Assembly: GCF_000332075.2 (NCBI RefSeq)
Contig: NZ_ALVU02000001.1
Location: 4,104,324-4,168,323, forward strand
Direction: 5' to 3'
Origin: Synechocystis sp. PCC 7509
GTDB lineage: Bacteria > Cyanobacteriota > Cyanobacteriia > Cyanobacteriales > Chroococcidiopsidaceae
Length of the DNA stretch: 64,000 bases
How positions within the stretch are numbered: position 1 is the first letter of the stretch; each line of letters begins with the position of its first letter. Shown piece after piece: positions 1 through 64,000 of the stretch. The notes under the pieces are model-generated. The model searched no databases. It was not told the origin of the DNA and saw only the letters and a program-made list of their open reading frames with translations. A program made the translations under genes and the position numbers.

Positions 1-1
1 C

Positions 2-2380
2 ACCGATACAAACGAATTGATCAGAACTATTAGAGTAGGAGATGAGCCGCAGAGCGTTGCCCTTGACCCTACAAACCAGTATGCCTATGTTGCCAATGCA
101 GCCAGCAATACGGTAACAGTAATTAGAATCATTAATCCTAACCCATCTACTTTTAACGCTGGTATAGACACGAGCGTTGGTATAAACGGACATATAAAGA
201 CTGGTGCAGAGCCGTTTAACATTGTATCTTCACCTAATGGCAAACGTATTTTTGTTGCCAACAGCAGTCAAGACACAATCACTGTTATCAATGCTACCAA
301 CCGCACGGTGATTGGCAATGTTAACTTGCGTAATAGTTTATGTAATATAGGGGGTACTACTCGTCACTTTCAGCCCCGTGGTCTGGCAGTAACCCAAAAC
401 AACACTAGACTATACGTCACCCGCTTTTTGTCGTTTACTAAAGCAAACGGTGTTCAGGGCAATGATCGTGGCGAGGAAGGAGTGGTATGTCGGTTGAACA
501 TCAACACCAACTCAACTAACATTGGTGACTACCTCCCAGCATCGGCAATTCGTATAGCCGCTAGCGACACTGGCTTTACTATTGATGCTAACAGCGATGG
601 AACGGCAGACCCCACCGCCGCTTATCCCAATCAACTTCAAAGCATAGTTATTCGCAACGGACACGCTTACCTGCCAAATATTGCCGCCTCTCCCTCTCGT
701 CCGCTCAGGTTCAACGTTGACACCCACGCCTTCGTGAACCGAATTGACGGCATCGGCGGTACTGAGTCTGACGGTGGAGCAATTAATATGCATCTAGGGG
801 CGCGCAATCCAGAATTAGGTAAGAAGAGGCTGTTTTTCGCCAACCCGTGGGCGATCGCTTTCACTAACCAGAATTTTGCTGGTAAAGCTTATGCAGTTTC
901 ATCGGGCAGCGATTTGCTGGTGAAGCTGAATGTTGCAAATAACGGCGTACTGAGCTTTACCACTGACGGCGACACAACCCGCTACATTGACTTGAACAAC
1001 CCGGCGGTTCTCAAGACCGCCGGGGCAAACGCTGGTAAGAACCCTCTTGGTATTGTCATCAACGATGCTGGTACAGTTGCCTACGTGATGAACTACATTT
1101 CCCATAACGTTTCGGTAGTTAATCTGAATGTTGATCGCGTCGCTAAGGTTATCCAGACCAGCGCTCTCCCAACACCAGGCTCGCGCGATGAAACTGTCGA
1201 GGTTGGGGGAGAAGTATTTTTCTCCTCCCGTGGCAACTTTGTTAGACCAGGGGGTACAAATGTGTCAACCCAAGAACGGCTTTCTTCCGAAGGGTGGCAG
1301 AGTTGCGCCAGTTGTCACTTTAACGGACTAACTGACGGTGTAGTGTGGCAGTTTGGTACTGGGCCACGCAAGTCAGTACCACTCAATGGCACTTTCAACC
1401 CAAATAATCCCAACGAACAGCGCATTCTAAACTACTCGGCAATCTTTGACGAGGTTCAAGATTTTGAAAATAATATTCGTAACGTTTCTGGGCCTGGGGG
1501 ATTAAACTTGCAAGGCTTGCCGCCACGGGCGTGTATTGAAACAACTCCTGTAGCAAGCAGTCCCAGCAATAACGATCCGAACCACGGTTTATTATTTGGT
1601 GACAATGGGAACATTAACATCTCACCTTGTGAGATTAATACGTTTTTGACCAAGCGGAATCTTGGGCGACAGCAACATAAAGTCCAGCTACCAGGTAGCA
1701 ATATCCAAGTGTCAGCCCTTGATGCCTTAAATCAGTGGGTGCGTTTAGCGGTTCGTACACCTAATCGACCACTGACAACACTTGAGCTGACCTTTGGCGG
1801 TGGTAATCCCGCAGGTGGTGTTAATGAATCTCAAGTCTTAGCTGGAAGGCAGTTGTTTCAATCCGCCAATTGCCTTGCTTGTCATAGTGGTGGGAAATGG
1901 AGTCGAAGCACGAAAAACTTTGGTTCGCCACCAGCAGTTGCTCAAGTTGCGATTGAAACCGATCCGAACGCGGCGGGAGTCCCACCAGATCCAAATGGCA
2001 CACAGTACCTATTTCAATTTCTGAGTAATATCAAATCGTTTAATCTCAATGTTCCTGGAGCAGGTAATCCCATAGCTGGTCAACCGCAGATTGGAGCCGT
2101 TGAGAAGGACACTAATAATAGAGATGCTTTAGGCTTAGACTACAATAACGACGGCAAAGGCGAAGGTTATAATATTCCATCGCTGCTAGGTATTCACTCT
2201 TTACCACCCTACTACCACAACGGTGCTTGTGAAACTCTAGCCTGTGTAGTTGCGGATATCGATCACCGCACCGCAGGGCTACCCGTTGGCGCAGCCGATC
2301 CCCTGGCAACGGCATCTGCTCGTAACAACCTTGTACGGTATTTAGAGTCAATAGACAAAAATACACCGCCACCAGCCTAA
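2..2380 (+). CDS. YVTN beta-propeller / di-heme c-type cytochrome (MauG/CcpA-like), 5'-truncated by window edge
   Basis: The reading frame is open from the first bases, so the start lies outside the window; the TTG at 17 is only the first possible start inside it. Counting from that TTG, residues 1-380 hold YVTN-type beta-propeller blades (for example AYVANAASNTVTVI and FVANSSQDTITVI). The C-terminal half carries two heme c attachment motifs, CASCH at 430-434 and CLACH at 619-623, and ends with an IPSLLGIHSLPPYYHNG stretch typical of di-heme peroxidases of the MauG/CcpA type. A secreted or periplasmic electron-transfer or oxidative role is likely, although the signal peptide cannot be seen. 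A terminator follows the stop directly. Substrate unknown. Confidence 0.85.
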   Translation, partial: TDTNELIRTIRVGDEPQSVALDPTNQYAYVANAASNTVTVIRIINPNPSTFNAGIDTSVGINGHIKTGAEPFNIVSSPNGKRIFVANSSQDTITVINATNRTVIGNVNLRNSLCNIGGTTRHFQPRGLAVTQNNTRLYVTRFLSFTKANGVQGNDRGEEGVVCRLNINTNSTNIGDYLPASAIRIAASDTGFTIDANSDGTADPTAAYPNQLQSIVIRNGHAYLPNIAASPSRPLRFNVDTHAFVNRIDGIGGTESDGGAINMHLGARNPELGKKRLFFANPWAIAFTNQNFAGKAYAVSSGSDLLVKLNVANNGVLSFTTDGDTTRYIDLNNPAVLKTAGANAGKNPLGIVINDAGTVAYVMNYISHNVSVVNLNVDRVAKVIQTSALPTPGSRDETVEVGGEVFFSSRGNFVRPGGTNVSTQERLSSEGWQSCASCHFNGLTDGVVWQFGTGPRKSVPLNGTFNPNNPNEQRILNYSAIFDEVQDFENNIRNVSGPGGLNLQGLPPRACIETTPVASSPSNNDPNHGLLFGDNGNINISPCEINTFLTKRNLGRQQHKVQLPGSNIQVSALDALNQWVRLAVRTPNRPLTTLELTFGGGNPAGGVNESQVLAGRQLFQSANCLACHSGGKWSRSTKNFGSPPAVAQVAIETDPNAAGVPPDPNGTQYLFQFLSNIKSFNLNVPGAGNPIAGQPQIGAVEKDTNNRDALGLDYNNDGKGEGYNIPSLLGIHSLPPYYHNGACETLACVVADIDHRTAGLPVGAADPLATASARNNLVRYLESIDKNTPPPA

Positions 2381-2397
2381 GTTAATTTAGAACAAAC

Positions 2398-2424
2398 AAA
2401 AGCGGGCTATATAGCCCGCTTTTC
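2398..2424 (+). terminator. Rho-independent terminator after the cytochrome gene
   Basis: A perfect 20-base palindrome (AGCGGGCTAT/ATAGCCCGCT, 2401-2420) lies 20 bases after the stop codon and is flanked by an A run before and a T run after, so it could work in both directions. Confidence 0.85.
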
Positions 2425-2834
2425 AATTAGGCGTTAGTAGTAAAAATAATATCTACAGTTACTTTAGCTAATTCACCGGGTAGAGTCGAGGGGGAGGCTG
2501 ATGTCACAAATATTTGACACCAAAATATCGGGAATATATCGAGCAGTCCCAAAGTACCAAAAGTGTTTGTCACCTTTTGTCACTGTCCGAATGAACCCTT
2601 ACGGAGAGCTAATTTCAGCCTTTGAACTAGAGCTTTTAATTTTATTAGTAAAAAATCGATAAGTAGCTCATTGGGCAAAGATTTGGTAATTCAGAAATGA
2701 TTAAAGTTTTTGGAGTCTGACAGAGGAGGGCTAATAGTGAAGTTCAATAGCAGCTAGTATAAAATACTCATGTAGCCAAGCTTGAGGTGTTAGAGCGATC
2801 GCAGTTGTTACCCTAAAATCAAAAACAAACTCTA
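2425..2834. other. 410-bp intergenic region with TTTGTCAC-type repeats
   Basis: I see no credible gene. Between 2503 and 2583 there is a cluster of related short sequences: GTCACAAATATTTGACAC (near-palindromic), then TTTGTCAC at 2566 and again at 2576. A HIP1 site lies near 2797, followed by ACCCTAAAATCAA just before the next gene; that last word also occurs ahead of the gene at 58835. Confidence 0.5.
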
Positions 2835-3713
2835 ATGAAATATTATATTGTCGATGTGTTTGCCCAGGAAAAATATAATGGCAATCAATTAGCCGTATTT
2901 GTAGATGCTGGAAGTCTAACCAGTCACCAAATGCAACGTATAACCAAAGAAATCAACTATTCTGAAACAACTTTTATTACTAATAACCAAAGCCGCGAGG
3001 GTGGCTACGACGTTCGGATTTTTACCCCAGCGCAAGAACTTCCTTTTGCTGGTCATCCGACTTTAGGGACTGCATACATCATTCAACAAGAGATTGTTAA
3101 GCAACCTGTGGAAAAAGTTACCTTAAACCTAAAAGTTGGGCAAATACCTGTAAGTCTGCATTACTCCGATAATTCTGTAGACTTGCTGTGGATGCAGCAA
3201 AAACCGCCGATTTTTGGACAGAAATTTGATAAAGAGGCGATCGCACAAGTATTAAATTTACCCATAAACGATATAGATAGTAACTTCCCGATTCAAGAAG
3301 TTTCTACAGGCTTACCAATTATAATCGTGCCTTTAAAAACCTTAGCCGCCGTTAAAAAAGCCAAGGTAAATCTAGAACTGTATTTTGAATTGATTAGTAA
3401 TACGGAAGCTAAGGCAATTTTGATATTTTGCCCAGAAACCTATCATCAAGAAAATAATCTAAACGTGCGTGTATTCTGCGATTACTTCGGTGTTCCCGAA
3501 GATCCAGCGACAGGAAGCGCTAATGGTTGTTTGGCTGGATATTTAGCGAATTATGCTTATTTTGATGCGGATTCTATTGATATTCGCGTCGAGCAAGGTT
3601 ATGAAATTGGTAGAGATTCACTTTTATTGTTAAAAGCTCAAAAAACAAACGCAGACATTGATGTTTTTGTTGGCGGTAAAGTAATTATGGTAGCTAAAGG
3701 GGAATTTGTCTAA
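2835..3713 (+). CDS. PhzF-family isomerase/epimerase-like protein
   Basis: The 292-residue product has the full length of the PhzF family (two-lobed diaminopimelate-epimerase fold). Visible signatures are NGNQLAVF near residues 15-22, NYSETTFI with the family's catalytic glutamate at E44, PFAGHPTLGTA near 70-80, and DPATGSANGCLAGYL in the C-terminal lobe. Most members outside phenazine operons are isomerases of unknown substrate, and there are no phenazine genes here, so the phz name should not be used. The ATG start is unambiguous. The next gene starts at or just after this stop, so the two are probably co-transcribed. Confidence 0.88.
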   Translation: MKYYIVDVFAQEKYNGNQLAVFVDAGSLTSHQMQRITKEINYSETTFITNNQSREGGYDVRIFTPAQELPFAGHPTLGTAYIIQQEIVKQPVEKVTLNLKVGQIPVSLHYSDNSVDLLWMQQKPPIFGQKFDKEAIAQVLNLPINDIDSNFPIQEVSTGLPIIIVPLKTLAAVKKAKVNLELYFELISNTEAKAILIFCPETYHQENNLNVRVFCDYFGVPEDPATGSANGCLAGYLANYAYFDADSIDIRVEQGYEIGRDSLLLLKAQKTNADIDVFVGGKVIMVAKGEFV

Positions 3714-3717
3714 AAAC

Positions 3718-4557
3718 GTGGATCTCAAGCAACGTTTATACGATCATCTTATTCAACTGGTAAGGGAGCGCGATCCTTACTTCTCTACGGCTGGGCATTT
3801 TTTCGTTCAGCAATACATCTTGCAACAATTGCAACAGTGGGGAAGGGTGGAAATTCACGAGTTTCAGGTAAATGGACGCACTCATAAAAACCTAATTCTG
3901 CATTTACCCGCCGCTAATGGGAACAACAAGCCACCGATTTTAATTGGCGCACACTATGACGGCGTACCGGGAACTCCAGGCGCAGATGACAACGCGACAG
4001 GGGTTGCAGCTTTATTAGAATTAGCAAGAATCTTTGCAACCCAACCAATTAAGTACCCGCTTCAGCTAGTTGCTTTTGATATGGAAGAATACGGCTTATT
4101 GGGTAGTATTGATTACGCCACTAAATTGCACAGCCAACAGCAACCATTACGATTGATGATTTCTCTAGAAATGCTGGGTTATTGCGACTCTGCTCTCGGT
4201 TCGCAGCGCTATCCGTCGCCTTTAGAGAAGATTTACCCAAATACGGGAGATTTTATTGCTTTAATTGGTAATTTACCAACAATTCCCGACTTACTCAGCT
4301 TAAGTGGGAATATACGTAAACACGGTACAAATTGTCAATGGCTACCTGCACCTAATCGCGGTCTAATTGTTCCACAGACACGCTGGAGCGATCACTCGCC
4401 CTTTTGGGATCGAGGTTATAAAGCAATTATGGTAACGGATACCGCCATGCTGAGAAATCCTCATTATCATCAAGAAAGCGATCGCATTGAAACTTTAGAT
4501 TTAGACTTTTTTACTGGAGTTTGCAACAGTTTAGCTCAAGCCATACCCTTGTTATAA
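3718..4557 (+). CDS. M28-family zinc peptidase (aminopeptidase-like)
   Basis: Predicted di-zinc exopeptidase. HYDGVPGTPGADDNATG gives the H-x-D and D metal ligands, MEEYGLLGS holds the catalytic and metal-binding glutamates, and a C-terminal HYHQESD supplies the last histidine. I place the start at GTG 3718, which gives MDLKQRLYDHL, right after the phzF-like stop; a TTG at 3706 overlapping that gene by 8 bases is the alternative. No signal peptide is visible, so it is probably cytoplasmic. Its 3' end overlaps the convergent metallopeptidase gene by 6 bases. The substrate cannot be told from the sequence. Confidence 0.87.
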   Translation: MDLKQRLYDHLIQLVRERDPYFSTAGHFFVQQYILQQLQQWGRVEIHEFQVNGRTHKNLILHLPAANGNNKPPILIGAHYDGVPGTPGADDNATGVAALLELARIFATQPIKYPLQLVAFDMEEYGLLGSIDYATKLHSQQQPLRLMISLEMLGYCDSALGSQRYPSPLEKIYPNTGDFIALIGNLPTIPDLLSLSGNIRKHGTNCQWLPAPNRGLIVPQTRWSDHSPFWDRGYKAIMVTDTAMLRNPHYHQESDRIETLDLDFFTGVCNSLAQAIPLL

Positions 4558-5400
4558 TTTAGCGGTTTTAAAAGTGTTGCATTGCTCTACATCTCCCGTT
4601 TGGATTCCCTGTTTAAACCAGCGCACTCTTTGAGCAGAGCTACCATGAGTAAAGGATTCTGGGACTACATAACCTTTAGATTGACTTTGCAGGCGATCGT
4701 CCCCAATGCTACTAGCAGCATTTAACGCTTCTTCTATATCCCCTGCTTCTAAAACTTGGCGCGAATTTTGGGCTTTATTTGCCCAAATCCCGGCAAAACA
4801 ATCAGCTTGCAACTCTAATCTCACAGAAAGTTGATTTGCTTCAACTTCACTAACTCGACTTTGCAAAGAGCGGACTTTATCAGATATTCCCATAAGGTTT
4901 TGTACATGATGTCCAACTTCATGAGCAATTACATAAGCTTGAGCAAAATCTCCTGGTGCTTGCAGACGCTCTTGCAAATCTCGGTAAAAACTTAAATCTA
5001 TATACAATTTTTGGTCAGCAGGACAATAAAAAGGGCCAACCGCCGCTTGAGCAAAACCACAAGCTGATTCTACTCTATCGGAAAACAGCACTAAAGTAGG
5101 CTCTACATAGTTTGCCCCCATCTCTTTAAATAACGGTTTCCAAGTATCTTCAGTGTCTGCTAAAACTACCGAAACAAAGTCTGCAAGGCGATCGCTTTCG
5201 GGGGAAGTTTCCCTATTTACAGCAGTGGGATTATCATTAGTAGGTGCGACTTGCTCCAAAATTGCCGGATCTACACCTAAAAACATAGCAATTAGCGACA
5301 ACACAAGAAATCCAATCCCGCCGCCGACTACGGGACCCGAAACCCCCACACCGCGACGATCTTCAACATTGCTACTTCTTCGCCCAAATTCCCAACGCAT
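4552..5400 (-). CDS. YpfJ-type neutral zinc metallopeptidase, membrane-anchored
   Basis: 282 residues. After a short basic N-terminus (MRWEFGRRSSN) there is one membrane segment at about residues 27-43. The zincin motif HEVGHH lies at 160-165, and a downstream ELQADCFAGIW supplies the third zinc ligand, the arrangement of the YpfJ/putative neutral zinc metallopeptidase family. The catalytic domain is expected outside the cytoplasm. Family members are widespread, but substrates are unknown. The gene is divergent from the GH31 gene and convergent with the M28 gene. Confidence 0.88.
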   Translation of the reverse strand: MRWEFGRRSSNVEDRRGVGVSGPVVGGGIGFLVLSLIAMFLGVDPAILEQVAPTNDNPTAVNRETSPESDRLADFVSVVLADTEDTWKPLFKEMGANYVEPTLVLFSDRVESACGFAQAAVGPFYCPADQKLYIDLSFYRDLQERLQAPGDFAQAYVIAHEVGHHVQNLMGISDKVRSLQSRVSEVEANQLSVRLELQADCFAGIWANKAQNSRQVLEAGDIEEALNAASSIGDDRLQSQSKGYVVPESFTHGSSAQRVRWFKQGIQTGDVEQCNTFKTAKL

Positions 5401-5598
5401 GGCAACTTCCCCCTTGACTTTAATTGCAAGTTTGATTTAATACTACTAAAACTCGCAACCTACTTGAGTCTTATTTGTTTGCTTTTGAGCGGTACGCACA
5501 GCGACAGATTTTAGCAACTTCTAGCGCTGGAATGATTTTAATTTGTTGCAGGTTTGAAAAAATAGTCTTGCTTAAGGCTTTAAATAATAAACGCAGAT

Positions 5599-7941
5599 AT
5601 GCCGCAGTATTTTGGACAGTTAGGGACAGTTGAACAACCTTGGTCAATTCTTGGCGCTGTAGAAACTATCAAAAAAGAGCGCACTTCTATACAATTACAC
5701 TTTGATAGTGCTTGCCTAATTATTACAATACTTGCAGCAAACTTAATTCGCGTCCGCCTAGCACCAAAAAGCGACTTTATGCCCCGTCGGGATTGGGCTG
5801 TAACAATAGACGATAGCGAATTTGCAATTGTACCGTTCGATCTCGTCGAAAATGACGAAGTTATCGAAATTACTACCGAATTAATTAAAGTTAGAGTTAA
5901 CAAAAATCCTTGTCAGGTTAGTTGTTATGACTTGTGCGATCGCCCTTTTGCTCAAGATATTACTCCTATGGGCTGGCGCTCTGGCGGTGTAGCAGCATGG
6001 AAAAAAATTGAAGAAAACGAACATTTTTATGGTTTTGGCGAACGTACAGGCTTATTAGACAAGCTCTCCGAGCGTAAAACCAACTGGACAGTAGACGCTT
6101 TGGATTACGGATCGCTTAGTGATGAGATGTACCAGGCAATTCCATTTTTTATAGCATTGCGTCCTGAAGTTGCTTACGGAATCTTTTTTAATACTACTTT
6201 TTGGAGTCAGTTTGATATCGGTGCAGAACAACCGGGAGTTTTGCGAATGGAAACGCGGGGACAAGAACTAGACTATTACATTATTTATGGCGCAGAACCC
6301 GCCCAAATTTTAAACACCTACACTCAACTTACAGGCAGAATGCCAATGCCGCCAAAATGGGCGCTAGGCTATCATCAATGTCGCTGGAGTTACGAATCGG
6401 AAACAGTGGTACGCCAAATAGCTAAAGAGTTTCGCGATCGCCGCATACCTTGCGATGTAATCCATCTCGATATCGACTATATGAACGGCTATCGCGTGTT
6501 TACCTGGAGTCCCAAACGCTTCCCTAATCCCGCCCAATTAGTCGGAGATTTGGCAAAAGATGGCTTTAAAACCGTAACAATTATCGATCCAGGGGTTAAA
6601 TACGAACCCGAAGCCGATTATCACGTATTTGATAGCGGAGTAGCTAAAGATTACTTTGTCCGCAAAGCTGACGGACAATTATTTCACGGTTATGTCTGGC
6701 CCGAAAAGTCTGTTTTTCCCGATTTTATGCGCTCCGATGTGCGTCAGTGGTGGGGTGACTTGCACCAAAACCTTACTAATATCGGCGTAGCAGGAATTTG
6801 GAACGATATGAACGAACCTACCATAAGCGATCGCCCGTTTTCTGAACCAGGAGAAAAAATCTATTTTCCTTTAGATACACCCCAAGGATCAAAAGACATT
6901 GCAACACACGCCGAAGTCCATAACCTGTACGGTTTAAACATGGCTAAAGCAAGCTATGAAGGTTTAGAAAAACACCGTCCTAATGAGAGAAGTTTTGTAT
7001 TAACGAGATCGGGCTATGCTGGGGTGCAACGTTGGTCATCGGTATGGATGGGTGATAATCAATCATTGTGGGAACACTTAGAGATGTCTTTACCCATGTT
7101 GTGCAATATGGGCTTATCGGGTGTTGCTTTTGTCGGCTGCGATATTGGCGGTTTTGCGGGAAATGCAACGGCGGAATTATTTGCGCGGTGGATGCAGGTA
7201 GGAATGCTTTACCCCTTTATGCGGGGACATTCGGCGCTGTCTACATCTCAACACGAACCTTGGGCTTTTGGACTTCGCACTGAAAACATTTGCCGCACAT
7301 ACATCAATCTGCGTTACCAATTACTACCCTATTTCTACACGCTATTTTGGCAAGCCGCAACCACAGGAGCGCCGATTTTACGCCCACTTTTGTACCATTT
7401 TCCCAATGATTCAAAAACCTACGAACTATACGATCAAGTCATGCTAGGCGATTCTATTATGGCTGCTCCCATTTATCGCCCAGGAGTCGAACATCGGGCG
7501 GTTTATTTGCCCCAAGGTACTTGGTTTGATTGGTGGACGGGGGAAGTTTACAAAGGAGAATGTCATATTTTGGCACACGCACCTTTAGAAACAATGCCTT
7601 TGTATGTCTGCGCGGGGGCAATTATTCCCCTGCAACCAGTGATGCAGTATGTAGATGAAAAACCCCTTGATTCTTTAACCTTACGGATTTATCCAGGAAA
7701 CGGGGAATTTACACTTTATGAAGACGATGGACATAGTTTTGCTTATAAAAACGGCGAATTTGCAACTACAACTATTCGCGTATACGAAGAAGAACAGCAA
7801 TATATAGTAGAAATAAGCGATCGCGTTGGCAATTGGCAACCCACAACACGAGAAATAATTGTTGAATTAGTAGGTATTGGTCAAGAAAGTTTTATTGATA
7901 ATGGTACAGCGCGGAGTTTGCGCTTTGATAGAGTGAAATAG
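5599..7941 (+). CDS. Alpha-glucosidase, glycoside hydrolase family 31
   Basis: 780 residues, normal for GH31: N-terminal beta-sandwich, central TIM barrel and C-terminal beta domains. The catalytic nucleophile is D403 in GIWNDMNEP and the acid/base is D486 in WMGDNQS; MRGHSALSTSQHEPWAFG is also a family signature. It hydrolyses terminal alpha-linked glucose from oligosaccharides. No signal peptide is seen, which suggests an intracellular role in storage-glucan breakdown together with the GH65 and debranching enzymes further on. The stop is followed at once by a HIP1 site. A deleted second copy of the 3' end lies at 11901-12094. Confidence 0.95.
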   Translation: MPQYFGQLGTVEQPWSILGAVETIKKERTSIQLHFDSACLIITILAANLIRVRLAPKSDFMPRRDWAVTIDDSEFAIVPFDLVENDEVIEITTELIKVRVNKNPCQVSCYDLCDRPFAQDITPMGWRSGGVAAWKKIEENEHFYGFGERTGLLDKLSERKTNWTVDALDYGSLSDEMYQAIPFFIALRPEVAYGIFFNTTFWSQFDIGAEQPGVLRMETRGQELDYYIIYGAEPAQILNTYTQLTGRMPMPPKWALGYHQCRWSYESETVVRQIAKEFRDRRIPCDVIHLDIDYMNGYRVFTWSPKRFPNPAQLVGDLAKDGFKTVTIIDPGVKYEPEADYHVFDSGVAKDYFVRKADGQLFHGYVWPEKSVFPDFMRSDVRQWWGDLHQNLTNIGVAGIWNDMNEPTISDRPFSEPGEKIYFPLDTPQGSKDIATHAEVHNLYGLNMAKASYEGLEKHRPNERSFVLTRSGYAGVQRWSSVWMGDNQSLWEHLEMSLPMLCNMGLSGVAFVGCDIGGFAGNATAELFARWMQVGMLYPFMRGHSALSTSQHEPWAFGLRTENICRTYINLRYQLLPYFYTLFWQAATTGAPILRPLLYHFPNDSKTYELYDQVMLGDSIMAAPIYRPGVEHRAVYLPQGTWFDWWTGEVYKGECHILAHAPLETMPLYVCAGAIIPLQPVMQYVDEKPLDSLTLRIYPGNGEFTLYEDDGHSFAYKNGEFATTTIRVYEEEQQYIVEISDRVGNWQPTTREIIVELVGIGQESFIDNGTARSLRFDRVK

Positions 7942-7979
7942 GCGATCGCTTTGTCTATTGCAAATTAGTTTAAAAAAGT

Positions 7980-8759
7980 ATGGATCAAGCTTCTATGAAG
8001 GATGTCCCTAAAAATATGCGAAGAACAGGGATGCTCCTTTTTCGAGATGCATTTATAGAATCATTACACGGCGAAAAGCTAATGTGTGTTGTACATCTAG
8101 CTCATGCAGCAGAAATTTTGCTGAAAGCTCGCATAGCGCAAGAACATCCGCTCTTAATTTTTTCAAAACTGCCTAAGCCTAATGATGATACTCTGACACT
8201 GATTGATTTGCTAGAAAGCGGTCGCACTCTATCTTATGAAGAATTACCTGACCAGTTATGGGCAACTACAGGAATTAAAATTGAGCCAGATATTCTTACT
8301 CAACACCGCAAATTTGGTAAGCTAAGAAATCAAATCGTTCACTTTTCGATGGCAAATGCTAACACGCTAGACGTGTTAGCAATACGTTATTCACTGGAAG
8401 TGTTAGATCCTTTAGTAGAAAGCTTTTGGGGGAAGTCAGTAATTGATTTCATAACAAAAGATCCCCATGATTATTACGCTATGTTTGTAGGCTCTGGACA
8501 ACTCGAAGACTTAATCAGGAAAGTCTCTACAATAGATCAACGGTTAAGACGATTGTTGGGGGATGCGAGTAAAGAAGCTTGGGAGAGACTGAATACACAT
8601 CTTGAAGAAAGCAAAATGTTGGATAGAGCTAGAACTGATGAAGATTGGGAAGCTTTGGCAGTTTGGGAGGAATCACAGGCTGATCCTATTAAAGAGGAAC
8701 AGTACAAACAGCAAATGGAAGAAATGGTTAGCTGGCAAATTTTTCTTAATTCTTTTTAG
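7980..8759 (+). CDS. HEPN-like protein of unknown function
   Basis: 259 residues, not confidently recognised. An alpha-helical N-terminal part contains VVHLAHAAEILLKARI and then RNQIVH at 116-121, an R-x4-H motif like the active site of HEPN ribonucleases. The C-terminal half is acidic and helical (EDWEALAVWEESQADP) with no known motif. HEPN proteins usually act in toxin-antitoxin or defence systems, which fits the neighbourhood, but no partner nucleotidyltransferase (MNT) is adjacent. It begins 38 bases after the GH31 stop, at the left edge of the toxin-antitoxin island. The fold is an inference from the motif and helicity. Confidence 0.55.
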   Translation: MDQASMKDVPKNMRRTGMLLFRDAFIESLHGEKLMCVVHLAHAAEILLKARIAQEHPLLIFSKLPKPNDDTLTLIDLLESGRTLSYEELPDQLWATTGIKIEPDILTQHRKFGKLRNQIVHFSMANANTLDVLAIRYSLEVLDPLVESFWGKSVIDFITKDPHDYYAMFVGSGQLEDLIRKVSTIDQRLRRLLGDASKEAWERLNTHLEESKMLDRARTDEDWEALAVWEESQADPIKEEQYKQQMEEMVSWQIFLNSF

Positions 8760-9072
8760 TTAGCTCACCAAATTTAATGTGTATCTTGAACAGTAGCTTG
8801 TCAATGTGGAACGGTAAAACAGTACATAACTGTAATATAGGACAAAAGTTATTGTCAGCGCTGCTAAAGTTTTCTACCGTAACTAATTTGCTCTGTCAAT
8901 TTACATACTTTCTGGGATGAAGCGCGATCGCATTTATTCCCCAAATACACAGGAATGCGATCGCACTGGCTGAATCTACAGGAATAAGCGATCGCTCCCA
9001 ACTTCACCAAACTCAGGTTAAGCTAGGAAAGCTTACAATCATTAGAAAATAAACTCGCACTCGTTTAGACTA
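8760..9072. repeat. Intergenic region with a HIP1-bounded repeat array (3 sites)
   Basis: HIP1 octamers at 8924, 8957 and 8988 bound two units. The first has the A-type core (ATTTATTCC...ACAGGAAT) and the second a B-variant (ACTGGCTGAATC...AGGAATAA). The same units recur at 13.3, 13.8, 14.6 and 15.35 kb. There is no gene in the rest of this gap. Confidence 0.8.
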
Positions 9073-9291
9073 ATGACATTACAAGAACTGCAAAAACAAG
9101 CACTGCAATTACCAACTAGCGATCGCTGGCAATTGGTTCAAACTCTTTTAGAGTCTTTAAAGCGCGACAGCCTAACAGCAAAACATGGAAATTTGTCTCG
9201 GCTTCGAGGGATTGCCAAAGGTTCGGGAACAGTGGATAACTCTAATTCTAAAGAGGATTATACTAGCTACCTAATTGAGAAGTATCAGTAA
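9073..9291 (+). CDS. Putative type II antitoxin, partner of the PIN toxin
   Basis: A 72-residue protein with a helical start (TLQELQKQALQLPTSDRWQLVQTLLESL) and a flexible C-terminal tail ending DYTSYLIEKY, the layout of small cyanobacterial antitoxins that precede PIN-domain toxins. The TAATG junction overlaps the toxin start by one base, so translation is probably coupled. Expected to bind and neutralise the toxin and repress the pair. The family assignment rests on size, layout and partner rather than a strong motif. Confidence 0.7.
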   Translation: MTLQELQKQALQLPTSDRWQLVQTLLESLKRDSLTAKHGNLSRLRGIAKGSGTVDNSNSKEDYTSYLIEKYQ

Positions 9292-9701
9292 TGCGTGTTT
9301 TGATTGATACTAATATAGTTCTTGACTTCCTTCAAGAAAGAGAACCGTTTGTAGAAAATGCAACGAGATTATTTGAGCTTTTTGATACTGGACAGATTGA
9401 AGGATTTATCGCAGCAACAACGATTACCAACATCTATTATATTGTTTGTAAAACAGCAGGAGCAGTTGTAGCTTCTGATGCGATCGCCCAAATCCTTGCA
9501 GATTTAAACATTTGTCCGGTGGATCGAGATGTATTAGAACAAGCCATTGCCTTAAACTTTCGTGATTTCGAGGATGCCGTGCAGTACGTTTGTGGGCTTG
9601 TGCATAATGTAGATGCGATCGTCACTCGTGATACCTCTGGGTTTATCGGTGGAGAGATTCCCATTTTATTACCTGAAGCTCTTAACGCTAGATTTGATTG
9701 A
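9291..9701 (+). CDS. PIN-domain ribonuclease toxin (VapC-like)
   Basis: 136 residues with the acidic PIN pattern: the first Asp in MRVLIDTNIVLDFL (D6), a middle DFEDAVQYVCG, and DAIVTRD near the end, which together coordinate Mg2+ in RNA-cleaving VapC relatives. It follows its antitoxin with a one-base overlap. A B-type HIP1 repeat unit begins 36 bases downstream and reaches into the convergent DUF5615 gene. Confidence 0.88.
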   Translation: MRVLIDTNIVLDFLQEREPFVENATRLFELFDTGQIEGFIAATTITNIYYIVCKTAGAVVASDAIAQILADLNICPVDRDVLEQAIALNFRDFEDAVQYVCGLVHNVDAIVTRDTSGFIGGEIPILLPEALNARFD

Positions 9702-9737
9702 ACGAAGCCTATAACTACACAAATACCTAGAAGAAGT

Positions 9738-9775
9738 GCGATCGCGCCTGCTAATTTGAATAAATAGGCGATCGC
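9738..9775. repeat. Single B-type HIP1-bounded repeat unit
   Basis: Two GCGATCGC sites 30 bases apart (9738 and 9768) enclose a CCTGCTAATTTGAATAAATAG-type core, nearly identical to units at 13861-13884, 13924-13947, 14606-14629 and 15357-15380. The unit contributes the last codons and stop of the minus-strand gene ending at 9751. Confidence 0.85.
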
Positions 9776-10065
9776 TTTGTTAGTGTAAGTTGGATCAAAA
9801 GTAATCGTCGCAGGTTGCGATTGGTGACATTGCCGCAAGTTAACCATAAAATCTGAGGAGGTGTTCCCAGACGACATACTAAATCTATAAAATCGCTGTC
9901 CTTTGTCATAATTACAGCATTGTCGGCTCGTGCTGCTTCAAAAATTTCGATATCTTGAGCATCCCTAAGTGCTAAATCTACCAATGCGGCAACTTCTAAA
10001 TCAAAAGTGTCTGACAACCAAACTGCTAAAGTTGGAGGCAGTTGAGCATCAACCCAAATTTTCAC
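9751..10065 (-). CDS. DUF5615 PIN-like toxin
   Basis: 104 residues beginning MKIWVDAQLPPTLAVWL, with the N-terminal Asp and the MTKDSDFIDL motif of the DUF5615 (Mut7-C/PIN-like) family, which pairs with DUF433 antitoxins. It overlaps the DUF433 gene by 4 bases. The C-terminal tail TLTKRSPIYSN and the stop codon are read from the B-type HIP1 repeat, so the native C-terminus has apparently been replaced or extended by repeat insertion. Compared with its paralogue at 14219-14551, the core is intact. Confidence 0.82.
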   Translation of the reverse strand: MKIWVDAQLPPTLAVWLSDTFDLEVAALVDLALRDAQDIEIFEAARADNAVIMTKDSDFIDLVCRLGTPPQILWLTCGNVTNRNLRRLLLIQLTLTKRSPIYSN

Positions 10066-10295
10066 GCCGTTAGTCTAGGAAAATCAGTGCATCGTGCTGC
10101 AAATATCAAGCTTGCTTGAATATCTGCAAGTTCTAAATCGGGGAAGTCTTCTAAAATTTCGCTAACACTAACGTTTTCCGCTAACATTTCCAAAATGTCG
10201 GTAACTCGAATTCGCATCCCTCGAATGCAGGGACGACCGCCACACTGACCAGGTGTTTGAGTAATGCGAGTGAGTAATCCTGTTGTTGAGAGCAT
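10062..10295 (-). CDS. DUF433 antitoxin
   Basis: I chose the ATG at 10295, giving 77 residues, exactly the length of the paralogue at 13989; an in-frame ATG at 10346 would add 17 residues that the paralogue lacks. The family hallmark GGRPCIRGMRIRV is followed by a helical ILEMLAENVSVSEILEDFPDL. DUF433 proteins are winged-helix-like antitoxins encoded just before DUF5615 toxins, as here (4-base overlap). Confidence 0.85.
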   Translation of the reverse strand: MLSTTGLLTRITQTPGQCGGRPCIRGMRIRVTDILEMLAENVSVSEILEDFPDLELADIQASLIFAARCTDFPRLTA

Positions 10296-10890
10296 GAGGG
10301 GGTGACTAAAAGTTACTTTATCTATTTTACGAGAAATTATGAGCATATATAGCTTTCTGAGTAGCGGGCGATCGCACTTTTAATAATTGCAAGTTAACTT
10401 AAAAGCGATCGCCATACAACAAAACCTTGGTTAAAGTAAAATTGGCAAATTGTTTGTGGAGAGAAGTTATAGTTGAACTCTAAAATCATCTGTCTCGGTT
10501 CAGGAGTTAGTAAGTAAGACCGCTTACAAATTAGCTATTTGTTTGGAACTTTGGCAACTCCTTTTTCGTACATTTTACTTATTGGAAATATTTACTATTG
10601 GCTCAAAAAGCGCCGTATTCCTTTCCGTCAATCTGTCTTGAATCGGTGGGTAATTACGTCAAGTATGGGGATTCAAAAAGCTAGGTACAGAGACGCAGAC
10701 CAGCAAAACTATACCATCTAGTTTTAGAAACATCTTAAGCTTACGCGCTCAAAGGCAATCCTAAATATTTAATGAGTAGTAATTGTTTGCTACCAGTGAG
10801 CTTAATTTGTTGACAATTTGCTGTCTAATTAAGTCAACATACAAAGCTATTGTTAATAAATACTAATATTATGCCCCTTGGTAGAATCCA
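10296..10890. other. 595-bp stretch without a supported gene
   Basis: Two HIP1 sites occur near 10369 and 10404. A TTG-started hydrophobic 60-codon frame at 10539-10721 (FSYILLIGNIYYWLKKRRIPF) has no ribosome binding site and no recognised family, and I do not call it. TTGACA at 10809 followed by a GTCAAC gives a small inverted repeat before the next gene. Confidence 0.4.
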
Positions 10891-11889
10891 ATGATGTGGT
10901 TTGAAACATTAACTGGTTTTCCTGAAAATTCCCCCCAGCAAGTCCGCGAAAATATATCTGTTGACGGGAAGACATTAAAATCTCATGTCAACGAGAAAGT
11001 TATAGTTTGCGGTGAACTGGAAACCCCAACTTTGGCAGAACTGAGAGAACGGGTAAATTTGAGTGGGCATCAAGGCGGAAAAATCTCGCTACGAGAAGTA
11101 GTTGCAAATGTCCAGCATTTGCATACAAACGAATCAAATGCTAATTCACTTTTTCAGGTGGCTTCCCAGTTCAATCTGCTGGAAATGGTATCTTCGAGTG
11201 TAACGCCTGAGCATGGTGTAGGAATTTATGAGCGCGATCGCACCCAAGGACCAGCGTGCGCGATCGCCGCAGGTGCAGGAACAATTTTTCGTAACTACTT
11301 TGCGATCGTTAATGGGCAAATCGGTCAATCTGCAACAAATCAAATCGATTGCCTTGCGGATATCGGAGTAGCATTAGGAAACTCTCTGAGCCGTCTTTGG
11401 AAAATGAGAAACGGTTATACTTTGGCATCGCATAACGGTTTAATTGAGATTGCGAATCGACTTAGCGCCTCAAGTGAAAATGAACTCGATCGATTGCGGC
11501 AGTTGCTACGCATTGGTATTCAGTGGAATACACAAGTGACGCTTAACGATACCAATCACCTAGTTTCACAGGTTTATTGCTCCGCCTTACCCGTTGCTTA
11601 TTCTCCTCATGCTTCGGCTCTATGGGCAGAATTTGCACAGTTAATTTTAGAGGCATCTTATGAAGCAACAATTTGTACAGCAATCTTGAATTCCCTCCGC
11701 AATGGAAACAATAGATTATTTCTGACACTTCTTGGCGGCGGAGCCTTCGGTAACAAACCCGATTGGATTTTTGCAGGAATGCGACGTGCCTTGAATCTCT
11801 ACAAATATGCCGATCTTGATATCGCAATCGTAAGTTATGGCTCATCCAATCAATCTGTCCGACAACTTATCAATGAATTAATGAAATAG
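10891..11889 (+). CDS. Conserved protein of unknown function with a macrodomain-like glycine loop
   Basis: 332 residues, full length, no signal peptide or membrane segment. Residues 88-136 hold a strikingly conserved-looking block: FQVASQFNLLEM, TPEHGVGIYERDRTQGPACA, then a YF-rich segment. Near the end, LLGGGAFGN (281-288, with GGGAFGN at 282-288) resembles the substrate loop of macrodomains and poly(ADP-ribose) glycohydrolase-type folds, followed by WIFAGMRRALNLYKYADLDIAIVSYG. On that basis I suspect an ADP-ribose or nucleotide-binding fold, but this is an inference from one loop and the overall pattern. Adjacent ATGs at 10891 and 10894 are both possible starts. It has no partner gene. Confidence 0.6.
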   Translation: MMWFETLTGFPENSPQQVRENISVDGKTLKSHVNEKVIVCGELETPTLAELRERVNLSGHQGGKISLREVVANVQHLHTNESNANSLFQVASQFNLLEMVSSSVTPEHGVGIYERDRTQGPACAIAAGAGTIFRNYFAIVNGQIGQSATNQIDCLADIGVALGNSLSRLWKMRNGYTLASHNGLIEIANRLSASSENELDRLRQLLRIGIQWNTQVTLNDTNHLVSQVYCSALPVAYSPHASALWAEFAQLILEASYEATICTAILNSLRNGNNRLFLTLLGGGAFGNKPDWIFAGMRRALNLYKYADLDIAIVSYGSSNQSVRQLINELMK

Positions 11890-11895
11890 GTAAAA

Positions 11896-12094
11896 GGCGA
11901 TCGCACTGAAAACATTTGCCACACATACATCAATCTGCGTTACCAATTACTACCCTATTTCTACACGCTATTTTGGCAAGCTGCGACAACGGGAAATAAT
12001 TGTTGATTTAGTAGGTATTGGTCAAGAAAGTTTTATTTATTGATGATGGTACAGCGCAGAGTTTGGGCTTTGATAGAGTTAAATAGGCGATCGC
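11896..12094 (+). pseudogene. Deleted duplicate of the 3' end of the GH31 gene
   Basis: Bases 11901-11985 match 7275-7360 of the GH31 gene with a few substitutions, and 11985-12094 match 7843-7949, including the stop codon and the HIP1 site behind it. About 480 bases are missing between the halves, and a TTTA insertion shifts the frame. The left end of the copy sits exactly in a HIP1 site (11897-11904) and the right end in another, so the fragment is bounded by HIP1 on both sides. It cannot code for a working enzyme. Confidence 0.92.
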
Positions 12095-12202
12095 CCCAAC
12101 ACTTCAAACTCTGTTTTAACTATATAGGATAGATAATAGATGTAGTCTCCTAGCAGCCACCAAGAGAGTCAAAACTCTTTTACCTAATTGGACAATAGCG
12201 TA

Positions 12203-12517
12203 ATGACAACTGTAACCGAGTCAGATATCAAAGAATTAAAAGACTTGATTATTGCTTTTAGAGAAGACACCAACAACCGATTTACCGCCATTGATAATAA
12301 ATTTACCTCTATCGATAATCGTCTCACTGTGATTGAAACTCGTTTAGATGAGTGGCGAACCTCAATTGCTAAAATCCCCGATTTAGCTGAAAAGGTGGGA
12401 GAGCTAAAAAACTGGAGGCAAATCGGGTTATTTTTTGTGACTGCTTTTATTAGTTCTATATTTAGCGGTACAATCGGCGGGGTAATTGGTTGGCTACTTA
12501 GAAGTGGAAAAGCTTGA
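12203..12517 (+). CDS. Small coiled-coil protein with C-terminal membrane segment
   Basis: The ATG at 12203 gives 104 residues; a TTG at 12188 would add five. A helical heptad-like region (RFTAIDNKFTSIDNRLTVIETRL) predicts a coiled coil, and the C-terminus holds one hydrophobic segment (GLFFVTAFISSIFSGTIGGV) ending in WLLRSGKA. This layout is common in small cyanobacterial and phage-associated proteins of unknown role. It stands alone between the GH31 remnant and the GIY-YIG fusion. Confidence 0.7.
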   Translation: MTTVTESDIKELKDLIIAFREDTNNRFTAIDNKFTSIDNRLTVIETRLDEWRTSIAKIPDLAEKVGELKNWRQIGLFFVTAFISSIFSGTIGGVIGWLLRSGKA

Positions 12518-12619
12518 TTGGCAAGGTAAGCCAAGGAATCTTTAATACAGTAGGCGATCGCACTTGCAACAGTATTTATCAGTTTAAAATTGAAAAATAT
12601 CCCAACCCAACGGCAACCT

Positions 12620-13204
12620 ATGCTAAAAACCATCGCCGGAACTTACCTTAATGGGCAAATTCATCTTACCGAGCTACCACAAGATGTTAACGAATCCCAA
12701 GTTCTTGTTACCTTTCTCGATCCTAGCAAAATCGATCCCGCCAAACTACACCAATTAATAGATAAGTTGGAAACAATTGCAGGTATTGGGCAGGGTTTTG
12801 ACGAACTAGAACGCGGTCAAACTCGTCCCATTTTAGACTTTATTCAAGAAATGCAGTTCGTTGAGATTGAGGGCAGTGTAGACCCAACAAAGCCTCTAAT
12901 CTATTTATGGGAGATTCTGAATTCTCATGGAGATGTTTACTATCGGTATGTTGGCAAAGCCTCTCGCGGCGCGAAGCGACCACGCAAGCACTATCGCCGT
13001 AACGTCAATAATTTGCTGCTTGGAAAGCCTTACCGCAGGAAAAAACCGAATGAGTTCCGACCTGTACATCGTGAGCTAGCAGAGGCTGTTAAGAGCGGTC
13101 AAACGATCCGCCTTTCATTTATTTGCAATGTATCACCACACGAAAATATTGATTTCATTGAACGCCAGTGGCATCAGCACTATGAATGTAGCAAGTACAT
13201 TTAA
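12620..13204 (+). CDS. Antitoxin-like N-terminus fused to a GIY-YIG-like nuclease domain
   Basis: The ATG at 12620 gives 194 residues (an upstream TTG at 12590 is less likely). Residues 1-80 start MLKTIAGTYLNGQIHLTELP and look like the small cyanobacterial antitoxins that usually end about there. Residues 95-194 look like a GIY-YIG endonuclease: YLWEIL as the first strand, YRYVGKAS as the YIG strand, basic RPRKHYRRN, and ERQWHQHYE near the end supplying the metal-binding Glu. Such a fusion is unusual and may be a self-contained toxin-antitoxin polypeptide or an antitoxin that gained a nuclease. Domain calls are from motif reading. Confidence 0.65.
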   Translation: MLKTIAGTYLNGQIHLTELPQDVNESQVLVTFLDPSKIDPAKLHQLIDKLETIAGIGQGFDELERGQTRPILDFIQEMQFVEIEGSVDPTKPLIYLWEILNSHGDVYYRYVGKASRGAKRPRKHYRRNVNNLLLGKPYRRKKPNEFRPVHRELAEAVKSGQTIRLSFICNVSPHENIDFIERQWHQHYECSKYI

Positions 13205-13409
13205 GTTAATAATTAAATTAAACCAAATGACTTCGGCTTAATTTATACGTTGAACTATATATTTTCGGGTCGAAAGCGATCGCATTTATTCCACAGATAT
13301 ACAGGAATGCGATCGTGCGATTTGCATGAATGGGCGAAGTCTTTTACTTCCAAGGATGCCAAAATCAAGTTTAGATAAGTAACAAGTGCGATCGCTAACT
13401 TTCATCTCT
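13205..13409. repeat. Degenerate HIP1 repeat array
   Basis: An A-type unit runs from the HIP1 site at 13276 to a degraded one (GCGATCGT) at 13309; the following B-like stretch has decayed, and another HIP1 site lies at 13388. Elsewhere the interval is featureless. Confidence 0.7.
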
Positions 13410-13511
13410 ATGAGAAGCCCAAACCATGCAACTTTAACGGGCTTGACTCCAGAGGAAATTAGCAACTTGCTGACTCCAACTATCGCCAATCCATCCCAGC
13501 AATTGTCCTGA
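13410..13511 (+). CDS. Possible 33-residue protein upstream of the 87-aa gene
   Basis: An ATG frame reads MRSPNHATLTGLTPEEI and ends PSQQLS, 13 bases before the next gene on the same strand. Composition (TPEEISNLL) looks protein-like, and no frameshift joins it to the next gene. It could equally be the tail of a decayed gene cut by the repeat array at 13276-13395. Weakly supported. Confidence 0.3.
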   Translation: MRSPNHATLTGLTPEEISNLLTPTIANPSQQLS

Positions 13512-13524
13512 TTGGAGCAATTTC

Positions 13525-13788
13525 ATGAGCTATCCGAGAGTATTTGCAGATTTCCATAATGCTGACAACACAGGACAGTTGCGGCTCAATTGTATTGGTA
13601 CAATTGAAGACTTAGCACGTCAACAAATTAAATTACAGCTAGGTCAGTTATTGACACTCTACAGCGAAGAATTAGAAGTTGACGGAGTAGTTCAATACTC
13701 TGAATTAGAGAAGGTATGGGTGGCGCGGATTGATTGGGAGCGAATTCGTGGAGTTGAAAGTAGTTATGTCAGTCAAGTAAGCTTGTAG
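13525..13788 (+). CDS. Hypothetical protein, 87 aa
   Basis: Begins MSYPRVFADFHNADNTGQLRLNCIGT and continues with a beta-rich, acidic sequence (YSEELEVDGVVQYSELEKVWVARIDW). I recognise no family. The ATG start is clear, although no strong ribosome binding site is visible. The size and composition suggest a small globular cyanobacterial protein. It lies between two HIP1 repeat arrays. Confidence 0.6.
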   Translation: MSYPRVFADFHNADNTGQLRLNCIGTIEDLARQQIKLQLGQLLTLYSEELEVDGVVQYSELEKVWVARIDWERIRGVESSYVSQVSL

Positions 13789-13818
13789 GCGCGTAGATAA
13801 CACAATAAAACTGTTACA

Positions 13819-13954
13819 GCGATCGCATTTATTCCACAGTTACAAAAGGAAGTGCGATCGCGCTTGCTAATTTGGATGAATAGGCGATCGCATTTATGCC
13901 ACAGATATAAAGAAATGCGATCGCGCCTGCTATTTTGAATGAATAGGCGATCGC
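13819..13954. repeat. HIP1-bounded A-B-A-B repeat array (5 sites)
   Basis: Five GCGATCGC sites at 13819, 13854, 13884, 13917 and 13947 give spacings of 35, 30, 33 and 30 bases. Odd intervals carry the A core (ATTTATTCCACAG...AAAT) and even ones the B core (CTTGCTAATTTGGATGAATAG or a close relative). This is the clearest copy of the composite repeat. Confidence 0.92.
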
Positions 13955-13988
13955 TATTTTTTCATCTAATACTTTCTACAGGCTGGAT

Positions 13989-14222
13989 ATGATCAACTAC
14001 CGAAACCACATCACAATCGAACCCAATAAACGCGGTGGTAAGCCTTGTGTACGTGGCTTGCGAATTACAGTTTATGAAGTGCTTGAGTATCTAGCTTCCG
14101 AAATGACCGAAGCAGAAATCCTCGATGATTTCCCCGATTTGACGCGAGAAGATTTGAAAGCCTGCATTGCTTATGCTGCTGACCGCGAACGTCGGTTTAT
14201 GACTCCTCCATTATCTGCGTGA
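13989..14222 (+). CDS. DUF433 antitoxin (second copy)
   Basis: 77 residues with GGKPCVRGLRITVYEVLEYL, the family hallmark, and EILDDFPDLTREDLKACIAYAADRE. It precedes and overlaps a DUF5615 gene by 4 bases (GTGA), the same order as the pair at 10.1 kb but on the other strand. The two copies are clearly homologous but diverged, so they are old paralogues or separate acquisitions rather than a recent duplication. Confidence 0.87.
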   Translation: MINYRNHITIEPNKRGGKPCVRGLRITVYEVLEYLASEMTEAEILDDFPDLTREDLKACIAYAADRERRFMTPPLSA

Positions 14223-14551
14223 AGTTACTTTTTGATGAAAACCTGTCGCCCAAGTTACCAAACCTTTTGAGGGATCTTTTTCCTAATTCGCTCCACGTTC
14301 GAGATGTAGGTATGAAATCAACTATCGATCCTGTAGTTTGGGATTATGCAAAAGATAATAATTTGATGATTGTCTCAAAAGACGCGGATATGCACGACTT
14401 GAGTTTAGTGTTTGGCAATCCACCAAAAGTTATTTGGCTGAGGATGGGAAACTGTTCGACATTGCAAGTTGAAAGTTTGCTGCGGCGAAATTTTAACGCG
14501 ATCGCATTATTTTATGAAGATGAGAATTTATCACTGCTGGCTTTGTCGTAA
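14219..14551 (+). CDS. DUF5615 PIN-like toxin (second copy)
   Basis: 110 residues from a GTG start overlapping the antitoxin stop. MKLLFDENLSPKLPNLL gives the N-terminal Asp-Glu of the family, and MIVSKDADMHDLSL the second acidic motif. Predicted PIN-like nuclease toxin neutralised by the upstream DUF433 protein. A HIP1 site lies inside its 3' end (14498-14505), and the next repeat array begins about 50 bases after the stop. Confidence 0.85.
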   Translation: MKLLFDENLSPKLPNLLRDLFPNSLHVRDVGMKSTIDPVVWDYAKDNNLMIVSKDADMHDLSLVFGNPPKVIWLRMGNCSTLQVESLLRRNFNAIALFYEDENLSLLALS

Positions 14552-14568
14552 TGTACCGATGGCTTTGG

Positions 14569-14700
14569 CTCTTTTTACTTTCACAGATACACAGCAATGC
14601 GATCGCGCCTGCTATTTTGGATGAATGGGCGATCGCATTAATTCCACAGATATACAGGAATGCGATCGCACTGGCTAACATTACAGGAATAAGCGATCTC
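14569..14700. repeat. HIP1-bounded repeat array (3 intact sites, 1 degraded)
   Basis: HIP1 sites at 14599, 14629 and 14662, with a degraded GCGATCTC at 14693. The order is partial A, B, A, then the B-variant (ACTGGCTAACATT...GGAATAA) also seen at 8965-8987. An open frame at 14551-14748 is only a translation of this array. Confidence 0.88.
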
Positions 14701-14778
14701 ACTGGTACATTGCTTGGCTCTAGAAAAACAGACAGCGTGTTAAATTAATTGGGTAAGGGCGGTGAGGCATTGCCAGAA

Positions 14779-14985
14779 ATGATTTTTAGTGATGTAGTTG
14801 AGGCGATTAAAAGTCTTTCCATTGATGAAAAGCATGAAATTCAACTATTGTTGAAGCAATACCTACGTGAAGAACGCCGTGATGAGATATATAAAAACTT
14901 CAGCGCGGCAAAGAAAGAACAGCAAAAAGGTGAACTAAAATTTTCTGCCGATATCACAGAACTTAAACAACTGCTAGAGGAGTAA
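14779..14985 (+). CDS. Putative antitoxin of a RelE-like pair
   Basis: The ATG at 14779 gives 68 residues: MIFSDVVEAIKSLSIDEKHE, then LLLKQYLREERRDEIYKNF and a basic/acidic tail ending in ELKQLLEE. Helical, about the right size for a type II antitoxin, and two bases ahead of a RelE-type toxin gene. An upstream TTG (14749) is possible but lies in repeat-derived sequence. The antitoxin role is inferred from its partner. Confidence 0.72.
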   Translation: MIFSDVVEAIKSLSIDEKHEIQLLLKQYLREERRDEIYKNFSAAKKEQQKGELKFSADITELKQLLEE

Positions 14986-14987
14986 GC

Positions 14988-15254
14988 GTGGAAGTTAGTT
15001 TTAGTTCTTCCTTCAAACGTGCTTTCAAAAAACGTATTACAGGCAACGCAGATAAGACAGCAAGATTTTGGCAAAAGTTGGAACAATTTACTATAGACCC
15101 CTTCGCTCCCAGCTTAAAAACCCACAAGCTATCTGGTAGTCTCAAAGAATTTTGGAGTTTTAGCGTAGATTACGAGGAAAGAGTGTTGTTTTATTTTACA
15201 GAAGATGATAAGGCTGTGTTTGTAGACATTGGTAGCCATGACGAGGTGTACTGA
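14988..15254 (+). CDS. RelE/ParE-superfamily toxin (mRNA interferase-like)
   Basis: 88 residues from a GTG start two bases after the antitoxin stop. The pattern SSSFKRAFKK, KTARFWQKLEQF, LKTHKLSGSLKEFWSFSVDYEERVLFYF, then VFVDIGSHDEVY fits the RelE/YafQ/HigB fold: a conserved basic and aromatic centre and a C-terminal aromatic residue used in ribosome-dependent mRNA cleavage. I cannot separate an mRNA interferase from a gyrase-directed ParE by eye. Confidence 0.85.
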   Translation: MEVSFSSSFKRAFKKRITGNADKTARFWQKLEQFTIDPFAPSLKTHKLSGSLKEFWSFSVDYEERVLFYFTEDDKAVFVDIGSHDEVY

Positions 15255-15639
15255 ACGCTTTGCTCCTTAGAAACCGTCGCTAAACAGCATTAATCTAGAT
15301 ATTTTCTGGGTAAAGCGCTAAGTTTTTTAGTCCACAGATATACAGGAGTGCGATCGCACTTGTTAATTTGAATGAATAGGCGATCGCATTTATTCCACAG
15401 ATATACAGGAGTGCGATCGCACTTTTTAGTCAATGATTTATTAGATACAACGAAAGTTAAAGCGGTAAAGTATCTATTTGTCCTAAACCTATCAAAAATA
15501 GCGATTTGTTTAACACTTTAAAAGGGATAATACGACCAAAAGTTGCTCAATCTAGTTTTTGTTACACTCCATAAATTAGTTTTAGCAATTAGTCAATTAG
15601 CTGGAAATATTACTAACTGACTAATTAAACCAGTATTTA
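15255..15639. repeat. Intergenic region with HIP1 repeat array (3 sites)
   Basis: HIP1 sites at 15350, 15380 and 15413 enclose a B and an A unit, preceded by a half A unit (TCCACAGATATACAGGAGT). The rest, to 15639, is AT-rich and shows no gene. It marks the right edge of the accessory island. Confidence 0.85.
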
Positions 15640-18609
15640 TTAGCTAACAGCTATTGGCAAGCAAATAATCTTAGTTGCTTCCAAAGATGCTAATAAATCA
15701 GTCCAAGAGCAGTCAGCCAAGTTGTCGCGGATAACGTGAGCGGCAGCAAATCTCTCAACTGGCCCAAGTCCTACAACCCACATCCCCGCAGCTAAACCAG
15801 CTTCCGCACCTGCCGCCGCATCTTCTACAACCACGCATTCGCAAGGATCTAATCCTAGTTGCATTGCCGCATGGAGAAATACATCGGGTGCGGGTTTGTG
15901 GCGCTCCACACTGTAACCATCACTAATTGCGTGAATGCGACTTTTTATTCCCAATAATCCCGTTACTAAATGAGCATTTTTACTCGAAGAGCCGATCGCT
16001 ATTTTGATTCCTGCCGCGTGTAACTGCTCTAGTAAAGGCAATACTCCGGGCAATAAATCCGCCGCACTTAAGTCTTGAATAAATGCCTCATAATAGCTAT
16101 TTTTCCGTGCCATCATGGCTTGCAGATCGGCTTCGGGAATAGAAACGCCGCCGAATAAATGCAGCAAGGAATCTCGCCGCGACAAACCCCGCATTGCTTC
16201 ATTAGCTTGGCGATCAAAAGCAATTCCTTCTTCATCCGCCAACTGTTTCCAACCTCGGTAATGATACTCGGAAGTATCTGTCAACACGCCATCCAAGTCA
16301 AAAATCACTCCTTTAATTGGTAACTGTGTAAAAGCAGGTTTTAAAGTCTCCGCAAGCTTTTCATTACCAAGGCTCAATTCTTCACCGCTATTAATATTTA
16401 CCACTTTCACCTCTGTTATGCCGTCGTTACTTGTCAAATCGAACTCATAACTCTGACCATGCCAGTTAAGTTTAAAGTTTAAGCGCGTCCAACCTGGAGG
16501 TAAATGGGGAGTTTCCACCATTGGGCCAGTTTCCGTTAACCGGACTCCCGCAAAACCAAAGATTACCGCCTGCCAAGTACCACCCGTAGAAGCGGCGTGT
16601 ATGCCCTCGTGAGCGTTGCCCCGCACGTCTTTGAGGTCAACCAATGCCGCCCGCATAAAATGCTCGTAGGCTTCTGCTGTGCGATCCAAATCACAAGCTA
16701 GGATGGCGTGAATTGCTGGGCCAAGAGAAGAACCGTAGGTATGATCGGTGCGTTTGCTGTAGTAATCCCAATTTGTACGCAACAGGGCGCGATCTTCCCG
16801 ATTTGCTAATGGAGTTTTTAAAGGCAGTTGGCGCATTAAATATAGCAACATTAATACATCTGGCTGCTTGAGTATTTGCCGTTGGTTTGTTTCTTCAATG
16901 CCTAAAATCGCTTGCATTGATGTAGTTCGTCCATTGTATTTCGACAAATCTTCATCAATTAAGTCAAAAAATCCCTCACATTGCTCGATTAACCCAGTTT
17001 CGGGATCGTGCAGTACAAGCAAATTTTGGGCGATGTGATGCCAGTGCTGCAAGCGTTGGGGAGTGAGATTTAGTTTTAGCTCAAGTTCCGTTGCTTTAGA
17101 CGGATAATTTACTTGCAGCCAACCTAAGACAGCAGACGCAGTTTCCATATGCCACTGCACCATGCGGTTAGTAAAAGCGTTATTGTTTACGTGTTCGTGG
17201 TTTTCGTCGGGGCCAATTACATCACGAATTTCATAACAATCGCGTTCTTTATTCCATTCCACTCGGCTACCCCAAAATACGGCGGTATCGAGGATAATTT
17301 CGGCGCCTTGCTGCTGCATCCAAGGGCGATCGCCTGTGGCTTGCCAATACTGCCAAACTCCGTAAGCGACATCGGTTGTAATATGCAACTCAATATCTCC
17401 GCACCAAATCCTTACTGGCTGACCATCGGGGCCTATTACCCATCGGGGGGTTACTTCGTCTCCCGTGCTGGCACTTTCCCAAGGATACATCGCTCCTTCA
17501 TAACCTGCTTCCGAGGCTTTACGTCTTGCGCCATCTAAGTTGTGGTAGCGATAAGATAGCAAATTTTTCGCTACTTGGGGTTGAGTAAAGGCAAGAAAAG
17601 GAACAATAAATATTTCTGTATCCCAAAATACGTGACCGCGATAAGCGTAACCCGATAGAGTTTTAGCCGCAATACTTACTCTGTCGTCGTGACGGGGTGC
17701 AGCAATGAGTAGTTGAAATAAGTTGTAGCGAATTGCTAATTGGGCTGTGAAGTCGCCTTCAATTACAACATCGCAATCGTGCCATAATTCATCCCAAACA
17801 GCGCCATGAGCAGCCAAAAGCGTTGAATAGCTTTTAAAACTTGCTAAATGCTGACAGGCGGTTTGCTCCGGCTGAGAAACTTGCCTAGAAGTAAAGACTG
17901 TAACTGTCTTTTCTAAAGTAATAGTTTGTCCTTTGTGAGCAATAAACTTTGTTTGTACACCCAGATTGCCTTTTGATTCTAAGTTGGCGGTTACATCTGT
18001 ATCTGCCGTACAAGTTAGTTTTGTTGCTATCCCTAGTTCAATTTTTGACTTCAAACAGTGCAGGTGTAACCAAGCGCTGTTATCTGCAACTCCTTCTTGT
18101 AATAACTCCCAATGCTTAACTCCTTGGTTATCAGGGTAGGCGTTAAGGCTGGCGTTTACTTCTATGACTCCGCTAAAATCTATCGGTGTAATGGCGCAGC
18201 GCACAATTAGCAAATGTTCATCTGCCATACTAGCTAGACGTTCAAAGTGCAACTTTACTGTGTTACCTGCGGGACTACGCCACAGTACATAACGGCTTAG
18301 TATGCCCCAATGTAAGTCTAATTGGCGCGTGTATTCCAACACTTTGCCTTCCGCTAGGCTAAAAACTTCGCCAGCGATAGTAATTTGTAACTGTAACCAG
18401 TCAGGACAATTAACTAACTCGGTATAAACTACCGGAACGTCGTCATACACGCCATGAATAAATGTTGTGGCGTTTTCGCCAAGGTAGCCTTCTTCAAAGG
18501 TTCCTCGCGTTGCTAAGTAGCCGTTTCCTATGGTAAACAGCGTTTCTTTATGATGTAATTCGGACGGCGAAAATTCTGTTTCAATGACGTTCCAAGCGTT
18601 TCGATCCAT
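15640..18609 (-). CDS. GH65 glycoside phosphorylase fused to beta-phosphoglucomutase
   Basis: 989 residues. Residues 1-750 form a family 65 phosphorylase (maltose, trehalose or kojibiose type), with catalytic acid E469 in VIGPDENHEH. Residues 766-985 form a HAD beta-phosphoglucomutase with nucleophile D771 and acid/base D773 in VIFDLDGVLTDTSEYH. The disaccharide would be split with phosphate to beta-glucose-1-phosphate and glucose, and the attached mutase would turn the former into glucose-6-phosphate. The fusion channels an otherwise unusual anomer. The disaccharide specificity is not readable from sequence. It lies 139 bases downstream of the debranching-enzyme gene on the same strand. Confidence 0.93.
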   Translation of the reverse strand: MDRNAWNVIETEFSPSELHHKETLFTIGNGYLATRGTFEEGYLGENATTFIHGVYDDVPVVYTELVNCPDWLQLQITIAGEVFSLAEGKVLEYTRQLDLHWGILSRYVLWRSPAGNTVKLHFERLASMADEHLLIVRCAITPIDFSGVIEVNASLNAYPDNQGVKHWELLQEGVADNSAWLHLHCLKSKIELGIATKLTCTADTDVTANLESKGNLGVQTKFIAHKGQTITLEKTVTVFTSRQVSQPEQTACQHLASFKSYSTLLAAHGAVWDELWHDCDVVIEGDFTAQLAIRYNLFQLLIAAPRHDDRVSIAAKTLSGYAYRGHVFWDTEIFIVPFLAFTQPQVAKNLLSYRYHNLDGARRKASEAGYEGAMYPWESASTGDEVTPRWVIGPDGQPVRIWCGDIELHITTDVAYGVWQYWQATGDRPWMQQQGAEIILDTAVFWGSRVEWNKERDCYEIRDVIGPDENHEHVNNNAFTNRMVQWHMETASAVLGWLQVNYPSKATELELKLNLTPQRLQHWHHIAQNLLVLHDPETGLIEQCEGFFDLIDEDLSKYNGRTTSMQAILGIEETNQRQILKQPDVLMLLYLMRQLPLKTPLANREDRALLRTNWDYYSKRTDHTYGSSLGPAIHAILACDLDRTAEAYEHFMRAALVDLKDVRGNAHEGIHAASTGGTWQAVIFGFAGVRLTETGPMVETPHLPPGWTRLNFKLNWHGQSYEFDLTSNDGITEVKVVNINSGEELSLGNEKLAETLKPAFTQLPIKGVIFDLDGVLTDTSEYHYRGWKQLADEEGIAFDRQANEAMRGLSRRDSLLHLFGGVSIPEADLQAMMARKNSYYEAFIQDLSAADLLPGVLPLLEQLHAAGIKIAIGSSSKNAHLVTGLLGIKSRIHAISDGYSVERHKPAPDVFLHAAMQLGLDPCECVVVEDAAAGAEAGLAAGMWVVGLGPVERFAAAHVIRDNLADCSWTDLLASLEATKIICLPIAVS

Positions 18610-18748
18610 GACTTGTATATCTCACTAAATAATTTGTTAGTGTTTTGATTGCTCTATTTAGCATTCCCTTGAAGCTAAATTTTTCAGCGATTGTTGCAAA
18701 AAGTTTACAAAACGCAACAAAGTAGGTTTTGAGAAATTTTATTTATAC

Positions 18749-20998
18749 CTATGCTTCAATGACTACGCGCAAGTTTCCGCGTTTTCTCGCCACTCGACAA
18801 GCGGTAGTGCTGCCAGAGCGTTCAAATTCTAAGTCAAGTACAGTATTACCAACACGCAAGTTGTGTATAGACAACTGATTGATTGATTCTGGCAGCGCTG
18901 GATCGATGATCCGCAAGCGGTTATTTACAGCATCCGGCACTAAATTTACCATCATATGCAGTAACTGAAAGATACTTCCCGTTGCCCAGGCTTGGGGAGT
19001 GCAAGCAACAGGATACTGTACGGGGGTGTTGTTGCCGTTGCGCTCGTAGCCGCAAAATAATTCTGGGGGACGCTCGTAAGATTGCATTAAAGTCATATCT
19101 AGCAAGCCTTGAGATACTTCTAAAGCTTGCTCTACAAGTCCTAAACTCCGCAATCCCATCGCAATTAGGGAATTATCGTGAGGCCATACCGAACCGATGT
19201 GATAGCCCATTGGGTTGTATGCTGGGGACAAACTACTCAGCGTCCGAATACCCCAACCGTTAAACATATCTGGCGCTCGCAGTCTTTCGGCGACGCTACT
19301 AGCCCGTTCGGGGGTAAGGATGCCCAAAAGCAGGCAGTGACCGGGATTTGATGTGATACTATCTACTTGATGTCCTTCGCCATCCAAAGCCAAGGCACAA
19401 AAATGTTGGTCTTCCATCCAAAAGTCGCGGTTAAATCGGGCTTTGAGTTCTTTTGCTTCTTCTAGCCAGCGATCGGCTAAATCAATGCGCTTTTTCATCC
19501 GGGCAATTTCTGCTAACCTAATTTTGGCAGCGTAGGTATAAGCCTGCACCTCAGATAAGATAATTGGCCCAGTGGCTATTTCTCCTTTACGATTGACAAT
19601 GCAGTCGCCCGAATCTTTCCAGCCTTGGTTAGCAAGTCCGCGCCGCGATTTACGTAGGTAGCCAAGATACCCTGTTTCCTTGCTGTTGCGATCGATCCAA
19701 TCCATTGCGGAAATCGCATTACTCCACAATTTGTCTAGAGTTTCTTGATCGTAAGTCCATGCGTAATACTCCGCGTACAACATCAACCACAGGGGAGTAG
19801 CGTCAATTGTGCCGTAGTAAGGAGTATGAGGAATTTCTTGACAACGAGCCATTTCTCCTTGGCGTAACTCGTGAAGAATTTTACCGGGTTCTTCTTCCCG
19901 CCAATCGTCTTCTACTTTGCCTTGGTAGTGCGCTAAAAGAGTTAAAGTTTCTTTAGCGATTTGGGGGTTCAGCATCAAAGTCTGAGAAGCAGTAATTAAA
20001 GAGTCCCTCCCAAATAGTGTTGAATACCAAGGTACTCCGGCGGCTACAGTTTTATGTTTGCCAAAGGTTTGACGCAACAAATACAAATCTTGTTCAGCGC
20101 GTTCAACTACGCGATTAAAGGTAGCTTTATCGGAGCGAATTTGCGTGATTTGTTCGCACCAATGCTTTTCTTCGGAAGATTCGGCGGCTTTAGCTTGTCC
20201 TAATGTTGCCGGAGCGCTGGTAATTGTTGATGAGGAGCTATTATTTACCAGCATTTGCAATCGATAACCCAGCTTTTGCGTTTCGTGAGAACCTAGTTCT
20301 ATTTGCCACAGCGCTGTATAACCTTTAAATTGGTCTGGGGTGCGATGCTGAAACTCAATCACTGACTGCATCAAAGATTTGTCTAAGCCTTGGTAAGCAA
20401 GTCTTAGGTTTTTTGGCGGCGTGTCTTCGTCCTGGATGGGAGTAAGTTCTCTTAATAGCTTGCCTTGTTTTTCCCGGTGAGCGCCTCTAATTTCAAACAG
20501 ATCGACAAAATCAGAGTTGAAACTAATGCTAATTTCAAAGCTAATTGGACTTGTACTATAGTTTGAAACTTCTATTTCTTCAAACAGAGCGCCACTAACA
20601 GCAATTTCTCGGCGAATCCCTAGGGTGTCTGGTTTGAGACGATCTTCAATTAAAGGATTTGTACAGAGAATTGATAGTAAAAATCCTTTTTCGGCGGTGC
20701 TACTAAGTAATACAGGACTTCGCCCTTCTATTTGCAGTTCCAGACGACTCAGAAATCTAGTATCGTTGCAAAATAGCCCCATACTAGCGGTGCGATCGTC
20801 CATCAAGCAGCCCGAAATATTCCCTAGAGTGTCTGTAACTAAAAATACATCGTCATCTTTAATTGTCAGTGTCGGCTGCGGTCTTTCGCTAATTACACAG
20901 GGCCACTCGGTAATCGGGGCTTCTTGAGCAGGTATAAAAGTGATGCCGTCAACAATAATTTTGTCTGGTGTCGTGAGCGTATCTGCTGTCATTATCAA
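18749..20998 (-). CDS. Amylo-alpha-1,6-glucosidase / glycogen-debranching-enzyme-like protein
   Basis: 749 residues: an N-terminal beta-sandwich (about 1-270, GDE N-terminal type, with LVTDTLGNISGCLMDDRTAS) and a C-terminal (alpha/alpha)6 barrel with WYSTLFGRDSLITASQ, RLAEIARMKKR, GWGIRTLSS and YHIGSVWPHDNSLIAMGL. Related proteins cleave alpha-1,6 branches or are uncharacterised glucosidases. It probably works with the GH31 and GH65 enzymes. Two ATGs, at 20998 and 20992, are possible starts. The catalytic acids were not pinned down. Confidence 0.87.
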   Translation of the reverse strand: MIMTADTLTTPDKIIVDGITFIPAQEAPITEWPCVISERPQPTLTIKDDDVFLVTDTLGNISGCLMDDRTASMGLFCNDTRFLSRLELQIEGRSPVLLSSTAEKGFLLSILCTNPLIEDRLKPDTLGIRREIAVSGALFEEIEVSNYSTSPISFEISISFNSDFVDLFEIRGAHREKQGKLLRELTPIQDEDTPPKNLRLAYQGLDKSLMQSVIEFQHRTPDQFKGYTALWQIELGSHETQKLGYRLQMLVNNSSSSTITSAPATLGQAKAAESSEEKHWCEQITQIRSDKATFNRVVERAEQDLYLLRQTFGKHKTVAAGVPWYSTLFGRDSLITASQTLMLNPQIAKETLTLLAHYQGKVEDDWREEEPGKILHELRQGEMARCQEIPHTPYYGTIDATPLWLMLYAEYYAWTYDQETLDKLWSNAISAMDWIDRNSKETGYLGYLRKSRRGLANQGWKDSGDCIVNRKGEIATGPIILSEVQAYTYAAKIRLAEIARMKKRIDLADRWLEEAKELKARFNRDFWMEDQHFCALALDGEGHQVDSITSNPGHCLLLGILTPERASSVAERLRAPDMFNGWGIRTLSSLSPAYNPMGYHIGSVWPHDNSLIAMGLRSLGLVEQALEVSQGLLDMTLMQSYERPPELFCGYERNGNNTPVQYPVACTPQAWATGSIFQLLHMMVNLVPDAVNNRLRIIDPALPESINQLSIHNLRVGNTVLDLEFERSGSTTACRVARKRGNLRVVIEA

Positions 20999-21578
20999 GT
21001 TTTCTGCTCTCTAGGGTTAGTTTTTTGTTTGCTACCAAAGATAGGTCTTTGCTGTACACTATTAACCGCTTGACTAAAAGTAAAAATACTTATTTTAACT
21101 TGACAAGTGCCAAGTTAAAAGTTAACTACCTTTTAAAGATAAAGTGATAAATCTACATTTTTGTTCATGACGAAAGTTTGCGTTTTTGAGTTTGATCTGC
21201 TGGTACTGACTTAAGTTTTTATACATACCCAGGCTTTTACTCTACTTTAGTCTGTGTTGCTAAATTAAAGCTCATAAACTATTGTAAATATCTTTAATAT
21301 TTGTACACAACCAGTTAAATTTTTGTAGATAGTCAAACGCGCGATAGCGCCAGCGCGATCGCAGAGCATCGCACTTCTGTAGTTTATTGAAGCTAAGAAT
21401 AATTCGCACGTTTAGTTAAGCAAGGGTTTTTAGGCAAATTCTCTCAGTAAGGAGTTCAAGCCTCATGCCTTGTTTGAGGTTCTAAAGCAAAAGTCGCCTT
21501 AGGTCTGGAAATCTAAATAATTAGAAGTATTACAAGGATTTTGAGCGATCGCAAAATCCTTGCAAACAGACGGCAACG
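20999..21578. other. 580-bp intergenic region upstream of the debranching-enzyme gene
   Basis: AT-rich, with no credible gene on either strand. A GCGC-rich patch with one HIP1 site lies near 21340-21375 and another HIP1 site near 21546. Long A/T stretches at 21060-21320 could hold the promoter of the minus-strand gene, but no clear -35/-10 pair stands out. Confidence 0.4.
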
Positions 21579-22625
21579 CTAATTTTTCTCGCGGTTGGCG
21601 GAAGTTAGCGCTATTCCAAAAGCTCTGAGATACTGCTCAGTCATTGATTCAACACTAAAATGGTTGACAACATAATCGCGGCAAGTTTGGCGATCTAATT
21701 TATTAACTAATGAAACCGATTCAATCATTTTTTCCATAGAATGACAGACAAACCCGGTTTTTTCGTGAGCAATAACTTCGGGTACAGAACCTAAAGCCAT
21801 ACCAATGACAGGAGTTCCCGTCGCCATAGATTCAATCATTACTAGCCCAAAAGGTTCGCGCCAGGTAATCGGAAACAAAGTCGCCGTAGCACCGCTCAAC
21901 AGCGCCACTTTTTCATCGTGGGAAACTTCCCCCAAATACTGAATTTGCTCCCCATCAATGTGCGATTCTAGCTGTTCTGCGTAAAAAGCGCGATCGACAG
22001 CATCAATTTTACCAGCCATTTTTAACGGTAAACCACTAGCACGAGCAATTTCAATTGCTTGCACGGGACCTTTTTCTGGCGAAAGCCGTCCGACAAAAGC
22101 AAGATAAGCAGGTTCGGTGGGGGTAGCATTAAAAGGATAAGCCTTAGTATCAATACCGTTGTAAACCGTATGAATGTAGTTTAAGCCTAACCGAGGTTCT
22201 CTTTGAGCTTCGCTAATACTAATATAAGGCTGCCAGGCAAACTGACGAAACATCTTTTCGTTGTCTGGGGTAAAAATCCCGTGCATGGTATGGACTGTCG
22301 GAGTTTTGACAAAACTGCTATAAGGAAGCGCCGCACAGCCAACATGAGAATGAATAATATCAAAATGATGTGCCTGTCTGTAGACATCGTGCAACATCAT
22401 TTGTTCGTATAGCCCTGGCTCTTTAATATTAGGATCGAGTCTTAGGGCTTGGTCGTGAACGGATTTAAGTTTGCCTGTAGTAACGGAGTCACCAGAGGCA
22501 AACAAAGTAACTTCATGACCTTGGCGGACTAATTCATCACTAAGCAAGCTAACAATTAGTTCAATACCGCCGTAGCGAAAAGGGGGGACGCGCTCCCATA
22601 ATGGAGCAATTTGAGCAATTTTCAT
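21579..22625 (-). CDS. Glycosyltransferase family 4
   Basis: 348 residues with the GT-B layout. MKIAQIAPLWERVPPFRYGG starts the N-terminal Rossmann lobe, FVGRLSPEKGPVQAIEIA the nucleotide-sugar lobe, and EPFGLVMIESMATGTPVIG is the E-x7-E retaining motif. Cyanobacterial relatives make glycolipids or exopolysaccharide, or transfer glucose. The acceptor is unknown. It heads the minus-strand run of carbohydrate genes but is 580 bases from the next one, so it probably has its own transcript. Confidence 0.9.
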   Translation of the reverse strand: MKIAQIAPLWERVPPFRYGGIELIVSLLSDELVRQGHEVTLFASGDSVTTGKLKSVHDQALRLDPNIKEPGLYEQMMLHDVYRQAHHFDIIHSHVGCAALPYSSFVKTPTVHTMHGIFTPDNEKMFRQFAWQPYISISEAQREPRLGLNYIHTVYNGIDTKAYPFNATPTEPAYLAFVGRLSPEKGPVQAIEIARASGLPLKMAGKIDAVDRAFYAEQLESHIDGEQIQYLGEVSHDEKVALLSGATATLFPITWREPFGLVMIESMATGTPVIGMALGSVPEVIAHEKTGFVCHSMEKMIESVSLVNKLDRQTCRDYVVNHFSVESMTEQYLRAFGIALTSANREKN

Positions 22626-22994
22626 AGGTTAATAGCGGCAAAAAATAGCAAAGCAAAGGCAGAAAACCCAAACTTTGCGATCGCGGAAAAGCGGGTAAAC
22701 TTGTCACCCTAAGTTAGGGAAAACATCTTTAATCGAACCATTCCTTAAAGAAGATATAACATTGACAGGTATAGCAAATATAGAGTGTAGATCGAATTTG
22801 AGTAACTAAACCCGATAGAGCAAAGGTAAAAGACTTAACGCTTCTTAGGTAGGATAAATAAAGAAGATTAGTTAGGGTGGCTTTTTGCCCTTAGCCGCTA
22901 TGATTCCCAATTCCAGATAGCTATAACAAGCAAAGCAAGCGAACTTCGGCAACTGGAAAGTAGTTAAGATGCAACGCGCAATGAAAGACAAGCT
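22626..22994. other. 369-bp divergent intergenic region (GT4 / sensor kinase)
   Basis: It must hold two divergent promoters. TTCCAG (22911-22916) pairs with CTGGAA (22953-22958) around a CGAACTTCGG core in what would be the 5' leader of the kinase mRNA. I could not match it to a known riboswitch. Confidence 0.35.
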
Positions 22995-25043
22995 ATGAGC
23001 ATTTCTACGGTTTCCGTGTTGAGCGATCTGCTAAACGCCATACCCCAACTTCGACCTCAGCTTTATTTCAAGGCTTCTTTAACCGCTCTTTCCCATGCGA
23101 TGGAAGATCGAGTATTAGCCGCTAATACTGACCATCCTTTGCTGATTGCTAGTTTTCAAAGGGAACGTTATTATCGCCAAGAAGCTCATCGTTACAGGCG
23201 CATTGCCCAAAGGACTGACCAAGTTTATGTGCTATCGGCTTTAGAAACCGATTTTACTAACGCTTCGGGTTTTTATGAAACGATCGCTTTTGATTTGGAA
23301 GATGCTTTAAGTCAAGAGTGGCATTTAGTGATAATTGGACAGCAATACGCAACTTGCTTGGTATGTAGAGAGCGGTTTATGAATCCCACCAAAAAGAAGT
23401 CGCCTTTGCCTAATAGTTTTGATATCGACCCATCGCGCCAATTTGAGGGCATATGGACGAGCGATCGCACTGTTAGTTTTAAAGCTGCGGAATTGTTATT
23501 AGCAAGAATTCTTAGCTACAGACCAGAATTAAGTAGCAAAATCGAGCAAGCACGAGATAATTTTGGTTTAGCCCGTCCTCCTAAGCGGAAATCGTTAAAA
23601 AAATCTCAGCCTAAAACTGTCTCAGAGCTTGGCTTTTCCACCATCGATCCCGATCCTTTTGTGCAGCGTTTGGTGACTTATTTGCAAGCAGGGCAATATA
23701 AATTATTAAAAGCTTACGGTTCAATCGCCGAGCAAGAACGTAAAGAGCGCCTTGTCAACTCAATTACCGCCGCTATTCGGCGCGGAAGTAACAACGGACA
23801 ACCATTGCATCCCCAGGAAATTCTCGCTGTAGCGGTGGAAGAATTAGGACAAGCATTATTTGTGTGTCGTTGTTTAATCTACCGCGCGGCAGCAACGGAA
23901 ACAACGGCAACTATTACTCACGAGTTTTTAAAGCCGGGGATAACATCTATTGTTGGACAAACTTTACAACTGCAACAGCATTCTTTATTTCAAGAAATAG
24001 TGCAGCACAAAGAAAGTATAGCGATTGTAGATACCCAAACCGACGATCGCATTACCAGTTCCGTAACTCTAAAAAGGATTGTAGAACTCTTTGCTCTGCG
24101 TTCTTGGCTAATAGTTCCCGTGCTATACCAAAGTAGGTTATTAGGAATTATAGAGTTGCATCATTGCGGAGCTATGCCTCATCCCTGGCAAGAAAACGAA
24201 ATTTCCTTAGTGGAAGCGATCGCAACTCAAATCGCCGCCGCCTTAATTCAAGCCGAGGCTTACGCTAATTTAGAAGACCTTAACCAACAACTAGAAGCCC
24301 TCGATCGCACTCGTAGCAACTTAATCGCCATTACCGGTCACGAATTGCGGACACCTTTATCGACAATTCAAGTTTGCCTTGAAAGCCTAGCAACAGAGCC
24401 AGATATGCCTTGGGAATTGCGCGAAGTCATGCTCAGTACCGCCTTATCGGACTCCGAACGGATGCGGAAATTAGTGCAAGACTTTTTAACTCTTTCCTCT
24501 TTAGAAAGCGGACAAGTCCAATGGCATCCCGAATCATTATCTTTAGAGGAATGCGTAGAACTTGCTTTAAGCCGGACGCGTAGCCGTGTCAGCGTGGAAG
24601 ATAAACCCAGAATCACCAGCCAAGTATCCGAGCAATTACCTTTAGTTAGAGCCGATGGAGATTGGCTAGTAGAAGTCATATCTAAGCTACTAGATAACGC
24701 CAGTAAATTTACTCCCCCTCAAGGAGAAATTACAATTTCCGCCGCTTGCCAAGATAAAAAAAACCTCGTAGTTACAGTCACAGATACCGGACGCGGAATC
24801 GAAAATGGGCGACTAGAACTTGTCTTTGACCGCTTTTATCAAGAAGAAGGTTCTTTGCGCCGGACTGTGGGCGGTACAGGGTTAGGGTTGGCAATTTGTC
24901 GCCAAATTGTTCATGGTTGGGGCGGTCAAATTTGGGCAGAGTCTATCGGTAAAGACCAAGGTAGCAAGTTTCATTTTACAATTCCGATGGCGATTTCTAA
25001 ACCCGTAGAACCGCGTAGTAGTAAAAAAGCAAAGAAGTTGTAA
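22995..25043 (+). CDS. DICT-GAF sensor histidine kinase
   Basis: 682 residues. Residues 1-170 form a DICT sensory domain (MSISTVSVLSDLLNAIPQLR start, HPLLIASFQRERYYRQEAHRY), followed by a linker, a GAF domain (about 260-420), HisKA with phosphoacceptor H449 in ITGHELRTPL, and an HATPase with N-box KLLDNASKF, DTGRGI and GGTGLGLAICRQIV. DICT domains are frequent in cyanobacterial kinases and thought to sense light or redox state. No response regulator is next to it. Cytoplasmic; no membrane segment. Confidence 0.92.
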   Translation: MSISTVSVLSDLLNAIPQLRPQLYFKASLTALSHAMEDRVLAANTDHPLLIASFQRERYYRQEAHRYRRIAQRTDQVYVLSALETDFTNASGFYETIAFDLEDALSQEWHLVIIGQQYATCLVCRERFMNPTKKKSPLPNSFDIDPSRQFEGIWTSDRTVSFKAAELLLARILSYRPELSSKIEQARDNFGLARPPKRKSLKKSQPKTVSELGFSTIDPDPFVQRLVTYLQAGQYKLLKAYGSIAEQERKERLVNSITAAIRRGSNNGQPLHPQEILAVAVEELGQALFVCRCLIYRAAATETTATITHEFLKPGITSIVGQTLQLQQHSLFQEIVQHKESIAIVDTQTDDRITSSVTLKRIVELFALRSWLIVPVLYQSRLLGIIELHHCGAMPHPWQENEISLVEAIATQIAAALIQAEAYANLEDLNQQLEALDRTRSNLIAITGHELRTPLSTIQVCLESLATEPDMPWELREVMLSTALSDSERMRKLVQDFLTLSSLESGQVQWHPESLSLEECVELALSRTRSRVSVEDKPRITSQVSEQLPLVRADGDWLVEVISKLLDNASKFTPPQGEITISAACQDKKNLVVTVTDTGRGIENGRLELVFDRFYQEEGSLRRTVGGTGLGLAICRQIVHGWGGQIWAESIGKDQGSKFHFTIPMAISKPVEPRSSKKAKKL

Positions 25044-25118
25044 CGGTTTCTTGCATAGACGCAATTAAAGCGCGAAGTCAGTGATACGATGCCCTAAAAC
25101 GGTTTGCGAGAGTCATTT

Positions 25119-25583
25119 ATGGCAGAAGAACTTTCTGGACAAACTCCGATATTTGGCGGCAGCACTGGCGGCTTGCTAACTAAGGCGGACAGAGAAGAAA
25201 AGTACGCGATTACCTGGACTAGCCCCAAAGAGCAAGTATTTGAAATGCCAACGGGTGGCTCTGCCATCATGCGGCAAGGCAAAAACCTTCTATACTTGGC
25301 TCGTAAGGAGTATGGAATTGCGATCGGTGGTCAGCAATTGCGGACAAAGTTCAAAATTACGGACTACAAAATCTACCGGATTTATCCTAGCGGCGAAGTG
25401 GAATACTTGCATCCCAAAGATGGCGTATTCCCTGAGAAAGTAAATCCAGGTCGGGAAAAAGTTCGTTATGTAGACCGCAATATTGGCAGAAACCCCGATT
25501 CAGCTAAGTTGAAGTTTAGCGGCATTTATTCTTTTGACGCAGAACTACCAAAATCACCAGAAGCTAAAAAAGCTGGTTCTTAA
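25119..25583 (+). CDS. psaD: Photosystem I reaction-centre subunit II (PsaD)
   Basis: The ATG at 25119 gives [14 protein letters not shown], 154 residues, the right size for PsaD; an earlier in-frame start at 25104 would add five residues and is unlikely. TGLL-like [18 protein letters not shown], the basic [20 protein letters not shown] and [11 protein letters not shown] are typical. PsaD sits on the stromal or cytoplasmic face of photosystem I and docks ferredoxin. It has its own strong terminator, so it is monocistronic. Confidence 0.97.
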
Positions 25584-25616
25584 AGCTTTAGTAGCCAATA
25601 ACTGGTTAGTTTAAAT

Positions 25617-25653
25617 TAGTCTCGGTGTTCTATTACCGAGGCTGATTTTTTTG
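25617..25653 (+). terminator. Rho-independent terminator of psaD
   Basis: The stem CTCGGT (25621-25626) / ACCGAG (25635-25640) is followed by a run of eight T's. Confidence 0.85.
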
Positions 25654-25687
25654 TAATTATGGGATTTTTTGCCCTCAAAAAACTGTT

Positions 25688-27205
25688 ATGATCTTTCCTA
25701 ATTTTTCTCAATTTTCTGAGCTATCGACTATTGGCAATTTTGTACCCGTGTATCAAGAATGGGTGGCTGACTTAGATACCCCGGTTTCAGCTTGGTATAA
25801 AGTTTGCTCAGAGCAGCCTTATAGTTTTTTGTTGGAATCAGTAGAAGGTGGGGAAAATATCGGGCGTTATAGTTTTTTAGGCTGCGATCCGTTATGGATT
25901 TTAGAAAATAAGGGCGAATTTACTACCCAAACTCATCGAGATGGCACTATTGAAACCTTTACGGGCGATCCGTTTGTAACTTTGACTCAATGTATCAAAT
26001 CTTTTCACCCGGTCAAGTTGCCGCAGTTACCGCCCGGAATTGGGGGTTTGTTTGGCTTTTGGGGTTACGAGCTAATTAAATGGATGGAAAAGCGCGTCCC
26101 CATTCATCCGGCGACAGAAGACGATTTGCCCGATGGCTTGTGGATGCAAATAGACCAATTACTGATTTTTGACCAAGTAAAGCGGAAAATTTGGGCAATT
26201 TCTTACGCAGATTTGCGAGATCCAAATGTGGATTTGCAACAGGCTTATCAGCAAGCGGGCGATCGCGTTACTGCCCTAATTAGCAAGCTACAATCACCCC
26301 TCGACACCAAAAACACCGTTTTAGACTGGAATCCGCCGCAAAGTTCTTCTCAGCCTCTAGAGTACGTTAGTAATATTTCTGAGGCAGATTTTTGTGCTAA
26401 TGTCCAAACTGCCAAAGATTACATCAAAGCTGGGGATATTTTTCAAGTTGTTTTATCTCAGCAACTAAAGGCGCAGTATACGGGAGAACCTTTCGATCTT
26501 TATCGCTCTTTACGGCTAATTAATCCATCGCCTTACATGGCTTATTTTAATTTCCAATCTTGGCAGATAATCGGCTCTAGTCCTGAAGTGATGGTAAAAG
26601 CGGAAATTGACCCAATGGGAGGAATTTTAGCTACTTTGCGCCCTATTGCTGGTACTCGTCCGCGTGGCAAAACTCCCCAGGAAGACGCAATGCTAGCTCA
26701 AGAATTGCTGCAAGATCCTAAAGAAATCGCCGAACACGTTATGCTCGTTGACTTAGGGCGCAATGACTTGGGTAGAGCCTGTATTTTTGGGACGGTAAAA
26801 GTTGACGAATTAATGGTAATCGAGCGCTATTCTCACGTCATGCACATTGTGAGTAATGTAGTGGGACAACTAGATCCCAACAAAACCGCTTGGGACTTAC
26901 TCAAAGCTTGTTTTCCGGCGGGGACAGTAAGCGGCGCACCGAAAATTAGAGCAATGGAAATTATCAACGAACTTGAAACAAGTAGACGGGGTGTATATTC
27001 GGGGGTTTACGGCTACTACGACTTTGAAGGACAGTTAAATAGCGCGATCGCAATACGGACTATGGTACTACGCGATCGCACCGTCAGCGTCCAAGCAGGG
27101 GCGGGTATTGTGGCAGATTCCGACCCCCAAAAAGAGTATATAGAAACCTTAAATAAAGCTAGAGGTTTAATAGATGCAATTCGCTGTCTTCAAAACAATA
27201 AATGA
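25688..27205 (+). CDS. trpE: Anthranilate synthase component I
   Basis: 505 residues, full length. ESVEGGENIGRYSFLG is the tryptophan feedback-site region, AGDIFQVVLSQQL and GSSPEVMVK lie in the chorismate-binding fold, and FPAGTVSGAPKIRAMEII and AGAGIVADSDPQKEYIET are family signatures. It converts chorismate and ammonia or glutamine to anthranilate; the glutaminase partner is not in the window. No transcription attenuator (Trp-rich leader) is visible upstream. The stop overlaps the next gene by 4 bases (ATGA). Confidence 0.95.
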   Translation: MIFPNFSQFSELSTIGNFVPVYQEWVADLDTPVSAWYKVCSEQPYSFLLESVEGGENIGRYSFLGCDPLWILENKGEFTTQTHRDGTIETFTGDPFVTLTQCIKSFHPVKLPQLPPGIGGLFGFWGYELIKWMEKRVPIHPATEDDLPDGLWMQIDQLLIFDQVKRKIWAISYADLRDPNVDLQQAYQQAGDRVTALISKLQSPLDTKNTVLDWNPPQSSSQPLEYVSNISEADFCANVQTAKDYIKAGDIFQVVLSQQLKAQYTGEPFDLYRSLRLINPSPYMAYFNFQSWQIIGSSPEVMVKAEIDPMGGILATLRPIAGTRPRGKTPQEDAMLAQELLQDPKEIAEHVMLVDLGRNDLGRACIFGTVKVDELMVIERYSHVMHIVSNVVGQLDPNKTAWDLLKACFPAGTVSGAPKIRAMEIINELETSRRGVYSGVYGYYDFEGQLNSAIAIRTMVLRDRTVSVQAGAGIVADSDPQKEYIETLNKARGLIDAIRCLQNNK

Positions 27206-28083
27206 AGCTAAAATCTTTAGGGCGCTGGCTAATTCTCGGCGCGGTGTTATTTTTCTTAGCCAAAGCTCTTAAAGACAATTGGCAAGAAGTAGCGCAAATT
27301 AAAATAAGTTCTACAGGCTGGCTTTATTTAGGTAGTGCTTTAGGAGTAACGTTAGTCGCACATATTTGGACAGGGTGGGTATGGAGTTGGATTTTTCAGA
27401 CTCTCAATCAAAAAGTTAGCGGTTTTTGGGCTGTTCGAGTTTACCTAACAACAAATATTGCTAAATATATTCCTGGTAATATTTGGCATTATTACGGGCG
27501 GATTCGGTTAGCAACAGAAGCGAATATTCCCACTAGCATCGCCACAATAAGCGTTTTATTAGAGCCGCTAATACTAGCCGCCGCCGCTTTAATTGTCGCT
27601 TTAGTTGGAACATCGCAAAATAGACTATTGCAAGTTTTTATGAGTGCGATCGTTTTAATTGCTATTCATCCGCTCATTCTCAATCAAGGTATTAAGCTTG
27701 TTAGCAAGCTCAAAAACAAAGGTGATAATCTCCAGAAGATCGAGCATTATCCTTTTTTACCCTTATTAGGCGAATTAGGCTTTTTAGGATTGCGAGGCGC
27801 AGGGTTTGTGTTAACTTTTACGGCGCTACATTCAGTCAATATTAATCAAATTCCGATTTTAATTAGTAGTTTTAGCCTAGCTTGGTTGCTTGGTTTAGTT
27901 GTCCCTGGAGCGCCGGGAGGAATTGGCGTATTTGAAGCCACAGCTACTGCATTACTTGGGGCTTTATTTTCTCCCGGACTTATTTTGAGTGTTGTAGCTT
28001 TGTACCGTCTAATTAGTATTTTGGCGGAAGTTGTGGGGGCGGGATTGGTTTGGGTTTGGGATAGATTTGCTAAACCTGCTTAA
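27202..28083 (+). CDS. Flippase-like integral membrane protein (UPF0104 / MprF-type domain)
   Basis: 293 residues with about eight hydrophobic segments, and the conserved KYIPGNIWHYYGR motif and late PGAPGGIGVFEATATALLG block of the lysylphosphatidylglycerol synthetase transmembrane family. It lacks the synthetase domain, so it is a stand-alone transporter or flippase-like protein of unknown substrate. Translation is probably coupled to trpE through the ATGA overlap, although a tryptophan link is not obvious. Confidence 0.85.
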   Translation: MKLKSLGRWLILGAVLFFLAKALKDNWQEVAQIKISSTGWLYLGSALGVTLVAHIWTGWVWSWIFQTLNQKVSGFWAVRVYLTTNIAKYIPGNIWHYYGRIRLATEANIPTSIATISVLLEPLILAAAALIVALVGTSQNRLLQVFMSAIVLIAIHPLILNQGIKLVSKLKNKGDNLQKIEHYPFLPLLGELGFLGLRGAGFVLTFTALHSVNINQIPILISSFSLAWLLGLVVPGAPGGIGVFEATATALLGALFSPGLILSVVALYRLISILAEVVGAGLVWVWDRFAKPA

Positions 28084-28253
28084 TTTTTTAACTTTGCTTA
28101 AACACATACTCATCAAATTACACAAATGCTGGCAAATCCTTATCTACAAGTAACAAAAACTTGCCCAAGCTCTTTAATAAGTTTTAATTCCCCCAAGTTT
28201 AGCAAAATTAAAATTGCGCTAAATCTCAATGTACAATTGAACTTTAAGACTTT

Positions 28254-29270
28254 ATGTTGAATATAAAAAACGCGATTATTAGGGGTGATAGTCTTCAAAT
28301 CTTAAAACAATTTGAAGATGAATGCGTTGATTTAATTATTACTTCACCACCTTATTTCCAACAGCGAGATTATGGAAATGGTGAACTTGGAATAGGAAAC
28401 GAAACAACGGAAAACGATTATCTGGAAAATCTACTAAAGGTTTTTAACGAATGTATTAGGGTTACTAAAAAAACAGGCTCAATTGTTTATAATCTTGGAG
28501 ACAAGTACTTAAATGGTAAACTGTCATTAATTCCTTATAAATTTGCTATCAAAGCCAATGAAAATAACAGTGCTTTTCTCATTAACCAATTAACTTGGGC
28601 AAAGCTAAATCCAACACCGCGCCAAGAAAAACGAAAATTGATTCAAGCAACCGAGCCTTTTTTTATTTTCGCCAAGTCCAAAGATTATTATTTTGATTTA
28701 AAAAATTATTTAAGTCATTTAGATGATATTAATAAAAACAGTAATAATAAGCCATCGGAAAATCTGGGTAAAAAGTATTTTCAGCTAATCCAAAATTCCG
28801 ATTTAAGCGAAAATGAAAAAATAAAAGCCAAGCATGAGCTAAACGAAGTAATCAATTTAACTCATAAAGGTGAGATTGTTGGTTTCAGGATGAAAATACG
28901 AGGTATCCATAAACTAGCATACGGGGGACAAGACGGTGGACGAAATAATCAAATAAAGAACAATGGTTTTACCATTATTAAAATTTTGGGCAATCGTATG
29001 AAAAAAGACGTTATTGAAAGTCCTGTCGAAATTACAAAAAACAATCATCATCCTGCCGTTTATCCTTCATATATTATTCAAGAATTAATTAAACTTTTAA
29101 GCAAAGAAGGAGATATAGTTCTCGATCCATTTTGCGGAAGTGGAACAACCTGTCTAGCAGCAAAAGCTTTAGGTCGAAATTTTACAGGAATCGAAATAAA
29201 TTCAAAATATGTAAGTCTTACAAATCAAAGACTAAAACAAGCTTCTATTCAACAAGAATTTTTTATATGA
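28254..29270 (+). CDS. Type II DNA methyltransferase (beta class, N4-cytosine/N6-adenine)
   Basis: 338 residues. The catalytic motif SPPY (31-34) comes before the AdoMet-binding DPFCGSGTT (291-299), the beta-class order. It methylates an exocyclic amino group in an unknown recognition sequence. The gene and the one after it are visibly more AT-rich than the neighbourhood, with long A/T runs and no HIP1 site in 2 kb, which suggests recent transfer. The stop overlaps the endonuclease-like gene by 4 bases. Confidence 0.92.
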   Translation: MLNIKNAIIRGDSLQILKQFEDECVDLIITSPPYFQQRDYGNGELGIGNETTENDYLENLLKVFNECIRVTKKTGSIVYNLGDKYLNGKLSLIPYKFAIKANENNSAFLINQLTWAKLNPTPRQEKRKLIQATEPFFIFAKSKDYYFDLKNYLSHLDDINKNSNNKPSENLGKKYFQLIQNSDLSENEKIKAKHELNEVINLTHKGEIVGFRMKIRGIHKLAYGGQDGGRNNQIKNNGFTIIKILGNRMKKDVIESPVEITKNNHHPAVYPSYIIQELIKLLSKEGDIVLDPFCGSGTTCLAAKALGRNFTGIEINSKYVSLTNQRLKQASIQQEFFI

Positions 29271-30172
29271 ATCCAATAGACATACTTGAAGAAAGTTATC
29301 TAAAAGCATTAGCAAAAGCAAATAACGAAACCTCCAAGGAAATTTCAGACAACATCAAATCTAGCGTAAATATATTTATTGAAAAAATTGACACTGACAA
29401 ATCTTTGATTCAAGTAATTATAACTAGCCTTTTAAAGAAGATAATTTCACCAGAACAAGATATACGTTACCACATGAAAAAACTTGAAAATGGTTACTCA
29501 GCTAGAGGCTTAGATACAAAAGTTACAACACCTTTTTTTAAAAAATACTTTCCGACCTATGCTAACAAGGAAACTGCCTTTTTAACAAAAGCCACTCGTG
29601 CTGAAATTGTTTGGAATTTAACGGAAGGTAAAAAGCTACCTTTTAGAAGCAAAAATTTAATCGAGCCATTCTTAGCTTTAATGGATAAAATACAAAATTT
29701 GTCCTTTGATCTGAGAGATTGTTTAACTTATATCCTGTTTCGACTTCATTTTCTCTCTAGACAACATCAAACGGTTTTTGATGAAACTTTGGAAAATATT
29801 TACTTCTCAGATGTATTAAATATAAACAGTGTAATAGCTATGTTGACAAAACATTTTGACAGCAAACTAGGTTCGAGGCTGCCTGTAATTGCTATTTACT
29901 CAGCATATATTCAATTATTCAAAACTATAAAACGATACGAAGGGAAAGTTTTAAAACCTTTAAATGTCCATACTTCTGCCGACAAACACGGTTACGGAGA
30001 TATTGAGATTTGGAACAACGACGAAACACCTTTTGAAATGATTGAAATTAAACACAATATTGCTATTGACCGTAACTTAGTTTTGGATGTCGTAAAAAAA
30101 TCAACAGAAGTAAAAAAATAGCATATTGAAATTTGGCAAGCGATATTGAAAGAATATCAATTAGAAACTTGA
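29267..30172 (+). pseudogene. Type II restriction endonuclease, probably decayed
   Basis: The ATG at 29267 overlaps the methyltransferase stop (ATGA). The 284-residue frame ends with a PD-(D/E)xK-like core, YGDIEIWN...FEMIEIKHN, followed shortly by TAG at 30119-30121. The same frame then continues for 16 more codons (HIEIWQAILKEYQLET) to a TGA at 30170, which looks like the true C-terminal end of such enzymes. The likely history is an internal deletion plus a stop, leaving the methyltransferase as an orphan. An alternative is a genuinely short enzyme ending at 30121. I do not recognise the specificity. Confidence 0.6.
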
Positions 30173-30229
30173 TAAATAAAACTTTAGCAAAATGCAGGTT
30201 ACAAGATTTACCATTATAAATAAAACTTT
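30172..30229. repeat. 14-bp direct repeat behind the restriction-modification genes
   Basis: ATAAATAAAACTTT occurs at 30172-30185 and exactly again at 30216-30229. It may be a slippage or recombination footprint at the edge of the transferred segment. Confidence 0.7.
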
Positions 30230-30368
30230 CCGTCGTTCTTATTTGTATACGCGGTAAGTTAAAGTTGCGCGATCGCTTTCAAACGATAGATAATTGCGAT
30301 ATCTTGCGATAAGCTACCCAATCAGTTATAGCTATTTCTGCTGTACCTTAATCCTTTCCTATAAGTCT

Positions 30369-31766
30369 ATGAATCAAATTGATTTAGCCTTTAGTTCTGC
30401 CCTTACTCAAGCGCAATTAGTTAATAGTCGCCAAGTATCGCCTTTAGAATTAGTAAACCTGTATTTACAACGTATTGAGCAGTTAGATAGCCAGCTTGGT
30501 AGTTATTTTACGGTAATGGCAGAAAGTGCGATCGCTGAAGCTAAAGTTAAAACCGAATTATTAGCTAATAGTCGCACCCAATTACCGCCTTTTTTTGGCG
30601 TACCCATAGCAATTAAAGACCTTAATCCCGTTGCTGGGGTGCGCTGTACTTACGGAACTCCGGCTTTAATGGACAATATAGCAACCTACGATGATGGTGT
30701 CATTACCCGCCTCAAACAAGCTGGATTTATTATTTTAGGTAAAACGGCTACTTCTGAACTTGGTTCTTTTCCTTACACTGAACCAATGAGTTTTCCACCG
30801 ACGCGCAATCCTTGGAATTTGGACTATACCGCCGGAGGTTCTAGCGGCGGTAGTGCGGCGGCGGTGGCGGCGGGTTTATCTGCGGTGGCGATTGGTTCAG
30901 ATGGCGGCGGTTCGGTACGCGGCCCAGCGTTTTGCTGCGGACTGGTCGGGATTAAGCCTTCTAGAGGGCGTATATCTTACGCACCTGTGGGGGATCTTTT
31001 AAGTGGAATTCCTGCTATAGGGTCTTTGACGCGGACGGTAGCCGACGGAGCGGCTATGCTTGATGTGATGGCGGGTTATGTAACGGGCGATCCTTATTGG
31101 CTACCAGCGCCGGAAACATCGTTTTTGAGCGCTGCAAATCAAACCCCAAAACCTTTAAAAATTGCTTTCTCTACCAGCATCCCGCCGTTAGGAGAAGTTG
31201 AAAATCAGTGCAAACAAGCAGTTTTAGATACAGTCAAAGTTTTAACAGATTTAGGGCATAGTGTGGAACAAAGTTGTCCCGATTTTACGGGCTTGACTGA
31301 ACCATTTACGACTGTATGGCAAGCTGGGGTTGCTTATTCAGGTATTCCCAAACAAGTATTGCAACCGATGAATCAATGGCTTTACGATCAAACAGGTTCG
31401 GCGGGAGATTATTTGCGGGCAGTGGCACAAATGCAAGTAATCGCTCGAAAAATTGTGGCGTTTTTTGACACGATTGACGTATTAGTTTTACCTACTTATA
31501 TGCACCCAACTATTAAAGTTGGCGAGTGGGCAAATCTTAGCCCCCAGGAGACTTTTGAGAAAATTATTAATTGGGTTGCACCTTGTCCGCCTTTTAATGC
31601 TACTGGACAAAGTGCGATCGCACTACCTACAGGTTTTGATTCGGTAGGTTTACCCCTAGGCATTCAATTAATTGGTCGTCCCGCCGCCGAAGCTACAATA
31701 ATTAGTCTTGCAGCACAGTTAGAAGCTGCTAATCCTTGGAATCAACATCGCCCCAACTTTGTGTAG
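30369..31766 (+). CDS. Amidase-signature family amidase (GatA-like)
   Basis: The ATG at 30369 gives MNQIDLAFSSALTQ, 465 residues; an upstream in-frame start at 30294 would add an unlikely hydrophobic leader. The Ser-cisSer-Lys triad is visible: Lys in GVPIAIKDLNP, and the serines in GGSSGGSAAA and DGGGSVRGPA. It hydrolyses an amide of unknown identity. The late region (LPTYMHPTIKVGEW) differs from GatA of the Glu-tRNA amidotransferase, so I call it a general amidase. Its TAG stop lies inside a palindromic hairpin. Confidence 0.9.
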   Translation: MNQIDLAFSSALTQAQLVNSRQVSPLELVNLYLQRIEQLDSQLGSYFTVMAESAIAEAKVKTELLANSRTQLPPFFGVPIAIKDLNPVAGVRCTYGTPALMDNIATYDDGVITRLKQAGFIILGKTATSELGSFPYTEPMSFPPTRNPWNLDYTAGGSSGGSAAAVAAGLSAVAIGSDGGGSVRGPAFCCGLVGIKPSRGRISYAPVGDLLSGIPAIGSLTRTVADGAAMLDVMAGYVTGDPYWLPAPETSFLSAANQTPKPLKIAFSTSIPPLGEVENQCKQAVLDTVKVLTDLGHSVEQSCPDFTGLTEPFTTVWQAGVAYSGIPKQVLQPMNQWLYDQTGSAGDYLRAVAQMQVIARKIVAFFDTIDVLVLPTYMHPTIKVGEWANLSPQETFEKIINWVAPCPPFNATGQSAIALPTGFDSVGLPLGIQLIGRPAAEATIISLAAQLEAANPWNQHRPNFV

Positions 31767-31791
31767 AGACATTTTTTAAAATATCTCTACA
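31762..31791. terminator. GTAGAGA-type hairpin between convergent genes
   Basis: GTAGAGA (31763-31769) pairs with TCTCTAC (31784-31790) around an A/T loop. It can terminate both amidase and ilvC transcripts and includes the amidase stop codon. It belongs to the same family as the hairpins at 56.8 and 60.2 kb. Confidence 0.7.
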
Positions 31792-31804
31792 GATTTATTG
31801 ACTT

Positions 31805-33159
<1,355 letters not shown>

Positions 33160-35199
33160 ATGTCAGAAAAGGTGAAACTAGGGACTTGCAATGTTGCCAT
33201 TGTCGGTCCCTACTTGAGCGGTAAAACCAGTTTGTTTGAAAGTTTGCTATCCGTTACTGGAGCAATTTCTCGTAAAGGTAATGTTAGGGATGGCTTTACA
33301 GTCGGAGATAATGCTCCCGAAGCCAAAGAGCGCCAAATGAGCGTTGAAGTTAGCGCGGCTAACACTAAATATGGAGATATTAGCTTTACTTTTATAGATT
33401 GTCCAGGTTCAGTAGAATTTGCCCAAGAAACCTATAACGCGCTGATGGGTGTAGATATAGCCGTCGTTGTTTGCGAACCAAGTAGCGATAATGGTCATGG
33501 ACTGCATCAAAAAGTCCTGACTCTTGCTCCTTTATTTAAGTTTCTGGATGACTGGGAAATTCCCCACTTAGTTTTTATTAACAAAATGGATCGTTCCAGC
33601 ACAAATTTTATTGATGTGTTGCACGCGCTAAAATCTGTTTCTAGTCGTCCCGTTGTGCCACACCAGTACCCCATTACTGAAGACGAACATATTAGCGGAT
33701 TTATCGATCTAGTTACAGAACAAGCTTATCATTATCACCCCGGCGCGGCTGCCGATGAAGTGGCATTTCCCGCCGCTTTAAAGTCACAAGAACAAGCCGC
33801 GCGTACAGAAATGCTGGAAGAACTAGCAAATTTTGACGACCATTTGTTAGAGGAATTGTTAGAAGAAATTAATCCCTCCGCCGAAGAAATTTTGCAAGAC
33901 TTGAAGCTAGAATTAGGCGCAGATTTAGTTGTTCCGGTATTATTTGGCATCGCAGAACTTGATTATGGGGTGCGTCCGTTATTAGAAATGCTGTTAAAAG
34001 AAGCCCCTACGCCCGAAACTACTGCCCAACGGCGCAATATTCCTAAAAATATTGCTACTCCTTTAGCGCAGGTGTTGAAAACTTATTTCACTCCCCAAGG
34101 TGGGAAAATGTCCCTAGTAAGGGTGTGGCAAGGTGAATTAACAGAAGGTATTGTTTTAAATGGCGTGCGTGTGGGGGGATTATATCGGTTAGTCGGACAG
34201 CAACAAAAGTCTGTAAATACCGCCGAAGCGGGAGAAATCATTGCTATTAGCCGCTTAGAAGGGGTCAAAACTGGGGATACTCTAACAACTAATGGCGATC
34301 GCTTTTCATTAGTCAAAGCTGCTAAAATAACTCCAGTTTACGCAATAGCGATCGCTCCCCAAAACCGCAACGATGAAGTAAAGCTCAGTAGCGCCTTGAC
34401 TAAGCTTTCAGAAGAAGACCCGGCTTTAGCTTGGGAGCAACACGGCGATACTCATGAAGTTATCTTGTGGGGTCAAGGGGAAATTCATTTGCAAGTTGCC
34501 TTAGATAGGTTGCGACGCAAATATAACTTGCCAATGGCGACTCATTTACCCCAAGTACCTTACAAAGAAACCATCCGCAAACCTATTGCTTCAATTCACG
34601 GACGTTATAAGCATCAAAGTGGCGGTCATGGACAGTTTGGCGATGTTTATTTAGAAATTGAACCTTTGCCTAGAGGTGGGGGTTTTAACTTCCGCGATAC
34701 GATTGTTGGGGGTGTTGTCCCAAAACAATACATCCCTGGGGTAGAAATGGGTGTGCGGGAGTATTTGACGCGTGGTAGTTTGGGTTTTCCAGTGGTAGAC
34801 GTTGCGGTTACTTTAACTAGCGGCTCTTATCACAGCGTAGATAGTTCGGAGCAAGCTTTTAAACAAGCGGCGCGAATTGCCATGCAAACGGGAATGGCGA
34901 AAGGCGAACCAACTTTACTAGAACCCATTACCAAAATTGAAGTATCCACACCCAGCGAATTTACATCCAAAGTGCTGCAACTTGTAAGTGGTAAACGAGG
35001 ACAAATTTTAGGCTACGAACCAATAAATGATTGGCAAGGTTGGGATAAAGTTACAGCTTACTTACCTCAAGCGGAGAATTTCAACTTTATTATAGAGTTG
35101 CGAAGTCTTACTCTTGGTGTTGGCTCTTTTCAATGGCAATACGACCATCTCCAAGAAGTACCCGAAAAAGTAGCCGAAAAAATCTTCAGTCCTAAATAA
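33160..35199 (+). CDS. Elongation factor G-like GTPase (EF-G paralogue)
   Basis: 679 residues from the ATG at 33160, set by AGGAGG at 33150. G1 GPYLSGKT (16-23), DCPGSVEF (G3) and NKMDRS (G4) are present; domains II-V follow, with GHGQFGDVYLEIEPL in domain IV. The G1 loop GPYLSGKT and its single-gene setting, away from the str operon, mark it as the secondary EF-G family rather than the main translocase. Its role is unknown, possibly ribosome rescue or stress. A hairpin follows the stop. Confidence 0.88.
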   Translation: MSEKVKLGTCNVAIVGPYLSGKTSLFESLLSVTGAISRKGNVRDGFTVGDNAPEAKERQMSVEVSAANTKYGDISFTFIDCPGSVEFAQETYNALMGVDIAVVVCEPSSDNGHGLHQKVLTLAPLFKFLDDWEIPHLVFINKMDRSSTNFIDVLHALKSVSSRPVVPHQYPITEDEHISGFIDLVTEQAYHYHPGAAADEVAFPAALKSQEQAARTEMLEELANFDDHLLEELLEEINPSAEEILQDLKLELGADLVVPVLFGIAELDYGVRPLLEMLLKEAPTPETTAQRRNIPKNIATPLAQVLKTYFTPQGGKMSLVRVWQGELTEGIVLNGVRVGGLYRLVGQQQKSVNTAEAGEIIAISRLEGVKTGDTLTTNGDRFSLVKAAKITPVYAIAIAPQNRNDEVKLSSALTKLSEEDPALAWEQHGDTHEVILWGQGEIHLQVALDRLRRKYNLPMATHLPQVPYKETIRKPIASIHGRYKHQSGGHGQFGDVYLEIEPLPRGGGFNFRDTIVGGVVPKQYIPGVEMGVREYLTRGSLGFPVVDVAVTLTSGSYHSVDSSEQAFKQAARIAMQTGMAKGEPTLLEPITKIEVSTPSEFTSKVLQLVSGKRGQILGYEPINDWQGWDKVTAYLPQAENFNFIIELRSLTLGVGSFQWQYDHLQEVPEKVAEKIFSPK

Positions 35200-35208
35200 G
35201 TGCTTGCG

Positions 35209-35230
35209 GTACGGGCTACCCAGCCCGTAC
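35209..35230 (+). terminator. Hairpin after the EF-G-like gene
   Basis: GTACGGGCT (35209-35217) pairs perfectly with AGCCCGTAC (35222-35230) over a 4-base loop. There is no T run, so it is either an imperfect terminator or a transcript-end stabiliser. Confidence 0.6.
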
Positions 35231-35258
35231 ATTAATACAAATATATTCTTTCTAAATT

Positions 35259-35435
35259 ATGAGCGATGCACAAATTTGGTATATTGTCAAGTTATCGGGC
35301 GGCAATTGTGAAATAATTGCGACTGAACCATCGGCTACGGAAGTAGAACAAAAATGGGGCCCTTTTCTATCCAAAGAAGACGCGATCGCGCGGCGGATTG
35401 GTTTAATTCGTGCTGGTAAGTGTCAGCCAGTGTAA
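35259..35435 (+). CDS. Small hypothetical protein, 58 aa
   Basis: The ATG frame begins MSDAQIWYIVKLSGGNCEI, later has WGPFLSKEDAIARRIGLIRAGKCQPV and then stops. Balanced composition and a plausible small alpha/beta fold support a real gene, and a HIP1 site lies within it. It ends two bases before the convergent protease gene. The small-protein pattern (a short sheet followed by a SKEDAIARRIGLIRAGKC helix) resembles conserved cyanobacterial hypotheticals. Function unknown. Confidence 0.65.
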   Translation: MSDAQIWYIVKLSGGNCEIIATEPSATEVEQKWGPFLSKEDAIARRIGLIRAGKCQPV

Positions 35436-35437
35436 AA

Positions 35438-36727
35438 CTAACGCACAGCTTCGGCTCTAGGGCTGCGCTGTGCCGCTATTTGTTTAGTTAGTACCGATAA
35501 AGCCTTATCGTATTGAGGATCTCCGGGAGTGCCTACTTTTGTGCGATCGCTTACTAACTTTTCTTTTTGTTTTTCGGTTAGTTCCAATACCACATCGGGC
35601 TTAATTCCGGCTTTATTGATATCACGACCGTTAGGAGTAAAGTATTTAGCGATCGTTACTGCCATTCCTGACTCACCATCGCCTAAACTTCGTACCGACT
35701 GCACTAAACCTTTCCCAAAAGTTTTCGTCCCAACTAACACACCGCGTTTATTGTCTTGTAATGCGCCAGAGAGAATTTCACTAGCACTAGCCGAGCCACC
35801 ATCTACTAATACCACTACTGGTTTATCTGTAAGGGCGCGATTGTTGGCTTTTTCTAAGTCTTTTGTGCCGCGCCTATCTACCGTAGAGACAATTGTGCCT
35901 TCATCTAGCCACATTTGGGCAATTTCAATACTAGAGTAGAGCAAGCCGCCGGGATTAGAACGCAAGTCTAAAATATATCCGGCTACGTTTTTTTTCTCCA
36001 AATCTTTGATCGCGTTACGCATTTCTGAGGAGGCGTTAGCACTAAACTGATTTAGGCGAATGTATCCAGTGCCGCCGTTAGGACTATTTTGATAGCTGTA
36101 ACGGACTGGGTGCAGTTCAATTTTTGCTCTTTTGACGCGAAACTGCCTTTGCTGTTTGTTTCGCAAAATAGTAATATTAACTTCTGTCCCTGGCTTGCCG
36201 CGAATTAATGATACTGCCTCATTAATATTCATCCCCTGAGTGCTTTTATCGTTAATTTTGGTAATAATATCTTTAGCCAAAATTCCCGCCGCCGCCGCCG
36301 GAGTACCTTCCATTGGGGCAATTACAGTTATTCTCTTAGTTTTTTCATCGGGGGCGATTTGAATGCCAATTCCCGAAAGTTCCCCAGAAGTTTCTACTTG
36401 CAAACTCTTAAATTCTTCCGGGTCCATGAAGCGAGTATAAGGATCTTCTAGCTTCTCTAGCATTTGGCGGATGGCTTTATAGGCATCCTGTTTAGTTGTA
36501 TAAGTGCGACTCAAATATTCTTTACGGATATTTTGCCAATCTACTTGATTAAATGTCCCGTCTACATAACTGCGATCAATAACTTGCCAAACTTCATCTA
36601 CTAATTGTTTGGGACTTTCTTTAAAAAAAGCTTTACCTGGCGAGTAAATGCCAGAAATATTGACAGCGAATGCCGTTAACATTGCTGCGGTTGCACCTAT
36701 AACAAGCCCTTGTTTTGAAATTGCCAT
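35438..36727 (-). CDS. Carboxyl-terminal processing protease (S41 family)
   Basis: The ATG at 36727 gives 429 residues beginning MAISKQGLVIGATAAMLTAF, a signal/anchor sequence; the frame is open 24 codons further up, but those residues would hide the signal. There is a PDZ domain at about 95-185 (GELSGIGIQIAPDEKTKRI) and a peptidase domain with nucleophile Ser in GGSASASEIL and general-base Lys in TKTFGKGLVQ. Such enzymes act in the lumen or periplasm; CtpA itself trims the PSII D1 precursor. Which Ctp paralogue this is cannot be told. Confidence 0.92.
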   Translation of the reverse strand: MAISKQGLVIGATAAMLTAFAVNISGIYSPGKAFFKESPKQLVDEVWQVIDRSYVDGTFNQVDWQNIRKEYLSRTYTTKQDAYKAIRQMLEKLEDPYTRFMDPEEFKSLQVETSGELSGIGIQIAPDEKTKRITVIAPMEGTPAAAAGILAKDIITKINDKSTQGMNINEAVSLIRGKPGTEVNITILRNKQQRQFRVKRAKIELHPVRYSYQNSPNGGTGYIRLNQFSANASSEMRNAIKDLEKKNVAGYILDLRSNPGGLLYSSIEIAQMWLDEGTIVSTVDRRGTKDLEKANNRALTDKPVVVLVDGGSASASEILSGALQDNKRGVLVGTKTFGKGLVQSVRSLGDGESGMAVTIAKYFTPNGRDINKAGIKPDVVLELTEKQKEKLVSDRTKVGTPGDPQYDKALSVLTKQIAAQRSPRAEAVR

Positions 36728-36829
36728 AATGACTGCTGTAACCAGAGAAAAATACTCGTAGGTTGTAAGTAAGCCCAATTTAACACAAGTGGCTAACAAG
36801 GGCTTGCGTAGTAACTCTTAGCTGTTGTT

Positions 36830-38023
36830 TTAGGGGTCGATCCAGCGATCGTCAGCTTTGATTAAATTAATCAATTCTTTAACCCCTTCAGCTTCTGGGA
36901 CTTTTTTAATTTCTTCTCTACCCCGATACAAAGAAATATAGCCTGGTTGCTTGCCTACATAGCCGTAATCAGCATCCGCCATTTCTCCGGGCCCGTTAAC
37001 AATGCAACCCATAACGGCGATATCTAAACCCGTTAAGTGTTTGGTTGCTTCTCTAACTTCATGCAATACTTCTTCTAAATTAAACAGCGTTCGACCGCAG
37101 GAAGGACAAGCAACGTACTCTACCATTGTTTTTCGCAATCCCAAAGCTTGCAGGATGCTGTAACAAACGGAGATTTCTTTTTCTGGGGCTTCGGTGATCG
37201 ATACTCGGATTGTATCGCCAATTCCATCAGCTAAAAGTGGTGCTATACCCGCCGTTGACTTGATGCGTCCGTACTCTCCATCTCCGGCTTCGGTAACGCC
37301 CAAATGCAAGGGGTAATCCATCCCTAATGCGTCCATACGCTGCGCCATTAAGCGGTAAGCTGCTACCATTACCGGGACGCGGGAGGCTTTGAGGGAAATT
37401 ACGATATTGCCAAAGTCTAGAGACTCGCAGATGCGGATAAATTCTAGCGCCGATTCTACCATGCCTTCGGGAGTGTCGCCGTAGGTAAATAGCATTCTTT
37501 CGGCTAAAGAGCCATGATTTACACCGATTCTCATTGCTTTTCCGCGATCGCGCAACGATACTACTAATGGTGCTAAGGTTTCGCGGATTTTTTCCCCAAT
37601 CTCGTCAAAGTCTGCTTGGGTGTAGTCGCTAGTTTTTGGTTTTTCAAATACGTACAATCCTGGATTGATGCGGACTTTATCAACGTGCTTGGCAACTTCT
37701 AGGGCGATTTTCATGCCATTATGATGCACGTCTGCAACTAAGGGGACGCTTTGGTACGTTAGGGCTAATTTTTGTTTAATTTCTGCTAAAGCTTTGGCGT
37801 GAGCCATACTCGGTACAGTAACGCGGACAATTTCGCAGCCAATTTCATGCAGGCGACGAATTGCAGCTACTGAGCCATCTATATCTAAGGTGTCTTCATT
37901 AATCATCGACTGCACCACCACCGGATAGCCGCCGCCAATGATGATATTACCAACTTTGACGCTTCGAGTTTTGCGGCGGTGAATGGTGGTGTCTAAGGTT
38001 GCTGGGTTTGTCAGGGTTTGCAT
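36830..38023 (-). CDS. ispG: 4-hydroxy-3-methylbut-2-en-1-yl diphosphate synthase (IspG/GcpE)
   Basis: 397 residues. The N-terminal TIM-barrel start is [20 protein letters not shown], and the C-terminal [4Fe-4S] domain has cysteines in CPSCGRTLF and [19 protein letters not shown]. It makes HMBPP in the MEP isoprenoid pathway; in cyanobacteria the electrons come from ferredoxin. It lies 102 bases downstream of, and on the same strand as, the FAD oxidoreductase gene, and upstream of the CtpA-type gene. Confidence 0.96.
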
Positions 38024-38101
38024 AACCTGTAGGGGATAAATGGGGTAAGGGAGACACCGACAAAGTAACTATTTTGTCCCGTTTAAGATTTTAGCGCGAA
38101 C

Positions 38102-39409
38102 TTAACGCCCGAAAGTAAAGATTTCTGAAAAACTAGGATAGATGGGGAATAATTGAGAAATTGCCTCTATTTTCAGTTTTTGGGCGATCGCTAAAGCCAT
38201 AACATTAATTAATTCCCCTGCTTGAGGACTAATAATTGTTGCTCCTAATATCTCTCCGTTACGGCGAACAACTAATTTATAAATTCCGGTAGTTTCTTCT
38301 ATTAATTGCGCCGCCGCTACACTTTTAAAATAATGCTGTACTACGCTAACATTGTCGCTGTAAAGTTGTTTTGCTTTGGTTTCTGTAAATCCCACTTGAG
38401 CTATTTGAGGATTGGTAGCAATTGCCCAAGGAATACTTTGATAATTAGTTTTTATTTTTGGCAATAATAAAGCATTGTTTACAGCAATTTTTGCTTCGTA
38501 ATTATTAATGTTAGCGTCAGAATAACCCCCAATTACCTCGCCACAGGCATAGATTTGAGGATTTGTAGTTTGCAAAAATGAATTTACTTCAATACCTCGT
38601 TGATACGATTTCACTTTTACGGCTTCTAAACGTAAGTCTTTAATATTAGGTTGATAGCCAGCACACACCAAAATCTCATCAGTTTCAATAGCTTCATTCC
38701 CTACTTGAATCCATTTTTTACCATCTAGTTCTTTGATTTGGCTGATAGTTTTTTCGGTGAGTACCCGCACACCGTCAGCTTCCAAGATAGCTTCGACTAA
38801 GTAAGATATATCCGCATCTAAACTAGGTAAAATTTGCGCTGCTGTAGCTATTAAAGTAATCTTAAAACCCAATTTACTTAAAATTTGCGCCCAAGTAATA
38901 CTATCGGGATTGTTACCAATTATTACCCAATTTTTCCCGCTATCTACAGCTAATTGCTGCCCAATATTTGAGGGAGTAAAATAACTGGCATCCAGTCCAA
39001 TAGTTTTTGGTATAGCGCCGGTAGCAATTAGATAAGAACGAGCAATAAGTTGGCGGTTGTTAGCTTTAATTAGCAATTGGCGATCGCTAAACTCTGCATT
39101 GCCAACAATTACATCTACTCCCAACGCCGCGAGTATTGCCAAAGAATATTTTTCCTCTACGTTAGCAATAAAGTTTTTTACCCATTGCCTAACTTCTTCC
39201 CAACTAAGAGGTGTTTGGTAAGTAGAAGGGATAAAAAATTGTTGGTGATTCTGCCTAAGCTGATTTAAAGCATGAGGTATAAGGAAATTAAATAGTGTTG
39301 TTTCGTATGGTTCGATAAGAGCAACTTTTTTATTTTGCTCCATCGCCCAAATAGCTGCATAACGTCCTGCTAAAGAACCACCAATAATTACTAAATCGTA
39401 ATCCGCCAT
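38102..39409 (-). CDS. FAD-dependent pyridine-nucleotide disulfide oxidoreductase-like protein lacking redox cysteines
   Basis: 435 residues with GGSLAGRYAA (10-19) for FAD and a central NAD-binding Rossmann fold (WVIIGNNPDSITWAQIL). The dimerisation domain is present. The place where dihydrolipoamide dehydrogenase/mercuric reductase relatives carry C-x4-C reads TTLFNFLIPHAL with no cysteine, and the C-terminal catalytic His region reads YPSFSE instead of HPT-type. It can bind FAD and probably NAD(P)H but cannot do disulfide chemistry. The function is therefore unassigned. Confidence 0.85.
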   Translation of the reverse strand: MADYDLVIIGGSLAGRYAAIWAMEQNKKVALIEPYETTLFNFLIPHALNQLRQNHQQFFIPSTYQTPLSWEEVRQWVKNFIANVEEKYSLAILAALGVDVIVGNAEFSDRQLLIKANNRQLIARSYLIATGAIPKTIGLDASYFTPSNIGQQLAVDSGKNWVIIGNNPDSITWAQILSKLGFKITLIATAAQILPSLDADISYLVEAILEADGVRVLTEKTISQIKELDGKKWIQVGNEAIETDEILVCAGYQPNIKDLRLEAVKVKSYQRGIEVNSFLQTTNPQIYACGEVIGGYSDANINNYEAKIAVNNALLLPKIKTNYQSIPWAIATNPQIAQVGFTETKAKQLYSDNVSVVQHYFKSVAAAQLIEETTGIYKLVVRRNGEILGATIISPQAGELINVMALAIAQKLKIEAISQLFPIYPSFSEIFTFGR

Positions 39410-39430
39410 AGGTTTTGTTAGGTAATGGCG

Positions 39431-40537
39431 TTAATTAATTATAGATTGGGCGATCGCTTTGACTAATTGCTCGTTGTCGCACTGCGACTTCACCGCTACT
39501 CGAAAATAGCTGTCGCCAAGCTCTGGAAAACTCAGACAGTCGCGGATTAATATCCTGTGTTGCTGCAATAAGCGCTCCTGAAGCTGTTTAACCGAGCTAT
39601 TGGAGTGTACCAGTAAAAAGTTTGCCGCACTTGCCCAAGGCGTTAATCCTGGCAATTGAGACAAGCTTGTAAATAGCCAGTCTCGCGCCGTTGGTAGCCA
39701 GTCCCAAGTTTGCTGTTGAAAAGCTGTATCTTGAATAATTGCGATCGCCGCCGCCGCCGCCAAAGTGCCGACAGACCAAGGATCGCGCCTAGATTGCCAC
39801 AATTTTAATCGGTCGGGGTGAGAAATCGCATAACCCATTCTTAGCCCTGGTAAACTGTAAAACTTAGTTAGCGATCGCAAAATTACTAAATTGGGATATT
39901 TTTCCACTAACGGGATTAGGCTTTGTTGCTGCTCTGGCGGCAAAAAATCCATAAAAGCTTCGTCTACCACAACTAAGGCAAATTCTTCTAAGTAAGGTGC
40001 AATTGAATCCAGTAAAAATAACTTACCACTAGGATTGTGGGGATTATTTAGCAATAGCCCCCGCTCCAAGGGAGAGTAGGAGTGGAGGCTTGATTGCTCA
40101 GATAACAGAAAAGTGCTATCGCAATGCACGTAAGCAGAATCTAACTTTTGCTGACCAAAAATCGGAAACTGGTGGATATTGGCATTAAAAGCTTCAAGAC
40201 TGCGCCTATAGTCTCCAAAAGCTGGCGTAACTAAAGCCGTAACTGCAAGAGTTGCTAAATCCCAGCCTGCCCAAGTAAGTAATTCTGCCGAGCCATTGCC
40301 CGGCAAAATCCAATCGGGGGATAATTGATGCAATTTCCCTATAGCCGTCCGTAGTTCCCAATAGTCTGGATCGGGGTAATGGCTAAGGTTCGCCAGATTA
40401 GCAACGATGGCAGAAATCGCACTAGCTGGTGGTCCTAAAGGACTAATACTGGCAGAAAAGTCAACAATTGCATCCGCAGGACAGCCCGACATTGCTGCTG
40501 CCCAGGCTAAATTCCCTCCATGTCCAGGCTGTGACAA
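39431..40537 (-). CDS. PLP-dependent aminotransferase, threonine-phosphate decarboxylase/CobD-like
   Basis: 368 residues, fold type I. SPLGPP, YPDPDYWELR, PGNGSAELL, NNPHNPSGKLF, VVDEAFMDF and the PLP lysine in SLTKFYSLPGLRMGY match CobD (L-threonine-O-3-phosphate decarboxylase for the cobalamin aminopropanol side chain) and the closely related HisC. CobD is preferred because of the NPHNPSGKLF/DEAFMDF wording and the early GHGGNL. There are no other cobalamin genes in the window. HU is the next gene upstream on the same strand. Confidence 0.8.
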   Translation of the reverse strand: MSQPGHGGNLAWAAAMSGCPADAIVDFSASISPLGPPASAISAIVANLANLSHYPDPDYWELRTAIGKLHQLSPDWILPGNGSAELLTWAGWDLATLAVTALVTPAFGDYRRSLEAFNANIHQFPIFGQQKLDSAYVHCDSTFLLSEQSSLHSYSPLERGLLLNNPHNPSGKLFLLDSIAPYLEEFALVVVDEAFMDFLPPEQQQSLIPLVEKYPNLVILRSLTKFYSLPGLRMGYAISHPDRLKLWQSRRDPWSVGTLAAAAAIAIIQDTAFQQQTWDWLPTARDWLFTSLSQLPGLTPWASAANFLLVHSNSSVKQLQERLLQQHRILIRDCLSFPELGDSYFRVAVKSQCDNEQLVKAIAQSIIN

Positions 40538-40541
40538 GCTT

Positions 40542-40829
40542 TTAGTCGTCTCCTTTGGGTGCTACTTTCTCTCTAAACAATTTGCCTGGAGAAAAAGCCG
40601 GAACTCTTGTTGCGGGAATACTCATCTTTTCGTTAGTTTTGGGGTTGCGTCCTTCGCGTTCTTTGCGATCGCGTCTTTCAAAAGAGCCAAAGCCTACTAG
40701 AGTTACTTTGTCTCCCGTCGATACCGCGTCCACAATTGAGTCTAAAGCAGCGCTGAGTACCGCATCAGCTTGTTTTTTGGTTACATTAGCTCTTTCTGCT
40801 ACTGCGTCAACCAATTCACCTTTATTCAT
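40542..40829 (-). CDS. hup: HU-family DNA-binding protein
   Basis: The ATG at 40829 gives MNKGELVDAVAERANVTKKQ, 95 residues; a GGAG ribosome binding site sits just upstream, and an in-frame ATG two codons earlier is less likely. GFGSFERRDRKEREGRNPKT and IPATRVPAFSPGKLFREKV are the HU beta-arm and C-terminal signatures. It bends and compacts DNA as a homodimer. The CobD-like gene starts 4 bases downstream. Confidence 0.95.
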   Translation of the reverse strand: MNKGELVDAVAERANVTKKQADAVLSAALDSIVDAVSTGDKVTLVGFGSFERRDRKEREGRNPKTNEKMSIPATRVPAFSPGKLFREKVAPKGDD

Positions 40830-41137
40830 TATCAATCTCCTTAAGAACTACAGGCAAAATTTCGCCCTGTGGGATAAATAAACTGAATTTAACTCACAAT
40901 CGCTGAAACTTGTGTAAATTCGATATTTCAATGAATCATTCTAAGGTGCGATCGCCTAATTTGGATCGATGAAACCTTTAAGATATATGGATTTGGCGAC
41001 TTCTTTTGTAATTTTTGCTTATCAATGCTGAGAAAATGCCCAATTTTGCCACTCAATCGAACTAATTACACCAAAATATGGTATAATTGTGAATTTTTTA
41101 GAAAAAACCATTATATAGAGACACAATACTTAACCAA
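40830..41137. other. 308-bp intergenic region upstream of HU
   Basis: It holds the HU promoter and the 3' flank of the methyltransferase gene. One HIP1 site is near 40949 and a TATAAT at 41082-41087 has no good -35 box. No gene is seen. Confidence 0.4.
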
Positions 41138-41165
41138 TTACCCATTACCCATTACCCATTACCCA
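41138..41165. repeat. Heptanucleotide tandem repeat, four TTACCCA units
   Basis: Four perfect TTACCCA copies, with a degenerate one just upstream, of the short-tandem-repeat type known from cyanobacteria. Units 2-4 encode the last residues and stop of the methyltransferase on the minus strand. Confidence 0.9.
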
Positions 41166-41936
41166 TTGCTGACGTTGAGCTTCGTATAGTAATAAAGCGG
41201 CGGCGATCGCTACGTTTACCGATTCCACCCCAGCATTTAAAGGAATACTTACCTGTTTGTCAGCAATCTCTAACAATTGATTTGATAATCCTGCACCTTC
41301 GTTCCCCAACAAAATTAAAGTCGGACGCTGTAAGTCCAATTCCCAGTAAGTTAATTTTGCATTGGCAGTAGTAGAGACAATTTGTATTCCCGATTTTTGA
41401 TAATCAAGGCAAGTGGCGCTTAAGTTGTCACTTACTGCCATTGGTAAGCGAAACCATTGCCCAGCACTTGCTCTTAAGACCTTGGGATGATCTAAATCTA
41501 CACTATCGCTACTCAACCACAATCCCGCTGCCCCCGCCGCCGCACAGGTACGAATAATTGTGCCTAAATTTCCTGGATCTTGGACGGTTTCTAATGCTAG
41601 TAATAAACCCTTGCAGGGCAATGTTTCGTGAGGATCTTTACGCTTTGCTGTGGCAATGATGCCATCAGGGTTTACCGTAGTTGCGATTACTTTCAATACT
41701 TCGGCGCTAACAATTTCTAGGCGATCGGTTTTTAAAACCAGATTTTCCCATAGATTTTGATGATTTGCTTGCCATTGCTCAGTACAGCAAACGCTGACTA
41801 ACGGATAATCAACGGCACAAGCAGACTCAATTAGATGAGTTCCTTCTAGCAAAAATAAATTTTGTTCTTTGCGTTCTTTTGCCGAATGGAGTTTGCGGAG
41901 TTGCTTGACAAAGGGATTTTGTAGACTTGTCAGCAT
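41145..41936 (-). CDS. TrmH/SpoU-family RNA 2'-O-methyltransferase
   Basis: 263 residues. An N-terminal substrate-binding domain (LRKLHSAKERKEQNLFLLEG) is followed by the SPOUT knot: LGTIIRTCAAAGAAGLWL, LILLGNEGAGLS and VSIPLNAGVESVNVAIAAALLLYE. It 2'-O-methylates a 23S rRNA or tRNA ribose; the exact site is unknown. The C-terminal WVMGNG and stop are read from the heptanucleotide repeat. The tRNA-Leu gene lies just upstream on the same strand. Confidence 0.92.
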   Translation of the reverse strand: MLTSLQNPFVKQLRKLHSAKERKEQNLFLLEGTHLIESACAVDYPLVSVCCTEQWQANHQNLWENLVLKTDRLEIVSAEVLKVIATTVNPDGIIATAKRKDPHETLPCKGLLLALETVQDPGNLGTIIRTCAAAGAAGLWLSSDSVDLDHPKVLRASAGQWFRLPMAVSDNLSATCLDYQKSGIQIVSTTANAKLTYWELDLQRPTLILLGNEGAGLSNQLLEIADKQVSIPLNAGVESVNVAIAAALLLYEAQRQQWVMGNG

Positions 41937-41961
41937 TGGGGGGTTTTGGCTGTAGAATCAA

Positions 41962-42043
41962 TGCGGAACCCGGGACTTGAACCCGGAAGCCTTGCGGCAC
42001 TAGAACCTGAATCTAGCGCGTCTGCCAATTCCGCCAGTTCCGC
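41962..42043 (-). tRNA. tRNA-Leu (anticodon CAG)
   Basis: The acceptor stem GCGGAAC pairs with GTTCCGC, followed by A73. The anticodon stem CTAGA/TCTAG holds the loop TTCAGGT, whose centre is CAG (reads CUG). The T-arm GGGTTCAAGTCCC and a long variable arm (class II) fit leucine. The 3' CCA is not encoded. Confidence 0.95.
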
Positions 42044-42311
42044 TTACTAAGTCTTTTTGGAGACAATTTGTAATCATCCATTATATACAAACTCCTGTCA
42101 ATAGCTACGTAAGTAAACAGAAGTTTTGCGCTCTATAATTTACGAGGAATTTAAACTAATTTTGCTCATGGCAGTATAAACACGAGGAGCAATACTACCT
42201 ACAAAGTGCAAATCTCCGAGAATTTTCTAGTTTTACGGATGGCGATTATCAATGTAGAATCAAGACCAAATTCCCATATGTAAAAATACTCAACAAATTT
42301 CGGAGGCTAAA
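42044..42311. promoter_or_regulatory. murA upstream region with possible promoter and ribosome binding site
   Basis: A TATAAT-like box lies at 42134-42139 but has a poor -35. GGAGG at 42302-42306 is the best ribosome binding site for murA. No other gene is visible between the tRNA and murA. Confidence 0.45.
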
Positions 42312-43691
42312 ATTATTACTACTAATCCCATCTCTATCAAAATCCCCAATTCCCCAGAAGCCGACCCATCAGTATTACAAATCTGGGGTGGAGCGCCACT
42401 AAAAGGTCACGTCAGAATTAGCGGTGCCAAAAATTCAGCTTTAGTCTTGATTGTTGCCGCCTTGCTTTGCTCGGAAGATTGCCGCCTGCGTAACGTTCCG
42501 GCGCTAGTAGATGTAACGCTAATGGGGGAAATTCTTTTGTCTTTGGGTGTGAAGATTACCCAAACTGGCGATGTTTTAGATATAAATGCCACTACCATTG
42601 GCAAATCTCAAGCGCCCTACGAGTTGGTTAGTCAGTTACGAGCAAGCTTCTTTGCTATTGGCCCATTGCTGGCACGCTTAGGAGCCGCTTGCGTACCCTT
42701 GCCTGGTGGTTGCACTATTGGAGCAAGACCTGTAGCTTTGCACGTGCGAGGGCTGCAACTAATGGGCGCTGACGTGCAAATAGAGCATGGCATGGTCAAT
42801 GCCTATATTAAGGGCAATAGAAAAAGATTAAAGGGAGCAAAAATTTATTTAGATTATCCCAGTGTCGGCGCAACAGAAACGTTGATGATGGCAGCAACTT
42901 TAGCTGACGGAGAAACAATTATTGAAAATGCCGCTCAAGAGCCAGAAGTTGTAGACTTAGCCAATTTCTGTAATGCGATGGGGGCAAAAATTCAGGGTGC
43001 AGGGACAAATACTATAGTTATTTGCGGTGTTCCTCAATTGCATACTGCTGATTATGCGATTATTCCCGATCGCGTTGAAGCGGCAACATTCTTAATCGCT
43101 GGAGCAATTACTTATTCTGAACTAACTGTTTCTCCAGTTATCCCCGATCATCTTACTGCGGCGATCGCCAAGTTGCGCGATATTGGGGCGCAAGTAGTCA
43201 CCGATTCCCCCGACTGTCTGCGAATTATTCCCGGAAGTAGCCTCCGAGGTACAGACATTGAAACTCTGCCTTATCCTGGCTTTCCGACAGATATGCAGGC
43301 GCAGTTTATGGCACTACTTTCGCTAAGTGAAGGCAATAGTTTAGTTTCCGAAACCGTATTTGAAAACCGTTTGCGTCACGTCCCAGAATTAAACCGCATG
43401 GGCGCAGATATTCGCGTTAAAAACAATCATGCGATTATTCGTGGTGTACCGATGTTATCGGGCGCACCAGTTGTAGCTACAGATTTAAGAGCATCGGCGG
43501 CTTTAGTTTTAGCGGGTTTAGCCGCCCAAGGCAAAACTACAATTCAAGGATTGCATCATTTAGATCGCGGTTACGAACAATTAGAAAATAAGTTGTTAAA
43601 AGTCGGAGCTAAATTGCAACGATTACCTCAATCACAGGCAAATATTAGCCCCGTCAGTGCAATTAATTCTGACGCTTTGATTCCGTCTTAA
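42312..43691 (+). CDS. murA: UDP-N-acetylglucosamine 1-carboxyvinyltransferase, probably from an ATT start
   Basis: The MurA-defining SGAKNSA (Lys-Asn of the active site) and the following [11 protein letters not shown] are encoded upstream of the first ATG/GTG/TTG-type start (TTG 42447). The frame back to the stop at 42255 contains no ATG, GTG or TTG. GGAGG at 42302-42306 lies 5 bases before ATT 42312 and 8 before ATT 42315, so AUU initiation is likely (459 residues). The fosfomycin-target Cys is in [12 protein letters not shown]. It catalyses the first committed peptidoglycan step. Confidence 0.9.
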
Positions 43692-43701
43692 TGGTGTAAG
43701 G

Positions 43702-43725
43702 AGTGAGGGGCTTTTACTCCTCACT
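43702..43725 (+). terminator. Hairpin after murA
   Basis: AGTGAGG (43702-43708) pairs with CCTCACT (43719-43725). No T run follows, so its terminator strength is uncertain. Confidence 0.5.
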
Positions 43726-43768
43726 ATATTTATTAATTGTTAAAATTACATATATTAGCTAACGGATT

Positions 43769-44674
43769 ATGAGCGGACAAACTTCTACTTTGACAATGCC
43801 ACTTATGGGAGCGGATGTAGCCACTAACTACGAGCAAGCAACAGTGGTTATTTTACCAATTCCTTATGAGGCTACAACTACTTATCGTCGCGGTTGCGAA
43901 CAGGGTCCCGATGCAATTTTAGAAGCCTCGCAGCAAGTGGAATATTACGACGAAGAATTAGATCGAGAAACTTGCAAAGAAGTGGGGATTTTCACAGCAA
44001 GGGCGATCGCCGATACGCGCAATTTACCCAAAATCACTGCCGAGGAAATGCTGCAAGTTACCCAAGAAACCGTCTTTAAGCTAATTAAAGATAACAAATT
44101 TGTGATTGCTTTAGGGGGCGAACACAGCATTACTACAGGAGTAGTCGAAGCCTATCGTCAAGCTTACCCCAACGAGGCGTTTACAGTAGTTCAAATTGAT
44201 GCTCATGGAGACTTGCGCCACGAGTACGAAGGCTCAATCCATAATCACGCTTGCGTGATGCGGCGAATTGTTGACATGGGTTTGCCTACGGTGCAAATTG
44301 GGATTAGAGCTATTTGTAAAGAAGAAGCAGATTTAATTAAAGCAAAAAACTTGACAGTTTTTCGGGCGCGAGATATTGCTGGTAGTACCGATTGGATTGA
44401 AAAGGCGATCGCCTCTATTCCCACAAAAAAAGTATTTCTAACTATTGACTTAGACGGCATCGACCCAACTTTAATACCTGGAGTTGGTACTCCTGAACCT
44501 GGGGGCTTGACTTGGTATGAGTTGACGGTGTTTTTAGCTCAAGTATTTGCTGCTCGTGAAGTGATCGGCTGCGATGTAATGGAATTAGCACCAATCGTTG
44601 ATTCAGTAGTTTCACAATTTACAGCAGCGAAATTAGTTTATAAACTGATTGGATATCAGTCACACACTATCTAA
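43769..44674 (+). CDS. Ureohydrolase: agmatinase / arginase family
   Basis: 301 residues. The binuclear Mn ligands are visible in GGEHSITTG, DAHGDLRHEY (D-x-H-x-D) and DLDGIDPTLIPGVG. Agmatine hydrolysis to putrescine and urea is the default annotation, but some cyanobacterial relatives hydrolyse guanidine instead, and no motif I can read separates these. Urea, if made, could feed the urease whose beta and alpha subunits are at 50-52 kb. It lies 31 bases before the redoxin gene on the same strand. Confidence 0.88.
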   Translation: MSGQTSTLTMPLMGADVATNYEQATVVILPIPYEATTTYRRGCEQGPDAILEASQQVEYYDEELDRETCKEVGIFTARAIADTRNLPKITAEEMLQVTQETVFKLIKDNKFVIALGGEHSITTGVVEAYRQAYPNEAFTVVQIDAHGDLRHEYEGSIHNHACVMRRIVDMGLPTVQIGIRAICKEEADLIKAKNLTVFRARDIAGSTDWIEKAIASIPTKKVFLTIDLDGIDPTLIPGVGTPEPGGLTWYELTVFLAQVFAAREVIGCDVMELAPIVDSVVSQFTAAKLVYKLIGYQSHTI

Positions 44675-44705
44675 ATTTATTCCTAACTTTATTAAATTAA
44701 CAATC

Positions 44706-45254
44706 ATGACTTCCCTAGAACTAACTCCTACAGCTATTGGTAGCTACGCCCCAGACTTTGAAATTAGAGGTACCGACTCTGAAGTTCACCACTTAGCTCG
44801 TTATTTAGAAAAGTTTAAAGCGGTGGGTGTTGTCTTTATGGCAAATAACTCCGCCGATGTCAAAATGTATGTAGAGCGATTAAAAAACTTGCAAACTGCT
44901 ATGCAAGGACAAGGTTTTACTCTTATTGGCATCAATCCTCACGATGGCAACCAAGATCCAGAGGAAAGCTTTGAGAATATGAAAAAGTTTGCTATCGAAC
45001 AAAAATTAAATTTTCCCTATTTGTGGGATTCAACTCAAGACGTGACGCGCAGTTTTGGCGCACCTACAATTCCTATGGTATTTTTGCTAGATGCTACGAG
45101 CAAAGTCCGTTACCGGGGCGCAATTGACGATAATAACCAAGCAAATGCAGTTAAAAGTAAGTATTTAGAAGTAGCAATAACCGCCTTAATGAAAGGAGAA
45201 GCAATTGAAATAACTGCAACCGAAGCTGTAGGTAGTGAGGTAAGGTGGCGCTAA
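44706..45254 (+). CDS. Thioredoxin-fold (AhpC/TSA, redoxin) protein without any cysteine
   Basis: The ATG at 44706 gives 182 residues; a start at 44649 inside the ureohydrolase gene is unlikely. The sequence APDFEIRGTDSEVHHLARYL, VGVVFMANNSADVKMYVERL and LWDSTQDVTRSFGAPTIPMVFLLD follows redoxin-like proteins in which the active site reads CNHCPYVK. Here that site is ANNSADVK, and there is no Cys anywhere. It therefore cannot act as a peroxiredoxin or thioredoxin and may be a structural or binding remnant. Still full length and apparently intact otherwise. Confidence 0.85.
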   Translation: MTSLELTPTAIGSYAPDFEIRGTDSEVHHLARYLEKFKAVGVVFMANNSADVKMYVERLKNLQTAMQGQGFTLIGINPHDGNQDPEESFENMKKFAIEQKLNFPYLWDSTQDVTRSFGAPTIPMVFLLDATSKVRYRGAIDDNNQANAVKSKYLEVAITALMKGEAIEITATEAVGSEVRWR

Positions 45255-45264
45255 GATTTGGGAG

Positions 45265-45314
45265 AACTTAAGGGACAAATATAAAAAAGCATCGCTCTAC
45301 TGCTATCTTAAGTT
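45265..45314 (+). promoter_or_regulatory. 8-bp inverted repeat in the pyrH leader
   Basis: AACTTAAG (45265-45272) pairs with CTTAAGTT (45307-45314), 34 bases apart, in the 92 bases ahead of pyrH. It could be a leader hairpin or binding site. Speculative. Confidence 0.35.
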
Positions 45315-45346
45315 GGAGGCAAGAACTGAAAAAAAATTAATGTGGC

Positions 45347-46075
45347 ATGGGTAAACCTTACGGACGCATTCTCCTAAAACTGAGCGGCGAAGCTCTCATG
45401 GGCAACCTGGGCTACGGAATCGATCCAGCCATTGTTGAAGAAATTGCCGCAGAAGTAGCAGAAATTGTCAATAGTGGCGTTCAAGTCGCTATTGTAGTAG
45501 GTGGCGGAAATATTTTTCGTGGAGTTAAAGCATCGGCGGCAGGCATGGATCGGGCAACAGGAGACTATATTGGCATGATTGCTACGGTAATGAATGCCTT
45601 GACTCTCCAAGACTGCTTAGAAAGGCTGGAAGTGCAGACGCGGGTACAAACAGCGATCGCTATGCAGGAAGTGGCAGAACCCTATATTCGGCGGCGGGCT
45701 ATTCGTCACTTGGAAAAGGGGCGAGTAGTTATTTTTGGGGCGGGTTCGGGAAATCCTTTTTTTACTACCGATACCACCGCAGCATTAAGAGCGGCGGAAA
45801 TCGATGCAGAGGTGATTTTTAAAGCCACAAAAGTTGATGGCATCTACGATAGCGATCCGAAGCTTAATCCCCACGCTAAACGCTATAAAACGCTTAATTA
45901 CGTCCATGTTCTCGCTCAAGATTTGCGGGTAATGGATAGTACGGCGATCGCTTTATGTAAAGAAAATAATATTCCGATTCTTGTCTTCGATCTGTCGGTG
46001 AGGGGTAACATCCAACGGGCAGTGATGGGAGAATCAATTGGTACTATTGTCGGAGGTTTTTGTGAAGTTAGCTGA
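45347..46075 (+). CDS. pyrH: UMP kinase (uridylate kinase)
   Basis: 242 residues from ATG 45347. [13 protein letters not shown] at the start, [28 protein letters not shown] and [10 protein letters not shown] are family signatures. It makes UDP from UMP, is a bacterial-type hexameric enzyme, and is the usual neighbour of frr. Its 3' end overlaps frr by 14 bases. Confidence 0.97.
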
Positions 46076-46610
46076 AGCTGAAAGTACGATGCAAAAGAGT
46101 GTAGATGCTACTCTGCGCTCTTTTAATACTATTCGCACGGGACGCGCGAATGCGTCATTGCTGGATAAAGTAACGGTAGATTATTATGGCGCTCCTACGG
46201 GTTTGAAAGCGCTGGCAAATATCAACGCCCCCGATTCTAGTACGATTTTAATTCAACCTTACGATCGTACAACGTTGAATATGATTGAAAAGGCGATTTC
46301 CTTGTCAGATGTAGGTTTAACAACTAATAATGATGGCACGGTGATTCGGCTGAATATTCCACCGTTAACAAGCGATCGCCGCAAAGAATTCGTTAAATTA
46401 GCAACTAAGTACGCGGAAGAAGGGCGGGTAGCAATTCGTAGCATTCGCCGCGATGCCATTGATTCGATTCGCAAGCAAGAAAAAAATAGCGAGCTATCGG
46501 AAGATGAGTCGCGCGATCGCCAAGAGGATCTGCAAAAACTGACGAATAAGTACATTGCCAAAATTGACGAGTTATTAGCTGAAAAAGAAAAAGATATTAT
46601 GACGGTTTAA
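46062..46610 (+). CDS. frr: Ribosome recycling factor
   Basis: The start is GTG 46062, giving [20 protein letters not shown], 182 residues. GGAGG at 46052-46056 decides this start over frames further up. [33 protein letters not shown] and the Lys/Glu-rich end fit RRF. It splits post-termination ribosomes with EF-G. It overlaps pyrH by 14 bases, so the two are translated from one mRNA. Confidence 0.97.
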
Positions 46611-46631
46611 GTTTTATTTTAGAGACTTGTG

Positions 46632-46666
46632 AAGCGGCTTCCAGTTACGGGAGTCGCTTTTAATTA
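46632..46666. terminator. Terminator between frr and the aldehyde dehydrogenase gene
   Basis: AAGCGGCTTCC (46632-46642) pairs with GGGAGTCGCTT (46649-46659), with G-T pairs, then TTTTAATT follows. It sits between convergent genes. Confidence 0.8.
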
Positions 46667-48037
46667 GAAAAGGATTTTTTTGAGCAATGCTAACTTGCCT
46701 TGGTAAGGCGGATATCGCAATTTGAAGTCGAGGCGAAAAGATTTATTTAAGATGCTTTTGTGGTGCGAAAAAGTATCAAAACTTGCTTTGCCATGATAGC
46801 TACCAATCCCACTATCGCCGACACCACCAAAAGGTAACGTTGAAACGCCAAATTGCATTAGTGTATCGTTAATACAAATTCCCCCTGATGAGGTTTGGTT
46901 GCATACTTGTTGTTGCAAGGTTTTGTTTCTGGAAAAGATATAGATTGCTAAGGGTTTGGGTTGATTATTGATAATTGCGATCGCACTGGCTAAATTGTCG
47001 TAAGCAATAATAGGTAAGATTGCCCCAAAAATCTCTGTCTGCATTACCGGATCATCTAGGGATACATTATCTATTACCGTGGGCGCAATGTAACGCTCGG
47101 CGGCATTAGTTTCGCCACCCATAACTATTTCTCCTTTAAGCAAGTTAGTAAGGCGGGTAAATTGCTTGTCGTCGATAATTCTGGCGTAGTCGGGGCTAGT
47201 TTCTGGATTGTCGCCAAAAAATTCCTTTATATACTTGGCAATAGCTACTAACAATTCTTGCTTAATTGCCTGATTTACTAACAAATAGTCGGGAGCAATA
47301 CAAGTTTGCCCCGCGTTAAGAAATTTCCCCCAGACAATTCTTCTAGCTGTAACTTCAATATCAATATCTGTATCAACAATACAAGGACTTTTGCCACCAA
47401 GTTCTAGAGTAACGGGCGTTAAATTTTTGGCGGCGGCTGCCATAACAATTTTGCCGATGGCGGTACTTCCGGTAAAAAATATCCGATCCCATTTTTCTTC
47501 TAGTAGCTGTTGACTTATCTGTTTGTCTCCTTCTACTAGAGCTAGATAAGATTCGTCAAAATATTGACCAATAATCTTTGCTAATACGTGAGACGTGTAA
47601 GGTGCATTTTCTGACGGTTTTAACGTTACGCAGTTGCCTGCTGCGATCGCACCTACTAAGGGTGATATTATTAATTGCAGGGGATAGTTCCAAGCTCCAA
47701 TTATTAACACAACTCCCAAGGGTTCCGCGTGAATACTACCGTAACCGGGAAATTGTTCTAAGGAAAGCTTGACTTTTTTGGGCTGAGTCCATGACTTAAT
47801 ATGTTTTAGTGCGTAATCAATTTCTTTTGTGACTATAAGCTCGGTGAGATACGCTTCAAACTGGGGTTTATTTAAGTCGGCTTTTAGCGCTTGGGCAATT
47901 ATTTCAAAATTTTCTACTAGGGCTTGCTTTAACTTTTTTAGTTGGGCAATCCTAAAGTTTATGTCCTTTGTTTTACCACTGCTGAAATACTCGCGTTGTT
48001 TGCGGATAATTTCACTTATAGCTGTTTGAGTAAACAT
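46664..48037 (-). CDS. Aldehyde dehydrogenase (class 3-like)
   Basis: 457 residues, the short class without long termini. The catalytic Cys is in GQTCIAPDY, the general-base Glu in TLELGGKSPCIVD, and the NAD-binding loop in FTGSTAIGKIVM; the C-terminal SFRLDFKLRYPPY is like class 3 enzymes. It oxidises fatty or aromatic aldehydes to acids. Cyanobacterial relatives act on alkanals from membrane lipids. A 248-bp AT-rich promoter region lies upstream. Confidence 0.94.
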   Translation of the reverse strand: MFTQTAISEIIRKQREYFSSGKTKDINFRIAQLKKLKQALVENFEIIAQALKADLNKPQFEAYLTELIVTKEIDYALKHIKSWTQPKKVKLSLEQFPGYGSIHAEPLGVVLIIGAWNYPLQLIISPLVGAIAAGNCVTLKPSENAPYTSHVLAKIIGQYFDESYLALVEGDKQISQQLLEEKWDRIFFTGSTAIGKIVMAAAAKNLTPVTLELGGKSPCIVDTDIDIEVTARRIVWGKFLNAGQTCIAPDYLLVNQAIKQELLVAIAKYIKEFFGDNPETSPDYARIIDDKQFTRLTNLLKGEIVMGGETNAAERYIAPTVIDNVSLDDPVMQTEIFGAILPIIAYDNLASAIAIINNQPKPLAIYIFSRNKTLQQQVCNQTSSGGICINDTLMQFGVSTLPFGGVGDSGIGSYHGKASFDTFSHHKSILNKSFRLDFKLRYPPYQGKLALLKKILF

Positions 48038-48285
48038 TTTTGGTTGAAAAAATTATTAATTTAGTTTACAAAACCTCTTGTAAATTATTGACTTTTTTGA
48101 TATTATATTTATAATAGAAATTTTGCCTAAAATATTATTTGTGTCACCATTCCCATTATAACATTTTAACAAAAACTCTAGGTTTTGTCTAGCTAAAACT
48201 AACTCAATAAAACATTTTTTTCAAAACAAGATAATTTTTTACTTTTTCAATTTAGCTAAAAAATAGCTAGATAGAAGGTAAATTA
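48038..48285. other. AT-rich intergenic region (248 bp)
   Basis: It holds the promoter of the minus-strand aldehyde dehydrogenase and the 3' flank of the response-regulator/kinase gene. TATTATATTTATAAT-like stretches at 48100-48118 are promoter-like but ambiguous. No gene seen. Confidence 0.4.
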
Positions 48286-49407
48286 TTAAGCGGGTAGATA
48301 GACAATAAAAACACTACCCTTGCCAGGTTCGGAGTGAAGTTGAATTAAACCTTGATGAGCTTCAACAATGCGCCGAGACAAATACAAACCCAAGCCACTA
48401 CCAGAACGTTTGTGACTTCCTTGGCGAAAACGCTCAAACATAGTTGCTTGTTCATCAATGGCAATACCTGAGCCTGTATCTTCGACCTCGACTGCTAAGT
48501 AAGCCGTCGCTTGTTGTTTTGCAGAAATAGTCTTGGGAGCAACCGCAGGGTTAAGGCGAATAGTAATAGAACCTTTGTCAGTGAACTTAATGGCATTACC
48601 AACTAAATTAGTAAATAAGCGATGAAGTTCCAAGCGATCGCCCATAACTTTATTAATTGGCAATTGTTCGTCAAATTCGGCAATAATTGCTATTTGTTTT
48701 TCCGCCGCCAAGGGAGTAAGTTCGTTAATGACTTCTTGCAGCAACGGGCGTACATCTATGGGGAAAAAGCTTAAAGTTTTGCGTCCAGCTTCAAATCGAT
48801 AAACTTCAAGTAAAGTATTGACCATTTGCAGCAGATTTTGATTGCTACGTGCCATAGTGGCGATCGCTTCTAGCATTGTTGGCGAAAGTTCTCCCAATGC
48901 ACCTTGCTGGAATAGCATCAACATCCGATCAGCAGCTACTAAGGGAGTGCGTAAGTCATGAGTAAGACGAGAAACATAATCTTCTCTTTGGCGGGCTATT
49001 TGATCGCGCTCATCTACACTGTGCTTTAGACGCAACAAGCTTCTTACTCTTGCTAATAATTCATCTACTTCTACAGGCTTGCGGATGAAATCATCGGCTC
49101 CCATATCCAAGCCTTGAGCGACACTAGGTTTATCGTGAGCAGTAATTAACAAGATGGGAATAAATGGCAGCTTAGTATTTTCACGCAGGCGTTTAGTAAC
49201 TTCAAACCCATCCATTCCCGGCATCATTACATCTAGTAAAACTAAGTCGGGAGGAGAAAGTTCAATTTGTGCTAAAGCAGAAGCACCATTTTCGGCAGTA
49301 GTGATACTGTAGCCTTCTTCTTCCAAAATTGTTTGGATCAAAAAGACGTTATCAGGAGAGTCATCAACAACAAGTATTTGGTCTGTAGCAGCTAAAGGCA
49401 AACTCAT
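48286..49407 (-). CDS. Response regulator-histidine kinase hybrid
   Basis: 373 residues. The N-terminal receiver has VVDDSPDN (14-21), phosphoacceptor D59 in LVLLDVMMPGMDG and K110 in FIRKPVEVDE. HisKA has H150 in SRLTHDLRTPL; the HATPase has NLVGNAIKF, DTGSGIAID, and RSGSGLGLYLSRRIVE. There is no sensor domain, so the kinase domain is probably controlled by phosphorylation of the receiver. Cytoplasmic. Upstream partner unknown. Single gene. Confidence 0.93.
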   Translation of the reverse strand: MSLPLAATDQILVVDDSPDNVFLIQTILEEEGYSITTAENGASALAQIELSPPDLVLLDVMMPGMDGFEVTKRLRENTKLPFIPILLITAHDKPSVAQGLDMGADDFIRKPVEVDELLARVRSLLRLKHSVDERDQIARQREDYVSRLTHDLRTPLVAADRMLMLFQQGALGELSPTMLEAIATMARSNQNLLQMVNTLLEVYRFEAGRKTLSFFPIDVRPLLQEVINELTPLAAEKQIAIIAEFDEQLPINKVMGDRLELHRLFTNLVGNAIKFTDKGSITIRLNPAVAPKTISAKQQATAYLAVEVEDTGSGIAIDEQATMFERFRQGSHKRSGSGLGLYLSRRIVEAHQGLIQLHSEPGKGSVFIVYLPA

Positions 49408-49858
49408 GGAGGGAGGGTTGTTAACTAATTAAGTTTTATAAATATATCTTCTACCTGTATCATTTTTTCCTTTGAGAGCACAATTAACCTCTTACTTACG
49501 AAAGATTATTTATTACTTAATCTACTTCTCATGACGGTTGACTTTTAGATTTTAACTAAAACTGTTATTTATAAATTTACTATTTGGAGTAGAGTTTAAA
49601 AAATTGATAAATAAATCTAATTCAAAATTATTAGCTATTATTGTTTGCAACTTCAGTTTTGAGACATTATTTAGGCTTTTTGACAATAATATTTTGGATA
49701 CAAAAGTTGGCAAGGCGAATAAATGTATTAACAAGTTAACATAAAAATTATTTACTGTAGCAGTTTTTACAAAAGATAGATTTGATTGGTGGCGCAATTC
49801 AACTTTGCGAAAAACACAATTCAAAGCTAAATTAAAAGCGCATTTTCAAAAAAATAAG
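49408..49858. other. Very AT-rich 450-bp region
   Basis: No good gene on either strand. The minus-strand frame at 49552-49824 (rich in Asn, Phe and Leu) looks like an AT artefact. TTTACTATTTGG-type A/T runs dominate. Confidence 0.35.
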
Positions 49859-50332
49859 ATGGCGCTACCCACTTTTACCAGAGGACGAAAAAGAAATAGC
49901 CGCTACAAAATAAGCGATCGCTCCTTGCGTCCCTCTTCCCTGGTGTTTGCTAGTATTTTATTCCTAGTTTTGGGTGGTTTGGGGTGGGTTTGGTCAGTAA
50001 TGCTGACCAAAGGTTATGTAGCTATTGGTGGCGTTCCTAGTCCAGTAATTGCTAGCTTTTTGCAAAATGAAACAGCAAGAGATGCGTATTTTGATGGAAA
50101 CACCGAACAACTACACGCGCAGATACAAAAAATGAATTTAGCCGAAAAATTAAAACCTTATTACCGCCCTCAATTTGAGGACGAAGCTAAATTAGACCTA
50201 TATACTCATCAAATTCTCTACGATCGCACGGGCTACATTGGCAAAGATTACCAAGCGAATCCTCAAGGAACTTTAAGTTTAAAAAAATCAATTAAAACAG
50301 AAAGTAGCGTTGGGCTAAAGGTAAGACGGTAG
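49859..50332 (+). CDS. Hypothetical membrane protein, one transmembrane segment
   Basis: The ATG at 49859 gives [20 protein letters not shown], 157 residues; a TTG at 49805 would add 18 basic residues. A basic N-terminus precedes one membrane segment ([20 protein letters not shown]), then an acidic and polar domain. It matches no family I know. Its 3' end overlaps the convergent ureC gene by 41 bases. Confidence 0.7.
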
Positions 50333-52001
50333 CAGCCTCGCAAGTAAGCAATTGTCCATCGGCTCGAACTTGATAAGTTTCGGGATCTACTTCCATGTGA
50401 GGGGTTGCATCGTTTAGCTTCATAGCTTGCTTAGTTATTTGCCTAGTTTGCGAAACCGCCACAGCCATTTTTTGCAAATTTAGCTGAGTCGGAATCTCTC
50501 GTTCTAGAGCAGCTTTAGAGACAAAAGTTAGACTGGTACGAGCAATTGCGCCGCCAAAACTGGCAAACATCGGACGCATATGTACGGGCTGGGGGGTAGG
50601 AATACTAGCATTAGCATCGCCCATTTGCGCCCAGGCGATCGCGCCGCCTTTGAGAACTATTTCGGGTTTGACTCCAAAAAATGCTGGTTTCCACAAACAC
50701 AAATCCGCCAATTTTCCAACTTCTACCGAACCTACATGAGCAGCGATACCGTGAGTAATCGCGGGATTAATAGTGTATTTGGCAATATAGCGTTTTGCTC
50801 TGTAGTTGTCATTGTGGGGGCTATCTTCCGCTAATTGACCACGTTGCACTTTCATTTTGTGCGCCGTTTGCCAAGTACGAATAATGACTTCTCCCACTCG
50901 TCCCATTGCTTGAGAATCGGAGGAAATCATGCTAAAAGCGCCTAAATCGTGCAAAATGTCTTCGGCGGCAATAGTTTCGCGGCGGATGCGCGACTCAGCA
51001 AAAGCTACATCTTCAGGGATAGCCGGATCGAGATGATGGCAAACCATCAGCATATCGAGGTGTTCGTCTAGAGTATTAAGAGTGTAGGGGCGGGTAGGAT
51101 TGGTGGAAGACGGCAAAACGTTACTTTGTCCGCAAACCTTGATAATGTCCGGTGCATGACCGCCTCCAGCCCCTTCTGTGTGATAGGTGTGGATGGTGCG
51201 ACCAGAAAAAGCGGCGATCGTTGTTTCTACAAATCCGGCTTCGTTGAGAGTGTCGGTGTGAATTGCTACTTGTACATCGCATTCATCGGCGACGCGGAGA
51301 CAAGTATCGATGGTGGCGGGGGTAGTTCCCCAATCTTCATGGAGTTTTAAGCCCATTACCCCGGCGTTTACTTGTTCGACAAGTCCTTGAGGCTGGCTGC
51401 TATTACCTTTACCCAAAAAGCCAATATTAACCGGAAAAGCATCCGCCGCTTGTAGCATTCGGTGAATATTCCATACTCCAGGAGTGCAAGTCGTGGCGTT
51501 TGTCCCCGTAGCTGGGCCTGTACCACCGCCAATCATGGTAGTTATTCCTGATGAAACCGCACAATCAATTTGTTGGGGACAAATAAAGTGAATGTGGCTA
51601 TCAATTCCCCCGGCGGTAAGAATATTACCTTCCCCGGCTATTACTTCTGTACCTGGGCCAATAATAATATCTACATTGTTTTGAATATAGGGGTTGCCAG
51701 CTTTGCCAATTTTAAATATGCGCCCGTCTTTGATGCCAATATCGGCTTTAACAATTCCCCACCAATCGAGAATAAGCGCGTTGGTAATCACTAAATCCAC
51801 CGCGCCATCGGCGTTAGAAATGGGAGATTGTCCCATGCCATCGCGGATTACCTTTCCGCCACCAAACTTGACTTCATCGCCATAGGTAGTAAAGTCTTGT
51901 TCTACTTCAATAAATAACTCTGTATCTGCCAAACGAATGCGATCGCCTACCGTGGGACCGTAAGTTTGGGCGTAAGCGCTGCGATCCATGCGGTAGCTCA
52001 T
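50292..52001 (-). CDS. ureC: Urease alpha subunit
   Basis: 569 residues, full length. Nickel ligands: [14 protein letters not shown] (H-x-H), the carbamylated Lys in [16 protein letters not shown] and [14 protein letters not shown]; the mobile-flap HHLDP is intact. It hydrolyses urea to ammonia and carbamate. ureB lies 8 bases upstream on the same strand. The convergent hypothetical gene overlaps its 3' end. Confidence 0.98.
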
Positions 52002-52009
52002 ATAGTCCT

Positions 52010-52321
52010 CTATTTATCTAACGATCCGTTAATTTTATTATTAAATCCGTAGACTTGGCGACTACCTGTATAGGGGACTAAAGTTACTTCTTTTGCGTCT
52101 CCTGGTTCAAAACGAACGGCTGTCCCGGCGGGAATATCGAGGCGCATTCCTTTTGTTTGTTCACGCTGGAAACTTAAAGCTTCGTTGACTTCGTAAAAGT
52201 GAAAATGAGAGCCAATTTGAATTGGGCGATCGCCAATATTTGCTACAACTAACTTTATTGATTGAAGTCCTGCATTTAGTTCGATTTCTCCTGGTTGGAC
52301 GATTATTTCTCCGGGAATCAT
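52010..52321 (-). CDS. ureB: Urease beta subunit
   Basis: 103 residues with [37 protein letters not shown] and [18 protein letters not shown], all family signatures. It is transcribed with ureC (8-base gap). The gamma subunit gene ureA, normally just upstream, is not present here, and the 151-bp gap ahead of ureB holds no gene. Confidence 0.97.
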
Positions 52322-52472
52322 GGTTTTAACCTATGTAATGTAAGGAACTGACTAAGATGCGTCTGTGTCTATTACCTCTATTGGCATCTCGCCAAGCTAG
52401 AGATAAAGGTGATAAATTTAACCTGTGCAAATAGTTTTGAAATTAACCTAAATTCAACGTTCAGTCAAAAAA

Positions 52473-52958
52473 ATGAAATTAAGTATTCTTGTTATTGCTA
52501 CTATACTTGCTCCTCTAGTAGGCGCGACCTTTCCAGCTATAGCTTACAGCCCGGAAGATTTGGAGCAGTTAAAACAAACAGGTTTATGTCCGAGGTGCGA
52601 TTTAACGGGCGCTCCCCTCAATGAACTCGATCTTAATGGGGCTAACTTACGAAACGCTAATTTAAGTCAAGCTAATTTATCTCAATCTAATCTTGTCGGC
52701 GCAGATTTGAGCGAAACTAATTTGGAGGCTGCCAATTTCACAAGTGCTAACTTAACTAGCGCTACTTTTACGGGTGCTAACCTCCGATCGGCTACTTTGG
52801 AAAATGCTAATCTGACTCGTGCGGGATTATTTGCTACCAATTTAGACGGCGCTAACTTCAAAGGTGCAACTACAACTTATGCTAACTTTCGCGGCTCTAA
52901 GTTCCGGCTAACAACTTCCCCTAGTGGTTTAGTAACTTCAGATCGCCGTTATTGGTAG
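52473..52958 (+). CDS. Secreted pentapeptide-repeat protein
   Basis: 161 residues. The signal peptide MKLSILVIATILAPLVGA probably ends near FPAIAYS. A short stretch with CPRCD precedes about 17 A(N/D)LxX pentapeptides (ANLRNANLSQANLSQSNL and onwards), which fold as a right-handed quadrilateral beta helix. It is probably periplasmic or thylakoid-lumenal. Function unknown. An ATG start with no strong ribosome binding site. Confidence 0.88.
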   Translation: MKLSILVIATILAPLVGATFPAIAYSPEDLEQLKQTGLCPRCDLTGAPLNELDLNGANLRNANLSQANLSQSNLVGADLSETNLEAANFTSANLTSATFTGANLRSATLENANLTRAGLFATNLDGANFKGATTTYANFRGSKFRLTTSPSGLVTSDRRYW

Positions 52959-53042
52959 TTACAGAAGAAATTTGTTTTGGATGTTAGTTTTTACCCCTAT
53001 TGGGGATTACTAGCTACAGAACTTTATTTATCTGTAACTAAA

Positions 53043-53492
53043 ATGAACGTTAAATATTTAAGCGCGATCGCCTTTACTGCTATTTGTCTATTGCCGGGAA
53101 TTAGTTATGCTCAAGAACAACAAGACTACGCTTGTTTTTTTACTACTGAGTCTGGTCGCACCGTTGATTTTTCCCAAACGTCTCTATGTGGCGCTCAAAA
53201 AGCTGCTCCAAAAGTAATCGCTAATACCGACGAAGCATTTTTAGCAGAGTATAAGCGTAATGCCATGCAGTACGCCCCAGTCCGCGATAGTCTGCTAGCT
53301 AATGCGGAGCAATCACCACAAGTAAGCAGCTTGCAAGCTCAAAAAGTTTGCAGCGACCTAAAATCGGGACTTTCTCTCGATGAAATCAAACGAAAGCAGG
53401 CTACAGAAACCGTCGAGCAATCAAGTATAGTCAATGCACAGATTATTAATAACTTAGCTACCAAATATTACTGCCCTAAGGCGGGTAAGTAA
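53043..53492 (+). CDS. Secreted small protein, DUF732-like helical domain
   Basis: The ATG at 53043 gives 149 residues beginning MNVKYLSAIAFTAICLLPGI, a signal peptide cleaved near SYAQ. A frame reaching back to 52977 would hide it. Four cysteines remain in the mature protein (CFFTT, LCGAQ, VCSDLKSGLSLDEI and YYCPKA). The C-terminal helices resemble DUF732-type secreted domains, but weakly. Function unknown. Confidence 0.75.
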   Translation: MNVKYLSAIAFTAICLLPGISYAQEQQDYACFFTTESGRTVDFSQTSLCGAQKAAPKVIANTDEAFLAEYKRNAMQYAPVRDSLLANAEQSPQVSSLQAQKVCSDLKSGLSLDEIKRKQATETVEQSSIVNAQIINNLATKYYCPKAGK

Positions 53493-53561
53493 TTTAAAAA
53501 TACGTTCTTAGCTGTTAACAATTCTTTATGATGGGGGATAAGCCGCTCGATTAATGGATTC

Positions 53562-54746
53562 ATGCTAACTCGTATTCAAGAACTGGCAGAAAAACTGCGC
53601 GATCGCCTAATTGAAATTCGCCGCCATATCCACACCCATCCCGAATTAAGCGCCCAAGAATATAAAACTGCTGCTTTTGTTGCCGGGGTTTTATCTTCTA
53701 ATGGGGTTCGGGTTACTGAAACAGTAGCTAAAACTGGAGTTATCGCCGAAGTAATTGGCAATGGTACAGACGCGCGATTATTGGCAATTCGTACAGATAT
53801 GGATGCTTTGCCCATTGAGGAACGCACAGGTTTAGAGTATGCCTCGCGCGAACCGGGAATCATGCACGCCTGCGGACACGACGTACACACGACCGTAGGC
53901 TTAGGTACGGCAATAATTTTGGCTCAACTAGCAAGCGAATTACCAGGTAATGTGCGGCTATTGTTTCAACCTGCTGAAGAAATTGCTCAAGGCGCTAGTT
54001 GGATGATTGCTGATGGGGGAATGGATAAGGTGACAGCAATATTGTCTTTGCACGTTTTTCCATCGATTAACGCTGGATCTATTGGTGTCCGCTATGGAGC
54101 GTTAACCGCCGCCGCCGATGACTTGGAAATAGAGATTATTGGAGAGTCTGGACATGGTGCTAGACCTCACGAAGCCATTGACGCGATTTGGATTGCGTCG
54201 CAAGTTATTACCAATCTTCAGCAAGCAATAAGCCGCACTCAGAACCCCCTGCGTCCGGTAGTGTTGAGTATTGGACAAATTAACGGCGGTAGAGCGCCAA
54301 ATGTAATTGCCGATCGCGTAAAATTGTTAGGCACAGTGCGAAGCTTGCACCCAGAGACTCGCGCTAATTTACCGTCTTGGATTACTAATATAGTTTCTAG
54401 TGTTTGCGATAGTTATGGCGCTCGGTATCATGTTAACTATCGTTCCGGCGTGCCATCAGTTCAAAACGATTTAGCTTTGTCGCAGCTAGTACAGACGGCG
54501 GCGGAGGAAGCTTTGGGGAGCGATCGCGTTTTGGTACTTACAGAACCCTCATTGGGGGCGGAAGACTTCTCTATGTACTTAGAACACGCCCCTGGGACAA
54601 TGTTTCGCTTGGGAGTGGGTTATAAAGATCGCGCTCTTAATTATCCTTTGCATCATCCATTGTTTGATGTGGATGAATCGGCAATTATTACCGGAGTTGT
54701 GACGATGGCTTATAGTGCTTACAAATATTGGCAACAAGGTAAATAA
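53562..54746 (+). CDS. M20-family amidohydrolase (IAA-amino-acid/carboxypeptidase type)
   Basis: 394 residues. HTHPELSAQE, MDALPIEE, ACGHDVHTT and FQPAEEIAQGA carry the metal-binding residues, GAEDFSMYLEHAPG the C-terminal ligand; the dimerisation domain lies in between (GHGARPHEAIDAIW). It hydrolyses an N-acyl amino acid or peptide. The specificity is not readable. No signal peptide. It begins 70 bases after the secreted small protein. Confidence 0.92.
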   Translation: MLTRIQELAEKLRDRLIEIRRHIHTHPELSAQEYKTAAFVAGVLSSNGVRVTETVAKTGVIAEVIGNGTDARLLAIRTDMDALPIEERTGLEYASREPGIMHACGHDVHTTVGLGTAIILAQLASELPGNVRLLFQPAEEIAQGASWMIADGGMDKVTAILSLHVFPSINAGSIGVRYGALTAAADDLEIEIIGESGHGARPHEAIDAIWIASQVITNLQQAISRTQNPLRPVVLSIGQINGGRAPNVIADRVKLLGTVRSLHPETRANLPSWITNIVSSVCDSYGARYHVNYRSGVPSVQNDLALSQLVQTAAEEALGSDRVLVLTEPSLGAEDFSMYLEHAPGTMFRLGVGYKDRALNYPLHHPLFDVDESAIITGVVTMAYSAYKYWQQGK

Positions 54747-54877
54747 TCACTTATTTGTAGCCAAAATAACGAATTGAATCTATCGAAAGCAGTAGTCTAA
54801 CAAACAAGTGCGATCGCTATCCCTGTTGTGATGTGGGGGCGATTTAATACTGCGTTGTAAATTTTTTAATTGCGATT

Positions 54878-56815
54878 ATGACTACTACTCAAGACTTTCC
54901 CAAAGTATCGAGATTAGATGAAATTCCGCACCCATTAGAACCGCTTACGACAGAAGAAATTGCTGCTAGTGTAGCAATTATTTGTAACGAAGTTAAGCAA
55001 ACAAAATATCTAAGATTTGTAACTATTGCCCTGAATGAACCGCCCAAAAATGAAGTTATTAACTTCAAAAAAGGTACGGCGTTTAATCGAGAAGCTTTTG
55101 TAATTTTGTTAGATAATTCTACAGGAGTAGTAGCGGAAGTTGTTGTATCGCTAACTAATAAAAATATTGCCGCTTGGAAAGAAATGCCGGATGTTCAACC
55201 ATCCATTATGCTTGACGAATTTATTGAATGTGAGGCGGCAGTAAAAGCTAGTCCAGAATTTTTAGCAGCCATTGAAAAAAGAGGAATTACCGATCCAGAA
55301 TTTGTAATTATTGATCCTTGGTCGGCGGGTAATTTTGGGATAAAAGAAGAAGCCGGACAACGAATTGTCCGCGCCCTTTGTTGGGTTCGTTCTAGTGCTA
55401 ATGATAACGGTTACGCAAGACCAATTGAAGGTGTGATTCCGGTAGTTGACTTGAATAAAATGGAAGTCCTCACCGTTGAAGATTATGGTGTTGTGCCTTT
55501 ACCGCCGCAATCGGGTAACTATAGTAGAGAATTTGTTACTGATTATCGAACGGACTTAAAACCCCTTGATATAATACAGCCAGATGGAGCGAGTTTTAAA
55601 GTTGAAGGACATAAAATAAGCTGGCAAAAATGGCAATTTAGAATTGGTTTTACTCCTAGAGAAGGGCTAGTTTTATATACAATTGGTTATGAAGATAAGG
55701 GAAAGTTAAGACCAATTATTTATCGAGCTTCTTTAGTAGAAATGGTTGTTCCTTATGGAGATCCAAAAGAGCCACATTTTCGCAAAAATGCCTTTGATGT
55801 GGGGGAGTATGGAGTAGGAACTTTAGCTAATTCTTTGAAGCTTGGTTGCGATTGTTTGGGCTATATTCACTATTTTGATGCGGCAATGACAAATAGCCGG
55901 GGGGATGTAGTAACTATCCCCAATGCTGTGTGTATGCACGAAGAAGATTATGGGATTTTATGGAAACATACAGATTGGCGCACAGAAGAAACAGAAGTTA
56001 GGCGAAGTCGTCGATTGGTGGTTTCTTTTGTGGCAACGGTGGCTAACTACGAATATGGTTTTTTCTGGTATTTTTACCAAGATGGCACAATTCAATATGA
56101 AGTAAAGCTGACGGGGATTGTTAATACTACAGCAGTCATGCCTGGGGAAACAAATAAGTATGGAACATTAGTTGCACCCCAACTAAATGCACCCAATCAC
56201 CAGCACTTTTTTAATGTTCGCCTAGATATGAATTTAGACGGCGAAAATAACTCAGTTTACGAAGTAAATACTGAAGCCGAACCAATTAGTGCAGATAATC
56301 CTTACGGTAATGCTTTTGCGGCAAAATCAACGCTTTTAGCTACAGAACTTGCGGCGCAACGAGTAATTAATCCCATGTCTGGGCGTTACTGGAAAGTAGT
56401 TAATCCTGACGTACATAATAGCCTAGGTCAGCCTGTGGCATACAAAATCATGCCAGGGGAAAATATATTACCTTTTCTGCATCCAGAATCATTCGTAATT
56501 AAACGGGCTGGCTACCTAAATAAACATTTGTGGGTGACACCTTATAATAAAGCGGAGAATTACCCCGCCGGGGCTTATCCCAACCAACACGCAGGCGGTG
56601 ACGGGCTTCCAGAGTGGACGAAGGCAGATCGGCACATAGAAAATACTGATGTAGTAGTGTGGTACACCTTTGGACACAACCACATTCCTCGCCCGGAAGA
56701 TTGGCCAGTCATGCCTACATCTTACATCGGATTTATGTTGAAGCCTGTAGGATTTTTTGATGCAAATCCGGCGCTAGATGTACCACCATCGGCGGCAAAA
56801 CATAGTTGTCATTAA
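54878..56815 (+). CDS. Copper amine oxidase (primary-amine oxidase)
   Basis: 645 residues. TPQ precursor Y391 in TVANYEYGFF, catalytic base D307 in NAFDVGEYGVG, and copper histidines H441 and H443 in NHQHFF plus H602 in HNHIPRPEDW. The order and spacing match bacterial enzymes of this family. It oxidises primary amines to aldehydes, ammonia and hydrogen peroxide. No signal peptide is visible, so it may work in the cytoplasm, which is unusual. An APC permease gene lies 75 bases behind, after a hairpin. Confidence 0.95.
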   Translation: MTTTQDFPKVSRLDEIPHPLEPLTTEEIAASVAIICNEVKQTKYLRFVTIALNEPPKNEVINFKKGTAFNREAFVILLDNSTGVVAEVVVSLTNKNIAAWKEMPDVQPSIMLDEFIECEAAVKASPEFLAAIEKRGITDPEFVIIDPWSAGNFGIKEEAGQRIVRALCWVRSSANDNGYARPIEGVIPVVDLNKMEVLTVEDYGVVPLPPQSGNYSREFVTDYRTDLKPLDIIQPDGASFKVEGHKISWQKWQFRIGFTPREGLVLYTIGYEDKGKLRPIIYRASLVEMVVPYGDPKEPHFRKNAFDVGEYGVGTLANSLKLGCDCLGYIHYFDAAMTNSRGDVVTIPNAVCMHEEDYGILWKHTDWRTEETEVRRSRRLVVSFVATVANYEYGFFWYFYQDGTIQYEVKLTGIVNTTAVMPGETNKYGTLVAPQLNAPNHQHFFNVRLDMNLDGENNSVYEVNTEAEPISADNPYGNAFAAKSTLLATELAAQRVINPMSGRYWKVVNPDVHNSLGQPVAYKIMPGENILPFLHPESFVIKRAGYLNKHLWVTPYNKAENYPAGAYPNQHAGGDGLPEWTKADRHIENTDVVVWYTFGHNHIPRPEDWPVMPTSYIGFMLKPVGFFDANPALDVPPSAAKHSCH

Positions 56816-56820
56816 TCTTG

Positions 56821-56851
56821 TGTAGAGACTTTGCAGTGCAACGTCTCTACA
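56821..56851 (+). terminator. GTAGAGAC-type hairpin between amine oxidase and permease
   Basis: TGTAGAGAC...TTGC pairs with GCAA...GTCTCTACA around a 3-base loop, with one mismatch (14 of 15 positions paired). No T run follows, so it may act as a partial terminator or an intercistronic stabiliser. Confidence 0.75.
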
Positions 56852-56890
56852 AATCTGTACCCAAAATAATTAGTTTTACAGGTAAAAATA

Positions 56891-58333
56891 ATGGTGAAGG
56901 AATTAGTTGCAAGTCCGAAAGAGCGTGCAGTTTCAGGTTTGCGATCGCAATGTTTGGCTTTTCCCGAAATTATTGCTCAATCTGTTGCCAATATTGCCCC
57001 TACAGCTACGCCGACGGTCAATTTGGGCTTGGTATACGCCAGCGCCGGTAATGGCACTTGGTTAACTTATGTAATTGCCACCATTGGGTTAGTATTTGTG
57101 GGAATGAATATCAACCAATTTGCGCGACGTTCTGCTTCTCCTGGTTCATTATATGCCTACATTGCCAAAGGATTAGGGGCAACGGTGGGAGTAATATCAG
57201 GCTGGAGTTTGGTACTTGCTTACCTCTTTACAGCAATGGCGGTTTTGTGCGGTTTTGCCAATTATACAAATGTTTTAGTTAGTGCTTTGGGTATTCAGTT
57301 TGCACCAATGTTTCTGTATGCAATTTGTGCGGGAATTGCTTGGTACTGTGCTTATAAAGATATTCAACTATCAACAATTTTGATGCTGGCGATTGAAGCT
57401 TTGTCTGTAGGGATAATTTTACTATTGGCGGTGGTAATTTTATTTAAACAAAACTTTGCTGTCGATATGTCTCAGTTATCGCTGCAAAACGTTAAACCAG
57501 AAGGGTTACAACTAGGTTTAGTCTTGGCAATATTTAGTTACGTCGGGTTTGAAAGTGCTACAGCGTTGGGAGATGAGGCAAAAAAGCCTTTGCAATTTAT
57601 CCCCCGCGCGGTGATTTTAAGTACGGTGCTATCGGGCTTATTTTTTATCCTGCTTTCTTACGTTGAAGTGTTAGGCTTTCAAGGATCTGCTACACCTCTT
57701 AATCAAAGTAGCGCCCCTTTAAATGACCTAGCAAGCGGTGTAGGGGTGGGATTTTTTGGGTTATTAATTACAGTAGCGGCGATCGTTAGTCTTTTTGGTT
57801 GCACTCTTGCCAGTATCAATGCGGGAGCAAGAATTTTGTTTACGATGGCACGACATGGGATATTTCATGCTTCCATTGGCAAGGCACACGATGCTAATGG
57901 TACGCCTCATATAGCAGTTACCATGTCATCGCTATTTGTGTTTCTTGTCCCAGCTTCGATGTCATTGTTTGGCTTAAAAATCTTAGATGTGTATGGATAC
58001 TTAGGAACGATCGCAACTTACGGGTTTTTGGTAACTTATATTTTGATTTCCATTGCTGCACCGATGTACTTGTATCGGGAAGGAATACTTAAATTTATGG
58101 ATGTGGCGACTTCAGTTATTGCGGTTTTATTTATGTTAGTCCCCGTAGTAGGCAGTCTTTACCCCGTCCCAGCATCGCCTTTCAACGTTTTTCCTTACTT
58201 GTTTTTGATGTACCTTGTAGTAGGTGGCGGTTGGTTTATGATGTTGCGCCTACACTCGCCGGAAATTATTGAGAACATGGAATTAGAACTTGAGAAAATC
58301 CATACCAAGTTTAACGAGATGAAAAAAGTTTAA
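56891..58333 (+). CDS. APC-superfamily amino acid/amine permease
   Basis: 480 residues with about twelve hydrophobic segments. SVANIAPTATPTVNLGLVYA resembles the first-helix region of the APC fold, and FARRSASPGSLYAYIAKGLG the G-rich segment after it; FSYVGFESATALGDEAKKP is the helix-6 signature. By position it would import the substrate of the amine oxidase, though some relatives carry amino acids. A strong terminator follows. The ATG at 56891 is the natural start. Confidence 0.9.
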   Translation: MVKELVASPKERAVSGLRSQCLAFPEIIAQSVANIAPTATPTVNLGLVYASAGNGTWLTYVIATIGLVFVGMNINQFARRSASPGSLYAYIAKGLGATVGVISGWSLVLAYLFTAMAVLCGFANYTNVLVSALGIQFAPMFLYAICAGIAWYCAYKDIQLSTILMLAIEALSVGIILLLAVVILFKQNFAVDMSQLSLQNVKPEGLQLGLVLAIFSYVGFESATALGDEAKKPLQFIPRAVILSTVLSGLFFILLSYVEVLGFQGSATPLNQSSAPLNDLASGVGVGFFGLLITVAAIVSLFGCTLASINAGARILFTMARHGIFHASIGKAHDANGTPHIAVTMSSLFVFLVPASMSLFGLKILDVYGYLGTIATYGFLVTYILISIAAPMYLYREGILKFMDVATSVIAVLFMLVPVVGSLYPVPASPFNVFPYLFLMYLVVGGGWFMMLRLHSPEIIENMELELEKIHTKFNEMKKV

Positions 58334-58335
58334 AA

Positions 58336-58365
58336 AAACATCCTTCTTCCACAAGAAGGATGTTT
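58336..58365 (+). terminator. Strong terminator after the permease
   Basis: AAACATCCTTCTT (58336-58348) pairs perfectly with AAGAAGGATGTTT (58353-58365) around CCAC. Confidence 0.88.
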
Positions 58366-58423
58366 CGTAGGGTGGGGAATTGCTAAATTGGCAACCAATA
58401 ATAGAGTAAAAATTATTAAGGTT

Positions 58424-58681
58424 ATGGCATCATCTACACCATTGCAAGGCACAGAATTAGTTGACTGTGCGAGAGCTAATGCTAAACAGGGAATTGCAAT
58501 AGCAGCGCTACAATGTGGCTATGGTGACGATCTCAACACTTTTTCTGCCCACCTTAAGGCCGCTTGTGAGCAAATGAATTTGCAAGTTAAAGAATTAAGT
58601 GAATTGATTACCGACCAAGATATAATTCTGCAAATTGGTACGGGAGAAGTAGTCGCGCCAGATACTGCTTCGGAACTGTAG
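58424..58681 (+). CDS. Small conserved-looking hypothetical protein
   Basis: The ATG at 58424 gives MASSTPLQGTELVDCARANA, 85 residues; a start at 58388 is possible but would begin at a TTG. The sequence is alpha/beta-like and mildly acidic, with no membrane segment or motif I know. Only its own short transcript seems plausible, since a strong terminator precedes it. Confidence 0.6.
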   Translation: MASSTPLQGTELVDCARANAKQGIAIAALQCGYGDDLNTFSAHLKAACEQMNLQVKELSELITDQDIILQIGTGEVVAPDTASEL

Positions 58682-58834
58682 GTATTGGCATTGTTGAAGG
58701 TGTGAAAGAGGGAGACAAGGAAAAATTTTATATAAATAATCAAGGTTTATGTAACTGAGTTGTAGGGATGAGTAGATAGTTAAGGCGATCGCATTTCACC
58801 CTAAAATCAACTTTGGACTTGTTGTTACTAACCT

Positions 58835-59710
58835 GTGAAAACTGATACCCTTTTCTATTATTTATTTCAAGAATTTCCTAGTATATTTTTTGAATTAATT
58901 GGTCAATCAGCCTCTGTTGCTGACGATTATCGATTTACATCTATCGAACTAAAACAAGTTGCCTTTCGCTTAGATGGACTTTTTTTGCCGCCACTAGACA
59001 AGCCAAATTTACCAATTTATTTTGTCGAGGTGCAGTTTCAGCTAGACGAAACCTTTTACTATCGCCTATTTGCCGAAATCTTCTTATATTTGTATCAATA
59101 CAAAGTTGTGAATAATTGGCAGGCGATTGTAGTTTATCCTCGGCGGAGTGTTGAATCGGTGCAACCTGTACCTTATCAATTTCTTTTAGATAGCGATCGT
59201 ATCCGTAGAGTGTATTTAGACGAACTACAGGCAAATCAATCGCTTGGGGTGGGAATTGTCCAGCTAGTAATAGAAAGCAACAAAAAAGCTCCAGCGAAAG
59301 CCATAAACCTAATTTCGCAAGCAAGGCAACAAGTAACAAATGAACAACTTCAACAGCAAATCTTAGAATTTATAGAGACAATAGTAATATACAAATTTCC
59401 TAATCTCAATCGTCAGGAGGTAGAAGCAATGTTAGGGTTAGACCTGATTAAAAACACTAGAGTTTACCAAGAAGCACAAGAGGAAGGCAAGTTAGCAGGC
59501 AAACTAGAAGGCAAACTAGAAGGCAAACTAGAAGGCAAGCTAGAAGGCAAGCTAGAAGGCAAGCTAGAAGGCAAGCTAGAAGGCAAACTAGAAGGCAAAC
59601 TAGAAACCGTACCCCGATTTTTAAAAATAGGGTTGAGCCTAGAACAAGTAGCAGAAGCACTCGATTTAGATATTGAAGTTGTCAGACAAGCTGCATCAGA
59701 GCAAAAGTAA
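58835..59710 (+). CDS. DUF2887/Rpn-type PD-(D/E)xK nuclease-like protein with GKLE repeats
   Basis: 291 residues from a GTG start. The N-terminal part (FYYLFQEFPSIFFELIG, FRLDGLFLPP, YFVEVQFQ) carries the D...ExQ-like nuclease core of cyanobacterial Rpn/DUF2887 proteins, in which the classical Lys is replaced. After ANN-free helices comes GKLA plus nine GKLE units (about residues 218-257), a charged amphipathic stretch. The tail GLSLEQVAEALDLDIEVVRQ is a helix-turn-helix-like piece. Such proteins are linked to DNA breakage or recombination and copied in numbers in cyanobacteria. Real activity uncertain. Confidence 0.8.
   Translation: MKTDTLFYYLFQEFPSIFFELIGQSASVADDYRFTSIELKQVAFRLDGLFLPPLDKPNLPIYFVEVQFQLDETFYYRLFAEIFLYLYQYKVVNNWQAIVVYPRRSVESVQPVPYQFLLDSDRIRRVYLDELQANQSLGVGIVQLVIESNKKAPAKAINLISQARQQVTNEQLQQQILEFIETIVIYKFPNLNRQEVEAMLGLDLIKNTRVYQEAQEEGKLAGKLEGKLEGKLEGKLEGKLEGKLEGKLEGKLEGKLETVPRFLKIGLSLEQVAEALDLDIEVVRQAASEQK
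59498..59605 (+). repeat. 12-bp tandem repeat, nine units, inside the DUF2887 gene
   Basis: Nine GGCAA(A/G)CTAGAA units; units 1-3 and 8-9 have A and units 4-7 have G at the sixth base. Twelve bases is four codons, so copy-number change preserves the frame. Confidence 0.95.
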
Positions 59711-59794
59711 GTTAAATCGATCGCTCTTGCTTATACTTGTTTTATCCAGTCAAATCCTGCAAGTATAGATTCAGCAGTTATACGGGGACATTTT

Positions 59795-60226
59795 ATGGAT
59801 AAATATATGTTAAGTGCGATCGCTCAAGCAAAGCAAGGATTAATGGAAGGCGGTATTCCTATAGGTTCGGTGCTAGTTAAGGATGGCGTAATTATCGGAC
59901 AAGGGCATAATAAACGAGTCCAAGATGGCGATCCGGTTACTCATGCAGAGATCGATTGTCTGCGGAATGCGGGTAGAATTGGCTCTTATCGAGGGACAAC
60001 TTTATACTCCACTTTGATGCCTTGCTATCTCTGCGCTGGAGCGGTGGTGCAGTTTGGCATTAAAAAAGTTATCGCTGGAGAATCGCAGACTTTCCCCGGT
60101 GCAGAAGACTTTATGAAGTCTCACGGAGTGGAAGTTATCGATCTAAATTTGGCTGAATGCAAGCAGTTGATGAGTGAGTTTATTCATAATCATCCCCAAT
60201 TGTGGAATGAAGACATCGGAATGTAG
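59795..60226 (+). CDS. Nucleoside/cytosine deaminase family protein
   Basis: 143 residues. HAEIDCL (H and catalytic E) and PCYLCAGAVV give the zinc triad of the cytidine deaminase-like family; the length and GGIPIGSVLVKDG fit cytosine/guanine deaminase or a tRNA adenosine deaminase-like clade. The absence of an RNA-binding tail favours a free-base or nucleoside substrate. TAG at 60224-60226 lies in the following palindrome. Confidence 0.9.
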   Translation: MDKYMLSAIAQAKQGLMEGGIPIGSVLVKDGVIIGQGHNKRVQDGDPVTHAEIDCLRNAGRIGSYRGTTLYSTLMPCYLCAGAVVQFGIKKVIAGESQTFPGAEDFMKSHGVEVIDLNLAECKQLMSEFIHNHPQLWNEDIGM

Positions 60227-60248
60227 AGACGTTGCGGTGCAACGTCTC
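60226..60248 (+). terminator. GAGACGTTGC-type hairpin after the deaminase
   Basis: GAGACGTTGC (60226-60235) pairs perfectly with GCAACGTCTC (60239-60248) around GGT; the upstream TAG stop begins two bases earlier. Family of the hairpins at 31.76 and 56.8 kb. Confidence 0.8.
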
Positions 60249-60322
60249 CTCTAGTAATCGCCACACATCTAAGAGAAATTTATTTAAAATTAGCAATAGC
60301 GCAGCGCTAAGAATGATCGCAC

Positions 60323-61696
60323 TTAAACTAAAACAGGCTTTTCTTGTTTCTTTAATTGCGTAACTACCATTTGCATATTTGCTGGCGGCGCGACAGTCAA
60401 CCCGCGCCTTGTTGGTTTAATTGGACGATTATTTACTAACTTCAATTCGCAGCTAGTCAAAATAGTCGCCAGTGCCAACTTCATCTCAAACATGGCAAAG
60501 GCTGCACCAATACATCTACGGTTACTCCCCCCAAAAGGTAAGTATTCGTAAGGTGAAAATTGCCTTTCTAAAAAGCGCTCCGGTTTAAACTTTTTCGGTT
60601 CAGGATAAATATCTTCTCTCTGGTGGGTGAGATAAGTAGAAACTAATAACAATGTACCGGGTTCAAATTGGTAGCCCATAATTTCCATCGGTACTTTTAC
60701 CACTCGCGGAAAGGGAGTTATCGCAATAGGATAGATCCGCAATGTCTCGCAGCAAACCGCATTCAAATAAGGCAAACGTGCAATATCGCTAAAATTAGAA
60801 CCCGCAGGTAAAGTTTTAAGTTCGTTTAGTAGTTTTTCTTTAACTTCGGGTAACGAATCAATCCAATACAACGCCCAAGATAAGGCGGAGGCAGTGGTTT
60901 CGTGTCCGGCAAATAGTAATGTTATTAATTCGTCTCGCAATTCTTCATCAGTCATTGCTTCCCCTTGTTCATCTCGCGCCGCTAAAAGTAAACTGAGAAT
61001 GTCATCGCGGTTAGGATCGTTCTGCTGTCTTCTTTCTCTAATTTCTGTTATCAGTAGACTATCAATTTGCTGTTTGAGACGTAAAAAACGCCCCCAAGGA
61101 CTCCAAGCACCCCAGTCTTTTTGTAATGAAGTAAAAAATAGCAATAACGAACTTACGGGAGATCCCACCGAATCTAACATAGTTGTTAAAACTTGCCTCA
61201 ATTGGTTAAATCGTTCTCCTTCATGGATACCAAAAACAGCGTTAAGAATCACTTGCAAAGATATTTCTTGCATTGACGATCGCACCTTAAAGGCTTTTCC
61301 TACCTGCCACTGACTAATTACTTGTTCTGTAACGTTATGAATTAACTCCCCATAAGTGCGTAAGCGATCGCCATGAAAGGGCGGCATTAATAATTTTCGC
61401 TGCCGTTGATGTTTTTCTCCTCCTAGCAAAATCATTGAGTGTTCGCCTAATAGTGGCAACAATATATCGTTGGCGCTATTTGTATCAAATAATTCTGCGT
61501 TTGCGGTGAATATTTGTTCTATCGCTTGGGGATTAGTGAAATAGACAACTAAAGGCGATATATTTTTGGAAATTGTAAAACTTTCTCCATATTTTGCCGC
61601 CCGTTCTTCAAGCACTTTAAACGGATTAAAAATCCACTTAATTGTACTGATCCTCCGCATTAAAACTGAATTACTTGGGCCATCTGGAATTGTCAT
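60323..61696 (-). CDS. Cytochrome P450
   Basis: 457 residues. Heme-ligand loop FGGSNRRCIGAAFAMFEMKL, ExxR in CETLRIYP, and I-helix AGHETTASAL; the N-terminus has no membrane anchor, so it is a soluble bacterial P450 that takes electrons from ferredoxin. The substrate (fatty acid, terpene or sterol-like) is unknown. Upstream lies a 252-bp region with a promoter and hairpin on the other strand. Confidence 0.95.
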   Translation of the reverse strand: MTIPDGPSNSVLMRRISTIKWIFNPFKVLEERAAKYGESFTISKNISPLVVYFTNPQAIEQIFTANAELFDTNSANDILLPLLGEHSMILLGGEKHQRQRKLLMPPFHGDRLRTYGELIHNVTEQVISQWQVGKAFKVRSSMQEISLQVILNAVFGIHEGERFNQLRQVLTTMLDSVGSPVSSLLLFFTSLQKDWGAWSPWGRFLRLKQQIDSLLITEIRERRQQNDPNRDDILSLLLAARDEQGEAMTDEELRDELITLLFAGHETTASALSWALYWIDSLPEVKEKLLNELKTLPAGSNFSDIARLPYLNAVCCETLRIYPIAITPFPRVVKVPMEIMGYQFEPGTLLLVSTYLTHQREDIYPEPKKFKPERFLERQFSPYEYLPFGGSNRRCIGAAFAMFEMKLALATILTSCELKLVNNRPIKPTRRGLTVAPPANMQMVVTQLKKQEKPVLV

Positions 61697-61829
61697 AGTT
61701 TTTATCTTTAAATTTTTAGGTTGATTACTACTTTGTTAAGCTTTTGCTAATTTTAACTTTGCCGATCAGTTCCACTTTTGTACTTATCAAATACCTCTTT
61801 TAGTTAAGCAATTCTTATTAATAAAACTC

Positions 61830-61859
61830 TTGACTTTTGTTAAACAAATATCGTATTAT
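61830..61859 (+). promoter_or_regulatory. Sigma70-type promoter between P450 and ribokinase genes
   Basis: TTGACT (61830-61835), an 18-base spacer and TATTAT (61854-61859) form a good promoter on the plus strand, which has no annotated gene before 62930. Transcription would run into the 3' end of the minus-strand ribokinase gene. Confidence 0.55.
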
Positions 61860-61909
61860 GAGATTGTATTGATCTAACTAAATGCTTGTTAAGAGCAGGT
61901 GAGTTAGGT

Positions 61910-61935
61910 GCGTGACGGACAATAGTCCGTTGCGC
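61910..61935. other. Long hairpin downstream of ribokinase; possible small RNA end
   Basis: GCGTGACGGAC (61910-61920) pairs with GTCCGTTGCGC (61925-61935), with G-T pairs, around AATA. It could be the ribokinase terminator (minus strand, no U run) or part of a small RNA from the plus-strand promoter at 61830. Confidence 0.5.
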
Positions 61936-61948
61936 GGGATGAGTTAAT

Positions 61949-62899
61949 TTAGAAGTTATTTTTAATTGCTCCTCTTGCTTGTAAAAAATCAATTAAAACA
62001 TCTTTAGTGGGCATAGATGACTGCGTCCCCGACGTTGTTGATGCGATCGCCCCAGCAGCCGCGCCCCAAACCACTGCTTGTCGTAATGGTAGCCCTTCGA
62101 CTATTGCCGCCGCTAAACCGCCATTAAAAGCATCTCCCGCCGCTACGGTGTCTACCGTTTCCACCGGGAAAGCTGGAACAAAAAATGTTTCCTCCTTAGT
62201 GGTACAAATTACTCCTTTTACTCCTAGTTTAGCGATCGCGCATCCAACACCGCGCTGCAATAAAATATGGGTGGCTTTAGTTGCCGATTCTATATCAATT
62301 ACAGGAAATCCTACTAACGAACCGATTTCTGTTTGATTGGGCGTAATAATATCAACTAACGGGTAAAGTTCGGCAGGGATATCTTTTAAAACTGGTGCAG
62401 GATCGAGAATTACTTTTACTCCCAAACGTTTAGCAGCTTGGGCAGCTAATAGAATAGTTGGCAAGGGAACTTCAAACTGCATTAGCAAAACCCGACAATT
62501 GGGTAGTAAGCTAATTAAGTTTTCTACATCGATGCTATCTACACGCCCATTAGCACCAGGAATAACAATAATTTGATTTTCCCCCGCATCATCAACACTT
62601 ATTAGCGCTACGCCACTACTAATATTTTCATCTATAAATACATTTTCTGTATTTACTCCTACAGATTGCAGAGTTTCAAGTAATTGGTTGCCAAAACTAT
62701 CGTTACCGACACGCCCTACCATGTAAGTATCAATTCCTAGCCGCGCCATTGCTACAGCTTGATTTGCGCCTTTACCACCAGGTAGAGTAAAAAATTCGTG
62801 TCCTAGTAAAGTTTCACCAGGTACGGGTAATTTTGGCGTTTTAGCAACTAAATCCATATTAATGCTGCCAAAGGCGATCGCGCAGGGGTTATTGCTCAT
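61949..62899 (-). CDS. Ribokinase-family sugar kinase
   Basis: 316 residues, PfkB fold. GGKGANQAVAMARLG, PGANGRVDS, VILDPAP and DTVAAGDAFNGGLAAA (catalytic Asp) are the ribokinase signatures. It phosphorylates ribose at O5; a related deoxyribose or other furanose cannot be excluded. It is divergent from the APH-family kinase gene 30 bases away. Confidence 0.92.
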   Translation of the reverse strand: MSNNPCAIAFGSINMDLVAKTPKLPVPGETLLGHEFFTLPGGKGANQAVAMARLGIDTYMVGRVGNDSFGNQLLETLQSVGVNTENVFIDENISSGVALISVDDAGENQIIVIPGANGRVDSIDVENLISLLPNCRVLLMQFEVPLPTILLAAQAAKRLGVKVILDPAPVLKDIPAELYPLVDIITPNQTEIGSLVGFPVIDIESATKATHILLQRGVGCAIAKLGVKGVICTTKEETFFVPAFPVETVDTVAAGDAFNGGLAAAIVEGLPLRQAVVWGAAAGAIASTTSGTQSSMPTKDVLIDFLQARGAIKNNF

Positions 62900-62929
62900 A
62901 GTTATTTAATTATTAATCAAGTTAATTGT

Positions 62930-63910
62930 ATGTCTTCTAAGTTTATTACTGTAATTCATTCAATTCCTTCTAGTGGAGCATTAGAACAAAGTGTATTATG
63001 CCATTATCAAATTGACAAACTTCAAAGCTGCCGATTACTTAAACGAGGACTGAATGACACTTACTTAATAGAGACAGAACAAAAGCAATATATCTTGCGA
63101 GTTTATCGCCATAGTTGGAGAACTAAAGAAGAAATTGATTTTGAACTAGAACTATTGAACTTTTTATATAAAGCTAATGTAGCGGTTTCTTATCCACTTG
63201 AAAAAAGAACAGGTGGTTTTATAACGGCAATTGCTGCTCCTGAAGGGACTCGTTATACTGCTTTATTTTCTTATGCTCCTGGTAAAGTAGTAGATAAAAA
63301 AATAAATAGCGAACAAAGCCGCAAGTTAGGAGAAACCGTTGCAACTATTCACCAAGCTACGGACAACTTTAAGAGTAGTTTTAACCGCCCTGAATTGAAT
63401 AGCGAATATTTATTAGATTCTTCTATAAATGCGATCGCACCCTTATATAAACATAGAAAAAATGACATTGATTACTTATACAAACAAGCTGAAAACCTTA
63501 AAAATAATTTAATAGCATTAGACTTACCAAACTGTTCACCTTTTTATGGGATCTGTATAGGCGATGTTCATGCAGGAAACACTCACTTTAATCAACTAAA
63601 TCAACCAACATTATTTGACTTCGATCAATGCGGCTATGGCTGGAGAGTTTTTGATATTGGAAAGTTTATAAATACAGCAATTGTTTGGAAACTAGAAAGT
63701 AAAATTATAAGCTCATTTTTAGAGGGTTATCAAACAATTCGTCAATTAAATGAAATTGAACTTAGAGCAATTCCTATGTTTACTAAAATCGCTCACATTT
63801 GGGTAATGGGAATTAGTGCAAGTGTAGTTGGAGATGTTTTGCCTTACGGTTGGTTTACTGATGATTGGTTGGATAACAAGCTAGAGTTATTTAAGCAACT
63901 AAGTGATTGA
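62930..63910 (+). CDS. Aminoglycoside phosphotransferase (APH)-fold kinase
   Basis: 326 residues. GLNDTYLIETEQKQYILRVYR is the nucleotide-binding part, GICIGDVHAGNTHFNQ the catalytic HxxN-like loop (D-V-H-A-G-N), and FDFDQCGYGWRVFDIGKF the metal-binding Asp. The family includes homoserine kinase II, choline and antibiotic kinases, and specificity cannot be told. No resistance role is implied. A minus-strand gene ends 4 bases behind it. Confidence 0.85.
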   Translation: MSSKFITVIHSIPSSGALEQSVLCHYQIDKLQSCRLLKRGLNDTYLIETEQKQYILRVYRHSWRTKEEIDFELELLNFLYKANVAVSYPLEKRTGGFITAIAAPEGTRYTALFSYAPGKVVDKKINSEQSRKLGETVATIHQATDNFKSSFNRPELNSEYLLDSSINAIAPLYKHRKNDIDYLYKQAENLKNNLIALDLPNCSPFYGICIGDVHAGNTHFNQLNQPTLFDFDQCGYGWRVFDIGKFINTAIVWKLESKIISSFLEGYQTIRQLNEIELRAIPMFTKIAHIWVMGISASVVGDVLPYGWFTDDWLDNKLELFKQLSD

Positions 63911-63913
63911 TAT

Positions 63914-64000
63914 TCAAACACTTATTACATCTTCATACACTTCTGTCATTGTGAGTTGTAAGTTCACCGAGTCCAAAATTACGCCATCATTTTTACCCAA
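63914..64000 (-). CDS. 3' end of an unidentified gene, cut by the window edge
   Basis: Minus-strand frame of 28 codons plus TGA (stop at 63914-63916) whose last residues read GKNDGVILDSVNLQLTMTEV and then YEDVISV. Open to the edge, convergent with the APH-family gene with a 3-base gap. The family was not recognised from so short a tail. Confidence 0.5.
   Translation of the reverse strand: MGKNDGVILDSVNLQLTMTEVYEDVISV

Follow-up and report, generated by a model that had tools for sequence, protein, structure and literature searches.

HIP1 (GCGATCGC) ranks among the words most over-represented in the genomes of cyanobacteria, where its function is debated. Integrating islands, for their part, leave displaced gene ends in the genomes they enter, as in att duplication of the tRNA type. 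The closest described cases of rearrangement at HIP1 come from Synechococcus. A deletion at the smt (metallothionein) locus of Synechococcus PCC 6301 led to the discovery of HIP1, for which a role in promoting rearrangement was proposed (Gupta 1993, cited in PMC6331805). As cited in PMC4390886, excision at HIP1 was assayed in 1997 (Robinson), plasmid recombination was linked to HIP1 in 1998 (Akiyama), and the SDR5 small dispersed repeats were found to be inserted inside HIP1 (Elhai 2008). Since deletion, excision and recombination were all reported in 1993-1998, the idea that HIP1 serves as a junction is, judging from these citations, both old and debated. A first-pass annotation of the DNA studied here had called such a role not established for HIP1, and these earlier reports speak against that wording.

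The window analysed here is a stretch of 64,000 nucleotides from an Aliterella-type cyanobacterium (genome G000), and all positions below are window positions unless a genome is named. It carries on the forward strand an intact gene of 780 aa (open reading frame, 5599-7941) for a putative GH31-type glycoside hydrolase, a family name taken from the first-pass annotation, which was made from the sequence alone. Full-length orthologues with 64-92% protein identity are present in most of the relatives that have the gene. Repeat search and direct alignment confirmed that the 3′ end of this gene occurs twice, about 4 kb apart and in direct orientation: the stretch 7275-7949 (forward strand), which ends with the HIP1 that follows the stop codon (7942-7949), has a degenerate partial copy at 11896-12094. 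The left block of the copy (11896-11994, forward strand) is 95% identical to its parent over 94 bases (11901-11994 versus 7275-7368). Its right block (11995-12094, forward strand) is 93-94% identical to 7854-7949, with 94% for 11989-12040 versus 7848-7899 and 93% for 12036-12094 versus 7891-7949. The offset between parent and copy changes from -4626 to -4141, a net internal loss of 485 bp that refines the earlier estimate of about 480. The junction of this deletion, ACGGGA (11989-11994, forward strand), located from the overlap of the two repeats and the change of offset, shows an imperfect 6-bp microhomology to both sides in the parent, ACAGGA and ACGAGA, with one mismatch each. A further 4-bp shift, the reported 4-base insertion, turned out in the alignment to be a tandem TTTA TTTA at about 12032-12039 (forward strand). 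One HIP1 lies at each edge of the copy, as had been noticed, at 11897-11904 and 12087-12094, and homology stops at both. The copy contains no open frame in any of the reading frames and is a non-coding remnant. Apart from flank repeats of 32-35 bp, the only match to the fragment elsewhere in its genome is the parent gene.

Comparison with relatives, including the close relative G004 (about 88%; a match to a MAG named Chroococcus sp. CMT-3BRIN-NPC107), G001 and A. atlantica CENA595 (G003), supplied the island-free genome that the first-pass annotation had proposed to look for. Downstream of GH31, G004 has a HIP1, a spacer of about 25-33 bp, a second HIP1 and then the gene that lies at 12554 in the window. 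The entire accretion 7950-12553 (4.6 kb, delimited by comparison with G004 contig C75 and annotated with Pfam) is missing there, and so is the copy. The native sequence downstream of GH31 is GCGATCGCTTTRTCTATTGCAAA, common to contig C438 of G001 and, more weakly, to contig C570. The intact gene of the window is followed by GCGATCGCTTTGTCTATTGCAAA; at the equivalent position C438 reads GCGATCGCTTTATCTATTGCAAA and C570 carries a weaker version. In contrast, the distal copy is followed by CCCAACACTTCAAACTCTG, a short HIP1-linked repeat that is present at other sites too. The native flank has been kept by the proximal gene, and the distal copy is therefore the newcomer. The earlier idea that the two gene ends frame an insertion (7950-11896) is not supported, because native GCGATCGCTTTRTCTATTGCAAA adjoins the intact gene instead of the distal copy. 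From the flanking sequences, the copy is most probably a secondary duplication within the accretion, and entry of the island would not have displaced the gene end. Displacement of the gene end by island integration, tried as a candidate, is disfavoured because of where the native flank lies.

GH31 ends have also been rearranged in G001. At its native GH31 locus on C438 (L034:1860-2076) the gene body is deleted: the opening bases of the gene run directly into the final 120, and a HIP1 marks the point of fusion. A second GH31 tail, on C570, adjoins a putative Crp-type regulator (named from its sequence), its two edges lying beyond HIP1 sites by about 16 and 20 bp. The assembly of G001 is fragmented and 65% complete, and its two GH31 tails could reflect mixed strains. 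Neither an empty-site allele nor an accretion with or without the copy was found in other members of the genus, Aliterella.

The accretion contains a 259-aa gene of no assigned family, a KIX_2-like/PIN pair, a DUF5615/DUF433 pair, a 332-aa gene, the GH31 fragment and a 109-aa gene. Two of its modules sit on separate contigs in A. atlantica, which indicates a mosaic. Pfam identified no integrase, transposase or recombinase among ten tested proteins encoded between 7980 and 14551. The 332-aa protein (10891-11889) has no Pfam match, and of the other genomes in the family (19 in all) A. atlantica alone shares it (77%). Short repeats bounded by HIP1, GCGATCGCATTTATTCCACAGATATACAGGAATGCGATCGC and GCGATCGCGCCTGCTAATTTGAATGAATAGGCGATCGC, occur in one orientation at 8924-8995, 9731-9781, 13276-13954, 14572-14698 and 15323-15449. 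Their consensus type is confined in G000 to approximately 4,097-4,120 kb, which looks like local amplification.

The two edges of the copy differ in their relation to the parent gene. The HIP1 of the right edge is also present in the parent (7942-7949), whereas the parent position that matches the left edge now reads GGACTTCGC, which is not HIP1. In most cyanobacterial orthologues, as in the copy, this position reads GGCGATCGC; GGACTTCGC is found in the window gene and in G004. Thus, of the two ends of the donor segment, the right one has HIP1 and the left one has it only in other relatives. The left-edge HIP1 (11897-11904) falls where GH31 ancestrally carried a HIP1, in the codons for FGDRT, which most relatives have kept and the window gene has lost. 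The site in the window gene still has TCGC in common with HIP1. The left HIP1 may have been inherited from a donor allele that still carried it, or may have come from a target end joined over TCGC. The age of the duplication is indicated by one codon, which is ACA, a derived state, in both the copy and the window gene, CAA in G004 and mostly GAA in outgroups. Because the copy and the window gene have the derived ACA in common, the duplication post-dates the split from G004, and the copy is a sister of the window gene, not a resident allele of greater age.

HIP1 is the commonest 8-mer of this genome. The window contains 91 HIP1 sites against 0.57 expected from shuffles, and in an 800-kb sample HIP1 is the top 8-mer, with one site per 741 bp. 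Random placements of a 199-bp segment have HIP1 at both edges with a frequency of 0.00015 (0.015%) over the whole window and 0.0011 (0.11%) within the HIP1-rich region 7942-15430. HIP1 at both edges of the copy thus exceeds chance, at about 1e-4 to 1e-3, a post hoc figure that is suggestive.

The first-pass annotation had further supposed that HIP1 sites are generally used as junctions for recombination or break repair. A self-comparison of 800 kb yielded 60 low-copy duplicate pairs, in which HIP1 lies at the matched ends of both copies at 4 of 120 ends, mostly the GH31 case itself and HIP1-rich intergenic repeats. With so few HIP1 ends in the 800 kb, HIP1-bounded duplications were set aside as a general feature. 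In a second survey, 1.6 Mb of G000 was compared with aligned sequence that totalled about 345 kb and came almost entirely from G004. Among 62 indels of at least 18 bp, HIP1 was at the junction of the short allele in 6, versus 0.7 expected. However, alignment breaks that are complex or not indels, used as a control, show a similar excess (3/44 versus 0.4 expected). Because these breaks are similarly enriched, the excess at indels can be explained by alignment bias or by conservation of HIP1; we make no claim of enrichment at indels, and any enrichment of HIP1 at junctions must be tested against alignment bias. Of the 32 indels larger than 40 bp, only 2 carry HIP1 on each side, namely the GH31 accretion and an island of 3.1 kb (locus L165, G000:C1:3928141-3931250). 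The coincidence of HIP1 with the edges of the copy is real, and the survey of the same genome gives no proof of a general HIP1 role. Overall, the deleted duplicate, its HIP1 edges and the island-free relative have stood up, in contrast to the framing of an insertion and the general junction role.

The 3.1-kb insertion has GCTAWGGCGCGATCGC on both sides, with one such HIP1 site in G004. As read from its sequence, it apparently contains a DUF5615/DUF433-like pair and a DUF262-like gene. G000 and G004 also differ at G000:C1:3657822 and L031:8573-8605 by inserts of 24-26 bp within HIP1, which are SDR5-like.

With a probability of roughly 55%, we consider the fragment to be a local duplication of the GH31 end, anchored by microhomology between HIP1 words, that has since decayed; it looks like an ordinary scar of repair or duplication. 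In its favour are the end of homology at HIP1 on both sides, the rank of HIP1 as the top 8-mer, the ancestral HIP1 at the left donor site with its retained TCGC, the derived ACA codon, the absence of the copy from G004, the native flank beside the parent gene and the imperfect microhomology at the deletion junction. The source segment would have extended from the ancestral or vestigial HIP1 in GH31 (about 7271) to the HIP1 just past the stop codon (7942). Its insertion as a copy, or its capture, may have taken place at a HIP1 some 4 kb downstream that lay between two accreted modules of genes, where the empty site would have carried a single HIP1 (GTAAAAGGCGATCGCCCCAACACTTC). As the likely process we infer repair anchored on microhomology, or template switching, from one HIP1 word to another, followed by loss of 485 bp from the copy, gain of TTTA through slippage, and drift. 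As the window gene now lacks the left HIP1, pairing of HIP1 with HIP1 has to be assumed for an older allele, unless the target supplied the HIP1, and this counts against the explanation. The failure to find an empty-site allele and the C570 tail of G001, with its edges off HIP1, also count against this explanation. A tentative and rather unlikely alternative is an ordinary illegitimate duplication with random breakpoints, in which the edge HIP1 sites reflect local density, with one HIP1 behind the stop codon and many in intergenic DNA, or the left one arose by a later point mutation. The 15 HIP1 sites in 7942-12561 would favour random breakpoints, as would the rarity of HIP1 at the ends of self-duplications (4 of 120), the alignment breaks that match the excess at indel edges without being indels, and again the C570 tail. 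However, only 0.00015 to 0.0011 of random placements have HIP1 at both edges, and the left edge coincides precisely with the gene's ancestral HIP1.

It is improbable that incoming DNA carrying a GH31 3′ end and the island recombined into GH31, restored the gene and left the old tail distally. The direct orientation, the involvement of a gene end and a foreign-looking block of 4 kb between the copies, missing in G004, are what such an event would produce. Yet the native flank is at the proximal gene, as in C438, and not at the distal copy; none of the ten tested proteins is an integrase or transposase by Pfam; the accretion is a mosaic with modules on separate A. atlantica contigs; and the copy, instead of representing an older resident allele, is the sister of the window gene. 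Even less probable is cutting and joining specific to HIP1, whereby a hypothetical nuclease or recombinase with GCGATCGC or CGATCG as its target would free a HIP1-to-HIP1 fragment of GH31 that is then joined into a cut HIP1. This would account for HIP1 at both edges and for a donor site at the ancestral HIP1, and it is in line with the independent 3.1-kb island, with HIP1 at both edges and a single HIP1 at the empty site in G004, and with HIP1-linked recombination reported in Synechococcus (cited in PMC4390886). On the other hand, HIP1 is at both edges of only 2 of 32 large indels, one of them the GH31 case, and the parent gene is now without the left HIP1. In a broader and likewise improbable reading, HIP1 in Aliterella would be an exchange point for inserting and shuffling HIP1-to-HIP1 cassettes (gene pieces, toxin-antitoxin modules, short repeats) in accretion hotspots, from which the GH31 fragment and the island at G000:C1:3928141 would have arisen independently. 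If HIP1 sites do act as points of exchange for DNA cassettes, comparison of genomes would reveal it, and both cases are consistent with this. As a microhomology-anchored duplication, the preferred reading, the GH31 copy is a well-documented scar and not evidence for a new function of HIP1.

Among known systems, the displaced gene ends of the att type resemble the GH31 fragment in being partial, in direct orientation and beside foreign-looking genes. Unlike them, the GH31 case has no integrase in view and keeps the native flank at the intact gene instead of the fragment. With SDR5, as described in the work cited in PMC4390886, it has in common a foreign sequence bounded by HIP1 halves or whole HIP1. 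However, SDR5 is a short multi-copy module within one HIP1, and the GH31 fragment, a single-copy gene remnant, falls outside that definition. The work on smt and on excision, as far as it is cited in PMC6331805 and PMC4390886, concerned deletion or excision, whereas the GH31 case is a duplicated gene end between HIP1 words, known from sequence alone. What these assays and the GH31 copy have in common is a rearrangement junction at HIP1 in a cyanobacterium.
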